This document shows positions 1 to 35,940 of a stretch of DNA of 35,940 bases, piece by piece (the first letter of the stretch is position 1; the number at the start of each line of letters is the position of its first letter). The notes beneath the pieces were generated by a model. The model was not told the origin of the DNA, did not search any database, and worked only from the letters and a program-made list of their open reading frames with translations. Source of the DNA: a virus; IMG/VR virus record IMGVR_UViG_3300030103_001064, positions 1-35,940 of that record. One strand, written 5' to 3'. The position numbers and the translations under genes are program-made.

Positions 1-923
1 TATAAATCTAAATAACAATGTTGTTCTAATAAAACGTACTGAGGGTCAGAATCAGCAGGTATAGCTGTACCCATAATCTCGTCAACTTTCATTGACATTG
101 ATGTTTGTTCTATTGGTTGTGCATCAGGTAAATCTAAATCTTCATAAACACCTGCATCAATTTCTTTTGCTAAGTCATTTGGATTACGTAGTATAACATG
201 TGTATATCTATCTGCCTTCATTAAATCTGAAGCATGATAAGAGACATAGAACTGGTCAATAGGAACAAACTCTGAACATGGTCTATCTAATGATGCATCA
301 TAATAAATCTTTTTAAATGCTGAACCAATAATTGGTAAGTGAAATAACATTCTTTCAAATTCATGAAAGTATTCAGGCATCATATCAGTTAGCTGATAAT
401 TCATAAACTGTTTTACACGAGATGCTTGTAATTGTTTTTGTTCAGTCTCAGTTCCAATTATCTGAGCCATTACTGGTCCACCTGCAGGAAATAATTCCTG
501 AGAAGCTTTAGATTGAAACTTCACTGCTGACTCTATTAAGAGTGGATGAACTGCAGTACATGCACCTTCAAATGGTTCTGAAGTTTCTTTTAGTTTTAGT
601 CCTAGTAAATCAAAACCTCTTTGGAAAGTTTCTTCCCATTCTTGTCTTGATTCTTTATCTGATTGATACTTTTCATAAACATCTGCACCAATCTCTTGTA
701 GTTGTTCTTCATCAAGAGTTGAAACTAAATTATCATAGTGTCCTCCTGGCATACCTTCTTCAGGCATAATAGCAGGATTACCCAATAGGTCAACTACTGC
801 TGAACCATCTTCCATCATTGCCACACTTTCATCAGGAAGAACTTCATCAGTAATCGTTTCTTCAGTTATAGCTTCTTCTTCTAACTCAGGTGCTTTATCA
901 AATGGATTTTTTTCAGTTGGCAT
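1..923 (-). CDS. Portal protein, N-terminal part (cut by window start)
   Basis: An open frame runs leftward from an ATG at 923-921 and leaves the window at base 1, giving about 307 residues. It begins MPTEKNPFDKAPELEEE. After an acidic N-terminus comes the region typical of P22/podovirus-type portals: VYEKYQSDKESRQEWEETF, then a segment on plasmid-like helical packing (ESAVKFQSKASQELFPAGG) and later DRPCSEFVPIDQFYV. The portal is the dodecameric ring at the capsid vertex through which DNA is packed and ejected. An AAAGGA site lies upstream, and the ATG shares its first base with the stop of the preceding gene (TAATG), so translation is probably coupled. Position downstream of terS and terL fits. 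The family call is from recognition of the sequence pattern; the C-terminus is outside the window. Confidence 0.85.
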   Translation of the reverse strand, partial: MPTEKNPFDKAPELEEEAITEETITDEVLPDESVAMMEDGSAVVDLLGNPAIMPEEGMPGGHYDNLVSTLDEEQLQEIGADVYEKYQSDKESRQEWEETFQRGFDLLGLKLKETSEPFEGACTAVHPLLIESAVKFQSKASQELFPAGGPVMAQIIGTETEQKQLQASRVKQFMNYQLTDMMPEYFHEFERMLFHLPIIGSAFKKIYYDASLDRPCSEFVPIDQFYVSYHASDLMKADRYTHVILRNPNDLAKEIDAGVYEDLDLPDAQPIEQTSMSMKVDEIMGTAIPADSDPQYVLLEQHCYLDL

Positions 924-2023
924 TATATAGTCCTTTGTGTGTTATAATTATAATTATTTCTTTCAACCATTCCCCCTGCTTCATATAATTGAGAACTACT
1001 TAATTTAGGATTTTTAGCTAAAACTAAAGGTCCAATTTGAATAACTTCATCTGCTTCTTCTATTGGAGTTGCTTTTTTAAAAACTTTATCTCCTATTTTA
1101 AAATCTTGACGTGTATAAAAAACTCCATGTCTTCTAGGGTCATAACCTACTTGAACATAATTAGGATTATTAAGTAATTTTTTTGCTGTTTCAGCAATTT
1201 TATTTGGGTCATGATTTACCCAACTACCTTCAATTAAACCAAATGGAGATTTACTTTTTTCTCCCTTTCCTACTTTTAAAGCAGCTTTAGATGAAGGTTT
1301 AAATACTACATCTTTTAATACTGCAGTTGGAGAATATATATTAGATGTTCCTTTTTTACTTGGAACTTTTAAAGTTGCTACCCATTTATCAAACTCAGTA
1401 TAAGCATCTATATCTAATCTAGTTAAAGTTCTTGCTCCTTCTTCAATATTTTTATTTAACCCATAAACTCCTGCATCACCTTTTACCTTACCTTGGTTAA
1501 ATAATTTATTACTTTTTAAAACTAAAGGTATTTCTTCAGCTTGTGTAATTTTAGGTACAATATTCCATGTTGAAATAGGTTTTAATTTATTAACCAATTC
1601 TTTATGTTCGTCAACTGTTTTTAAACCTTTAATTACATCAGATACAGATTTTTCTAATTCAGGTATTCTTTCATCTTTAAAACCTTTAACTCCACTTTTT
1701 TTTAAATCTTGTTTATAATTTTGAATATCTTCAAATTTTATACCAAGAGCATTTAATACATTTTTATCTTCATCAACTATTTTACCTTTTCCCACCATAC
1801 TCTCTAAACCTTCTGATACTTCATCACTTTTAGTTAAATTAGATAAACCACTTTTTGTTTCGTCAACCTTAGACATAGGAGCCATTTCAATACCTTCTCT
1901 AGCACTTGGTGTAAGTGCTCTTGGATTAAAAGGTTTGTTAATTAAGTTTTCACCTAATTCACTAACAGGCTTTCCTCTAAGCGACATCATTTTTAATAAA
2001 TTAAATAATCCTCTGGGTATCAT
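923..2023 (-). CDS. Hypothetical protein with a polyvalent-protein-like C-terminal motif
   Basis: A 366-residue, lysine-rich protein between TerL and portal. The N-terminal half (about 45-160) is charged and likely helical. The C-terminal third carries the conserved-looking stretch WVNHDPNKIAETAKKLL, then VQVGYDPRRHGVFYTRQ and ADEVIQIGPLVLAKNPKL. I recall this pattern (VQVGxxPxRHxxFYxR ... ADEVIQxGPLVLAKNP) from domains of large polyvalent phage proteins, whose role is unclear. The start at 2023 gives MIPRGLFNLL; MMSLRG a few codons later is an alternative. The stop overlaps the portal ATG by one base. It is probably co-transcribed with terL and portal and may be a virion or packaging accessory protein, but that is inference from position. 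Confidence 0.7.
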   Translation of the reverse strand: MIPRGLFNLLKMMSLRGKPVSELGENLINKPFNPRALTPSAREGIEMAPMSKVDETKSGLSNLTKSDEVSEGLESMVGKGKIVDEDKNVLNALGIKFEDIQNYKQDLKKSGVKGFKDERIPELEKSVSDVIKGLKTVDEHKELVNKLKPISTWNIVPKITQAEEIPLVLKSNKLFNQGKVKGDAGVYGLNKNIEEGARTLTRLDIDAYTEFDKWVATLKVPSKKGTSNIYSPTAVLKDVVFKPSSKAALKVGKGEKSKSPFGLIEGSWVNHDPNKIAETAKKLLNNPNYVQVGYDPRRHGVFYTRQDFKIGDKVFKKATPIEEADEVIQIGPLVLAKNPKLSSSQLYEAGGMVERNNYNYNTQRTI

Positions 2024-2060
2024 AATTTTCTTTCACAGTTATTAATTTTATATTATATAC

Positions 2061-3605
2061 TTAAAACTTCCAGTATGCAACCCTTTTTTTTCTTTCATAA
2101 CCTTCTTCATAGTCAGGGTCATCTGGATGAACTAAGTTCCAAGATTCTTTCATGTAGTGTATTGCCATAGTCATTGCGTCTACTTGGTCATCATGTCGTG
2201 CATTAGGAAACGTAATCATCTCACTGTACAATGAATCACTCCAGTCGTGTCCTTTTGGTAGCATTACTCTACCTGCTTCCATCATTGGTGTTGCTGCGTA
2301 CACTCTGGCAGTCTTGTCCCTATCAGGGATATAGTCCAACACAGGTAGACCTGCCCTACGCATGTCCTGTATCAGAGATTGACCACTTGCCTTTTTCTCA
2401 ATTATGCACACATCTGGCTGATGAAACTCATACAGTTCTTGAGCCTTTGCCCTTAGAGTGGGATAGTCAAACCTACCACGTTCATTACCTAGTAATATAA
2501 GTTTTGATACCCAGTTCTCAGCTCCACGTGAATCTACTTCCATCTCTTCAAAGATACCCCACGTTTGAATGACACTATAGTCAGCAGTTGTTTTGGTGGA
2601 AAAGGCAGTGTCATATGTTTGAATGATATAACTACATGCAGGTGGTTCTTCGTACTCCCACCATTTAACCCATTTCTTTTTAATCAAACCTCCCTCATCA
2701 GGGACAGGGTTTTGCATATATAATGATTCCCAATAACGTGAACCATTACTTGCCTTTATTTCCTCTTCATCATTTTTTAATATTGAAGTAGGCTTCCACT
2801 CAGGAAAGTATGAAGAGCCTTCTGGGAGACCCAATAACTTACTTGACGATTCGTCTACCCAGGCAGGAATCTTTATTACTTCCCATTTGTTCTGTAATTC
2901 AACTTGTGATTCTTGTCGTAGTAACCACCCACATAAATCGTCTTCATGATAACGTGTATTAATAATGACAATTGAACCATTAGGCATGATACGAGTTCTT
3001 AAACCTGAAGGGTACCATTCCTTTACATATCGTCTACCAGTTTCACTGAAAGAGTCCTCTTCAGACATTACGTCATCTAGTATGGCAATATGTGCACCAC
3101 GACCTGCAATCTGACTTCTAACACCTGCTGCATAATATGTACCACCTTGATTTGTTTTCCATTTACCTGCTGCTCTTACGTCACTACGTAAAGTAACAGA
3201 TGGAAAGACAGTGTTGAACAAATCATAATTAACCAAGTCTCGCACACTTCTACCAAAGTCTGAAGCTAGTTGGTCTGAGTGTGAGACAGTCAGTATCTCA
3301 CTTTGAGGATGTTTACCTATGTACCACGCAGGAAATAACTTTGAACATATTACTGACTTAGAAGAACGAGGAGGAAGAAAGACCATCAGTCTTTTTATTT
3401 CTCCAGTTTCAACCTTTTGTAATCTATCAGCTATAACATGTATATGTCTACCCATTAACCAGTCAGGTACAAGGGTAGGTGCAAACATAGCTATAAAATG
3501 TAAAAAGCTGTCTTTAGATTGTTGTACTGCTCGTTGAAAGTATAACTCTCTTAATTTAATTAGATTACTATTTGTATTATTATCTTGCGACTGTATTAGG
3601 TCCAT
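2061..3605 (-). CDS. terL: Terminase large subunit (ATPase-nuclease)
   Basis: 514 residues, normal length for TerL. It drives ATP-dependent DNA packaging through the portal and cuts concatemers. Visible motifs: Walker A-like PPRSSKS (about 78-84), Walker B IAILDD (about 173-178), coupling motif INTRYHEDDL (about 216-225), and an RNase H-like nuclease with D332 (QTYDTAFST), E403 (IIEKKASG) and the HDDQVDA acidic pair (about 471-476). The Walker A is odd because the glycine usual before Lys (PPRxGKS) is Ser, although the rest of the loop is intact. The gene follows terS and a tiny overlapping ORF. No clear Shine-Dalgarno precedes the ATG at 3605-3603, so it may depend on coupling to the overlapping upstream ORF. 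Confidence 0.95.
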   Translation of the reverse strand: MDLIQSQDNNTNSNLIKLRELYFQRAVQQSKDSFLHFIAMFAPTLVPDWLMGRHIHVIADRLQKVETGEIKRLMVFLPPRSSKSVICSKLFPAWYIGKHPQSEILTVSHSDQLASDFGRSVRDLVNYDLFNTVFPSVTLRSDVRAAGKWKTNQGGTYYAAGVRSQIAGRGAHIAILDDVMSEEDSFSETGRRYVKEWYPSGLRTRIMPNGSIVIINTRYHEDDLCGWLLRQESQVELQNKWEVIKIPAWVDESSSKLLGLPEGSSYFPEWKPTSILKNDEEEIKASNGSRYWESLYMQNPVPDEGGLIKKKWVKWWEYEEPPACSYIIQTYDTAFSTKTTADYSVIQTWGIFEEMEVDSRGAENWVSKLILLGNERGRFDYPTLRAKAQELYEFHQPDVCIIEKKASGQSLIQDMRRAGLPVLDYIPDRDKTARVYAATPMMEAGRVMLPKGHDWSDSLYSEMITFPNARHDDQVDAMTMAIHYMKESWNLVHPDDPDYEEGYERKKRVAYWKF

Positions 3606-3705
3606 AATTTATCACTGGTGATTTATATTCTTTTGGTTTCACTCTTCGTGCAAAGTTTGAAGGTATAAGCCAAAAGGTGGTCCCCTTAATTATTTTTATT
3701 CCCAT
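3580..3705 (-). CDS. Small ORF bridging terS and terL (41 aa)
   Basis: An ORF of 41 residues (MGIKIIKGTTFWLIP ... INYGPNTVAR) starts inside the 3' end of terS and stops inside the 5' end of terL, in a different frame from both. A GGAAAG site lies about 8 bases before its ATG. It spans the whole terS-terL gap and could carry ribosomes to terL, which lacks its own clear binding site. It is basic, with no recognised domain. Its composition (Trp, Pro, Arg-rich segment) does not look like random AT-rich translation, but its coding status is unproven. Confidence 0.5.
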   Translation of the reverse strand: MGIKIIKGTTFWLIPSNFARRVKPKEYKSPVINYGPNTVAR

Positions 3706-4390
3706 TTATACTTTCCAGCTTGACAACATTCTCATAATGTTTAATCTCACGTTCAAGTTCTTCAGGAGACTTGTTTGTTATGTCCTGTTTGATTTCTTTA
3801 CGTTCAATTAACATACCCATATGTTTACCTATAAACTCCATTGCTCTATTAGCATTGGTTAAATCATTTTCTGCCATACCTTGATTATAGACTTCTATAA
3901 ACTTTTTAAGAACTTCATTAGCATCTAGTGCCATATGTTTAACTGCTTCTTGTCGTAAATCGTCAATACGTGCTCCTATACGTTCCTTCTTTAATAACTC
4001 ATTAGCTGATGCACGAGTCTTTGCGTCACTGTCTAAATCTTTATAACCTGCTGCACGATATGCAGTTAATGTATCACCAGTGGATAAGAACTCCATACAA
4101 AACTTCTCCTGCATAGGTGACAATCCACCTGGCAGTTTGTTTGTTGCAAAGCTATTGTACTTCTTTTGTGCCTTATCAAGCATTTTGTATTTTTCTTCTT
4201 TGGAAATCTTTTTCATATACTTAATCCTTTTTATGTTAGCTTCTAATACTCTGCGATAATATTCCCTTTTCATCTCTACCAAGTCTGAACCTGCTGCTCT
4301 ATGCTTACGAGTCTCTGCAGTTTGTTTAATGAGAAGTTTAAGTTCTTCATCATTTAGATGTTGGTAAAGTAAATTACCTTTATATTCCAT
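3686..4390 (-). CDS. terS: Terminase small subunit
   Basis: 234 residues from the ATG at 4390. TerS oligomers bind phage DNA and present it to TerL. Residues about 90-150 carry a Terminase_2-type helix-turn-helix pattern: LSPMQEKFCMEFLSTGD, TAYRAAGY, then ASANELLKKERIGARID. The C-terminal part is helical and charged, as expected for the oligomerisation and TerL-contact region. A longer frame reaches back to a TTG at 4447, but it would run through a strong rightward promoter and has no binding site, so I chose 4390. No Shine-Dalgarno precedes this ATG. A TATAAT box at 4403-4398 on this strand would start the transcript almost at the ATG, suggesting a leaderless message for the late operon. Confidence 0.85.
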   Translation of the reverse strand: MEYKGNLLYQHLNDEELKLLIKQTAETRKHRAAGSDLVEMKREYYRRVLEANIKRIKYMKKISKEEKYKMLDKAQKKYNSFATNKLPGGLSPMQEKFCMEFLSTGDTLTAYRAAGYKDLDSDAKTRASANELLKKERIGARIDDLRQEAVKHMALDANEVLKKFIEVYNQGMAENDLTNANRAMEFIGKHMGMLIERKEIKQDITNKSPEELEREIKHYENVVKLESINGNKNN

Positions 4391-4397
4391 AATAAGT

Positions 4398-4403
4398 ATT
4401 ATA
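4398..4403 (-). promoter_or_regulatory. Possible leftward -10 box for the late (terS) operon
   Basis: A perfect TATAAT reads leftward at 4403-4398. The expected start point is about 4391, adjacent to the terS ATG at 4390. The -35 position (about 4426-4421) is only a T-run, so the promoter would be weak or need an activator. Confidence 0.4.
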
Positions 4404-4440
4404 CATGAAAAGATAAAATAAAAAAAGTTTTTATTAAGGG

Positions 4441-4469
4441 TTGACAAAATGAAAAAAGTATGATATAAT
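4441..4469 (+). promoter_or_regulatory. Strong sigma70-like rightward promoter
   Basis: Consensus TTGACA (4441-4446), a 17-base spacer, and consensus TATAAT (4464-4469). The predicted start is about 4476. It points into the noncoding control region and the early genes. The first transcribed bases can form a G/C-rich hairpin (TAGGGG 4482-4487 with CCCCTA 4499-4504). Confidence 0.8.
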
Positions 4470-4592
4470 CTATTCTAACTATAGGGGGTTAAAGCATACC
4501 CCTAGTCAATCTTTTTAACTCAGTCCTGAGTCTATATATGTTCTATACAAGTTCATGACGAACCCCAAAATAGTTTTACTGGGACTCCCCAC

Positions 4593-4629
4593 GTCAATAT
4601 TTTGACACTAAATATGATTTGTTCATAAT
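4593..4629 (+). promoter_or_regulatory. GTCAA-N4-TTGAC dyad overlapping a possible promoter
   Basis: The inverted repeat GTCAA-TATT-TTGAC (4593-4606) contains a -35-like TTGACA (4602-4607). A CATAAT box follows after 16 bases. The same dyad recurs at 7346-7359 and 11866-11879, so it may be an operator or a shared promoter architecture. Confidence 0.45.
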
Positions 4630-4703
4630 TTTTTGGGGGTACCCTTTTTATTCTACACGCACACACCCCTGTTTTTTTTTGTCCCCCTTCCTTAAATGTC
4701 TTG

Positions 4704-4813
4704 TTTAGAATCATTCTAAATTAGTAACAATCCTTTTTTTATAAAGTGTTACAATATAACACAAAAGCTTTTTTAGAATTGTTCTAAATTAGCAAAGTGT
4801 TACAATATAACAT
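4704..4813. repeat. Duplicated pair of dyads (possible origin or operator array)
   Basis: Two dyad types each occur twice in the same order. Type A is TTTAGAA-N3-TTCTAAA followed by TTAG, at 4704-4720 and 4772-4788. Type B is a 19-base identical copy containing GTGTTA-CAATA-TAACA, at 4743-4761 and 4794-4812; the first copy extends to a full 6-bp inverted repeat ending TAACAC. The spacing within the two units differs (type A to B starts 39 and 22 bases apart). The surroundings are almost pure A/T. Confidence 0.75.
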
Positions 4814-5000
4814 TAAATCTTTTATGTTCTCCCATTGTCTTTTGATTGTCTTATCTATTCTAATAAATCCTATATTCCTTTAATAAAACTATCCTACAAC
4901 CTATATTGATTTTAATTCAATCTGAATAAGTTTAAACAAATCAATACTTTGACCATTTAAAATGTATCGACAAAAACTTTTTTATTTTGTTCATATTATA

Positions 5001-5028
5001 TTCATATTAGTATGATTTAATTTATAAT
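5001..5028 (+). promoter_or_regulatory. Probable promoter of the first early gene
   Basis: TTCATA (5001-5006), a 16-base spacer and consensus TATAAT (5023-5028). It lies 30 bases before the ATG at 5058. TTCATATTA occurs twice in tandem just upstream (4990-5009). Confidence 0.55.
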
Positions 5029-5057
5029 GTAATATTAACATTAAAAGGACTATTAAA

Positions 5058-5366
5058 ATGAATATAGCTAAACAATTAATAAAACAAGCAATTAAAGATA
5101 ATCATCTTTTAACTTTTGCTAGTGCAGATGAACCTAACGAGTATTATGGTAAAACTAAGAATTATCACAAAGCATTAGAAGAATTTAAAGCCGTTGATTA
5201 TTGCCACATTAGAATTTATTCTAGAATGTTTTGCCACATTAAACCAAAATACAAAATGATAGATTGGTTTGATTGTTCTGCCTTTGATGATGATGATGAA
5301 AGTATTTCAAATTATCCATCAAAAGGTTATATAAATAATTGGTTTATTAATAATAATTTAGATTAA
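5058..5366 (+). CDS. Hypothetical early protein (102 aa)
   Basis: Not recognised. It begins MNIAKQLIKQAIKDNHLL and is preceded by AAAGGA. The middle contains two similar CHI segments (DYCHIRIYSRM and MFCHIKPKYKM), and the C-terminus has an acidic run (DDDDES). It is the first gene of the rightward operon, so it is probably expressed immediately after infection. Small early phage proteins often act on host functions, but nothing in the sequence identifies a target. Confidence 0.75.
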   Translation: MNIAKQLIKQAIKDNHLLTFASADEPNEYYGKTKNYHKALEEFKAVDYCHIRIYSRMFCHIKPKYKMIDWFDCSAFDDDDESISNYPSKGYINNWFINNNLD

Positions 5367-5383
5367 GAAAAGGTATAAATAAA

Positions 5384-5692
5384 ATGAAATATACAGAAAA
5401 ACAAAAGAAAAATATTATAAAAGCAATAAGAGAAGAAGCAAAATTATGGAATGAAGCTAGTAAAAGAGGTGCTTTTAAAAATTTAAAATCTGATATTGAA
5501 TCTGATATAGAAAAAAGAGAAAATATGGAAGTTAATTTTTTAAGAAATGAAATTAAAAGAGAACAAAGTAATAAGAAATATTGGATTGATAAATATTCAG
5601 AATTGGAACAATTTATATTTGATTTATTACATTCTAATGATAATTTAAATATCAAATATAGTTCAAAATTTAATGAAATAAGAAATAAATAA
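5384..5692 (+). CDS. Hypothetical coiled-coil early protein (102 aa)
   Basis: A highly charged, Lys/Glu-rich protein, helical throughout (EKQKKNIIKAIREEAKLW, then repeated E/K heptad-like segments to about residue 85). No enzyme motif is visible. It follows the first early gene after 17 bases and is closed by a strong terminator at 5711-5752, so the two genes form the first short early transcript. Confidence 0.75.
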   Translation: MKYTEKQKKNIIKAIREEAKLWNEASKRGAFKNLKSDIESDIEKRENMEVNFLRNEIKREQSNKKYWIDKYSELEQFIFDLLHSNDNLNIKYSSKFNEIRNK

Positions 5693-5710
5693 AAACTATT
5701 TCCTCCCAAT

Positions 5711-5752
5711 AAAAAACCTAATTAATTAATTTTAGTTAGGTTTTTTTTTGTC
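5711..5752 (+). terminator. Rho-independent terminator after the first early gene pair
   Basis: The stem ACCTAATTA (5716-5724) pairs with TAGTTAGGT (5733-5741), one G-T pair. It is followed by T9 and then GTC. Its loop sequence (AATTAATTTT) is shared with the terminator at 7016-7054. Confidence 0.85.
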
Positions 5753-5769
5753 TAAATTAAAATAAATAT

Positions 5770-5799
5770 TTGACAATTAAAAAATAAAAATGTTATGAT
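5770..5799 (+). promoter_or_regulatory. Sigma70-like promoter for the GP88-like gene
   Basis: TTGACA (5770-5775), an 18-base spacer and TATGAT (5794-5799). The predicted start, about 5806, is exactly the first base of a 13-bp stem that closes the leader RNA. Confidence 0.75.
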
Positions 5800-5805
5800 G
5801 AATTA

Positions 5806-5902
5806 TGATAAAAAATATTAAATTGATTGATTTAAAGATTGACAATAAAAACTTAATTATTGCTCATAAGAATTAAACAATAATCACTGATATTTTTTAT
5901 CA
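5806..5902 (+). ncRNA. Structured 5' leader of the GP88-like gene
   Basis: TGATAAAAAATAT (5806-5818) pairs perfectly over 13 bp with ATATTTTTTATCA (5890-5902). The stem encloses about 70 bases that contain a second perfect 7-bp hairpin, ATTATTG (5856-5862) with CAATAAT (5878-5884). The outer stem begins at the predicted transcription start and ends 31 bases before the coding start. It could be a stabilising cap, a cis-regulator or a processed small RNA; no known riboswitch motif is recognised. A 23-codon ORF (ATG at 5805) lies in the same stretch but lacks a binding site. Confidence 0.5.
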
Positions 5903-5932
5903 TTTTAATATTAACTAATAAGGAAAAATAAA

Positions 5933-6541
5933 ATGTTAAACTATAATTTATTAAAAATATCTAAGGGTTCTGGAAAACTTGAGGATATACAATCATTAAA
6001 TACTAATACTTTGACTAATCCATTTTGTATTAAACAAAATAAAAATAAAAATTCAATATGTAATAAATGTTATTCTATTAATATGTTAAAAACTATGCGT
6101 AAAAACTGCGTTCCATCTTGGCAAAATAACAGTGAATTATTAAGTAAATCAATTATTCATACTGAATTATTACCTAATATATTAAATGCATTTTTTAGGT
6201 TTTCAAGCCACGGAGAATTAATAAACGAGAATCATTTTATTAATTTAATTAATATATGCTTAAAAAATGAACATTGTTTATTTACTTTATGGACAAAAAG
6301 AAAAGATATAATTAATAAAGTTTTTAAGACTATGAATAAACCTAAAAACTTAATATTAATATTTTCTAATAGTCAATTAAATAAACCAATAAAAGATTTA
6401 CCTAAATATTTTAATAAAACTTTTAACAATGTAACAAAAGAATATAATAATAATGATGTAAATTGTTTAGGAAAATGTAAAGAATGTATGATATGTTATA
6501 AACATAATGATATTAAAACAATAATTGAATATGTTAAGTAA
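5933..6541 (+). CDS. GP88-like cysteine-rich protein (202 aa)
   Basis: The layout resembles the phage gene product 88 family. There is an N-terminal segment ending in a Cys cluster (NSICNKCYS), then RKNCVPSWQNN, then the family's central signature FRFSSHGELINENHF with a following FTLWTKRKDI, and a C-terminal cluster CLGKCKECMICY. Family members share Cys-rich segments around an R-H-G-(D/E) core; their biochemical role is not established as far as I know. The protein is Asn/Lys-rich, matching the extreme AT content here. An AAGGAAAAA site precedes the ATG. It is the first gene of a second early transcript that starts behind the structured leader. Confidence 0.7.
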   Translation: MLNYNLLKISKGSGKLEDIQSLNTNTLTNPFCIKQNKNKNSICNKCYSINMLKTMRKNCVPSWQNNSELLSKSIIHTELLPNILNAFFRFSSHGELINENHFINLINICLKNEHCLFTLWTKRKDIINKVFKTMNKPKNLILIFSNSQLNKPIKDLPKYFNKTFNNVTKEYNNNDVNCLGKCKECMICYKHNDIKTIIEYVK

Positions 6542-6554
6542 GGAAAATAAAACT

Positions 6555-6731
6555 ATGAATAATAATTATAAAGAACAAAAAGACATTTTAATAGGTTATT
6601 TTTTAGAAATAGACGATGATAAAAGAATAAAAAAAGATATAAAAGAAAATATTTTAAACTGTTTAGAAATTAATATAGATAAATTAGATAAGTTAATTTT
6701 ATCTAAAAATTTAGGAAAAATAAAACAATGA
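6555..6731 (+). CDS. Hypothetical small early protein (58 aa)
   Basis: Not recognised. A charged helical protein (MNNNYKEQKDILIGYFLEID). I chose the ATG at 6555, 8 bases after AAGGAAAAT, rather than an in-frame upstream ATG at 6525 that lies inside the preceding gene. Its stop overlaps the next ATG (ATGA). Confidence 0.6.
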   Translation: MNNNYKEQKDILIGYFLEIDDDKRIKKDIKENILNCLEINIDKLDKLILSKNLGKIKQ

Positions 6732-6874
6732 ATAATAAAAATAAAAATGAAAAAGAAATTGTAAGAATGTATTTATTTCATAAATGTATTGAAAAAAAAT
6801 ATAGTTATAAATATTTTATTAAACTGTTAAAACAGTTTGATATATGGGAAAGTTTAAACAATGAAAAAAATTAA
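6728..6874 (+). CDS. Hypothetical small early protein (48 aa)
   Basis: Encodes MNNKNKNEKEIVRMYLFHKC and on to ESLNNEKN. It is coupled to the preceding gene by a 4-base ATGA overlap and overlaps the next ORF by 14 bases. Basic and helical; function unknown. Confidence 0.55.
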   Translation: MNNKNKNEKEIVRMYLFHKCIEKKYSYKYFIKLLKQFDIWESLNNEKN

Positions 6875-6977
6875 ATCAAATCATAATAACTTATTAAATT
6901 ATTTTATATATGATAATGAAAAACTATCAAAAGAATATGTAAAAAAATGTAAAAAGTTTTTGACAAACTTAAAATAA
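6861..6977 (+). CDS. Hypothetical small early protein (38 aa)
   Basis: Encodes MKKIKSNHNNLLNYFIYDN to KKFLTNLK. It begins within the end of the preceding ORF and is the last gene before a terminator. Its final codons contain a TTGACA (6960-6965) that can serve as the -35 of a very short transcript. No SD of its own, so expression would depend on coupling. Confidence 0.45.
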   Translation: MKKIKSNHNNLLNYFIYDNEKLSKEYVKKCKKFLTNLK

Positions 6978-6990
6978 ATGCTATTATAAT
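6960..6990 (+). promoter_or_regulatory. Possible promoter of a very short transcript
   Basis: TTGACA (6960-6965) with TATTAT after 16 bases (6982-6987) or a perfect TATAAT after 19 (6985-6990). A terminator follows only about 25 bases after the predicted start. Confidence 0.4.
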
Positions 6991-7015
6991 ACTTCCTTTT
7001 TACGTTAATATTATT

Positions 7016-7054
7016 AAATGCTCAATTAATTAATTTTAGTTGAGCATTTTTTTT
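7016..7054 (+). terminator. Rho-independent terminator
   Basis: ATGCTCAA (7018-7025) pairs with TTGAGCAT (7040-7047), followed by a T8 run to 7054. The loop resembles that of the terminator at 5711-5752. Confidence 0.85.
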
Positions 7055-7129
7055 GTGTATAATTATTAGTGATAATAATTATTAATATCATTTTAAATAA
7101 AAAAAAATAAAAAAAATTTAAATAACTTA

Positions 7130-7157
7130 TTGACAATAAAAAAAACCTATGTAATAT
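7130..7157 (+). promoter_or_regulatory. Sigma70-like promoter of the tRNA-like RNA
   Basis: TTGACA (7130-7135), a 16-base spacer and TAATAT (7152-7157). The predicted start (7164-7165) coincides with the first base of the outer stem of the RNA. Confidence 0.75.
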
Positions 7158-7163
7158 ATAATT

Positions 7164-7332
7164 ACTAACTTATGGAGAATTTGAGCATATCAATCCATAA
7201 AGGTTAATAACAACCTTTTAAACTAGGTTATTCTGGGGATTAGAATTTGGGTGCAAGTCCCAATTTTTCCAAAAAAAAATAAGTTAGATTGCACGGAAAG
7301 GTGGTTGACGCAATCCAATCACCTTTTTTTTT
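7164..7332 (+). ncRNA. Structured noncoding RNA with a tRNA-like core
   Basis: A complete promoter-to-terminator unit with no ORF. The outer stem CTAACTTAT (7165-7173) pairs perfectly with ATAAGTTAG (7279-7287). Inside is a tRNA-like half: acceptor GGAGAAT (7174-7180) with TTTTTCC (7264-7270), six of seven pairs including one G-T, and directly abutting it a T-arm TTGGG (7247-7251), 7-base loop TGCAAGT, CCCAA (7259-7263). The T-loop matches T54, C56, A57, A58 and Y60, with G at 55. A stemless 11-base segment replaces the D-arm, a 5-bp stem AATCC/GGATT (7192-7196, 7237-7241) sits where an anticodon or tmRNA P2 stem would, and a 5-base variable loop follows. A hairpin AAAGGT/ACCTTT (7199-7218) lies in the large apical loop. 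CCA is not encoded. No clear D-arm, anticodon loop or peptide tag is seen, so it is neither a normal tRNA nor an ordinary tmRNA. Confidence 0.7.
7299..7332 (+). terminator. Terminator of the tRNA-like RNA
   Basis: AGGTGGTTG (7299-7307) pairs with CAATCACCT (7316-7324, one G-T), followed by T9. The loop contains GCAATC (7310-7315), complementary to GATTGC (7287-7292) just upstream, so a pseudoknot or competing hairpin is possible. Confidence 0.85.
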
Positions 7333-7344
7333 GTCTAAAAAAAA

Positions 7345-7360
7345 TGTCAAGCTTTTGACA
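7345..7360. promoter_or_regulatory. TGTCAA-N4-TTGACA dyad
   Basis: Perfect 6-bp inverted repeat with centre GCTT. It reads as two back-to-back -35 hexamers or as an operator. TAGAACA repeats follow at 7361 and 7372. It shares its GTCAA-N4-TTGAC core with the dyads at 4593 and 11866. Confidence 0.5.
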
Positions 7361-7444
7361 TAGAACAAAAGTAGAACATAGATTTTATGAATAATAAAAT
7401 AAATTAGTATAAAGAAATAAAATATAAAAAAATAAATTTTATTG

Positions 7445-7497
7445 TTGACATTGGAAAAAGTCTTGGTTACTATGGTATTATAAACAACTAACCAAGA
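7445..7497 (+). promoter_or_regulatory. Promoter with a 9-bp operator-like inverted repeat
   Basis: TTGACA (7445-7450), 17 bases, TACTAT (7468-7473). TCTTGGTTA (7461-7469) and TAACCAAGA (7489-7497) are perfect inverted arms on either side of the predicted start (about 7480). The left arm overlaps the -10 and the right arm abuts the ribosome binding site of the next gene. Confidence 0.6.
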
Positions 7498-7512
7498 AAG
7501 GAAAAAAACAAA

Positions 7513-7695
7513 ATGAAAATAAAAAACTTAATAAAATTTGTTTTAAATACTCACAAAAAAAATAAACCTTTACCAAAAGATATAGTAGAAATATTAGAAA
7601 ATGGTCAAGTGTTTAGTGAGAGTAGGCAACAATTTATAAACATAGCTGACTTAGATTTTTTGCATTTAATCAGAACAATAAATAAAAAACTTTAA
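7513..7695 (+). CDS. Hypothetical small protein (60 aa)
   Basis: Not recognised. Begins MKIKNLIKFVLNTHKKN and contains a short hydrophobic N-terminal helix and a Leu/Ile-rich tail. It is preceded by AAGAAAGGAAAA and by its own promoter with an inverted repeat, so it opens the accessory operon (7.5-12 kb). Confidence 0.65.
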   Translation: MKIKNLIKFVLNTHKKNKPLPKDIVEILENGQVFSESRQQFINIADLDFLHLIRTINKKL

Positions 7696-7718
7696 TTAAA
7701 TAGAAAGGAAAAAATACA

Positions 7719-7826
7719 ATGGCTAAAATTGAAATAGCAAACTTTAAAAATAAAATTTGGATAAAGGAAATTAAATTTCCTACTAAAACTTCAATGACAA
7801 TAACTTTAAAAAAGAAAGTGAGATAA
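7719..7826 (+). CDS. Hypothetical small protein (35 aa)
   Basis: Encodes MAKIEIANFKNKIWIKEIKF and ends TLKKKVR. A strong TAGAAAGGAAAA site lies 9 bases upstream, and it is followed after 3 bases by the next gene. Beta-like alternation of charged and hydrophobic residues; function unknown. Confidence 0.55.
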   Translation: MAKIEIANFKNKIWIKEIKFPTKTSMTITLKKKVR

Positions 7827-7829
7827 ACA

Positions 7830-8093
7830 ATGGCTAAAATTAAATTTAGACCTATAGTAAAAGATGCTATGAAAGTATCAGAGTTAATGATTCAGTTTAA
7901 TCATATTGATATGCATAGTGATGAACAAATAAATAATTATTCAGATTCATATTTGATTAATGAAGCAAATCATCATCTTGGTTTAGCATTGCAAGAATAT
8001 AATAACTATGATGATGAAACAAAAAAATTTTGTCGCAGAGATATAAAACAACTTAGAAAATTTATAAATACTTGGGAGAATAAAAATGGCTAA
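7830..8093 (+). CDS. Hypothetical protein (87 aa)
   Basis: Not recognised. Begins MAKIKFRPIVKDAMKVSELM; His/Asp-rich centre (HIDMHSDEQ) and a helical middle with NEANHHLGLALQEY. It shares the MAKI/MAKN opening with its two neighbours, probably convergent start context. It overlaps the next gene by 8 bases. Confidence 0.65.
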   Translation: MAKIKFRPIVKDAMKVSELMIQFNHIDMHSDEQINNYSDSYLINEANHHLGLALQEYNNYDDETKKFCRRDIKQLRKFINTWENKNG

Positions 8094-8406
8094 AAATAAA
8101 TTTGGTAAGACTGTAAAGGTGGATTCACCTTATGCAATTTATAAAAATGATAGAACAAACTTTGAACATAGAGTTTTAAAAACTTATCAATCAAAAGATA
8201 AGGAAAGTAAAAATGAATATGCAAGGTGGTACGTTGCGAGTCGTTCACCTTATACCTATGGTTCTTGGGAGTATGGGGACATCTATATTAAAGATGTAAT
8301 AAGTTATCACAACCTAATAGCATCTACTGATGAATGGAAAAAAGAATATGAGTTTATTGACAAAGTAAAAAAATCAGTTAACTTTAATTATAACAATATT
8401 ATTTAG
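8086..8406 (+). CDS. Hypothetical protein (106 aa)
   Basis: Not recognised. Aromatic-rich, with YARWYVASRSPYTYGSWEYGD (about 45-65) suggesting a beta-sheet surface and a folded globular domain. Starts inside the preceding gene (8-base overlap) with its own weak GGAGAAT site. Confidence 0.65.
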   Translation: MAKNKFGKTVKVDSPYAIYKNDRTNFEHRVLKTYQSKDKESKNEYARWYVASRSPYTYGSWEYGDIYIKDVISYHNLIASTDEWKKEYEFIDKVKKSVNFNYNNII

Positions 8407-8420
8407 AAAGGAAAAACAAA

Positions 8421-8591
8421 ATGACAAGTGCAGAATATAGACTAAAAGATATAAAAATTTGGTGCGAAGTTATTATTGAAAATGATAAGAAGAGTCCACC
8501 AATAAATAGTGAACTTATGAGAGAGTGGAAACAAGGTAGATACTCTTTAGCAAAAGATTTTTTAGAAATAATAAATAGAAAGGAAAAATAA
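8421..8591 (+). CDS. Hypothetical small protein (56 aa)
   Basis: Encodes MTSAEYRLKDIKIWCEVI to DFLEIINRKEK. A GAAAGGAAAAA site precedes it. The binding site of the next gene lies within its last codons (AGAAAGGAAAAATAA), so the two are tightly packed. No known domain. Confidence 0.55.
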   Translation: MTSAEYRLKDIKIWCEVIIENDKKSPPINSELMREWKQGRYSLAKDFLEIINRKEK

Positions 8592-8592
8592 A

Positions 8593-8811
8593 ATGAATAT
8601 TAATATAAAAAATATAAGATACTTTAAAACTAGACGAGGTCTAGGGTATGAAGTCAAGACTGATAAGGGTACTATATGGAATGATGGAAATGGTGGAGCT
8701 ACTTATTTTGAAGTTGACTATCCTAAGTATCATACTAAAGACTTTTCACATTTATCAGAATGGGATTTAGAATTATTAATTGACAAATATGAGGGGATAA
8801 CTAATGAGTGA
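8593..8811 (+). CDS. Hypothetical protein (72 aa)
   Basis: Contains TRRGLGYEVKTDKGTIWNDG followed by GGATYFEVD and a C-terminal helix ending LLIDKYE. The Gly/Asn-rich turn and alternating pattern suggest a small beta domain. Similar short proteins occur in marine phages in my recollection, without known function. Overlaps the next gene by 8 bases. Confidence 0.65.
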   Translation: MNINIKNIRYFKTRRGLGYEVKTDKGTIWNDGNGGATYFEVDYPKYHTKDFSHLSEWDLELLIDKYEGITNE

Positions 8812-9154
8812 TGTATTATTAACTAACCATAAAAATCAACTGTACGCAGAAATAGAGTTTGATTTAGAAAGTGTTTACCAAGATAAAACAACTAACTTTA
8901 TCTACAATGGAGAGAGAATAACTAAATTTAACTTTGAAGAATTTGCCACAGATACTGATGTAATTGTTTCATTGTTTGATGAGATAAAAGATATTGTCTA
9001 TGAGTCACATCATAAAGAATTAGGAGAAGAAGAGCAAGAGCATTTCAATGAGTTTGCTAGTGAATACTTGTACAATTTACTTGATGAAGATTTGCAAGAG
9101 CATAGACAAAGTGAAATGCCTAGTGAAGAACCTATTAATATGGAGGAATTATGA
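8804..9154 (+). CDS. Hypothetical acidic protein (116 aa)
   Basis: Strongly acidic, especially after residue 60 (ELGEEEQEHFNEFASEYL, then LLDEDLQEH and a Glu-rich end). Likely helical C-terminal half. Acidic early phage proteins can be DNA mimics, but nothing here shows that specifically. Starts within the preceding gene, and its stop overlaps the next ATG (ATGA). Confidence 0.65.
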   Translation: MSDVLLTNHKNQLYAEIEFDLESVYQDKTTNFIYNGERITKFNFEEFATDTDVIVSLFDEIKDIVYESHHKELGEEEQEHFNEFASEYLYNLLDEDLQEHRQSEMPSEEPINMEEL

Positions 9155-9414
9155 GTATTTATAAATGTCCAGATTGTAAAAGTACAAATATTTATTTCTA
9201 CTATCATGAATATATAAACTGTGGTGCAGATGATGATGTTACTTTTAATCAAAATAAAAAAGGGGAATGGATAGCAACATTCCCAAAGCTAAAACATAAT
9301 GATATAACTGAAAATGAATTAATGGGTTGTAAAGATTGCACCTCTGAATTTTGTATTGATTACTGTCATTATGAAGATGAGAATGGTAAATATAAAAATG
9401 AATGTTTTGATTGA
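9151..9414 (+). CDS. Zinc-ribbon-like hypothetical protein (87 aa)
   Basis: Two CxxC knuckles, CPDC (residues 6-9) and CKDC (about 60-63), plus C at SEFCIDYCHY, suggest a small zinc-binding fold. Coupled to the preceding gene by an ATGA overlap. Function unknown; such ribbons often mediate nucleic-acid or protein contacts. Confidence 0.65.
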   Translation: MSIYKCPDCKSTNIYFYYHEYINCGADDDVTFNQNKKGEWIATFPKLKHNDITENELMGCKDCTSEFCIDYCHYEDENGKYKNECFD

Positions 9415-9430
9415 AAGGAAAATATAAACA

Positions 9431-9520
9431 ATGTACGATAGATTATTATTAAAATTAATATTAGCATTTGGTCTAGCTATGTATGCCTTATGGCATAGCA
9501 ACCAAGTGCTACCAATATAG
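9431..9520 (+). CDS. Single-span membrane miniprotein (29 aa)
   Basis: MYDRLLLKLILAFGLAMYA followed by a short polar tail (LWHSNQVLPI). One hydrophobic helix of about 15-18 residues with a basic N-terminal flank. A GAAAGGAAAAT site lies upstream, and its TAG stop is part of the next gene's TAGAAAGGA site. Could be a lysis or membrane-modulating peptide. Confidence 0.5.
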   Translation: MYDRLLLKLILAFGLAMYALWHSNQVLPI

Positions 9521-9534
9521 AAAGGACTATGATT

Positions 9535-9666
9535 ATGAATTGGAAATATATTGTTTGGGTAGGTGGTGTTGATGACTACTATAAAAAATATTCAGATGCA
9601 AAAAAATCTTATGATGAATGGATTGCTAAAGGATATGACCAAGTAAAAATAGAAAGGATAAGTTAA
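9535..9666 (+). CDS. Hypothetical small protein (43 aa)
   Basis: Encodes MNWKYIVWVGGVDDYYKKYS and then an amphipathic helix (DAKKSYDEWIAKGYD). An in-frame ATG at 9529 is closer to the GAAAGGA site; 9535 has better spacing. The pattern of a beta strand followed by an A-x-x-x-Y-D-E-W helix resembles small phage beta-alpha proteins. Stop overlaps the next ATG (TAATG). Confidence 0.5.
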   Translation: MNWKYIVWVGGVDDYYKKYSDAKKSYDEWIAKGYDQVKIERIS

Positions 9667-9821
9667 TGTTTACATTAAAACAAATAAAAGATATAGCAAT
9701 GGAAATAAAAGCTGATGGTGAGTGGGTTAATGACAGTCAAACACAATCTGAATACATTGGTGTATGCAATGGTTTAAATTATTTAATAGATGAACTTGAA
9801 AAAATAGAAAGGAAAAAGTAA
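9666..9821 (+). CDS. Hypothetical small protein (51 aa)
   Basis: MFTLKQIKDIAMEIKADGEW followed by a C-terminal helix LNYLIDELEKIERKK. Coupled by one-base TAATG overlaps to both neighbours. The AAGGATAAG site lies within the end of the preceding gene. Function unknown. Confidence 0.55.
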   Translation: MFTLKQIKDIAMEIKADGEWVNDSQTQSEYIGVCNGLNYLIDELEKIERKK

Positions 9822-10051
9822 TGGGTAAATATTTAAAGACTGAAATAGATTGGCAGATGATTAATGGATTTGCCAAAGAGATTTTAAGACTGGAGTTTGA
9901 TAATCCAATCTTGAAAAAATGGTGTGACACTGAGGGTTATGAGGGTTCAGAGTTACGCAAATACTTAACTGAAAATTGCAATGTAAAATTTCATCAAGAG
10001 AAGTATGGTTCTTATGTTATGTTTCCAATGCACCCAAAAGTAAAGGAATAA
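9821..10051 (+). CDS. Hypothetical protein (76 aa)
   Basis: Encodes MGKYLKTEIDWQMINGFAKE to MHPKVKE, with a central ILKKWCDTEGYEGSELRKYL. Helical, mixed charge, no recognised domain. AGAAAGGAAAAAG precedes the ATG. Coupled to the preceding gene. Confidence 0.6.
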   Translation: MGKYLKTEIDWQMINGFAKEILRLEFDNPILKKWCDTEGYEGSELRKYLTENCNVKFHQEKYGSYVMFPMHPKVKE

Positions 10052-10055
10052 AACT

Positions 10056-10211
10056 ATGAAAGCTTTTCTGCATAATTGTATGGACTGTAAAAAACTTACA
10101 CAAAAAACAAAAATGTGTTGGTTTGGAAACGAAGATAGGTTAGTATGTTATGAGTGTAGTTTTGAAAGACTGCGAGAAACATATAGTGAACCAAGGAGAA
10201 CAGTAAGATGA
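10056..10211 (+). CDS. Zinc-finger-like small protein (51 aa)
   Basis: MKAFLHNCMDCKKLTQKTKMC then VCYECSFERLRETYSEP. The C-x2-C ... C-x2-C arrangement (CMDC about 8-11 and CYEC about 34-37) indicates a treble-clef or ribbon zinc site. AAAGGAAT precedes it. Its stop overlaps the next ATG (ATGA). Confidence 0.55.
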   Translation: MKAFLHNCMDCKKLTQKTKMCWFGNEDRLVCYECSFERLRETYSEPRRTVR

Positions 10212-10426
10212 AACGAAAAGTTTTTATATTAACAAATCTTGAGAGTGGTGACACAAGCACTATGACTGAGAGAGATTTAGAAGATTGGGGAGTTGACGAG
10301 TTTATAGTTGATGATGCCTACGAAAATGAGGAGGTTACATTTGAGTATAAAGGCACTGAGTATACACTTGAAAATCCTGATATCTATGATACACTGAGTT
10401 ACATAAACAAGAAAGGGGTAAAGTAA
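10208..10426 (+). CDS. Hypothetical acidic protein (72 aa)
   Basis: MKRKVFILTNLESGDTSTMT, then acidic strands (DWGVDEFIVDDAYENEEV) and a YKGTEYTLENPD segment. Looks like a small beta-rich domain. Coupled to the upstream zinc-finger-like gene; the next gene follows after 2 bases. Confidence 0.6.
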   Translation: MKRKVFILTNLESGDTSTMTERDLEDWGVDEFIVDDAYENEEVTFEYKGTEYTLENPDIYDTLSYINKKGVK

Positions 10427-10428
10427 CT

Positions 10429-10668
10429 ATGAAAAAATATCTTGTAACAACCTATGCTACTGCTGAATGGCAATGCATAGTGGAAGCTGACTCTGAAGAG
10501 GAAGCTGAAGAAAAAGTTTGGGAAGGTGACTATGAAGAATTAAATAATGGTGACCCTACCAAAATTGAAGACGAACAAATAGAATCTATTGTTGAACACC
10601 CAGATGATATAATAGATAAGATTAAAGAAGAAGATAATTTTGATTCTAATATCAGAGAAGGAGCATAA
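10429..10668 (+). CDS. Hypothetical acidic protein, DpnD/PcfM-like pattern (79 aa)
   Basis: The opening KKYLVTTYATAEWQCIVEADS followed by EEEAEEKVWEGDYE resembles the short strand-strand-(D/E)SEEEA-helix arrangement of DpnD/PcfM-type small proteins. The rest is very acidic. The resemblance is weak and based only on pattern. AAAGGGGTAAAGTAACT precedes the ATG. Confidence 0.55.
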   Translation: MKKYLVTTYATAEWQCIVEADSEEEAEEKVWEGDYEELNNGDPTKIEDEQIESIVEHPDDIIDKIKEEDNFDSNIREGA

Positions 10669-10670
10669 CT

Positions 10671-10982
10671 ATGTGTGATGTAATTGATTTTAAAACTAAA
10701 CGAATGCTTTCTAAACATAGAAAGAAACAAAAAGAAAAAGTTATAGATGCAGAGTTTGATGTGGACATTGTAGCTAAAGACTTAGAAAAAGTAATTAACA
10801 AACACATCAAAAGAAAGACGCACGGATTTGACATTGCGTGTGCTTTGGCAGATGTAGCTTCTCAGTTCATACACGATACTGCACCTTCAACTGCGTCTGC
10901 TCAACATATATTATTAACTGCAATACAACAACCATTGCAAGAAGCAATAGAGTACGAGAAAGGAGAGTTGGAAGATGAATGA
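10671..10982 (+). CDS. Hypothetical protein (103 aa)
   Basis: The N-terminus (MCDVIDFKTKRMLSKHRKKQ) is basic, like a nucleic-acid-binding tail. The remainder is helical: KDLEKVINKHI, FDIACALADVASQFIHD, AQHILLTAIQQPLQEAIEYE. A four-helix type domain is plausible. Function unknown. GAGAAGGAG precedes it, and its end overlaps the next ORF. Confidence 0.6.
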   Translation: MCDVIDFKTKRMLSKHRKKQKEKVIDAEFDVDIVAKDLEKVINKHIKRKTHGFDIACALADVASQFIHDTAPSTASAQHILLTAIQQPLQEAIEYEKGELEDE

Positions 10983-11112
10983 AAAAGAATTTATTAAATG
11001 GTTAGATGAAAATGTACCAGTTGATTATGAAGAAATTGAACACTTCAGTGATGAAGCAGGTGCATCAATATGGATTAGGTTTGATTTAGAAAAGGAGGAC
11101 GAAGATGAGTAA
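10975..11112 (+). CDS. Hypothetical small acidic protein (45 aa)
   Basis: MNEKEFIKWLDENVPVDYEE to FDLEKEDEDE. Overlaps the preceding gene by 8 bases and the next by 8. GAAAGGAGAG lies 8 bases upstream. No recognised domain. Confidence 0.5.
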   Translation: MNEKEFIKWLDENVPVDYEEIEHFSDEAGASIWIRFDLEKEDEDE

Positions 11113-11329
11113 ACCTATAATAAAATCTGAAGACTATGTAGCTTTGTACTGTGAGTTAGCTACCATCATGTTTGATAAACATATAGATGATGTTTTTAAT
11201 GAGTCACCTTATGAAATAGATGAAGACAATGGTAACTGGATAACTAAAGAAAAGTACGAAGACATATGGTGTGAAACTGTAGATAAAGTATGTGAGATAC
11301 TTGATTTTCATTTAGAAAGAAAGGAGTAA
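11105..11329 (+). CDS. Hypothetical acidic protein (74 aa)
   Basis: MSKPIIKSEDYVALYCELAT, helical, with DIWCETVDKVCEILDFHLE near the end. AAAGGAGG lies just upstream, one of the best ribosome sites in the operon. Function unknown. Confidence 0.6.
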   Translation: MSKPIIKSEDYVALYCELATIMFDKHIDDVFNESPYEIDEDNGNWITKEKYEDIWCETVDKVCEILDFHLERKE

Positions 11330-11332
11330 CTA

Positions 11333-11644
11333 ATGCCAGTGTTAATACAATATAAAATCATTGATAGTTTCAATGAGTACAATGACTATCTCATACATCA
11401 AGATGACATTGATGTTACTGATGAAGAGAACCTAATCATAGATTTGGTTGGGGGAGATAGAGATGAGGGAGATTATAGAGATATTAGTGTCATAGAAACT
11501 TATAAAATATCAGTGCAGGAAGCATTGTTTCTAAAGAGAATGTTTATAGCTTTTCCCTTTGGAGGTGATGGGTGGCTACGACAGTTAGCTATCAAACAGT
11601 ATGATGAAGAAAACTGTTTAACTGTAAAAGAAAGGAGTGAGTGA
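11333..11644 (+). CDS. Hypothetical protein (103 aa)
   Basis: Acidic N-terminal half with IDVTDEENLIIDLVGGDRDE; C-terminal SVQEALFLKRMFIAFPFGGD. Looks globular, no recognised family. AAAGGAG precedes it, and its stop overlaps the next ATG (TGATG). Confidence 0.6.
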   Translation: MPVLIQYKIIDSFNEYNDYLIHQDDIDVTDEENLIIDLVGGDRDEGDYRDISVIETYKISVQEALFLKRMFIAFPFGGDGWLRQLAIKQYDEENCLTVKERSE

Positions 11645-11889
11645 TGCTTAAATGGGACGGATTTGATAGTGCAATCATAGGTACTGCTGAAAGATGTAAC
11701 ATGGACACAGTTATTGCTTATGATTTAACCAAGATGGTTAAGATTTTAGTGGCTCGTGACGATATGAGTGTGAAAGAGGCACACGAATATCTACAATTCA
11801 ATGTCATTGGTGCGTATATAGGTGAGTATACACCTATTATTGTAAATAAAATGACAAAGGAAGAGGTCAAAGAATTGACAGAGGAGTAG
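11644..11889 (+). CDS. Conserved-type phage hypothetical protein (81 aa)
   Basis: MLKWDGFDSAIIGTAERC followed by VIAYDLTKMVKILVARDD, MSVKEAHEYLQFNVIGAYIG and TPIIV. I recall this WDGFDxAIIG ... YD ... AxEYxxFNxxGAxxGE-TPI pattern from many marine viral genomes, where it is annotated as hypothetical. I chose the ATG at 11644 over the GTG one codon earlier. AAAGGAG lies upstream, within the preceding gene. Confidence 0.7.
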   Translation: MLKWDGFDSAIIGTAERCNMDTVIAYDLTKMVKILVARDDMSVKEAHEYLQFNVIGAYIGEYTPIIVNKMTKEEVKELTEE

Positions 11890-11930
11890 GTTGTGGTATT
11901 AATGCAACACATATGTGTCAGTAATTTGAC
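11866..11930. promoter_or_regulatory. Cluster of dyads upstream of the middle promoter
   Basis: GTCAA-AGAA-TTGAC (11866-11879) overlaps the end of the preceding gene. A perfect 12-base palindrome ACACATATGTGT lies at 11907-11918, and a near-copy GTCAG-TAAT-TTGAC at 11917-11930. TAATGCA occurs at 11899 and again at 11931. The grouping just before a strong promoter suggests operator sites. Confidence 0.45.
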
Positions 11931-11945
11931 TAATGCATTTTTAAT

Positions 11946-11975
11946 TTGACAAAGTATTTTAAAAATGTGTATAAT
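11946..11975 (+). promoter_or_regulatory. Sigma70-like promoter of the middle operon
   Basis: TTGACA (11946-11951), an 18-base spacer and consensus TATAAT (11970-11975). It drives the genes from 11997, beginning with two small ORFs and the endolysin. Confidence 0.75.
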
Positions 11976-11996
11976 TGTTTTTAAAGGAACAACATA

Positions 11997-12176
11997 ATGA
12001 TGATTAAGTATACTGTAATTGGAAACAAAGAAATAAATAATAAAGATTGTTGTAAACAATTAAATGAAATATTTAATGATGTCTTTTTTAAACAGTTAGA
12101 TAGACTATTAGATAAAGGAAAGGAGTGTGATGAGAAAAAGCGAAATGTACGAAAAAGAAATAAAAGAATTAAATAA
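11997..12176 (+). CDS. Hypothetical small basic protein (59 aa)
   Basis: MMIKYTVIGNKEINNKDCC to a very basic tail (KKRNVRKRNKRIK). AAAGGAAC precedes it, and it is the first ORF behind the promoter at 11946. It overlaps the next ORF by 47 bases in another frame. Function unknown. Confidence 0.5.
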   Translation: MMIKYTVIGNKEINNKDCCKQLNEIFNDVFFKQLDRLLDKGKECDEKKRNVRKRNKRIK

Positions 12177-12243
12177 ACAACTTTATAATTCTTATAAAAG
12201 AATTAAAGAACTTAATGACAAAGATAAGAAAGGTAAAAAATAA
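12130..12243 (+). CDS. Hypothetical small coiled-coil protein (37 aa)
   Basis: MRKSEMYEKEIKELNKQLYN to NDKDKKGKK, a heptad-like helix. A strong GGAAAGGAG site precedes it. The stop overlaps the ATG of the endolysin (TAATG), so it may serve mainly to couple translation. Confidence 0.5.
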   Translation: MRKSEMYEKEIKELNKQLYNSYKRIKELNDKDKKGKK

Positions 12244-12659
12244 TGTCACAAAGATTAAACTATTATGATAATAAATACTTTAGTGAAAAGGAATTACAAT
12301 GTCCTACATCTAAAGATATTATTTTAGCTGAAGGATTTTTAAATTGTCTTATAAATTTAAGAGAGAATGTTGGAGAACCTTTGCAGATAACTTCTTGTTG
12401 TCGTTCAACAGAACATAATGAGTGGTTAAAAAGTCGTGGCTATCCAGTAAGTCCCAATTCATTTCATAAAATTGGTAATGATAAATGGGACACAGATACT
12501 TGTGCAGTTGACATTGCCATACCTAATTCAGTCTTCAGAAAAGATTTAATTAAGAGAGCAATAGACTTAGGTTGGACTGTAGGTGTAGCGAGAACATTCA
12601 TACACGTTGACAGAAGAATAGATTACACACCACTACCACAAGTTGTTTATGTCTACTAA
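12243..12659 (+). CDS. Endolysin-type M15 peptidase
   Basis: 138 residues forming a single peptidase M15 (D-Ala-D-Ala carboxypeptidase / L-Ala-D-Glu endopeptidase type) domain. The zinc ligands are visible in the family order: H75 in SFHK, D90 in CAVDIA, and H121 in FIHVDRR, with ITSCCRS preceding the first ligand as in other members. Such phage enzymes cut peptidoglycan stem peptides to lyse Gram-negative cells. There is no signal peptide, so it needs a holin: a 39-residue membrane protein overlaps its 3' end, and a 3TM-type holin is encoded at 26558. Coupled to the preceding ORF by TAATG. Confidence 0.85.
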   Translation: MSQRLNYYDNKYFSEKELQCPTSKDIILAEGFLNCLINLRENVGEPLQITSCCRSTEHNEWLKSRGYPVSPNSFHKIGNDKWDTDTCAVDIAIPNSVFRKDLIKRAIDLGWTVGVARTFIHVDRRIDYTPLPQVVYVY

Positions 12660-12768
12660 AGTTGACAGAGCATTATGGTTTACATTGCAAATCCTATTTG
12701 GATTTATGATGGGTATGTTTTTATTTACAACATTATATTTTATAGGAGATTATTTTAGTGGGAATTGA
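12649..12768 (+). CDS. Single-span membrane protein, possible mini-holin or pinholin (39 aa)
   Basis: MSTKVDRALWFTLQILFGFM and on to FIGDYFSGN. One strongly hydrophobic helix of about 25 residues with a basic N-terminal flank and acidic C-terminus. It starts inside the endolysin gene (11-base overlap) in another frame, a usual arrangement for lysis cassettes. No clear SD; the overlap suggests coupling. Confidence 0.55.
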   Translation: MSTKVDRALWFTLQILFGFMMGMFLFTTLYFIGDYFSGN

Positions 12769-12973
12769 AACAGTAATAGTAGGGTTTATAATTAACTTGT
12801 ATACCCTTGATAACATTGATTTTTTTCACCAACGTGCAAACAATAACAAGACTATGACTTGTGTATGGGAGTACGTTGGTAAGAAAAAACCTGACCCACA
12901 TAACCCTAGTATCACACTCTTGGGTAATGTGTATTATAAACAGAAGTGTGTAAGAAAGGAACTAGATAAATGA
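12758..12973 (+). CDS. Hypothetical protein with GTG start (71 aa)
   Basis: Starts at GTG (12758) 9 bases after AGGAG. The sequence opens MGIETVIVGFIINLYTL, a possible short membrane or signal-like helix, and continues with TMTCVWEYVGKKKPDPHNP and KQKCVRKELDK. Overlaps the mini-membrane protein by 11 bases and the next gene by 4. It could be a spanin-like or host-interaction factor, but no lipobox is visible, so I make no call. Confidence 0.55.
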   Translation: MGIETVIVGFIINLYTLDNIDFFHQRANNNKTMTCVWEYVGKKKPDPHNPSITLLGNVYYKQKCVRKELDK

Positions 12974-13260
12974 TAAAAGAAATGTTTGCATTGTATTTAA
13001 CTTTTGCTTCACCAGTTGGTGAAGTAGAATTATTTGTTAAGGAGTTACCTAACTGTGATAATGCTAGTGTAATAGCTGAACAAGAATACGCAAAAAGAGA
13101 TATTGATATAAGTAAATTAAGTCATTCAGGATATATGTGTATTGGTTGGGAGTTTCATTTAATAAGACAACAGCTTATAAAGGGTGTACCAGTTGACCCT
13201 AAGTACATACCAGTGCAGGAAAGAAAATGCGTTGTACCAATGCCAATGGAGATTAGATAA
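12970..13260 (+). CDS. Hypothetical protein (96 aa)
   Basis: MIKEMFALYLTFASPVGEVE, then NCDNASVIAEQEYAKRD and CIGWEFHLIRQQLIKG. Mixed alpha/beta character, two Cys. Coupled to the previous gene by a 4-base overlap. Not recognised. Confidence 0.6.
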   Translation: MIKEMFALYLTFASPVGEVELFVKELPNCDNASVIAEQEYAKRDIDISKLSHSGYMCIGWEFHLIRQQLIKGVPVDPKYIPVQERKCVVPMPMEIR

Positions 13261-13261
13261 T

Positions 13262-13486
13262 ATGTTTACATATTTTTTAATAACAGTATGGTTTGAGTAC
13301 GACAATAAGATACATCAAAAAGTTTTACCTAAGTTATATGATAACTGTGAGAAAACTGTAATAAAAATTTATGAAGAAACAAAAGCACCTTATAAAATAA
13401 AGGCAGTTAAATGTGATACACCAAAAGAATTTGGTGATAAAAGAAAGGACAAAAGATATGGACACGCATATGAAAAAATACGATAA
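13262..13486 (+). CDS. Hypothetical basic protein (74 aa)
   Basis: From the ATG at 13262: MFTYFLITVWFEYDNKIHQK, with a Lys-rich C-terminal half (GDKRKDKRYGHAYEKIR). The frame is open upstream to 13184, but that part overlaps the preceding gene, so the start just after its stop is preferred. Similar in layout to its upstream neighbour (short beta start then a helix). Overlaps the DUF3310 gene. Confidence 0.55.
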   Translation: MFTYFLITVWFEYDNKIHQKVLPKLYDNCEKTVIKIYEETKAPYKIKAVKCDTPKEFGDKRKDKRYGHAYEKIR

Positions 13487-13757
13487 CGTAAACAACCCAC
13501 GACATTATAATAAAGATGGTATTGAATGTATTGATGGTATCAAAGCATCAATGTCAGACAAAGAGTTTGTTGGTTACTTAAAAGCAAATGTTATAAAGTA
13601 TCTTTGGAGGTACGATTATAAAGGAAAACCTTTGGAAGATTTAAAAAAAGCACAATGGTATCTTGACAAACTTATAAATATAATTCATAATGAGGACTTA
13701 AAATCAAGACAGATAATAATGGAAGGTTTTAAGGAAGGAGTAAATGATGATATCTAA
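13458..13757 (+). CDS. DUF3310-family protein (99 aa)
   Basis: The core NVNNPRHYNKDGIECIDGI ... GYLKANVIKYLWRYDYKGK ... DLKKAQWYLDKL matches the DUF3310 (SaV-like) pattern NPxHY ... GNxIKYLxRxxxK ... DLxKAxWYLxxL seen in many phages. It is sometimes annotated as a nucleotide kinase, without firm evidence. I chose the ATG at 13458, 8 bases after GAAAGGAC; the frame extends upstream to 13413. It lies just ahead of the replication genes. Confidence 0.75.
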   Translation: MDTHMKKYDNVNNPRHYNKDGIECIDGIKASMSDKEFVGYLKANVIKYLWRYDYKGKPLEDLKKAQWYLDKLINIIHNEDLKSRQIIMEGFKEGVNDDI

Positions 13758-13923
13758 ATTTAAAACACACGAAGAAATACCAACATCTCTTGCAGATAAT
13801 ATATTAACTATGAGTGGTGAAACAAATATTAAACAAGTTCCATTGAAAGATATAAATGGTTTTGTTGAAATGATGGAAGGAGTTGATAGTGGAATTAAAG
13901 AAGTTAACAATAAAAGAACGTGA
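13744..13923 (+). CDS. Hypothetical small protein (59 aa)
   Basis: MMISKFKTHEEIPTSLADNI to EVNNKRT. AAGGAGTAA lies before the ATG, inside the end of the DUF3310 gene (14-base overlap). Overlaps the next ORF by 35 bases. No recognised domain. Confidence 0.55.
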   Translation: MMISKFKTHEEIPTSLADNILTMSGETNIKQVPLKDINGFVEMMEGVDSGIKEVNNKRT

Positions 13924-14191
13924 AGAAGTAGTTATTACTATACATAAAATAATTATGGAGTTAATAATTAAATATGATTCACCTGAAACTGTTTACTTAA
14001 TGGCAAGAGCATTAGCAATTACAGCCATAACCAAAGCTGAAAAAGATTACTATGGTTTTCTTACAATGCAGAACGCATTAAATGATACTGCTCAAGAACT
14101 TATAGCATTAGGTATGGGAGAAGAACCAACTGAAGGTGATGAAATATTTGAGTTCATGTACGATAAAAATGATAATGATAAATTACACTAG
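13889..14191 (+). CDS. Hypothetical helical protein with GTG start (100 aa)
   Basis: Best start is the GTG at 13889, 7 bases after GGAAGGAG; a TTG six bases earlier is too close to that site. The protein is helical (ETVYLMARALAITAITKAEK, TAQELIALGMGEEP) with an acidic C-terminus. Function unknown; it directly precedes the primase-helicase gene. Confidence 0.55.
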   Translation: MELKKLTIKEREEVVITIHKIIMELIIKYDSPETVYLMARALAITAITKAEKDYYGFLTMQNALNDTAQELIALGMGEEPTEGDEIFEFMYDKNDNDKLH

Positions 14192-14199
14192 GGGTTTAT

Positions 14200-15834
14200 A
14201 TGTTAAAAATGGAAAGTAAATTTTTAAAGCACGAAGCATGTCCAAAATGTGGGAGTAAAAATAATTTAGCAAGATACACTGATGGTCATGCACATTGTTT
14301 TACACCTGACTGTGGGTACTATGAAAAAGCTGAAGGAGTAGCAACACCAATGAAAAATACTATGAATAACGATTTATATGTTGGTCAAACAACATCATTA
14401 AAAGATAGAGGTATATCCCAGGAAACTGCTAGTAAGTATGGAGTAACAACTCTGACTACCAATGGTATGATAACTAAGCATGTCTATCCTTATTTTAGTT
14501 CAGATAAAAAACATGTAGCAAATAAGATTAGAACTTTACCAAAAGAGTTTACTGCTCAAGGTAACTTTGGATTGTCACAATTATTTGGTCAACAGTTATT
14601 TAGTGGTGGTCAAAAGTACATCACCATATGTGAGGGTGAGTGTGATGCCTTATCTTGCTATGAGATGATGGGTTCTAAGTGGGCATCAGTATCAATTAAG
14701 AATGGGGTTCAATCAGCAGTAAGAGATTGTAAACAGAACTTTGAATACCTAGATAGTTTTGAAAATATAATTATTTGTTTTGACAATGACGATATAGGTA
14801 AGGCAACTGCAAATAAAGTAGCAGAAATATTTTCACCTAACAAATGTAAGATTGTTAATATGGAATTAAAAGATGCTAATGAATATCTCAGGGCAGGACA
14901 AAGACAAAAGTTTGTTCAATGTTGGTGGAATGCAAAGTCACACACACCTGAAGGTATACTTAGAGTATCAGATATAAGAGATAATCTTTGGAAAAAGAAA
15001 GATAGAAAGACTTGTCCTTATCCTTTTGATGGACTAAATGAAAAGCTTTATGGTGCAAGGACTGGAGAACTTGTAACGATTACTTCAGGTACTGGTATGG
15101 GTAAGTCATCATTCATGAGAGAACTAGTCTATCATTTTTGGAAAACAACTCAAGATAATATTGGTTTAATATTTCTTGAAGAAGATGCAGAAAGAACTTT
15201 ACAAGGTGTGTTAGGTATACATACTAATAAACAATTACATCTTGATGAAGTGTGGGAAAAAGAAAACATTGAAGACTTGAATAAAGTTGTTGACGAGTTT
15301 GATAGTGATAGATTAACTATCTATAATAATTCATTTGGCTCTTTAAGTGACGAACAAATCATGGCTCGTATACGTTTTATGGCTAAAGGGTGTGATTGTA
15401 AATGGATATTTATTGACCATCTTAGTTTAATTATGTCAGCTCGTGAAGATAATAATGAAAGAAAAGCAATTGATTTATTAATGACTAAACTCAGAGGTCT
15501 TTGCCACGAAACAAAAGTAGGAATGTTTTTAGTTTCACATCTAAGAAGACTTGATAATGATAAGGGACACGAAGAAGGTAAGCAAGTTTCTCTTTCTCAT
15601 TTGAGAGGCTCACATGCCATTGCTCAATTATCTGATGCAGTAATTGGTATGGAAAGAAACCAACAAGAAGAAGATGAAGTATCAGCTAACACCTCAATCA
15701 TTAGAGTATTGAAGAATAGATATGCAGGTATTACTGGTATTGCTTCCTATCTTTTATGGTCAAAAGAAAATGGACGTATGACTGAAATAGAAAACCCTTT
15801 CAAGGAAAAAGATAATGACAATGAAACCAACTAA
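14200..15834 (+). CDS. DNA primase-helicase (T7 gp4-like)
   Basis: 544 residues joining primase and replicative helicase. An N-terminal zinc ribbon uses C14, C17, C33 and C38. The TOPRIM domain shows ITICEGECDA (E145, D149) and ICFDNDDIG (about 192-200). A linker leads to a RecA/DnaB-type helicase with Walker A SGTGMGKS (296-303), LEEDAER after it, Walker B WIFIDHLSLI (about 408-417), and the C-terminal region HLRGSHAIAQLSDAVIGMER that includes the DNA-binding loop and arginine finger region. It unwinds the fork and makes primers for the polymerase encoded at 16225. An AGGGG site precedes the ATG. Length is close to T7 gp4 (566). Confidence 0.93.
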   Translation: MLKMESKFLKHEACPKCGSKNNLARYTDGHAHCFTPDCGYYEKAEGVATPMKNTMNNDLYVGQTTSLKDRGISQETASKYGVTTLTTNGMITKHVYPYFSSDKKHVANKIRTLPKEFTAQGNFGLSQLFGQQLFSGGQKYITICEGECDALSCYEMMGSKWASVSIKNGVQSAVRDCKQNFEYLDSFENIIICFDNDDIGKATANKVAEIFSPNKCKIVNMELKDANEYLRAGQRQKFVQCWWNAKSHTPEGILRVSDIRDNLWKKKDRKTCPYPFDGLNEKLYGARTGELVTITSGTGMGKSSFMRELVYHFWKTTQDNIGLIFLEEDAERTLQGVLGIHTNKQLHLDEVWEKENIEDLNKVVDEFDSDRLTIYNNSFGSLSDEQIMARIRFMAKGCDCKWIFIDHLSLIMSAREDNNERKAIDLLMTKLRGLCHETKVGMFLVSHLRRLDNDKGHEEGKQVSLSHLRGSHAIAQLSDAVIGMERNQQEEDEVSANTSIIRVLKNRYAGITGIASYLLWSKENGRMTEIENPFKEKDNDNETN

Positions 15835-16228
15835 AGATAATAGAAAAAAGTTTGACCTTGACTTAGCTTATGGTCAAGTCAGAGAAGATGCCATAAAGGA
15901 TATGCTTCAGGATAAAAAGATTGAGGTAAAATCTGAACGTGATGTATGGCAAAAAACTGGTAACATTGCGATTGAATATGAGAGTTATGGTAAACCTTCA
16001 GGTATCAATGCAACTGAAGCTGACTACTGGTTTCATAATCTTTGTGTGGGTGATGATGTTTATGCCACGTTAGTATTTAAAACTGACAGTTTAAAAAAGA
16101 TTATTAATTCTTTAGATAGGAAAGTCTCAGTAAGTGGTGGAGACCATAATGCTTCAAAGATGTACCTAATTAATTTACAAAAACTATTTGCAATACAAAC
16201 AATAAAAGATTATATTCAGGTTAAATGA
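15815..16228 (+). CDS. Small PD-(D/E)XK-type nuclease
   Basis: 137 residues between helicase and polymerase, overlapping both (20 and 4 bases). The core ExK motif IEVKSERD (E37, K39), an upstream acidic residue (REDAIKDM, about E24), and the following GNIAIEYESYGKPSGINAT and ADYWFHN fit phage restriction-endonuclease-like nucleases of about this size. Position in the replication module suggests recombination or DNA-processing work such as flap or junction cutting. Substrate cannot be told from sequence. Confidence 0.7.
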   Translation: MTMKPTKDNRKKFDLDLAYGQVREDAIKDMLQDKKIEVKSERDVWQKTGNIAIEYESYGKPSGINATEADYWFHNLCVGDDVYATLVFKTDSLKKIINSLDRKVSVSGGDHNASKMYLINLQKLFAIQTIKDYIQVK

Positions 16229-17925
16229 GAGTAATACTAGACATTGAAACTGATTCACTTGATGCAAAGAATATTCATTGTGTTGTTGCTAAGAACATTG
16301 ATGAAAATAAAACCTATTCATTTGTAGGTGAAGATTGTTACACTAAATTACCTAACTTTATTAACAATCATTGTAAAGAAATTATAATGCATAATGGTGT
16401 TTCATTTGACGCACCAGTTCTAAACAGATTACTCAATACAAAAATAACTATTGGACAAATAACTGATACATTAATCATGTCACAGTTGTACAATCCTGAA
16501 AGAGAGAAGGGTCATTCACTTGATTCCTGGGGTGAACGTATTGGTTTAAATAAAATTGAGTTCAATAACTTCTCACAGTTTAGTCAAGAGATGTTAACGT
16601 ATTGTAAAAGAGATGTTGATGTAACTCACCAAGTTTATAAAAGATTAATTGTTGAAGGTAAAAACTTTTCTAGAAAATCTTTAAGACTTGAACATGATAT
16701 ACGTTCAATCATAACTAAACAAGAGAACAATGGTTTTTATTTAGACCAAAAAAAAGCAAGTAGTCTACATGCAATGCTTGAAGATAAAGCTGAACAGTTA
16801 GAAAAAGAAGTACATAAAACTTTTCCACCATTAAAGATTGAAGAACAGTTTATACCTAAAGTAAATAATAAGTCTCGTGGTTATGTTAAAGGTGTACCTT
16901 TTACTAAAGTTAGTCATCAAGAATTTAATCTTGCATCTCGCAAACAAATAGCTGAAAGACTTATGAAGCTAGGTTGGAAACCAAATAAGTTTACTGATAA
17001 AGGTTCACCCATTGTAGATGAAGGTGTTCTATCTAAGATAAAAGATATAGCTGAAGCTAAACTTATATCTGAATATTTATTATTAAAGAAAAGAACTTCT
17101 CAAATAACATCTTGGTTAGATGTTGTAAATGATAAAACAAGTAGAGTGCATGGTAGAGTTTTAACTTTACGTTGTGTGTCAGGTAGAATGAGTCACCACT
17201 CTCCAAACATGGCTCAAGTTCCTGCAGTTTATTCACCTTATGGTAAAGAGTGTAGAGAAGTATGGACTACAGATAAACCTAATACTCACGTTATCTTTGG
17301 TACTGATGCTTCAGGACTAGAGTTAAGAATGTTAGCACATTATATTGATACACCTGAGTATACAAATGAAATATTAAATGGAGATATTCATACAAGAAAC
17401 ATGAGCATGGCAGGACTTACAAATAGAGACCAAGCTAAAACTTTTATCTATGCTTTTTTATTTGGAGCAGGTGCAAAAAAGATTGCACAAATAGTTGGTT
17501 CAAAAGATATGTCAGTTGGTAAAAAACTTATTGATAAATTTTTAACTGAACTTCCTAAATTAAAAAGTTTTAGAAACCAAGTGGAAGAAGCTGCGACTAT
17601 GGGTAAGGTAAGAGGGTTAGATGGTAGATTATTTAATGTACGTTCACCACACAAAGCAGTTAATACTATTGTTCAAGGTGCAGGAGCAATAGCTTGTAAA
17701 GTTTGGTTAAGACAAATGATAAACTTAATAAATAAATCAGGTATTGATTCTAAACTTGTAGCTTCAATACATGATGAGTATCAATTTGAAGTACACAAAA
17801 AAGATGTAGAAGAAATGGGTAGGATTGTAAAGACTGCCATTCAAAATACTACTGAAGAGTTAACCCTGAAATGCCCACTGGACGCAGAGTTCAAGACTGG
17901 TTTGAGTTGGGCAGAGACACATTAA
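16225..17925 (+). CDS. DNA polymerase, family A with 3'-5' exonuclease
   Basis: 566 residues, shorter than T7 gp5 (704). The exonuclease has DIETD (D6, E8), HNGVSFD (56-62) and YCKRD (126-130). The polymerase palm and fingers show motif A TDASGLELRMLA (about 359-370), motif B RDQAKTFIYAFLFGAG (about 401-416) with the conserved K and Y, and motif C HDEYQF (about 515-520). The motif B position after R (Tyr/Phe) gives the usual ddNTP-tolerant type. No 5'-3' nuclease domain is present. It starts inside the nuclease gene (ATGA) and ends in TAATG with the next gene. It should be the replicative polymerase together with the primase-helicase and SSB. Confidence 0.94.
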   Translation: MRVILDIETDSLDAKNIHCVVAKNIDENKTYSFVGEDCYTKLPNFINNHCKEIIMHNGVSFDAPVLNRLLNTKITIGQITDTLIMSQLYNPEREKGHSLDSWGERIGLNKIEFNNFSQFSQEMLTYCKRDVDVTHQVYKRLIVEGKNFSRKSLRLEHDIRSIITKQENNGFYLDQKKASSLHAMLEDKAEQLEKEVHKTFPPLKIEEQFIPKVNNKSRGYVKGVPFTKVSHQEFNLASRKQIAERLMKLGWKPNKFTDKGSPIVDEGVLSKIKDIAEAKLISEYLLLKKRTSQITSWLDVVNDKTSRVHGRVLTLRCVSGRMSHHSPNMAQVPAVYSPYGKECREVWTTDKPNTHVIFGTDASGLELRMLAHYIDTPEYTNEILNGDIHTRNMSMAGLTNRDQAKTFIYAFLFGAGAKKIAQIVGSKDMSVGKKLIDKFLTELPKLKSFRNQVEEAATMGKVRGLDGRLFNVRSPHKAVNTIVQGAGAIACKVWLRQMINLINKSGIDSKLVASIHDEYQFEVHKKDVEEMGRIVKTAIQNTTEELTLKCPLDAEFKTGLSWAETH

Positions 17926-18482
17926 TGATAGAATTAATTACAACAAAAAGAACAGATGAAAGACTTCTTTCTTTAATGAAAATACATTATTCAAAACCTA
18001 AAGGGTTTGTAGGTAGAAATATTTGTTATGCAATTTTATATGACAATAATTATTATGGACATATAATTGGAGGCTCATCAGTAAAACATCTAACTGGAAG
18101 AGACAATTATTTTAATATTAATAAAGAAAATAAAAATAATTTATTACAAAATATAGTTAATAATATATTTTATAATATAAATAAAATTGATGATAAATAT
18201 CCTGAAAGAAATTTTACTACAAAAGTTTTACAAAAATTTATTAAAACAATAACTGTTGACTGGGAACTTAAATATGGAAACAAAGTTATTGGTTTTGAAA
18301 CTTTAGTTGAACTGCCTAGAAAAGGAGAACTTTATTTGAAAGATAAATGGGTTCATGTTGGCACTACAAAAGGATTTACTTGTAAGAGAGAGGGTGGAAA
18401 AGGAACAGATTCTTGGTCAGGTAAAAGAGTTTGGGACACAAAAAATCTTAAACCCAAAATAGTATTGTGTAAAAAAATATGA
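17925..18482 (+). CDS. DruA/DUF4338-like protein (185 aa)
   Basis: The frame is open from 17871, but the ATG at 17925, overlapping the polymerase stop (TAATG), is the likely start. Key segments: RNICYAILYDNNYYGHIIGG, then TVDWELKYGNKVIGFETLV, then LYLKDKWVHVGTTKG. They match, in order, the pattern I know from DUF4338 proteins: a 'GxxxCYAVxxxxxxLxxxGFG' segment, 'DWExRYGYxPVLxETFV' and 'CYxAANWIxVGxTxGRG'. That family includes DruA of the Druantia defence system and transposon-associated relatives. This protein is shorter than DruA. A role in DNA modification or processing is possible; none is shown. Placed between DNA polymerase and SSB. Confidence 0.55.
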   Translation: MIELITTKRTDERLLSLMKIHYSKPKGFVGRNICYAILYDNNYYGHIIGGSSVKHLTGRDNYFNINKENKNNLLQNIVNNIFYNINKIDDKYPERNFTTKVLQKFIKTITVDWELKYGNKVIGFETLVELPRKGELYLKDKWVHVGTTKGFTCKREGGKGTDSWSGKRVWDTKNLKPKIVLCKKI

Positions 18483-18500
18483 AAGGAGAAATAAATGTAA
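18482..18500 (+). promoter_or_regulatory. Ribosome site followed by a start-stop codon pair
   Basis: GAAAGGAG is followed after 7 bases by ATG (18495-18497) and immediately TAA. It directly follows the DruA-like stop and precedes the SSB promoter. It looks like a minimal start-stop element or the remnant of a gene. Confidence 0.45.
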
Positions 18501-18507
18501 AAAGTTC

Positions 18508-18536
18508 TTGACAATGTTACTATAATGAAATATAAT
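18508..18536 (+). promoter_or_regulatory. Strong promoter of the SSB gene
   Basis: Consensus TTGACA (18508-18513), a 17-base spacer and consensus TATAAT (18531-18536). It gives a 45-base leader with GAAAGGAG before the ATG at 18589. Both hexamers are perfect, suggesting high expression. Confidence 0.85.
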
Positions 18537-18588
18537 TAGTATTTAAAATAAGTCATATTCAAATGACAATTATGAAAGGAGTACGAAA

Positions 18589-19056
18589 ATGACTGTAATA
18601 AATGGAAAATCTTATTGGGCACAAGTTGTAGCACCTAGCACTAAGTTTGATGAAGGTGGAGTGTACAGTATAGATGTATCAGTTGATGCTGAAAACAAAA
18701 AGAAAGCTGAAGCTGATGGACTGTCTGTTAAAAACAAAGGAGACGAAAGAGGAGACTTTGTTACTATTAAGAGAAAAGCTACTCGCAAAGATGGTACTCA
18801 AAATAGAGCACCTGAAATCAAGGACAATATGAAACGTCCTTTGGAAGGGGTTCTTATTGGTAATGGTTCTAACGTAAATGTTCTTTATAGAATGTACGAT
18901 TGGAAGTGGGGAGGTAACTCAGGTAAGAGTGCTGAACTACAAGCCATTCAAGTTGTTGACTTAGTACCTTATGTTGACAAAGAAGTTGATGAAGCTTTCC
19001 AGGAAATACCTAAAGAAGGCGAAGAGTCTAATGACTTTGCTACAAACGTAGCCTAA
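18589..19056 (+). CDS. Single-stranded DNA-binding protein (T7 gp2.5-like role)
   Basis: 155 residues with an OB-fold-like series of strands (VINGKSYWAQVVAPST, GGVYSIDVSVDAEN, GDFVTIKRKAT, VLIGNGSNVNVLYRMYDW) and an acidic C-terminal tail (PKEGEESNDFATNVA). The tail is the usual feature for contacts with polymerase and helicase. The call rests on this layout, the aromatic-rich DNA-binding face, and the setting between DNA polymerase and exonuclease. It has its own consensus promoter and terminator, so it is a strongly expressed single-gene unit. Confidence 0.8.
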   Translation: MTVINGKSYWAQVVAPSTKFDEGGVYSIDVSVDAENKKKAEADGLSVKNKGDERGDFVTIKRKATRKDGTQNRAPEIKDNMKRPLEGVLIGNGSNVNVLYRMYDWKWGGNSGKSAELQAIQVVDLVPYVDKEVDEAFQEIPKEGEESNDFATNVA

Positions 19057-19071
19057 CAATAAATAAATAGA

Positions 19072-19105
19072 GGGGACGTGGCTAATAACTACGTCCCTTT
19101 TTTTG
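19072..19105 (+). terminator. Terminator after the SSB gene
   Basis: GGGACGT (19073-19079) pairs with ACGTCCC (19091-19097), with an 11-base loop and T7 tail, then GTC. The exonuclease ATG follows 6 bases after the T-run. Confidence 0.85.
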
Positions 19106-19109
19106 TCTA

Positions 19110-19958
19110 ATGAAAAAAATTGATACTCTAGTTAAAGACATGTACGATACTATCTCTGAAGGTAAACAACCATCAATGAAAGATGTTGAATCATTCGCAG
19201 AAAATATCAAAATAAATATCATGTCGTTATTTGACAAATATTCTGAGAATAATAATTTAAGAATGTCTCAGATTGGTAAACCTGATAGACAGGTCTGGTA
19301 TCAATCAAGAGATATAAAAAAAGAAAAGCTACCTGCTTGGGCAAAGATAAAGTTTGCTTATGGTTATATGCTTGAAGAATTACTTTTACTTCTTGCGAAA
19401 ACTGCAGGACATGAAGTTAAGAATGAACAAAAAGAATTAGAGATTGAAGGAGTATTAGGACATCAAGATTGTGAGATTGATGGTGTGATTACAGATTGTA
19501 AATCTGCTAGTGCTTACTCATTTAAAAAGTTTTCTAATCGTTCATTATTAAAAGATGACCCTTTTGGATATATACCTCAACTATCAGCTTATGCTGAAGC
19601 ACAGGGTAAAGAAGGTGGTGCGTTTCTTGCTATAGATAAACAAAGTGGCAGGATATGTCTTATGCCTGTCCATCAAATGGAGATGATAAATGCGAAAGAT
19701 AGGGTCTTACATCTTAAAAATGTTGTCGCAAGTGATACAATTCCTAGCAAGTGTTATGACGATATTGCAGATGGTGTTAGTGGTAATCGTAAACTTGATG
19801 TTGGCTGTTCCTACTGTGCTTATAAAGTTGATTGTTGGAAGGATGCTAATGGTGGGAAAGGACTTAGAAAATTTGTCTATTCAAATGGACCAAGATACTT
19901 AACTACAGTAGCTAGAACACCTGATGTACAAGAGGTAGCAGTAGATGACATTGGTTAG
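19110..19958 (+). CDS. PD-(D/E)XK exonuclease (YqaJ/Cas4-like fold)
   Basis: 282 residues. E89/E90 (YMLEELL), IDG D124 and DCKSA (D129, K131), and a Gln in PQLSAYAEAQ (about 155) form the family's catalytic set (E ... D ... (D/E)xK ... QxxxY). A C-terminal Cys cluster with CSYCAYKVDCW (about 234-244) recalls Cas4/AddB-type iron-sulphur or zinc sites, though only three Cys are close together. Expected to resect duplex ends for recombination or to degrade host DNA. The ATG sits right behind the SSB terminator with no Shine-Dalgarno; another Met at residue 11 is an alternative start. It overlaps the next gene by 14 bases. Confidence 0.8.
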   Translation: MKKIDTLVKDMYDTISEGKQPSMKDVESFAENIKINIMSLFDKYSENNNLRMSQIGKPDRQVWYQSRDIKKEKLPAWAKIKFAYGYMLEELLLLLAKTAGHEVKNEQKELEIEGVLGHQDCEIDGVITDCKSASAYSFKKFSNRSLLKDDPFGYIPQLSAYAEAQGKEGGAFLAIDKQSGRICLMPVHQMEMINAKDRVLHLKNVVASDTIPSKCYDDIADGVSGNRKLDVGCSYCAYKVDCWKDANGGKGLRKFVYSNGPRYLTTVARTPDVQEVAVDDIG

Positions 19959-20169
19959 TGTATTTGAATTACTAGCTGCAATTAGTGCAGTGATTACTGT
20001 TTGGGTGTATGGTAACAAAGATAACTATGCACCCTTATATGGTATGGTTTCAAATATAATATGGATTACATGGTCAGTATTATCTGATAGTTATTACATG
20101 TTAATTATGTGTGTAGTATTTACTTGTCTACATATACGAAACTATTTTCATATGAGGAATATTAAATGA
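19945..20169 (+). CDS. Small membrane protein with three predicted helices (74 aa)
   Basis: Hydrophobic stretches at about 5-22 (SVFELLAAISAVITVWVYG), 32-47 (YGMVSNIIWITWSVL) and 50-64 (YYMLIMCVVFTCLHI). The N-x-x-W-x-x-W pattern recalls small PnuC-type transporters, but the protein is much shorter. The ATG lies inside the exonuclease gene; the stop overlaps the endonuclease start by 4 bases. Confidence 0.65.
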   Translation: MTLVSVFELLAAISAVITVWVYGNKDNYAPLYGMVSNIIWITWSVLSDSYYMLIMCVVFTCLHIRNYFHMRNIK

Positions 20170-20540
20170 AGTTTAGAAGTGGTTCAGAAGAAAAAGTTTA
20201 TAAATTTTTTAAAGATAAAAAAGTAAAAGTTAAATATGAACCTAATAAATATAGTTATGAATGGTTTGAAAATAAAACTTATTGCCCTGACTTCTTGTTA
20301 CCTAATGGTTCTTATATAGAAGTTAAAGGTAGATTAACTATTGAGATGAGAAAGAAACATTTGTTTTTTAGAAAGTCTAATCCTAATATTATAATTAGAT
20401 TTGCTTTTGATAATCCAAATAAAAAACTAAACAAAGGTGGCACTATGACTTATGCAGGATGGTGTGATAAACATAACTTTGAATACTGTAAGATAAGTGA
20501 TGGTATTCCTAAACAATGGTATAATGCAAAAAGAGTATGA
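20166..20540 (+). CDS. Endonuclease I, Holliday-junction resolvase (T7 gp3-like)
   Basis: 124 residues. After the opening MKFRSGSEEKVYKFF comes YCPDFLLPNGSYIEVKG, with D42, E52 and K54. Their spacing (10, then 2) equals that of the T7 endonuclease I catalytic residues D55, E65 and K67, and the acidic residue near position 8 fits T7 E20. The C-terminal MTYAGWCDKHNFEY and IPKQWY also match. The enzyme cuts branched DNA and helps resolve concatemers and degrade host DNA. Coupled by ATGA to the membrane protein and overlapping the next gene by 17 bases. Confidence 0.9.
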   Translation: MKFRSGSEEKVYKFFKDKKVKVKYEPNKYSYEWFENKTYCPDFLLPNGSYIEVKGRLTIEMRKKHLFFRKSNPNIIIRFAFDNPNKKLNKGGTMTYAGWCDKHNFEYCKISDGIPKQWYNAKRV

Positions 20541-20904
20541 AGATTTTTTACAACAGACAGAAACTAATTTTATCAGCTCAACAAGTGCTGAGAGGAGTCT
20601 ATTCCTTGCAGTTATTTTACAAGCATTACTTGATGCCACACAAAAAGATACAAGAGATTTGGAAAGTTCAAAGATTAAACGTGAAGCTATACTATGGTTC
20701 ACTTCAAACTTTGGAGAAACTAAAAAAGATTTTGAATACATATGTCATTCAGCTAGGATTAATCCTGCGTACATGCGAAAGGTAGCTATGGATATACTGT
20801 CTTCAAAAAGAACTAACTTTATTCGTACACATATAAATGCTATATTGACAGATAAAGATAGTTATGATAGAGTAAAAAATAATAAACAAAGAAAGGGGAA
20901 ATAA
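20524..20904 (+). CDS. Conserved-type phage hypothetical protein (126 aa)
   Basis: From the ATG at 20524: MQKEYEDFLQQTETNFISS, ERSLFLAVILQALLDATQ, then IKREAILWFTSNFGE, FEYICHSARINPAYMRK and a basic tail ending KQRKGK. The order 'AVIxQAxxDA ... AxxWF ... DFExxCxxAxxxPxxVR' is one I recall from short phage proteins encoded near replication genes, probably DNA-binding helical domains. Function not established. Overlaps endonuclease I; the next gene follows after 2 bases. Confidence 0.65.
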   Translation: MQKEYEDFLQQTETNFISSTSAERSLFLAVILQALLDATQKDTRDLESSKIKREAILWFTSNFGETKKDFEYICHSARINPAYMRKVAMDILSSKRTNFIRTHINAILTDKDSYDRVKNNKQRKGK

Positions 20905-20906
20905 TC

Positions 20907-22820
20907 ATGTTACCAACTGAATACCAAAACTATATTGCTATCTCTCGTTATGCGAGATGGATTGAAAAAGAAAACAGAAGAGAAACGTGGAGTGAAACTG
21001 TTGAACGATATGTTAGTTATATGCAAGGACGTTATGAGAAACTAACAAATAAAAAATTAGACAAGAAAGAAAGAGATAGATGGATTGATGCTATCACTAC
21101 ATTAAAAGTTATGCCTTCAATGAGAGCATTGATGACTGCAGGAGCTGCTCTTGATAAAGATAATGTAGCAGGATTTAACTGTTCATATGTAGCTATTGAT
21201 AATGTAAGAACCTTTGACGAAATTATGTACATACTTATGTGTGGTACTGGTGTAGGGTTTAGTGTTGAAAGACAATACGTTGATAAACTTCCTGAGATTG
21301 CAGAGAAGTTTCATACTACTGAAACAGTAATCAAAGTTAGAGATAGTAAAATAGGCTGGGCAAAATCTTATCGTGAACTTGTTGCTATGCTTTACGCAGG
21401 ACAAATACCACAGTTTGATATGTCTCTTGTCAGACCTGCAGGTGCTAAACTAAAAACATTTGGTGGACGTGCTAGTGGTCCTGACCCATTAAGAGATTTA
21501 TTTAAATTTAGTATTGAAACATTTCAAAAAGCTAGTGGTAGAAAATTAAATAGTATTGAGTGTCATGATATTGTATGTAAAATTGCAGACGTAGTTGTTT
21601 GTGGTGGTGTAAGACGTTCAGCTTTAATTAGTCTTTCTAATCTTTCAGACATTAGAATGAGAGATGCAAAGACTGGTCAATGGTGGGACAATAATCCACA
21701 AAGAAGTTATGCTAATAACTCTGTAGCTTATACTGAGAAGCCTGACATAGGTACATTCATGAAGGAGTGGGTATCTCTTTATGATTCTAAATCAGGTGAA
21801 CGTGGTATCTTTAATAGAGTTGCATCACAAAAGATGGCAACACGTTCAGGTAGAAGAGAAGGTGACTTTGACTTTGGGACTAATCCATGTTCAGAAATAG
21901 TTTTACGAAATAAACAATTTTGTAATCTATCTGAAGTAGTTGTAAGACCTGATGATACTGAAGAAACTTTAAAAGAAAAGGTAGAGATAGCTACAATCTT
22001 TGGTACACTTCAGTCAACTCTATCAGACTTTAGATACTTAACTAAACAATGGAAAGATAACACTGAAGAAGAAAGATTACTAGGTGTTTCATTAACTGGT
22101 ATTATGGACCACGAAGTTTTATCAGGTAATATATTTAATCAAACTGTTTTAAAAGAAATGTTAATTAACTTAAAAGAACATTCAATTAAAACAAATAAGA
22201 AGTGGGCAGAGATGCTAGGAGTTAATCAAGCTACTGCTATTACTTGTGTGAAACCTTCAGGAACTGTATCACAATTAGTTGATTCAGCTTCAGGTATTCA
22301 CCCACGTTATTCACCTTACTACCTTAGAACTGTAAGGGCAGATAAGAAAGACCCATTGTGTGACATGATGTTAGACAAAGGTTTCTATGGTGAAGATGAC
22401 GTAATGAAACCTAATGATACAAAAGTTATTTACTTTCCTATGAAGTCTCCAACGAGTTCAATTATGAGAGATGCTAAATCTGCTATTGAACAACTAGAGA
22501 TATGGAAGATGTATCAATTGCATTGGTGTGAACACAAACCTTCAATCACAGTTTATGTGAAAGAAGATGAATGGTTACAAGTAGGTGCATGGGTTTATGA
22601 AAACTTTGATGTGATGAGTGGTGTTTCATTCTTACCTCACTCTGAGCACTCATATAAACAAGCACCTTATCAAGAAGTTGATAAGAATACATATGAAGAA
22701 TGGTTAGCTAAGACTCCTAAAAATATTAATTGGATGGACTTAACTAACTATGAGAAAGAAGATACAACTACATCATCAAAAGAACTTGCGTGTACTGCAG
22801 GTGCGTGTGAAATAGTTTAA
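20907..22820 (+). CDS. Adenosylcobalamin-dependent ribonucleotide reductase (class II)
   Basis: 637 residues, a compact monomeric class II enzyme that reduces ribonucleotides to deoxyribonucleotides. C91 (FNCSYVAID) and C338 (QFCNLSE) are the redox pair of the active site. C328 and E330 in NPCSE are the thiyl-radical Cys and general base; the spacing of 11 between C328 and C338/339 fits Lactobacillus RTPR (C408/C419). GGVRRSA and KPSGTVSQLVDSASG are family signatures. The C-terminal shuttle pair is CTAGAC (about 630-635). No class I beta subunit is present, so the host must supply B12 coenzyme. Strongly placed directly after the replication genes to feed DNA synthesis. Confidence 0.93.
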   Translation: MLPTEYQNYIAISRYARWIEKENRRETWSETVERYVSYMQGRYEKLTNKKLDKKERDRWIDAITTLKVMPSMRALMTAGAALDKDNVAGFNCSYVAIDNVRTFDEIMYILMCGTGVGFSVERQYVDKLPEIAEKFHTTETVIKVRDSKIGWAKSYRELVAMLYAGQIPQFDMSLVRPAGAKLKTFGGRASGPDPLRDLFKFSIETFQKASGRKLNSIECHDIVCKIADVVVCGGVRRSALISLSNLSDIRMRDAKTGQWWDNNPQRSYANNSVAYTEKPDIGTFMKEWVSLYDSKSGERGIFNRVASQKMATRSGRREGDFDFGTNPCSEIVLRNKQFCNLSEVVVRPDDTEETLKEKVEIATIFGTLQSTLSDFRYLTKQWKDNTEEERLLGVSLTGIMDHEVLSGNIFNQTVLKEMLINLKEHSIKTNKKWAEMLGVNQATAITCVKPSGTVSQLVDSASGIHPRYSPYYLRTVRADKKDPLCDMMLDKGFYGEDDVMKPNDTKVIYFPMKSPTSSIMRDAKSAIEQLEIWKMYQLHWCEHKPSITVYVKEDEWLQVGAWVYENFDVMSGVSFLPHSEHSYKQAPYQEVDKNTYEEWLAKTPKNINWMDLTNYEKEDTTTSSKELACTAGACEIV

Positions 22821-22827
22821 TTTTTTC

Positions 22828-22855
22828 TTGACTTTATATTTAAAAGGAGTATAAT
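22828..22855 (+). promoter_or_regulatory. Promoter overlapping a ribosome binding site
   Basis: TTGACT (22828-22833), a 16-base spacer and consensus TATAAT (22850-22855). The spacer holds AAAGGAG, the ribosome site used by readthrough messages. Initiation here would start about at the ATG (22862), giving a leaderless message. Confidence 0.65.
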
Positions 22856-22861
22856 AATACA

Positions 22862-23695
22862 ATGTTATTAAATGCTAGAACAAATTACGAGTCAGAGACT
22901 ATACATCCATTACCCTATAATGAAACTAGTTTTGTTTTTATAGGGTATGATAGTCGTGAAGATATTGCTTATAGAGTTTGTGAACATTCTTTAATACGAA
23001 GAAGTTCACGACCTCTTACAGTAATTGATTTAAACCATATCACTTTAAGAAAAGGTGGTTACTTTAATAGAGAGTGGAGAGAAAATGAAGAGGGTCAGAA
23101 ATATGATGTGATAGATGATAAACCTTTTTCTACAGAGTTTAGTCATACACGTTTCCTTGCACCTGAGATTGCTAAACGTAATGGTGTTAAAGGTTGGATT
23201 ATGTTTTGTGACTGTGACTTTTTATTCTTGGACGATATAGATAAACTATTCAAGTGGGTTGAACTTAACTGTCCTGATAAAGCAGTAGCTTGTGTTAAGT
23301 TTGACTGGCAACCTACTGAAGATACTAAGATGGACAACCAAAAACAATTAGGTTATGACAAAAAGCTTTGGTCTTCACTTATGTTATTAAATATGTCACA
23401 TAAAGATGTGCGTAATCTTACATGTGAAGATGTAAATACTATGAGAGGTTTACATCTACATCAATTCAAATGGACTTCAGACAGTGAGATTGCAGGTATA
23501 CCTTGCACCTGGAATCATATTCCTGATGTATCTAATATAGGAGAGAAACCTAGTGCTATACATTTTTCTTTAGGTGGACCTTGGTTTGGTGGTTCATATA
23601 AAGATATTAGGTTTGCTCAAGACTGGGAAGATGAGAAACTATTATATAGAAATACAGTAGATGAAACTAGACCAACACAATGGGTAAAATTTTAA
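22862..23695 (+). CDS. Glycosyltransferase-like protein (GT-A fold)
   Basis: 277 residues. The opening SFVFIGYDSREDIAYRVCEH and the segment WIMFCDCDFLFLDDIDKLF, with its D-x-D (DCD) motif, fit nucleotide-sugar-dependent GT-A enzymes. Later LGGPWFGGSYKDIRFAQDW resembles the C-terminal part of such proteins. Donor and acceptor are unknown. It is followed after one base by a related larger protein, so the pair probably act on the same target, such as host surface glycans, phage DNA or virion proteins. It has a promoter of its own in the intergenic gap. Confidence 0.65.
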   Translation: MLLNARTNYESETIHPLPYNETSFVFIGYDSREDIAYRVCEHSLIRRSSRPLTVIDLNHITLRKGGYFNREWRENEEGQKYDVIDDKPFSTEFSHTRFLAPEIAKRNGVKGWIMFCDCDFLFLDDIDKLFKWVELNCPDKAVACVKFDWQPTEDTKMDNQKQLGYDKKLWSSLMLLNMSHKDVRNLTCEDVNTMRGLHLHQFKWTSDSEIAGIPCTWNHIPDVSNIGEKPSAIHFSLGGPWFGGSYKDIRFAQDWEDEKLLYRNTVDETRPTQWVKF

Positions 23696-23696
23696 T

Positions 23697-25970
23697 ATGA
23701 AAGACACAATAAATATCGTTACGTCCTTTAATCCTAAAGGGTGGGAAACTTACGCAAAGAAAATGATTGACTCAGTTGTCAAATATATGGCTGATGATTT
23801 ACATTTAACTGCTTACTATCATGACTTTACTGATGAGCAGATAAAAGAGTTTCCTAAAACAGACAAGATAACATTTAGAAATCTTAATAAGGTAGACGAA
23901 ATGATTACCTATCGTGAAGAAATGAAACTTCATGATGGTACTGAAGGTGGTAAGATGCCTTATAACTGGAGATTAGATGCCATTAAATGGTGTCACAAAG
24001 TGTATGCTCTGACTGACTTCTCCTTCAAGTTGGTAGAAAAGAGTGTACAAGTAGGGTGGGTAGTTTGGTTAGATGCTGATATTATCCTTAGAAAGCCTGT
24101 TAATAAACAAGACTTGTTTGGAATCATTCCCCTAGGTTCTGAACTCGTCCACTTAGGTAGGAAAGATGTGGACTATAGTGAAACATCTTTCATGGCTTTT
24201 AATCTTAATACTGTCCCACCCCTTGATTTACTAGGAGATATGAGAGGTCTTTATAATAGTCATGAAGTTCTTTCATATAGAGAATGGCATGATGGATTTA
24301 TCTTTGAAAGATTATTTAATATCTATGGTGCACATGGTTTAAAGAAACACAGTTTAACACCAGAAGTGAGAGGTTTAGATGCGTTTAATAATTCTCCTTT
24401 GGCAGATTACTTTGAACACTTCAAGGGCAATAGGAAGGATTTGTTATCTAACAAAACCACACCTGATGTCGTTGGTCCAAAGAGGTACAAACAGTTGGCT
24501 GATGTCATCAGACATTACAAGTTTTCAAGAATACTGGAGACAGGTACATGGAATGGTGGTCGTGCTATTGAAATGGCACTGGCAGCTTTTGACAACGTAG
24601 ACAAAGTTTATTATGAAGGTTATGATTTATTTGAAGATGCAGATGAATTTACTGATGCAACTGAAATGAATACTAAACCACATAATCTTTATGAAGCAGT
24701 TAGCAATAGACTAAAAGAATTTAAAACTTTTGTTAAAGAAAAAATGAACAAAGACTTTGAATTTAAATTAGTTAAAGGTGATACTAAAGTAACACTAACA
24801 CAACAAAAAGATTTTGACATAGCTTATCTTGATGGAGGACATAGTTTTGATACTGTTCAACACGATTACAATATGACAAAAGATTTACCTGTTGTTGTGT
24901 TTGACGATTACTTTACTAAAGATGACAAAGGAAAGGAAGTTGTTGATGAACATAAAGGAACGAATAAAGTATTTGATGCCCTTGATAAAAAGCTACGCAA
25001 AAAAGTTCTTCCATCTAGTGACCCAGTGGCAGGTGGTGGTGTTACTCACCTTGCTATCGTTCTTCATAAATCTAGTCTTGATAAACTCCCTGAAAGTTTC
25101 AATCACGTTCCAATAATTGTTAAACCAAAAGACTGTATGCCTACTGATTATATTAGAAACAATATAAAAAATAATGTACAGTCAATTAATAAATGGTTAA
25201 CTAAAGCTAGACCACATGGAGAGGTACTTAACATAGTATCAGGTGGTAGTTCTTTTTTAAATTATAAAGATTATCTTAAATCAACTAAAGATAAAATCAT
25301 GTGTGTTAAACATTCACTACCTATGCTTTTGAAAGAAGGTATAGTTCCTTGGGCATGTAACATACTTGACCCCAGACCTATTGAAGGTACAAGTACACAT
25401 GGGATTGTTCGTAAAGAATTATTTAAAGATATACCTAAAGAGACTATATTCTTTGTATCATCTATGACTGATACCTCAGTTGTAGATTATTTAAAAGATA
25501 AGAGTGCAAAGATAGTGGGTTGGAATGCTTACTCAGATGCTATTGTTGAGAAGAATACAGATAATAAAGTTACTATACCAAAAGAATTAGGTATACCTGA
25601 TGATACAGTTCTATTAACTGGTGGTACTTGTGCAGCTATGAGAGCCATTAGTGTTGGACACACATTAGGATTTAGAAACTTTAAACTATATGGTTTTGAT
25701 TGTTCAATGGATGAGCCTAAAGATAAAGATGCAGTTGATAGTTCAACAGGTAAAGGTAAATACTTACACGTTACTACAAATAATAAGAAGTTCTGGACTA
25801 CAGGTGAACTACTAGCTATGGCACAAGACTGTGAAAAATTATTTCAAAGACAAGATGTTGATATGCATATGGAACTATATGGTGAGGGTACTCTTGTTTC
25901 TGAGTTGTGGAAAACTGGTGGTAGAAAGGAACATCCTAAATATGAAAATACTCTCTTCAATAACGATTAA
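23697..25970 (+). CDS. Three-domain protein: glycosyltransferase, methyltransferase and MptE/DUF115-like
   Basis: 757 residues. Residues 1-about 235 look like a GT-A glycosyltransferase with VVWLDADIILRKP (D-x-D near 123) and an INIVTSFNPKGWETYAK start. About 260-470 is a class I SAM-dependent methyltransferase: RILETGTWNGGRAIEMALA (motif I region, about 277), then DIAYLDGGHSFDTVQHDYN and VVVFDDYF. About 490-757 resembles DUF115/MptE-like proteins: VSGGSSFLNYKDYL, WACNILDPRPIEG, LLTGGTCAAMRAISVGHTLG and LYGFDCSM. Such C-terminal domains occur in glycan-modifying or motility-accessory proteins. The combination suggests sequential sugar transfer and methylation on one substrate. The order is seen directly; substrate is unknown. 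Confidence 0.65.
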   Translation: MKDTINIVTSFNPKGWETYAKKMIDSVVKYMADDLHLTAYYHDFTDEQIKEFPKTDKITFRNLNKVDEMITYREEMKLHDGTEGGKMPYNWRLDAIKWCHKVYALTDFSFKLVEKSVQVGWVVWLDADIILRKPVNKQDLFGIIPLGSELVHLGRKDVDYSETSFMAFNLNTVPPLDLLGDMRGLYNSHEVLSYREWHDGFIFERLFNIYGAHGLKKHSLTPEVRGLDAFNNSPLADYFEHFKGNRKDLLSNKTTPDVVGPKRYKQLADVIRHYKFSRILETGTWNGGRAIEMALAAFDNVDKVYYEGYDLFEDADEFTDATEMNTKPHNLYEAVSNRLKEFKTFVKEKMNKDFEFKLVKGDTKVTLTQQKDFDIAYLDGGHSFDTVQHDYNMTKDLPVVVFDDYFTKDDKGKEVVDEHKGTNKVFDALDKKLRKKVLPSSDPVAGGGVTHLAIVLHKSSLDKLPESFNHVPIIVKPKDCMPTDYIRNNIKNNVQSINKWLTKARPHGEVLNIVSGGSSFLNYKDYLKSTKDKIMCVKHSLPMLLKEGIVPWACNILDPRPIEGTSTHGIVRKELFKDIPKETIFFVSSMTDTSVVDYLKDKSAKIVGWNAYSDAIVEKNTDNKVTIPKELGIPDDTVLLTGGTCAAMRAISVGHTLGFRNFKLYGFDCSMDEPKDKDAVDSSTGKGKYLHVTTNNKKFWTTGELLAMAQDCEKLFQRQDVDMHMELYGEGTLVSELWKTGGRKEHPKYENTLFNND

Positions 25971-26517
25971 AGATTTTATAGAATATAAAGACTGTCAAGC
26001 AATTTATAAATCAGTTATAAATTTAAAAGACTCTTGGTCACTTTATTCCAACAGATTATCACTAGGTTCAGGAAAAGAAGATAAAGATAATGAAGATAGT
26101 TATAAAGATAAATGTCTTACAAATAATCCTATCATATTTGAAAAGTTTCCATCATTATTATTTAAAGTAAAGCAAGTGTTAAACAATATGTACGTTGATG
26201 ATTTAACATTTGAAGATACGTACTCATCACCTGCATTTGATATTATACAAAATGATGGGACTTACTATACCCCATCTCATAATGCAGATAGTTATTTTGT
26301 ACTACCTATATACACTGGAGAATCAAATTCAGGTTTGTTCTATTATAATAGACCTGAAACTAAAAAATATTATATGCCTATGTATGAAGGTTACTTTTAT
26401 TTTTATACTAAACCTTTACATAAGTATTATGAAAAACTTATTGAAAATAATGATTTAGTATGTCTTGAAGGTAAATGTAAGATGAACAAAAATAATAAAA
26501 TTACTCTTTTTTTCTAA
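25942..26517 (+). CDS. Hypothetical protein, possibly beta-barrel (191 aa)
   Basis: From the ATG at 25942 (MKILSSITIKDFIEYKDCQA); the frame extends to 25831 inside the preceding gene. The middle and end alternate aromatic and polar residues (SPAFDIIQNDGTYYTPSHNA, SYFVLPIYTGESNSGLFYYN, MYEGYFYFYTKPLHKYYEKL) like a beta barrel. The layout of an H-x-D-like SHNAD, an 'SGLFYYNRPE' strand and a later His is reminiscent of 2-oxoglutarate oxygenase or cupin folds, but I cannot confirm metal ligands. Overlaps the fusion protein gene by 29 bases, so it is part of the same glycan-related block. Confidence 0.6.
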   Translation: MKILSSITIKDFIEYKDCQAIYKSVINLKDSWSLYSNRLSLGSGKEDKDNEDSYKDKCLTNNPIIFEKFPSLLFKVKQVLNNMYVDDLTFEDTYSSPAFDIIQNDGTYYTPSHNADSYFVLPIYTGESNSGLFYYNRPETKKYYMPMYEGYFYFYTKPLHKYYEKLIENNDLVCLEGKCKMNKNNKITLFF

Positions 26518-26529
26518 ATAGATTTGAGT

Positions 26530-26535
26530 TATAAT
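26530..26535 (+). promoter_or_regulatory. Possible -10 box before the holin gene
   Basis: Perfect TATAAT at 26530-26535, 22 bases before the holin ATG. No good -35 is visible (T-rich stretch only), so this is a weak or activator-dependent promoter at most. Confidence 0.3.
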
Positions 26536-26557
26536 ACATATAAATGGGAGAAATATT

Positions 26558-26929
26558 ATGTTATTACCAATGATTGCACCTATATTAGGTAAAGTAATTG
26601 ATAGAATAATTCCTGATAAAGCTGGTCAAGCAAAGGCTCAATCAGAATTAAACAAGGCACTTGTTACACATTCAGCAGATATAGAAAAAGCTGCTGCATC
26701 TGTGGTCGTTGCTGAAGCTCAAGGTGAAGGTTGGTTACAACGTAATTGGAGACCCCTGACTATGGTATCTTTCTTGATACTTTTATTTATGTATTGGTTT
26801 GGAATACATCCTGAGAATTTATCAGACGCAGTTATTATGAAACTGTTTGATTTATTACAGATTGGTATTGGTGGCTACATCATAAGTAGAGGTGCTGAGA
26901 AAGGAATTAAAACATGGAAGGAGAAATAA
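26558..26929 (+). CDS. Holin (3TM/GTA-type family)
   Basis: 123 residues with the pattern of the 3TM holin family: N-terminal helix MIAPILGKVIDRIIPD, a helical linker (AQSELNKALV), then EAQGEGWLQRNWRPLTM leading to the hydrophobic MVSFLILLFMYWFG, and a C-terminal IGIGGYIISRGAEKGI. It would form inner-membrane holes that release the M15 endolysin encoded about 14 kb upstream. The WLQRNWRPL and GGY...RxAEK signatures are typical. GGGAG precedes the ATG. It is followed after 1 base by pqqA. Confidence 0.85.
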   Translation: MLLPMIAPILGKVIDRIIPDKAGQAKAQSELNKALVTHSADIEKAAASVVVAEAQGEGWLQRNWRPLTMVSFLILLFMYWFGIHPENLSDAVIMKLFDLLQIGIGGYIISRGAEKGIKTWKEK

Positions 26930-26930
26930 T

Positions 26931-27011
26931 ATGACTGCATGGACAAAACCTATTATTGCAGAAATTTCTGTAGGTTTAGAAATCAACTCATATGCTTGTG
27001 CTGAAAAGTAA
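26931..27011 (+). CDS. pqqA: PqqA-like PQQ precursor peptide (26 aa)
   Basis: A 26-codon gene, MTAWTKPIIAEISVGLEINS followed by YACAEK. It matches the PqqA family in length and layout: an AW-x-KP-start, then E-(I/V)-x-VG-(L/M)-E-(I/V)-x-x-Y-x-x-AE. The Glu17 and Tyr21 pair (E-x3-Y) is the pair crosslinked by PqqE to form the cofactor pyrroloquinoline quinone. The ribosome site GGAAGGAG at 8 bases is excellent, so it should be well translated. It begins 1 base after the holin gene. No pqqB, C, D or E is seen, so the host would supply the rest of the pathway. Family knowledge and sequence agree; effect on host PQQ metabolism is inference. Confidence 0.85.
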   Translation: MTAWTKPIIAEISVGLEINSYACAEK

Positions 27012-27122
27012 TAGCATTTATTTTTTGGTGTGAGCCATATGCTTTTTAAGGTATGGCTTTCATCTAGTTTAACTATAACATTATTGCCTAATGATAGGGA
27101 TAATTAACTAAAGGAGAATAAT
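27012..27122 (+). promoter_or_regulatory. Intergenic hairpins after pqqA
   Basis: AGCCATA (27033-27039) pairs with TATGGCT (27052-27058). An alternative stem, AGCAT (27013-27017) with ATGCT (27038-27042) followed by TTTTT, looks like a weak terminator. The two use some of the same bases and exclude each other. No ORF of note until 27123. Confidence 0.4.
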
Positions 27123-27338
27123 ATGATGTTATTGGACAACATGTTCTATAATCATTTTGATTTAATGAGACCAAAAGTAATGGTCGTATCTGATAAAATG
27201 TATCAGGAAGCTCAACAAAAGAAACTACAAGCTAGATTAGATTATCTTGTAGAACAAAAAGAGCATTATGAAAAAGAAATAAAAGAAGTGAAAGACGAAA
27301 TGTCTGAACTAAAGATTGAAAATAAATCTGATAAATAA
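27123..27338 (+). CDS. Coiled-coil hypothetical protein (71 aa)
   Basis: MMLLDNMFYNHFDLMRPKVM, then VVSDKMYQEAQQKKLQARLD and a long E/K-rich coiled coil. The PKVMVVSDxxYxExQxxKxxxRL pattern is one I recall from small proteins in marine cyanophages and other podoviruses, without known function. It is the last rightward gene, directly before the terminator at 27341. A second in-frame Met (27126) is also possible. AAAGGAG precedes it. Confidence 0.7.
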   Translation: MMLLDNMFYNHFDLMRPKVMVVSDKMYQEAQQKKLQARLDYLVEQKEHYEKEIKEVKDEMSELKIENKSDK

Positions 27339-27340
27339 AT

Positions 27341-27383
27341 AAAAAACCCCTAGCTAACTTAATAACTAGGGGTATTTTTTTGT
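27341..27383. terminator. Bidirectional terminator where the two operons converge
   Basis: ACCCCTAG (27346-27353) pairs with CTAGGGGT (27366-27373), 8 bp with a 12-base loop. It is flanked by an A6 run on the left (27341-27346) and T7 (27375-27381) on the right, so it can stop transcription from both sides. Confidence 0.9.
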
Positions 27384-27400
27384 CCAATTTTCACAGTTGG

Positions 27401-27514
27401 CTATCCATATAATAGTTCTTGTAATCCATAATGTGCGTGTAAGTCAAACGCAATCTCAGCTAAATGTAAAGCTATCTCAATTAAAAGTAAAGTTATAATA
27501 ATTCTATTTGTCAT
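27401..27514 (-). CDS. Small hydrophobic ORF at the end of the late operon (37 aa)
   Basis: MTNRIIITLLLIEIALHLAE to YGLQELLYG, an amphipathic or membrane helix. Its start overlaps the end of the preceding gene in another frame (8-base region around ATGATGACAAATAG; an ATG at 27517 is also possible). It lies just before the terminator. Coding status uncertain. Confidence 0.45.
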   Translation of the reverse strand: MTNRIIITLLLIEIALHLAEIAFDLHAHYGLQELLYG

Positions 27515-27716
27515 CATACAACCTATGATAAGTTTTTTTTAAGAATCTTTTACACATTGATTTAAAAAATCCTTTGATATAATATTTACCTATACGAATA
27601 GGTATTAGTAATGGTGTAGTCATCACATCAAATATAACAATGAGTATGTCCACACTAAAGTCAATGATATTATCTGCATCTTTAAACTTTTGTTTAAGTT
27701 TATTCCACCACTTCAT
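27504..27716 (-). CDS. Membrane-associated hypothetical protein (70 aa)
   Basis: MKWWNKLKQKFKDADNIIDF, a hydrophobic centre (SVDILIVIFDVMTTPLLIPIR) and a basic C-terminus (KRFLKKTYHRLYDDK). One membrane helix with positive flanks. Coupled to the preceding gene by an ATGA overlap. Function unknown; it lies with virion genes. Confidence 0.6.
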   Translation of the reverse strand: MKWWNKLKQKFKDADNIIDFSVDILIVIFDVMTTPLLIPIRIGKYYIKGFFKSMCKRFLKKTYHRLYDDK

Positions 27717-27946
27717 ATCATCTTAATCCACGTATACACTAATCCTAGTGCAGCACCTACAATAAACAACATCTTAATAGCACCTGAACCTCTGGCAATA
27801 TCTGCTCTGAGACCTGATATAATCTCTGTCTGTTTGTTAATTAATTCAAAAGCAACTTCTAGTTTATTGGCAACCTCTTTATGTTGTTCTTCATTACGTG
27901 CTTCAAGTGCAGCTAGTCGTGCTTCTAACGAATCATTATTACCCAT
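27713..27946 (-). CDS. Coiled-coil protein with C-terminal membrane helix (77 aa)
   Basis: A Glu/Ala-rich coiled coil (SLEARLAALEARNEEQHKEV) followed by a C-terminal hydrophobic helix (IKMLFIVGAALGLVYTWIK). The layout is that of XhlA-type or spanin-like lysis helpers (helix then single membrane anchor), so a role in lysis or virion entry is possible. The start overlaps the stop of the 1202-residue protein by one base. Confidence 0.6.
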   Translation of the reverse strand: MGNNDSLEARLAALEARNEEQHKEVANKLEVAFELINKQTEIISGLRADIARGSGAIKMLFIVGAALGLVYTWIKMI

Positions 27947-30900
27947 TATCTTACTCCAAAATATTCATCTAAATTAGTATCATTTCTAAATTCAAATATG
28001 TCATCATAATTTTTATCTTCACCTGCTAATATTTTTACAACTTGAGCTTTTGCTTCACGATTTTGATTAAGTATCGGTGTACTATCAGCCAATGCTCTGG
28101 CAAGTCTTTTTGATTTACCAGTTCCCATAGCTTCTCCTAAACCTATTAATATCTTATCTACACTACTTCCAAAAGGTCCTAATAATAATGACACTAATGG
28201 ACTACTACCATATTTATAACCATCAAGTGCAAGTTTAATTGAAGTGGTAGGACCAAATATATTAGTTCTTGCTACAGCTTCAAATAAACTATCTTGACCA
28301 TACTTCTTTTTCTTTTTAGTTAAATCGTCAAAAGTTCTAACAGGGTCATCTGAGTCCATACTTTTAAACATTTCTTTAATTAAATCTGTAAATTGAGACA
28401 CACCTATAATTAAAGTCATAGCTAAAGCCATTCTAAATAATGTTGCTGTTCTTTCAGTAGGTCTTACATTTTTACCCATAACACCTCTTATAAATTTCAT
28501 ACCTATTGTATTACCAAATACAAACATAAAACTTTTTAATTGTGCAGCAAATGCCCATACAGGACTTGACATCCATAGGGGTCTATTTACAGGATTAGGA
28601 GCCATTATAATCTCATCTACATATTTTGTAGCTGCTTGTTTTATCATAGGACTTTGTCTTATAATATTTTCTATTGGTTTATTCTCTAAATTTTTTACTG
28701 TACTTATTATATCAGGAATACCAACTTCTCTATATTTTCTTTTTATATCAAATGCTTCAAGTGTTTCAGGATTTATATTTCTTATTTTTTTAATATCATT
28801 TTTTAGTTCACTTTTAAATGAATCAAAAGCCATCTGTCTTGATAACTGAGTTACCTGAGTTAACATTGTTGTTTTAAAAAAAGCTTGAGACATTTTTTGT
28901 GGTATTTCAATTGCTGAAGATGCGTTCATTCTTTCAGTTAATGCACCATCAAGACCATACATCATTTCATCAAAAGCTTTTTCAGAATCAGCCTTTTTAA
29001 GTCTTGGTAAAAATACTCTTGCAGTTCTTTTAAAAACATTAACTGGTAATTGTATTGCAGATTTTAATGCACTACCAGGTTTTGCTCTTGACAATAAAAT
29101 TAAAGGTTCAGCTAGTGCAGTAAGTGCAGCAAAAGGTAATGTTAAAATATAACCTGCACTTAGTGCAAATTGATAAGGAGTTCTTAATGAACTTGGAACT
29201 GATGTCCCATACTTACCAAGAATTGCTTGTAAAGTATTACCTATTCTATTATATTCAGTATCGCTAATTTTATTTTGATTTAATAATGTTTCTGCTCTTT
29301 TGTCAACATTTTTAAAACGTGATTCAAATTCTATATCTTTAGCTGCTCTCATTAAGTAAGAAGGTAACACCTCAAGAATATTAGTATTAACAACCCCTTT
29401 ATCTGCTAATGCTTCAATCATAGGTTCAGGAAGTTTTCGTGTAAACTCTAAATTAGAATTAGGATTACGTTCAGAAAATTTATTCTTTCTAAATTGTTCA
29501 CCAAAAAAATTAGTAAAGTAAAAACCACCTTGTTCTTTTATATTAGTAATAATATTTTCAAGTTCATTTTTATTAATACCATTTTTTAAACCTTCTTCTC
29601 TAAATATAGCTTCTTTTTTTCTGTCACTTAAATCGTACTGAGCAGGAAAATAATTTTTTCTTAATTGTATATCTATACCTGCTTCTTTTGCGTCTATTCC
29701 AACTTCATCTAATAATTCTTTTAGAGGTCTTACTACTGAAACAAAATTTTCATATTTTTTAGTATTACCCATTTTTGATTTTAAAAAATTTTCACCTTTA
29801 GTAATACCATCAACTATTAATTTAGAATCTTTTCCAGATATTTCTTTTATGTCAACAACTAAAGAAGCTAAATCTTTTAATCCAGTTTTAAAAGCAGGTG
29901 CTATTTTAACTAAAGCATTTCTTAATTTAGCATTATAAGTTCCTGCTCTTTGTAAATAGGCAGGATGAAATGTTTCTAAATCTGAAGAAGTTCTTAATAA
30001 AAATGTAGCTTCATCTGAATTAGGATTCTTTTTATATAACTCAAGTGCTCTTCTTTTTATAGGAGTGGTTGTCCTATTTAACAAACCATCAATTGTAGCA
30101 CTTAAACCCCTAGCAGTAGATGATAATAAAGGTACATCTTTCTCACCTAACTTTCTTAATCCTTTACCTAATAATGTTTCAGGTTCAGGCATAATAAACA
30201 ATTCACTTTTAAATGGATTTTTTTCTTTTGCTTTTCCTAATGCTTCTTTTTTAGAATCTATTTGTGACTGAAGTTCAGCTTGTCTTTTTTTTAATTCTTT
30301 AGGTAAACCTTTAAATGTAGTTTTTTCAAGTCTAATCATTTCCAGTTCTTCTTCTTTTTTCTTTATTTTTTTATCAAGTTCTCTTATTTTTCTTTTTTCA
30401 AAAGGATTAAGATTATTAAATTGTTCAGTTGAAGTTGGAGTAATTTCCTCAAAAGTTTTTTGAAGTGAAAATAATTCACCCTCAAGTCTTCCTTCTCTCT
30501 TTAATTTTCTAGGACTTATAGTTCTTTTAGTTTTTTTAACTTTATCTAATTTTAATTTTAAATCTTCAATTTCTTTTGTGCTTGATTCAATTATATTTGC
30601 ATTTTCAGCATCTTCTTGTTTTATCTTATCTTGTATTTGGCTATATAAATCTTCATCTTTTTTCTGTTCAATGATTGCATCTTTTTGTAATTTAGCTATA
30701 GGTGAAGTTGTTAAACCTGCAGCACTACCAAAGATAGTTCCAATAGCTCCTTCATTAACAGCTTGTTTACCTAACTCTTTTAAATCAGTTTTTAAACCTG
30801 CTGCCTGATTAGAACCTACTTCAGATATTGCAGCTTGTGTTGCTTCAGTTACACCACCAGTAGCACCAAGAGATGCAGTATTTTTAACTGCAGCTTTTGT

Positions 30901-31554
30901 AAATGAATCTTTAGTAATATCTTTAACAATCGTGTCTGCTTTTACTGGGTCAAAGATTGTACTGACAACCTTACGTGCAAATACTGAATCAACTAAACCT
31001 GCACCTAAACCATACTTTATTGCACCAATTGCTGCATCTTCTTCACTAGCACCTTTGTCTTTTGCAGACTTAAATATCTCACCAATACTCATAGCGACAA
31101 TAGGTGATACTGAAAGTAAAGTTCCTAATGCAATACCTATAGGACCTGCACCAAATAAAGGAGCAGACAATGTTCTCATTGCTGCATAACCACCAATACC
31201 TATAGGTGCTGAACCAAGTCCTGTAGCTAGTCCATATTTACCAAACTGCAAAGCATCATCTTTGTTTTTGATGTCAAATAAACTAGTTGTTAAAGTGGGT
31301 GAGGGAGTTCTATCTAGTTCTTGTTGTACCTCTGCTGAACCTTCTCTACCAAAGTTCTGTAGAAAGTCAGTGAAAGAAGTATCACCAGTTTTACTTTCTA
31401 TTGCTGTACCTACTGCATCTGCAGCTTCATAGATAGTTTGTTTTGCTTGATTAAATGCTGTGCCTGTTAAGGATGAAAAAGAATTAGCTTCATCAGTTTT
31501 AGATTCTTTTAGTTTTTCAAATTCTTCATCACTAACTATTGGAATATTACTCAT
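27946..31554 (-). CDS. Large internal virion (ejection) protein, 1202 aa
   Basis: A late-operon giant. Residues about 108-165 are Gly/Ala-rich and hydrophobic (GLATGLGSAPIGIGGYAAM and following). A Lys/Glu-rich coiled coil spans about 300-450. Further hydrophobic segments lie at about 805-830 (LTLPFAALTALAEPLILL) and near 1045-1065 (MALAMTLIIGVSQFTDLI). The region EIIMAPNPVNRPLWMSSPVWA resembles the C-terminal domain of large polyvalent phage proteins (LPD38-like). This mix of membrane-penetrating helices and long coils fits a podovirus core protein that is ejected into the host to form a DNA conduit. No lytic transglycosylase motif seen. Zero-gap start after the 959-residue gene. Confidence 0.7.
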   Translation of the reverse strand: MSNIPIVSDEEFEKLKESKTDEANSFSSLTGTAFNQAKQTIYEAADAVGTAIESKTGDTSFTDFLQNFGREGSAEVQQELDRTPSPTLTTSLFDIKNKDDALQFGKYGLATGLGSAPIGIGGYAAMRTLSAPLFGAGPIGIALGTLLSVSPIVAMSIGEIFKSAKDKGASEEDAAIGAIKYGLGAGLVDSVFARKVVSTIFDPVKADTIVKDITKDSFTKAAVKNTASLGATGGVTEATQAAISEVGSNQAAGLKTDLKELGKQAVNEGAIGTIFGSAAGLTTSPIAKLQKDAIIEQKKDEDLYSQIQDKIKQEDAENANIIESSTKEIEDLKLKLDKVKKTKRTISPRKLKREGRLEGELFSLQKTFEEITPTSTEQFNNLNPFEKRKIRELDKKIKKKEEELEMIRLEKTTFKGLPKELKKRQAELQSQIDSKKEALGKAKEKNPFKSELFIMPEPETLLGKGLRKLGEKDVPLLSSTARGLSATIDGLLNRTTTPIKRRALELYKKNPNSDEATFLLRTSSDLETFHPAYLQRAGTYNAKLRNALVKIAPAFKTGLKDLASLVVDIKEISGKDSKLIVDGITKGENFLKSKMGNTKKYENFVSVVRPLKELLDEVGIDAKEAGIDIQLRKNYFPAQYDLSDRKKEAIFREEGLKNGINKNELENIITNIKEQGGFYFTNFFGEQFRKNKFSERNPNSNLEFTRKLPEPMIEALADKGVVNTNILEVLPSYLMRAAKDIEFESRFKNVDKRAETLLNQNKISDTEYNRIGNTLQAILGKYGTSVPSSLRTPYQFALSAGYILTLPFAALTALAEPLILLSRAKPGSALKSAIQLPVNVFKRTARVFLPRLKKADSEKAFDEMMYGLDGALTERMNASSAIEIPQKMSQAFFKTTMLTQVTQLSRQMAFDSFKSELKNDIKKIRNINPETLEAFDIKRKYREVGIPDIISTVKNLENKPIENIIRQSPMIKQAATKYVDEIIMAPNPVNRPLWMSSPVWAFAAQLKSFMFVFGNTIGMKFIRGVMGKNVRPTERTATLFRMALAMTLIIGVSQFTDLIKEMFKSMDSDDPVRTFDDLTKKKKKYGQDSLFEAVARTNIFGPTTSIKLALDGYKYGSSPLVSLLLGPFGSSVDKILIGLGEAMGTGKSKRLARALADSTPILNQNREAKAQVVKILAGEDKNYDDIFEFRNDTNLDEYFGVR

Positions 31555-34434
31555 TTATTTTCTTTTAATATCACCCTGAGTTCCAGGGAATAATTTAACT
31601 GTTTTATTAAAGAACCCTCTTTCTTCTAATAATCCTTGATTAAATAAATTTTGATAATGTTTTTGTTTTGCTCTCTCAATTAATACCTCATTAGATTCTT
31701 CAGGATTTTTATTTTTTTCATCTAAATATAAAGATTGTATAACAGCTGCATCAGACTGACTTGGAACATATATTGCATTTTTACCAAAGGCTCCTCTTGT
31801 TTGTCCTTTTTCATTACTAACTTTTACATATTTATTTAAATCAACATTACTTAATGCAAATGCACCTACTATTTCAGGGTCCATTGTGGTAGCAGATTTT
31901 TGTAATAGTTTTAATTTATCTTGAGAAATATCTGCTAATTTTAATAGTCTTTCTTGAGTTAATTTATTAGTTTCTGCTTGTGCTTCTGCAGATTCTCTTT
32001 TTATTTCAAGACCTTCTTCTTGTAAACCAATACCAATAGCTTGTGCTGCTCTATCTAATGTTTTATCTTCTGCTGCTAATTCTCTATCTTCAAGTCTTTC
32101 AGTTGCTGCTCTTCTTTCTTTAGCAATTTGTGAAGCATCTTTACCATAAGTTGTTAATGCCTTTTGAAGTGCATTAGGTCCACCTGCCATGTATTGAAGA
32201 CTGGCATTAAAGATTGCAAAACCTAATCTCTTATCATATTCTTCTTTAGTTTCATCTTTTCTTTTTTGTATTTTATCTCTTAAATTTTTAGACTGTTCAG
32301 ATACTAATTGTCTAAAGTTATCACTTGCAGATAATTCATTTTTTATCTTTTCTTTTTGTTCTTGACCTAACTCACCACCTGTATTCTCATCTAAAACATT
32401 ATCCATTGTTTTAGAAGATAAAACATTTTCAGTTTCTTTATTTATTTGTTTTTGTTCTGTTGTTAATTCTCCTTTTTTTGGAATAGGTTTACTAGGTCCT
32501 GTTCCTACTGTAACTATCTCTCCAGGTTCTCCAGGTAAATCTACAGTTCCATCTTCTTTTAGTTCTACACCTGGGAATTTTTTAGGAGTGCTTGATTTTA
32601 AAATTTCTGGTCCCTTTCCTAAAATTTTATCTACATCTTCTTGTCCCATTAAAGAAAGTTCTCCTGTAGTAAAAGCAAACTTTGAAGGAAATTCTTGTTT
32701 TAATTCTTCAATAGATTTAGTAGATAATTCAGGATTTTCTTTTATTAAAGATTCAGCTTTTATTTTTTCTCTTTGTTTTATTCTTTCATCAAATGGTTTA
32801 TTTAATTTTTTATTTTCCTCATCTGTTAAAGAAACACCTATACCATATTCAGGTGTTGTTTGTATATTTGAAAAAGTTTCTGTATCAAAAGAACCTATTA
32901 ATTTTTTAAATTTATCAAGAAGTCCTTCTTCTTTATCTTTTGGAAATGTTGGTTGAACTTGTGGTAATGTTGACGGAAAAGATAATGTATTTGACATAGG
33001 ATTTGACATAGGACCAGCACCTAATGTAAACTGTGGATTTGTTGAACCTGCTTGTAATTTAACAACACTCTGTAAACCAGTTGATTCATTACCTGCTATT
33101 TCCATCATCATATCTTTTATGTCATCCATTTCTTTAGCTTTATCTTTTTGAGTTCCCTCAATCATAGCCATTAACATTTCAGTGTATTCTTTATTATCAC
33201 CTTTAGATATTCTTTTACCTTCTTTTTTCTTTATAACACCTTTACCCATAAGTATATCTTTTTGTGTAACTTTACCATCACCACTTAAATCAGGGAAAGT
33301 TGACCCTCCTTCTGCAAATAACTTAGGTATCTGTCCTGCAATACCTAGACCTGCCAAAGCACCAGCACCACCAATTAATTGTTGACTTAATGATGGTTGT
33401 GGTAAAATTGCCTGTTGAGTTTGTGTGGTTGTTGGTGAGATTGGGAAACCTCTAATGATAGATTGATACTGCTGTAGACTTGCTTCAGGATAAGTCTGTT
33501 CTTCTCTAAACTGTTGGAATCCTAAGTCTAATGCTTTTTGTTGTTGTTGTCTTTGTTGTTCACCTACACCTGATAATGCACCTAGTTCCTTCATAGCTGA
33601 AGCCTGTTGAGCAGTACCTAGTCCTGCCATCTGTTGACCAGCACCCATTTGTCTTTGCCTTAAATTAGCAAGACCTTGTTGTGCTTGTTGAAAAGCAGCT
33701 TGTGAACCTGTGGCTTGTATGTCACCAAGTTGTTGTTGTAAATTTCTTTCTAACTCAGACTGCATTAATGCTTCTCGTGAACCACCAAAACCACCTGCAG
33801 CTACACCTTGAGCAGCAAGTTGTTGTCTTCTTGCTTCAGCACCACGTTCAGCTTCTCTCTTTTGTATGTCAACAACATTTTGCATAAATGGTGACATACG
33901 TGCCTGTATAGCAGGTGCTGTATCTTCTAATGCACTAGCAGCAGTTAAACCTCTAGCTATATCAAATGAAGGTTGAGATGCACCTACAAGTGAAGTGATA
34001 CCTGCTTGTGCTGCTTTTTCTTCAGGAGTAAACGCAGCAATACGTGGACCTGGATAAACTGGATAACCAGTAGCTTGTCTTGCTTCTTCTTGAGCCTGTG
34101 CTCTTTCAAGAATATCAGTAATATAAGGACGTATCTCAGGAGGAAACTCTTCCTTCGTTACAGTTTGAGTGGTAGTTCCACCACCTCCACCACCACCACC
34201 TTTACTACCACCACCACCATATTGTCTTAGACCTGTGGTTTTATTGATAGTACCTGAACCACCAACTGACCTTAATAGTTTAGCTTCATATGAATTAATA
34301 TGTGCTAATTCAGTATCACCATCTTCACCTTGTGACGCAATATCACAAGTAAGTCTATCTAATAACCAGACTTTAAATTTAATTGGTAATACTTTTTCTA
34401 TTAAAAAATTAGAAATGTGTTTCAAAAGTGACAT
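31555..34434 (-). CDS. Large virion protein with polyGly and EF-hand-like motif, 959 aa
   Basis: Residues about 74-90 form a Gly-rich stretch including eight consecutive Gly. About 120-320 is Gln/Ala-rich helical sequence (QQLAAQGVAAGGFGGSREAL, LANLRQRQMGAGQQM) with polyGln from CAA repeats. About 380-396 reads PDLSGDGKVTQKDILMG, a DxSGDGxVTxxD calcium-loop (EF-hand/dockerin type). The C-terminal part (about 640-950) is charged helix. It likely forms part of the internal core or the tail-tip. Lacks a signal peptide. AAGTGACAT region precedes the start near the GNAT-like gene. Stop adjoins the ATG of the 1202-residue gene. Confidence 0.7.
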   Translation of the reverse strand: MSLLKHISNFLIEKVLPIKFKVWLLDRLTCDIASQGEDGDTELAHINSYEAKLLRSVGGSGTINKTTGLRQYGGGGSKGGGGGGGGTTTQTVTKEEFPPEIRPYITDILERAQAQEEARQATGYPVYPGPRIAAFTPEEKAAQAGITSLVGASQPSFDIARGLTAASALEDTAPAIQARMSPFMQNVVDIQKREAERGAEARRQQLAAQGVAAGGFGGSREALMQSELERNLQQQLGDIQATGSQAAFQQAQQGLANLRQRQMGAGQQMAGLGTAQQASAMKELGALSGVGEQQRQQQQKALDLGFQQFREEQTYPEASLQQYQSIIRGFPISPTTTQTQQAILPQPSLSQQLIGGAGALAGLGIAGQIPKLFAEGGSTFPDLSGDGKVTQKDILMGKGVIKKKEGKRISKGDNKEYTEMLMAMIEGTQKDKAKEMDDIKDMMMEIAGNESTGLQSVVKLQAGSTNPQFTLGAGPMSNPMSNTLSFPSTLPQVQPTFPKDKEEGLLDKFKKLIGSFDTETFSNIQTTPEYGIGVSLTDEENKKLNKPFDERIKQREKIKAESLIKENPELSTKSIEELKQEFPSKFAFTTGELSLMGQEDVDKILGKGPEILKSSTPKKFPGVELKEDGTVDLPGEPGEIVTVGTGPSKPIPKKGELTTEQKQINKETENVLSSKTMDNVLDENTGGELGQEQKEKIKNELSASDNFRQLVSEQSKNLRDKIQKRKDETKEEYDKRLGFAIFNASLQYMAGGPNALQKALTTYGKDASQIAKERRAATERLEDRELAAEDKTLDRAAQAIGIGLQEEGLEIKRESAEAQAETNKLTQERLLKLADISQDKLKLLQKSATTMDPEIVGAFALSNVDLNKYVKVSNEKGQTRGAFGKNAIYVPSQSDAAVIQSLYLDEKNKNPEESNEVLIERAKQKHYQNLFNQGLLEERGFFNKTVKLFPGTQGDIKRK

Positions 34435-34825
34435 AGCTTTCCTTATACTTTACATGTTGTTTAAATATTTTTCTCCATCCTGGTCTACCCATGACTTCAA
34501 CTCCTGTACAACCTTTTTCCTTTGCGTACTCCATGATTGTTTTAATTCCTTCTCCTGCCCATTTATTCATATTCTTACCACCACATAAAACAACTGTCAT
34601 CATTGTCTTAGCAGGATATATAGATTTTTGTGTAACAATAATTGCTTCAATATCTTTTACAGTTTTAAATACAATAAATAAATCCATCATACCTTGTTGT
34701 AAAAGATACTTAGTGGTATTAACTGTATGTCTACCACCTGAGTAAGAAACTGATTTTTTAACTAATGGTTTTATTTTATCCCAAAATAATTCTACACCTA
34801 TGGGTTCTACAGGAACGACTTTCAT
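34409..34825 (-). CDS. GNAT-fold virion protein (T7 gp13-like)
   Basis: 138 residues: MKVVPVEPIGVELFWDKIKP, then LLQQGMMDLFIVFKTVKDIE, MMTVVLCGGKNMNKWAGEG, MEYAKEKGCTGVEVMGRPGW and RKIFKQHV. This is the acyltransferase-like layout of T7 internal virion protein gp13 and its marine relatives (VxxxGGxxxxxW ... AxxxGCxxxxxxGRxGWxRxL). It is thought to be needed for virion assembly; enzyme activity is not shown. It sits beside the core proteins, overlapping the 959-residue gene by 26 bases, as expected for an internal-core operon. Confidence 0.75.
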   Translation of the reverse strand: MKVVPVEPIGVELFWDKIKPLVKKSVSYSGGRHTVNTTKYLLQQGMMDLFIVFKTVKDIEAIIVTQKSIYPAKTMMTVVLCGGKNMNKWAGEGIKTIMEYAKEKGCTGVEVMGRPGWRKIFKQHVKYKESYVTFETHF

Positions 34826-34833
34826 TTTAACTC

Positions 34834-35940
34834 CTATTCAATTTGGTTAATCTGTCTTTCTCTCCCCATAACTTTTTTTCTAACATCAGTTAAAAATCCA
34901 TCTAACTTATCTGCACCTGCATTAGATGAACCATTACCTAAAGCTGATACAACATCAGCAGGTAACACATATTCATCTCTACTTAATAAAGCAGGTTGTT
35001 TTCCTTCAATACTAAATGGTATTTCATCTGACATACCATCACCTTTACCCATAACTCTTCCTTCAAAAGGTCTTTGTTTTCCCATTGCAATCTGTTGTAG
35101 ATTTGACATTGGATTAACTTTAACGTCATCCATCATACCACCTTCAGCAGCAGCTTTAATCATTCCTTCAATTGAAACGTCACCATCTGTTTGTTCAGCT
35201 AACTCTTCCATACCTTCAGTAATTGAATCAAGTGCGTCTAACATACCACCCTTCTTAGCTAGTAATGAACCACTTAAATTACCTGTCTCAGCAGGTGAAT
35301 ATTTAGGGTCAGTAAATTGTAATGGTGGTGCCTGTCCTGTTTGTGAAGCTAGAATTTGTGATGCAGATAAAGGTGCTGTTCTAGTATTCATTGCAAAGTT
35401 TCTGTTCTCAGCAAGTACAGGTTCTCTAGCACTATCATCAGTAGCAAAACCTGTAGCTTCAGCATATTCAGGTGTACGTGTTAAATCTGAAATAACACCT
35501 GAAGCTAGTCCTCTTATTGCAGTCTCAGGTGTCGCTAAATTTTTCATTGTTGCTGTACCTATATTTTTTAAACCCTCTGTAGTTGTCATTCCACTAAGAA
35601 CTTGACCAGGTGTATAAGAACCAGCTAATAAATTTTTTACAGTTGGTGTTGTAACATTTAAACCCTCTCTAACAACAGATTGACTAACACCTTTTGCCAA
35701 TTGCTCTGGAGCCATAGCATTAAAAGCATTAGTAGCTGCACCTGCTGTTGTAGTAAATGGATTTTGACCTCCAAGTTGAGCCATTTTAGAAACATTACCT
35801 GCACCTTTTTGTAAACCTTCTTTAAAACTTGTTTGACCTGCACTTAATGCTGCATCATCTGCACCACCAAACATACCTTTAAATAATTTACCACCTACTT
35901 TACCTAAACCATAACTTAATAAACCTGAAGTAATACCTGT
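34834..35940 (-). CDS. Virion protein, C-terminal part (cut by window end)
   Basis: The frame is open from the window end (no stop between 35940 and the first Met at 35874), so the gene probably begins outside. The visible part is Gly/Ala-rich with short hydrophobic helices, then PAETGNLSGSLLAKKGGMLD, EGMIKAAAEGGMMDDVKV and a C-terminal GMSDEIPFSIEGKQPALLSR followed by LPADVVSALGNGSSNAGAD. The last motif (SxDExVxPADVVxALGNGSSxAGAxxL) is one I recall from tail-tip or core proteins of marine podoviruses. It ends at IE, 8 bases before the GNAT-like gene, and probably belongs to the same core operon. Confidence 0.65.
   Translation of the reverse strand, partial: TGITSGLLSYGLGKVGGKLFKGMFGGADDAALSAGQTSFKEGLQKGAGNVSKMAQLGGQNPFTTTAGAATNAFNAMAPEQLAKGVSQSVVREGLNVTTPTVKNLLAGSYTPGQVLSGMTTTEGLKNIGTATMKNLATPETAIRGLASGVISDLTRTPEYAEATGFATDDSAREPVLAENRNFAMNTRTAPLSASQILASQTGQAPPLQFTDPKYSPAETGNLSGSLLAKKGGMLDALDSITEGMEELAEQTDGDVSIEGMIKAAAEGGMMDDVKVNPMSNLQQIAMGKQRPFEGRVMGKGDGMSDEIPFSIEGKQPALLSRDEYVLPADVVSALGNGSSNAGADKLDGFLTDVRKKVMGRERQINQIE

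Follow-up and report, generated by a model that had tools for sequence, protein, structure and literature searches.

The window, the whole stretch of 35,940 nucleotides analyzed here, is a bona fide marine phage genome. Genes for the portal protein, the large and small terminase subunits, a DNA polymerase, a primase/helicase, an RNR and a holin surround a short ORF that was identified as pqqA. The closest cultured terminases are those of pelagiphages (39-40%). The portal gene is truncated by the contig end, and the 35.9-kb contig is probably a fragment, since relatives reach about 57 kb. On the 5' side of the holin gene, positions 23697-25970 encode a 757-aa protein with methyltransferase and MptE-like (PseD/flagellin-modification-like) domains. 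The features of the holin-pqqA unit are as follows.

26558..26929, + strand: holin gene, 3-TM GTA-type, immediately 5' of pqqA (PF11351, 39.2 bits; phrog_3427, 5.6e-25)
26918..26923, + strand: Shine-Dalgarno AAGGAG of pqqA, within the final holin codons (7-nt spacer)
26931..27011, + strand: pqqA, 26 aa PQQ precursor peptide (ORF, PF08042 and TIGR02107 matches, kept in relatives)
26979-26981, + strand: predicted cross-link residue Glu17 of the pqqA product
26991-26993, + strand: predicted cross-link residue Tyr21 of the pqqA product
27027..27064, + strand: hairpin directly 3' of pqqA, possible mRNA 3'-end/processing element (ViennaRNA fold, alignment)
27123..27338, + strand: 71-aa ORF, coiled-coil-like, next gene of the cassette
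27339..27384, + strand: terminator-like hairpin ACCCCTAG...CTAGGGGT with a T run, closing the holin-pqqA unit (ViennaRNA fold, alignment)

The pqqA ORF extends from ATG 26931 to TAA 27011 and encodes the peptide MTAWTKPIIAEISVGLEINSYACAEK in 26 codons. An ORF of this length with a good ribosome site, encoding a PqqA-like peptide right after the holin gene, had been proposed from the letters of the sequence, and the proposal was borne out by AAGGAG with its 7-nt spacer, by an ATG that begins 2 nt past the holin stop and by the profile searches. The peptide exceeds the curated cut-offs of both Pfam PF08042 (PqqA; E = 2.8e-8, 34 bits against 21.1) and the NCBIfam equivalog TIGR02107 (E = 6.7e-10, 38.6 bits against 20), with profile positions 1-21 of the latter covering peptide residues 4-24. 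No sequence match to the peptide was found in the PDB. Bacterial members of PF08042/TIGR02107 share with the phage peptide the length, the W-x2-P leader, the E-I-x-V-G-L-E-I-N-S-Y core and the Glu-x3-Tyr pair. A PqqA gene is typically a small ORF of about 22-30 aa that stands by itself and has a ribosome site of its own, and the phage ORF takes this form. It differs from the pqqA of bacterial operons in standing alone beside a phage holin gene; pqqB-E, a usual though optional feature of the neighborhood, are found nearby neither in the window nor in its relatives. Their lack is no strict bar to PqqA identity, because orphan pqqA copies occur in bacteria. Judged by its sequence, the ORF is near certain to be a real, intact pqqA.

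Relatives of the locus were fetched from IMG/VR by the holin alone and not by the peptide, and 25 loci with a holin identity of at least 86% span the junction. A search for homologues at the same position had been suggested as a check, and a complete pqqA lies there in 23 of the 25. In one of the other two (L018) the contig end falls inside pqqA. In the second (L022, from the near-complete 56.7-kb record G012) the gene is cleanly absent, and a short linker before the conserved terminator takes the place of pqqA and the next ORF; the gene is therefore an optional cassette. The TIGR02107 cut-off was passed in 14 of 15 phage records tested, the exception being the record of L022. The Shine-Dalgarno sequence is also present in the aligned relatives, as AAGGAA in the L021/L024-L026 clade. 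The 71-aa ORF, for which no Pfam match above cut-off was obtained, is missing in L020-L022 and L024-L026, and among the aligned relatives the hairpin at 27027..27064 occurs only in those that retain this ORF. The terminator-like hairpin at 27339..27384 is kept in all 10 aligned sequences, including those without pqqA. L021 (10069-10467, - strand) and about 20 relatives carry a gene for a 133-aa IscU/NifU-like Fe-S scaffold on the 3' side of the cassette. This protein was considered as a helper of PqqE and rejected; its gene lies on the opposite strand, persists in L022 although pqqA is gone there, and could not be located in the window.

Glu17-x3-Tyr21 is invariant in the window and the 23 complete holin-anchored relatives; loss of the pair in relatives had been named as the sign of a mistaken assignment. 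Among 13 haplotypes, core codons 11-26 gave a pN of 0 and a pS of 0.21, while pN/pS for leader codons 1-11 was 1.1. At least seven changes have occurred in the core and 7/7 are synonymous, which for an unconstrained sequence has a probability of about 1.5e-4 when p_syn is set to 0.285 and the changes are taken as independent. The PqqA core is under purifying selection. The phage pqqA is an auxiliary metabolic gene in that it is a homologue of a metabolic gene of the host and is retained by selection.

The partner genes of the pathway were searched for using HIMB59-order proteins as queries. PqqB-E and the PQQ dehydrogenase were absent from the window and from 286 viral loci, and the same queries matched 20 to 64 bacterial loci. 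None of these proteins was found in the 57-kb relative G009, in keeping with the original prediction that the phage supplies the precursor only. Among 35 viral records searched whole, PqqE exceeded the cut-off in none and the PQQ dehydrogenase in one (G430, 72 kb). That record, which contains locus L330, encodes a PQQ-dependent alcohol dehydrogenase at 34049-35731 (608 bits with neighbors) and also pqqA, like the Baikal phages described below.

The nearest bacterial PqqAs, among the matches listed in a DNA-pattern scan, come from AT-rich marine alphaproteobacteria, for example MAWTKPIISEISVGLEINSYACAEK. The 21 nearest-PqqA genomes examined all belong to one GTDB order, which includes MED-G10, labeled HIMB59. 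When 385 genomes evenly drawn from the Alphaproteobacteria were compared, the best 11 PqqA matches (88-96% identity) were all from this order, and two PqqA copies in MED657 (G015) match the phage peptide with 96% identity over 24 residues. At the DNA level the closest genome copy of pqqA is 86% identical (L053) and most others are about 82-83% identical; transfer from a known genome is therefore not recent. The phage terminase had no match in 32 genomes searched from the order, so the host assignment is drawn from PqqA similarity only. The phage host is probably a HIMB59-like alphaproteobacterium. To our knowledge there is no phage isolate for HIMB59-like cells, and none appeared among the literature titles searched.

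The candidate hosts have the pqq pathway that the original prediction called for, namely pqqABCDE with a PQQ-dependent methanol dehydrogenase. The operon order is pqqA-B-C-D-E, and sampled proteins of the order scored 388 (PqqB), 345 (PqqC), 85 (PqqD) and 573 (PqqE) bits. The cut-offs for PqqE and PqqC were passed by 15/21 HIMB59-order genomes and that for the PQQ alcohol dehydrogenase by 14/21; the genomes that fell short may be incomplete assemblies. The dehydrogenase near the pqq operon is XoxF-like (874 bits to 6oc5). The streamlined genomes of the order (G015-G035, 0.9-2.0 Mb) carry 1-5 pqqA copies each, many of them orphans outside the pqqABCDE operon.

IMG/VR was also scanned with DNA patterns for the alpha-type and the beta/gamma-type core, each of which returned at least 120 viral stretches; the patterns demand Glu and Tyr and therefore give no evidence on conservation of that pair. 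All 199 peptides examined (80 alpha-type and 119 beta/gamma-type) are encoded by stand-alone short PqqA ORFs, nearly all preceded by a purine-rich ribosome site. The alpha-type viral loci fall into five or more groups that share genes, in which the neighbors of pqqA are portal/terminase/GroES genes, exonuclease/helicase-loader genes, the holin gene, or others. A stand-alone pqqA, MWTKPTAQEMRFGFEITMYVMNR, is also found in a record of jumbo-phage size (L314, G427, 356 kb). Two loci filed as bacterial, L052 (Maricaulis IN14) and L109 (Flavobacteriaceae SAT25), have a pqqA and neighbors that both resemble those of the phage loci and are probably misbinned phage contigs.

A search of INPHARED with the beta/gamma-type peptide itself recovered nine cultured phages of Methylophilales/Methylophilaceae: Venkman, P19250A, MEP301, MEP401, MEP402 and four Melnitz genomes. 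The peptide with its E-x3-Y pair is intact in 6/6 of the genomes read out, one of the four Melnitz genomes being included. The gene had been expected to escape gene finders for its size, and it is unannotated in the cultured records examined (L411-L416; Venkman, P19250A, MEP301, MEP402, MEP401 and Melnitz-1), because it is shorter than gene-finder length limits. In Melnitz-1 a hypothetical ORF on the opposite strand is annotated across pqqA, just before tRNA-Leu. The papers on Venkman, MEP301, MEP401/402 and Melnitz leave the pqqA gene unmentioned. No INPHARED phage matched the alpha-type peptide, so Pelagibacter and Roseobacter phages provide no more than a loose negative comparison. Matches to "Acinetobacter phage MD-2021a" were excluded, as the DNA is a bacterial pqq operon; the record (CAKLQF020000010.1, L418) holds ppk and the pqq operon and looks bacterial, filed as phage.

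A phage pqqA has been reported before. The Lake Baikal phage population VP_266, described in 2020, encodes PqqA, and its authors proposed enhanced methanol oxidation (PMC7678222). Like the present phage, VP_266 has PqqA on the phage contig of a methylotroph, but it is T4-like, is assigned to a Methylophilaceae host and also carries a methanol dehydrogenase (PMC7678222), whereas the present phage is of another lineage, has a HIMB59-type peptide and has no PQQ enzyme that was found. The OM43/LD28 phages Venkman, P19250A, MEP301, MEP401, MEP402 and Melnitz likewise have a stand-alone pqqA with a ribosome site; they differ in the beta/gamma-type peptide (MWTKPxATEMRFGFEVTMYVMNK-like) and in unrelated gene neighborhoods. 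Viral contigs with pqqA/pqqE/pqqD are listed under phosphate solubilization for reservoir sediment, with no peptide-level analysis in the available portions of the source (PMC13188868). Membership in PqqA and the kind of auxiliary metabolic gene are thus not new. Novel, as far as the literature searched shows, are the HIMB59-type lineage, the finding of purifying selection, the supply of the precursor without its partner genes, the spread across phages and the presence of an overlooked pqqA in cultured phages of methylotrophs.

PqqA serves as the template for PQQ, at a cost of one peptide per PQQ molecule; the peptide is cross-linked by PqqD/PqqE and then acted on by a protease, PqqB and PqqC. 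We consider it likely that the window carries a functional pqqA from a HIMB59-like host, selected as a substrate-supply auxiliary metabolic gene that feeds the host PqqBCDE and sustains methanol oxidation in infection. The gene would probably be translated from the holin-bearing mRNA. Host PqqD would bind the phage peptide, host PqqE would cross-link Glu17 to Tyr21, and the host protease, PqqB and PqqC would complete the cofactor. Because one PqqA is spent per PQQ, the extra template would raise or maintain PQQ as host transcription falls, and the PQQ/lanthanide methanol dehydrogenase (XoxF) and electron flow would stay running and power phage replication. We infer that the phage PqqA is expressed and processed and that the host benefits from it.

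An extract of G. oxydans turns added PqqA into PQQ, according to PMC9851590, which cites Wang et al. 2021, and a methylotroph strain with five pqqA copies is on record (PMC9851590). The multiple pqqA copies in methylotrophs and in HIMB59-order genomes are consistent with a demand for template. In Acetobacter, overexpression of pqqAB raised PQQ by 29% versus eightfold for pqqABCDE (PMC7936290), and PqqA therefore need not be the limiting factor. The evidence for PqqA as the limiting factor is mixed. It also counts against supply of substrate by the phage that the near-complete relative L022 does without pqqA and that HIMB59-order genomes already have 1-5 copies. The supply of PqqA put forward in the original prediction is supported overall; a missing profile hit, loss of the E-x3-Y pair in close relatives and hosts lacking any pqq pathway had each been set out as grounds for abandoning it, and none of the three appeared.

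Three other explanations were weighed. The peptide could be processed as PqqA with a benefit other than methanol oxidation, PQQ serving as an antioxidant, a signal or the cofactor of another dehydrogenase. Alphaproteobacteria in general do have PQQ dehydrogenases beyond the methanol type, but the XoxF-like protein beside the pqq operon is the one candidate-host protein that exceeds the TIGR03075 cut-off, and every cultured phage with pqqA infects a methylotroph, which makes a benefit of this kind improbable. Less probable still is a decoy or competitor that occupies PqqD/PqqE or the protease and lowers host PQQ or another radical-SAM process. PqqD could be titrated by a small peptide produced in quantity from a late operon, and the leader part varies freely. 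Loss or replacement of Glu or Tyr would be expected of a decoy, yet the cross-link pair and the entire core are identical to those of the host and under strict purifying selection. That pqqA was captured along with adjoining host DNA and is functionless in the phage is very improbable, even though L022 lost it with no other visible damage, given that 23 copies are intact and differ in the core by synonymous changes alone, that the gene occurs in many different phage contexts with a ribosome site nearly always present, and that its flanks are free of host pqq genes.

With supply of substrate as the favored role, phages of methanol-oxidizing bacteria seem to provide their hosts with a cofactor precursor. 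Auxiliary metabolic genes are mostly enzymes, and with pqqA a phage would supply a consumable, a ribosomal peptide spent once per cofactor. We lean slightly toward a wider proposal, that pqqA, acquired alone and repeatedly by unrelated phages of PQQ/lanthanide methanol oxidizers with alpha and beta/gamma hosts, is a near-universal and overlooked hallmark of these phages and a general means of viral control over marine and freshwater methanol oxidation. The alpha-type pqqA may serve as a host marker, as phages bearing it probably infect HIMB59-like cells, and the cultured methylotroph phages are laboratory systems where the role of pqqA is testable at once. If the model is correct, it would tie viruses to the cycling of methanol and lanthanides in lakes and the ocean.
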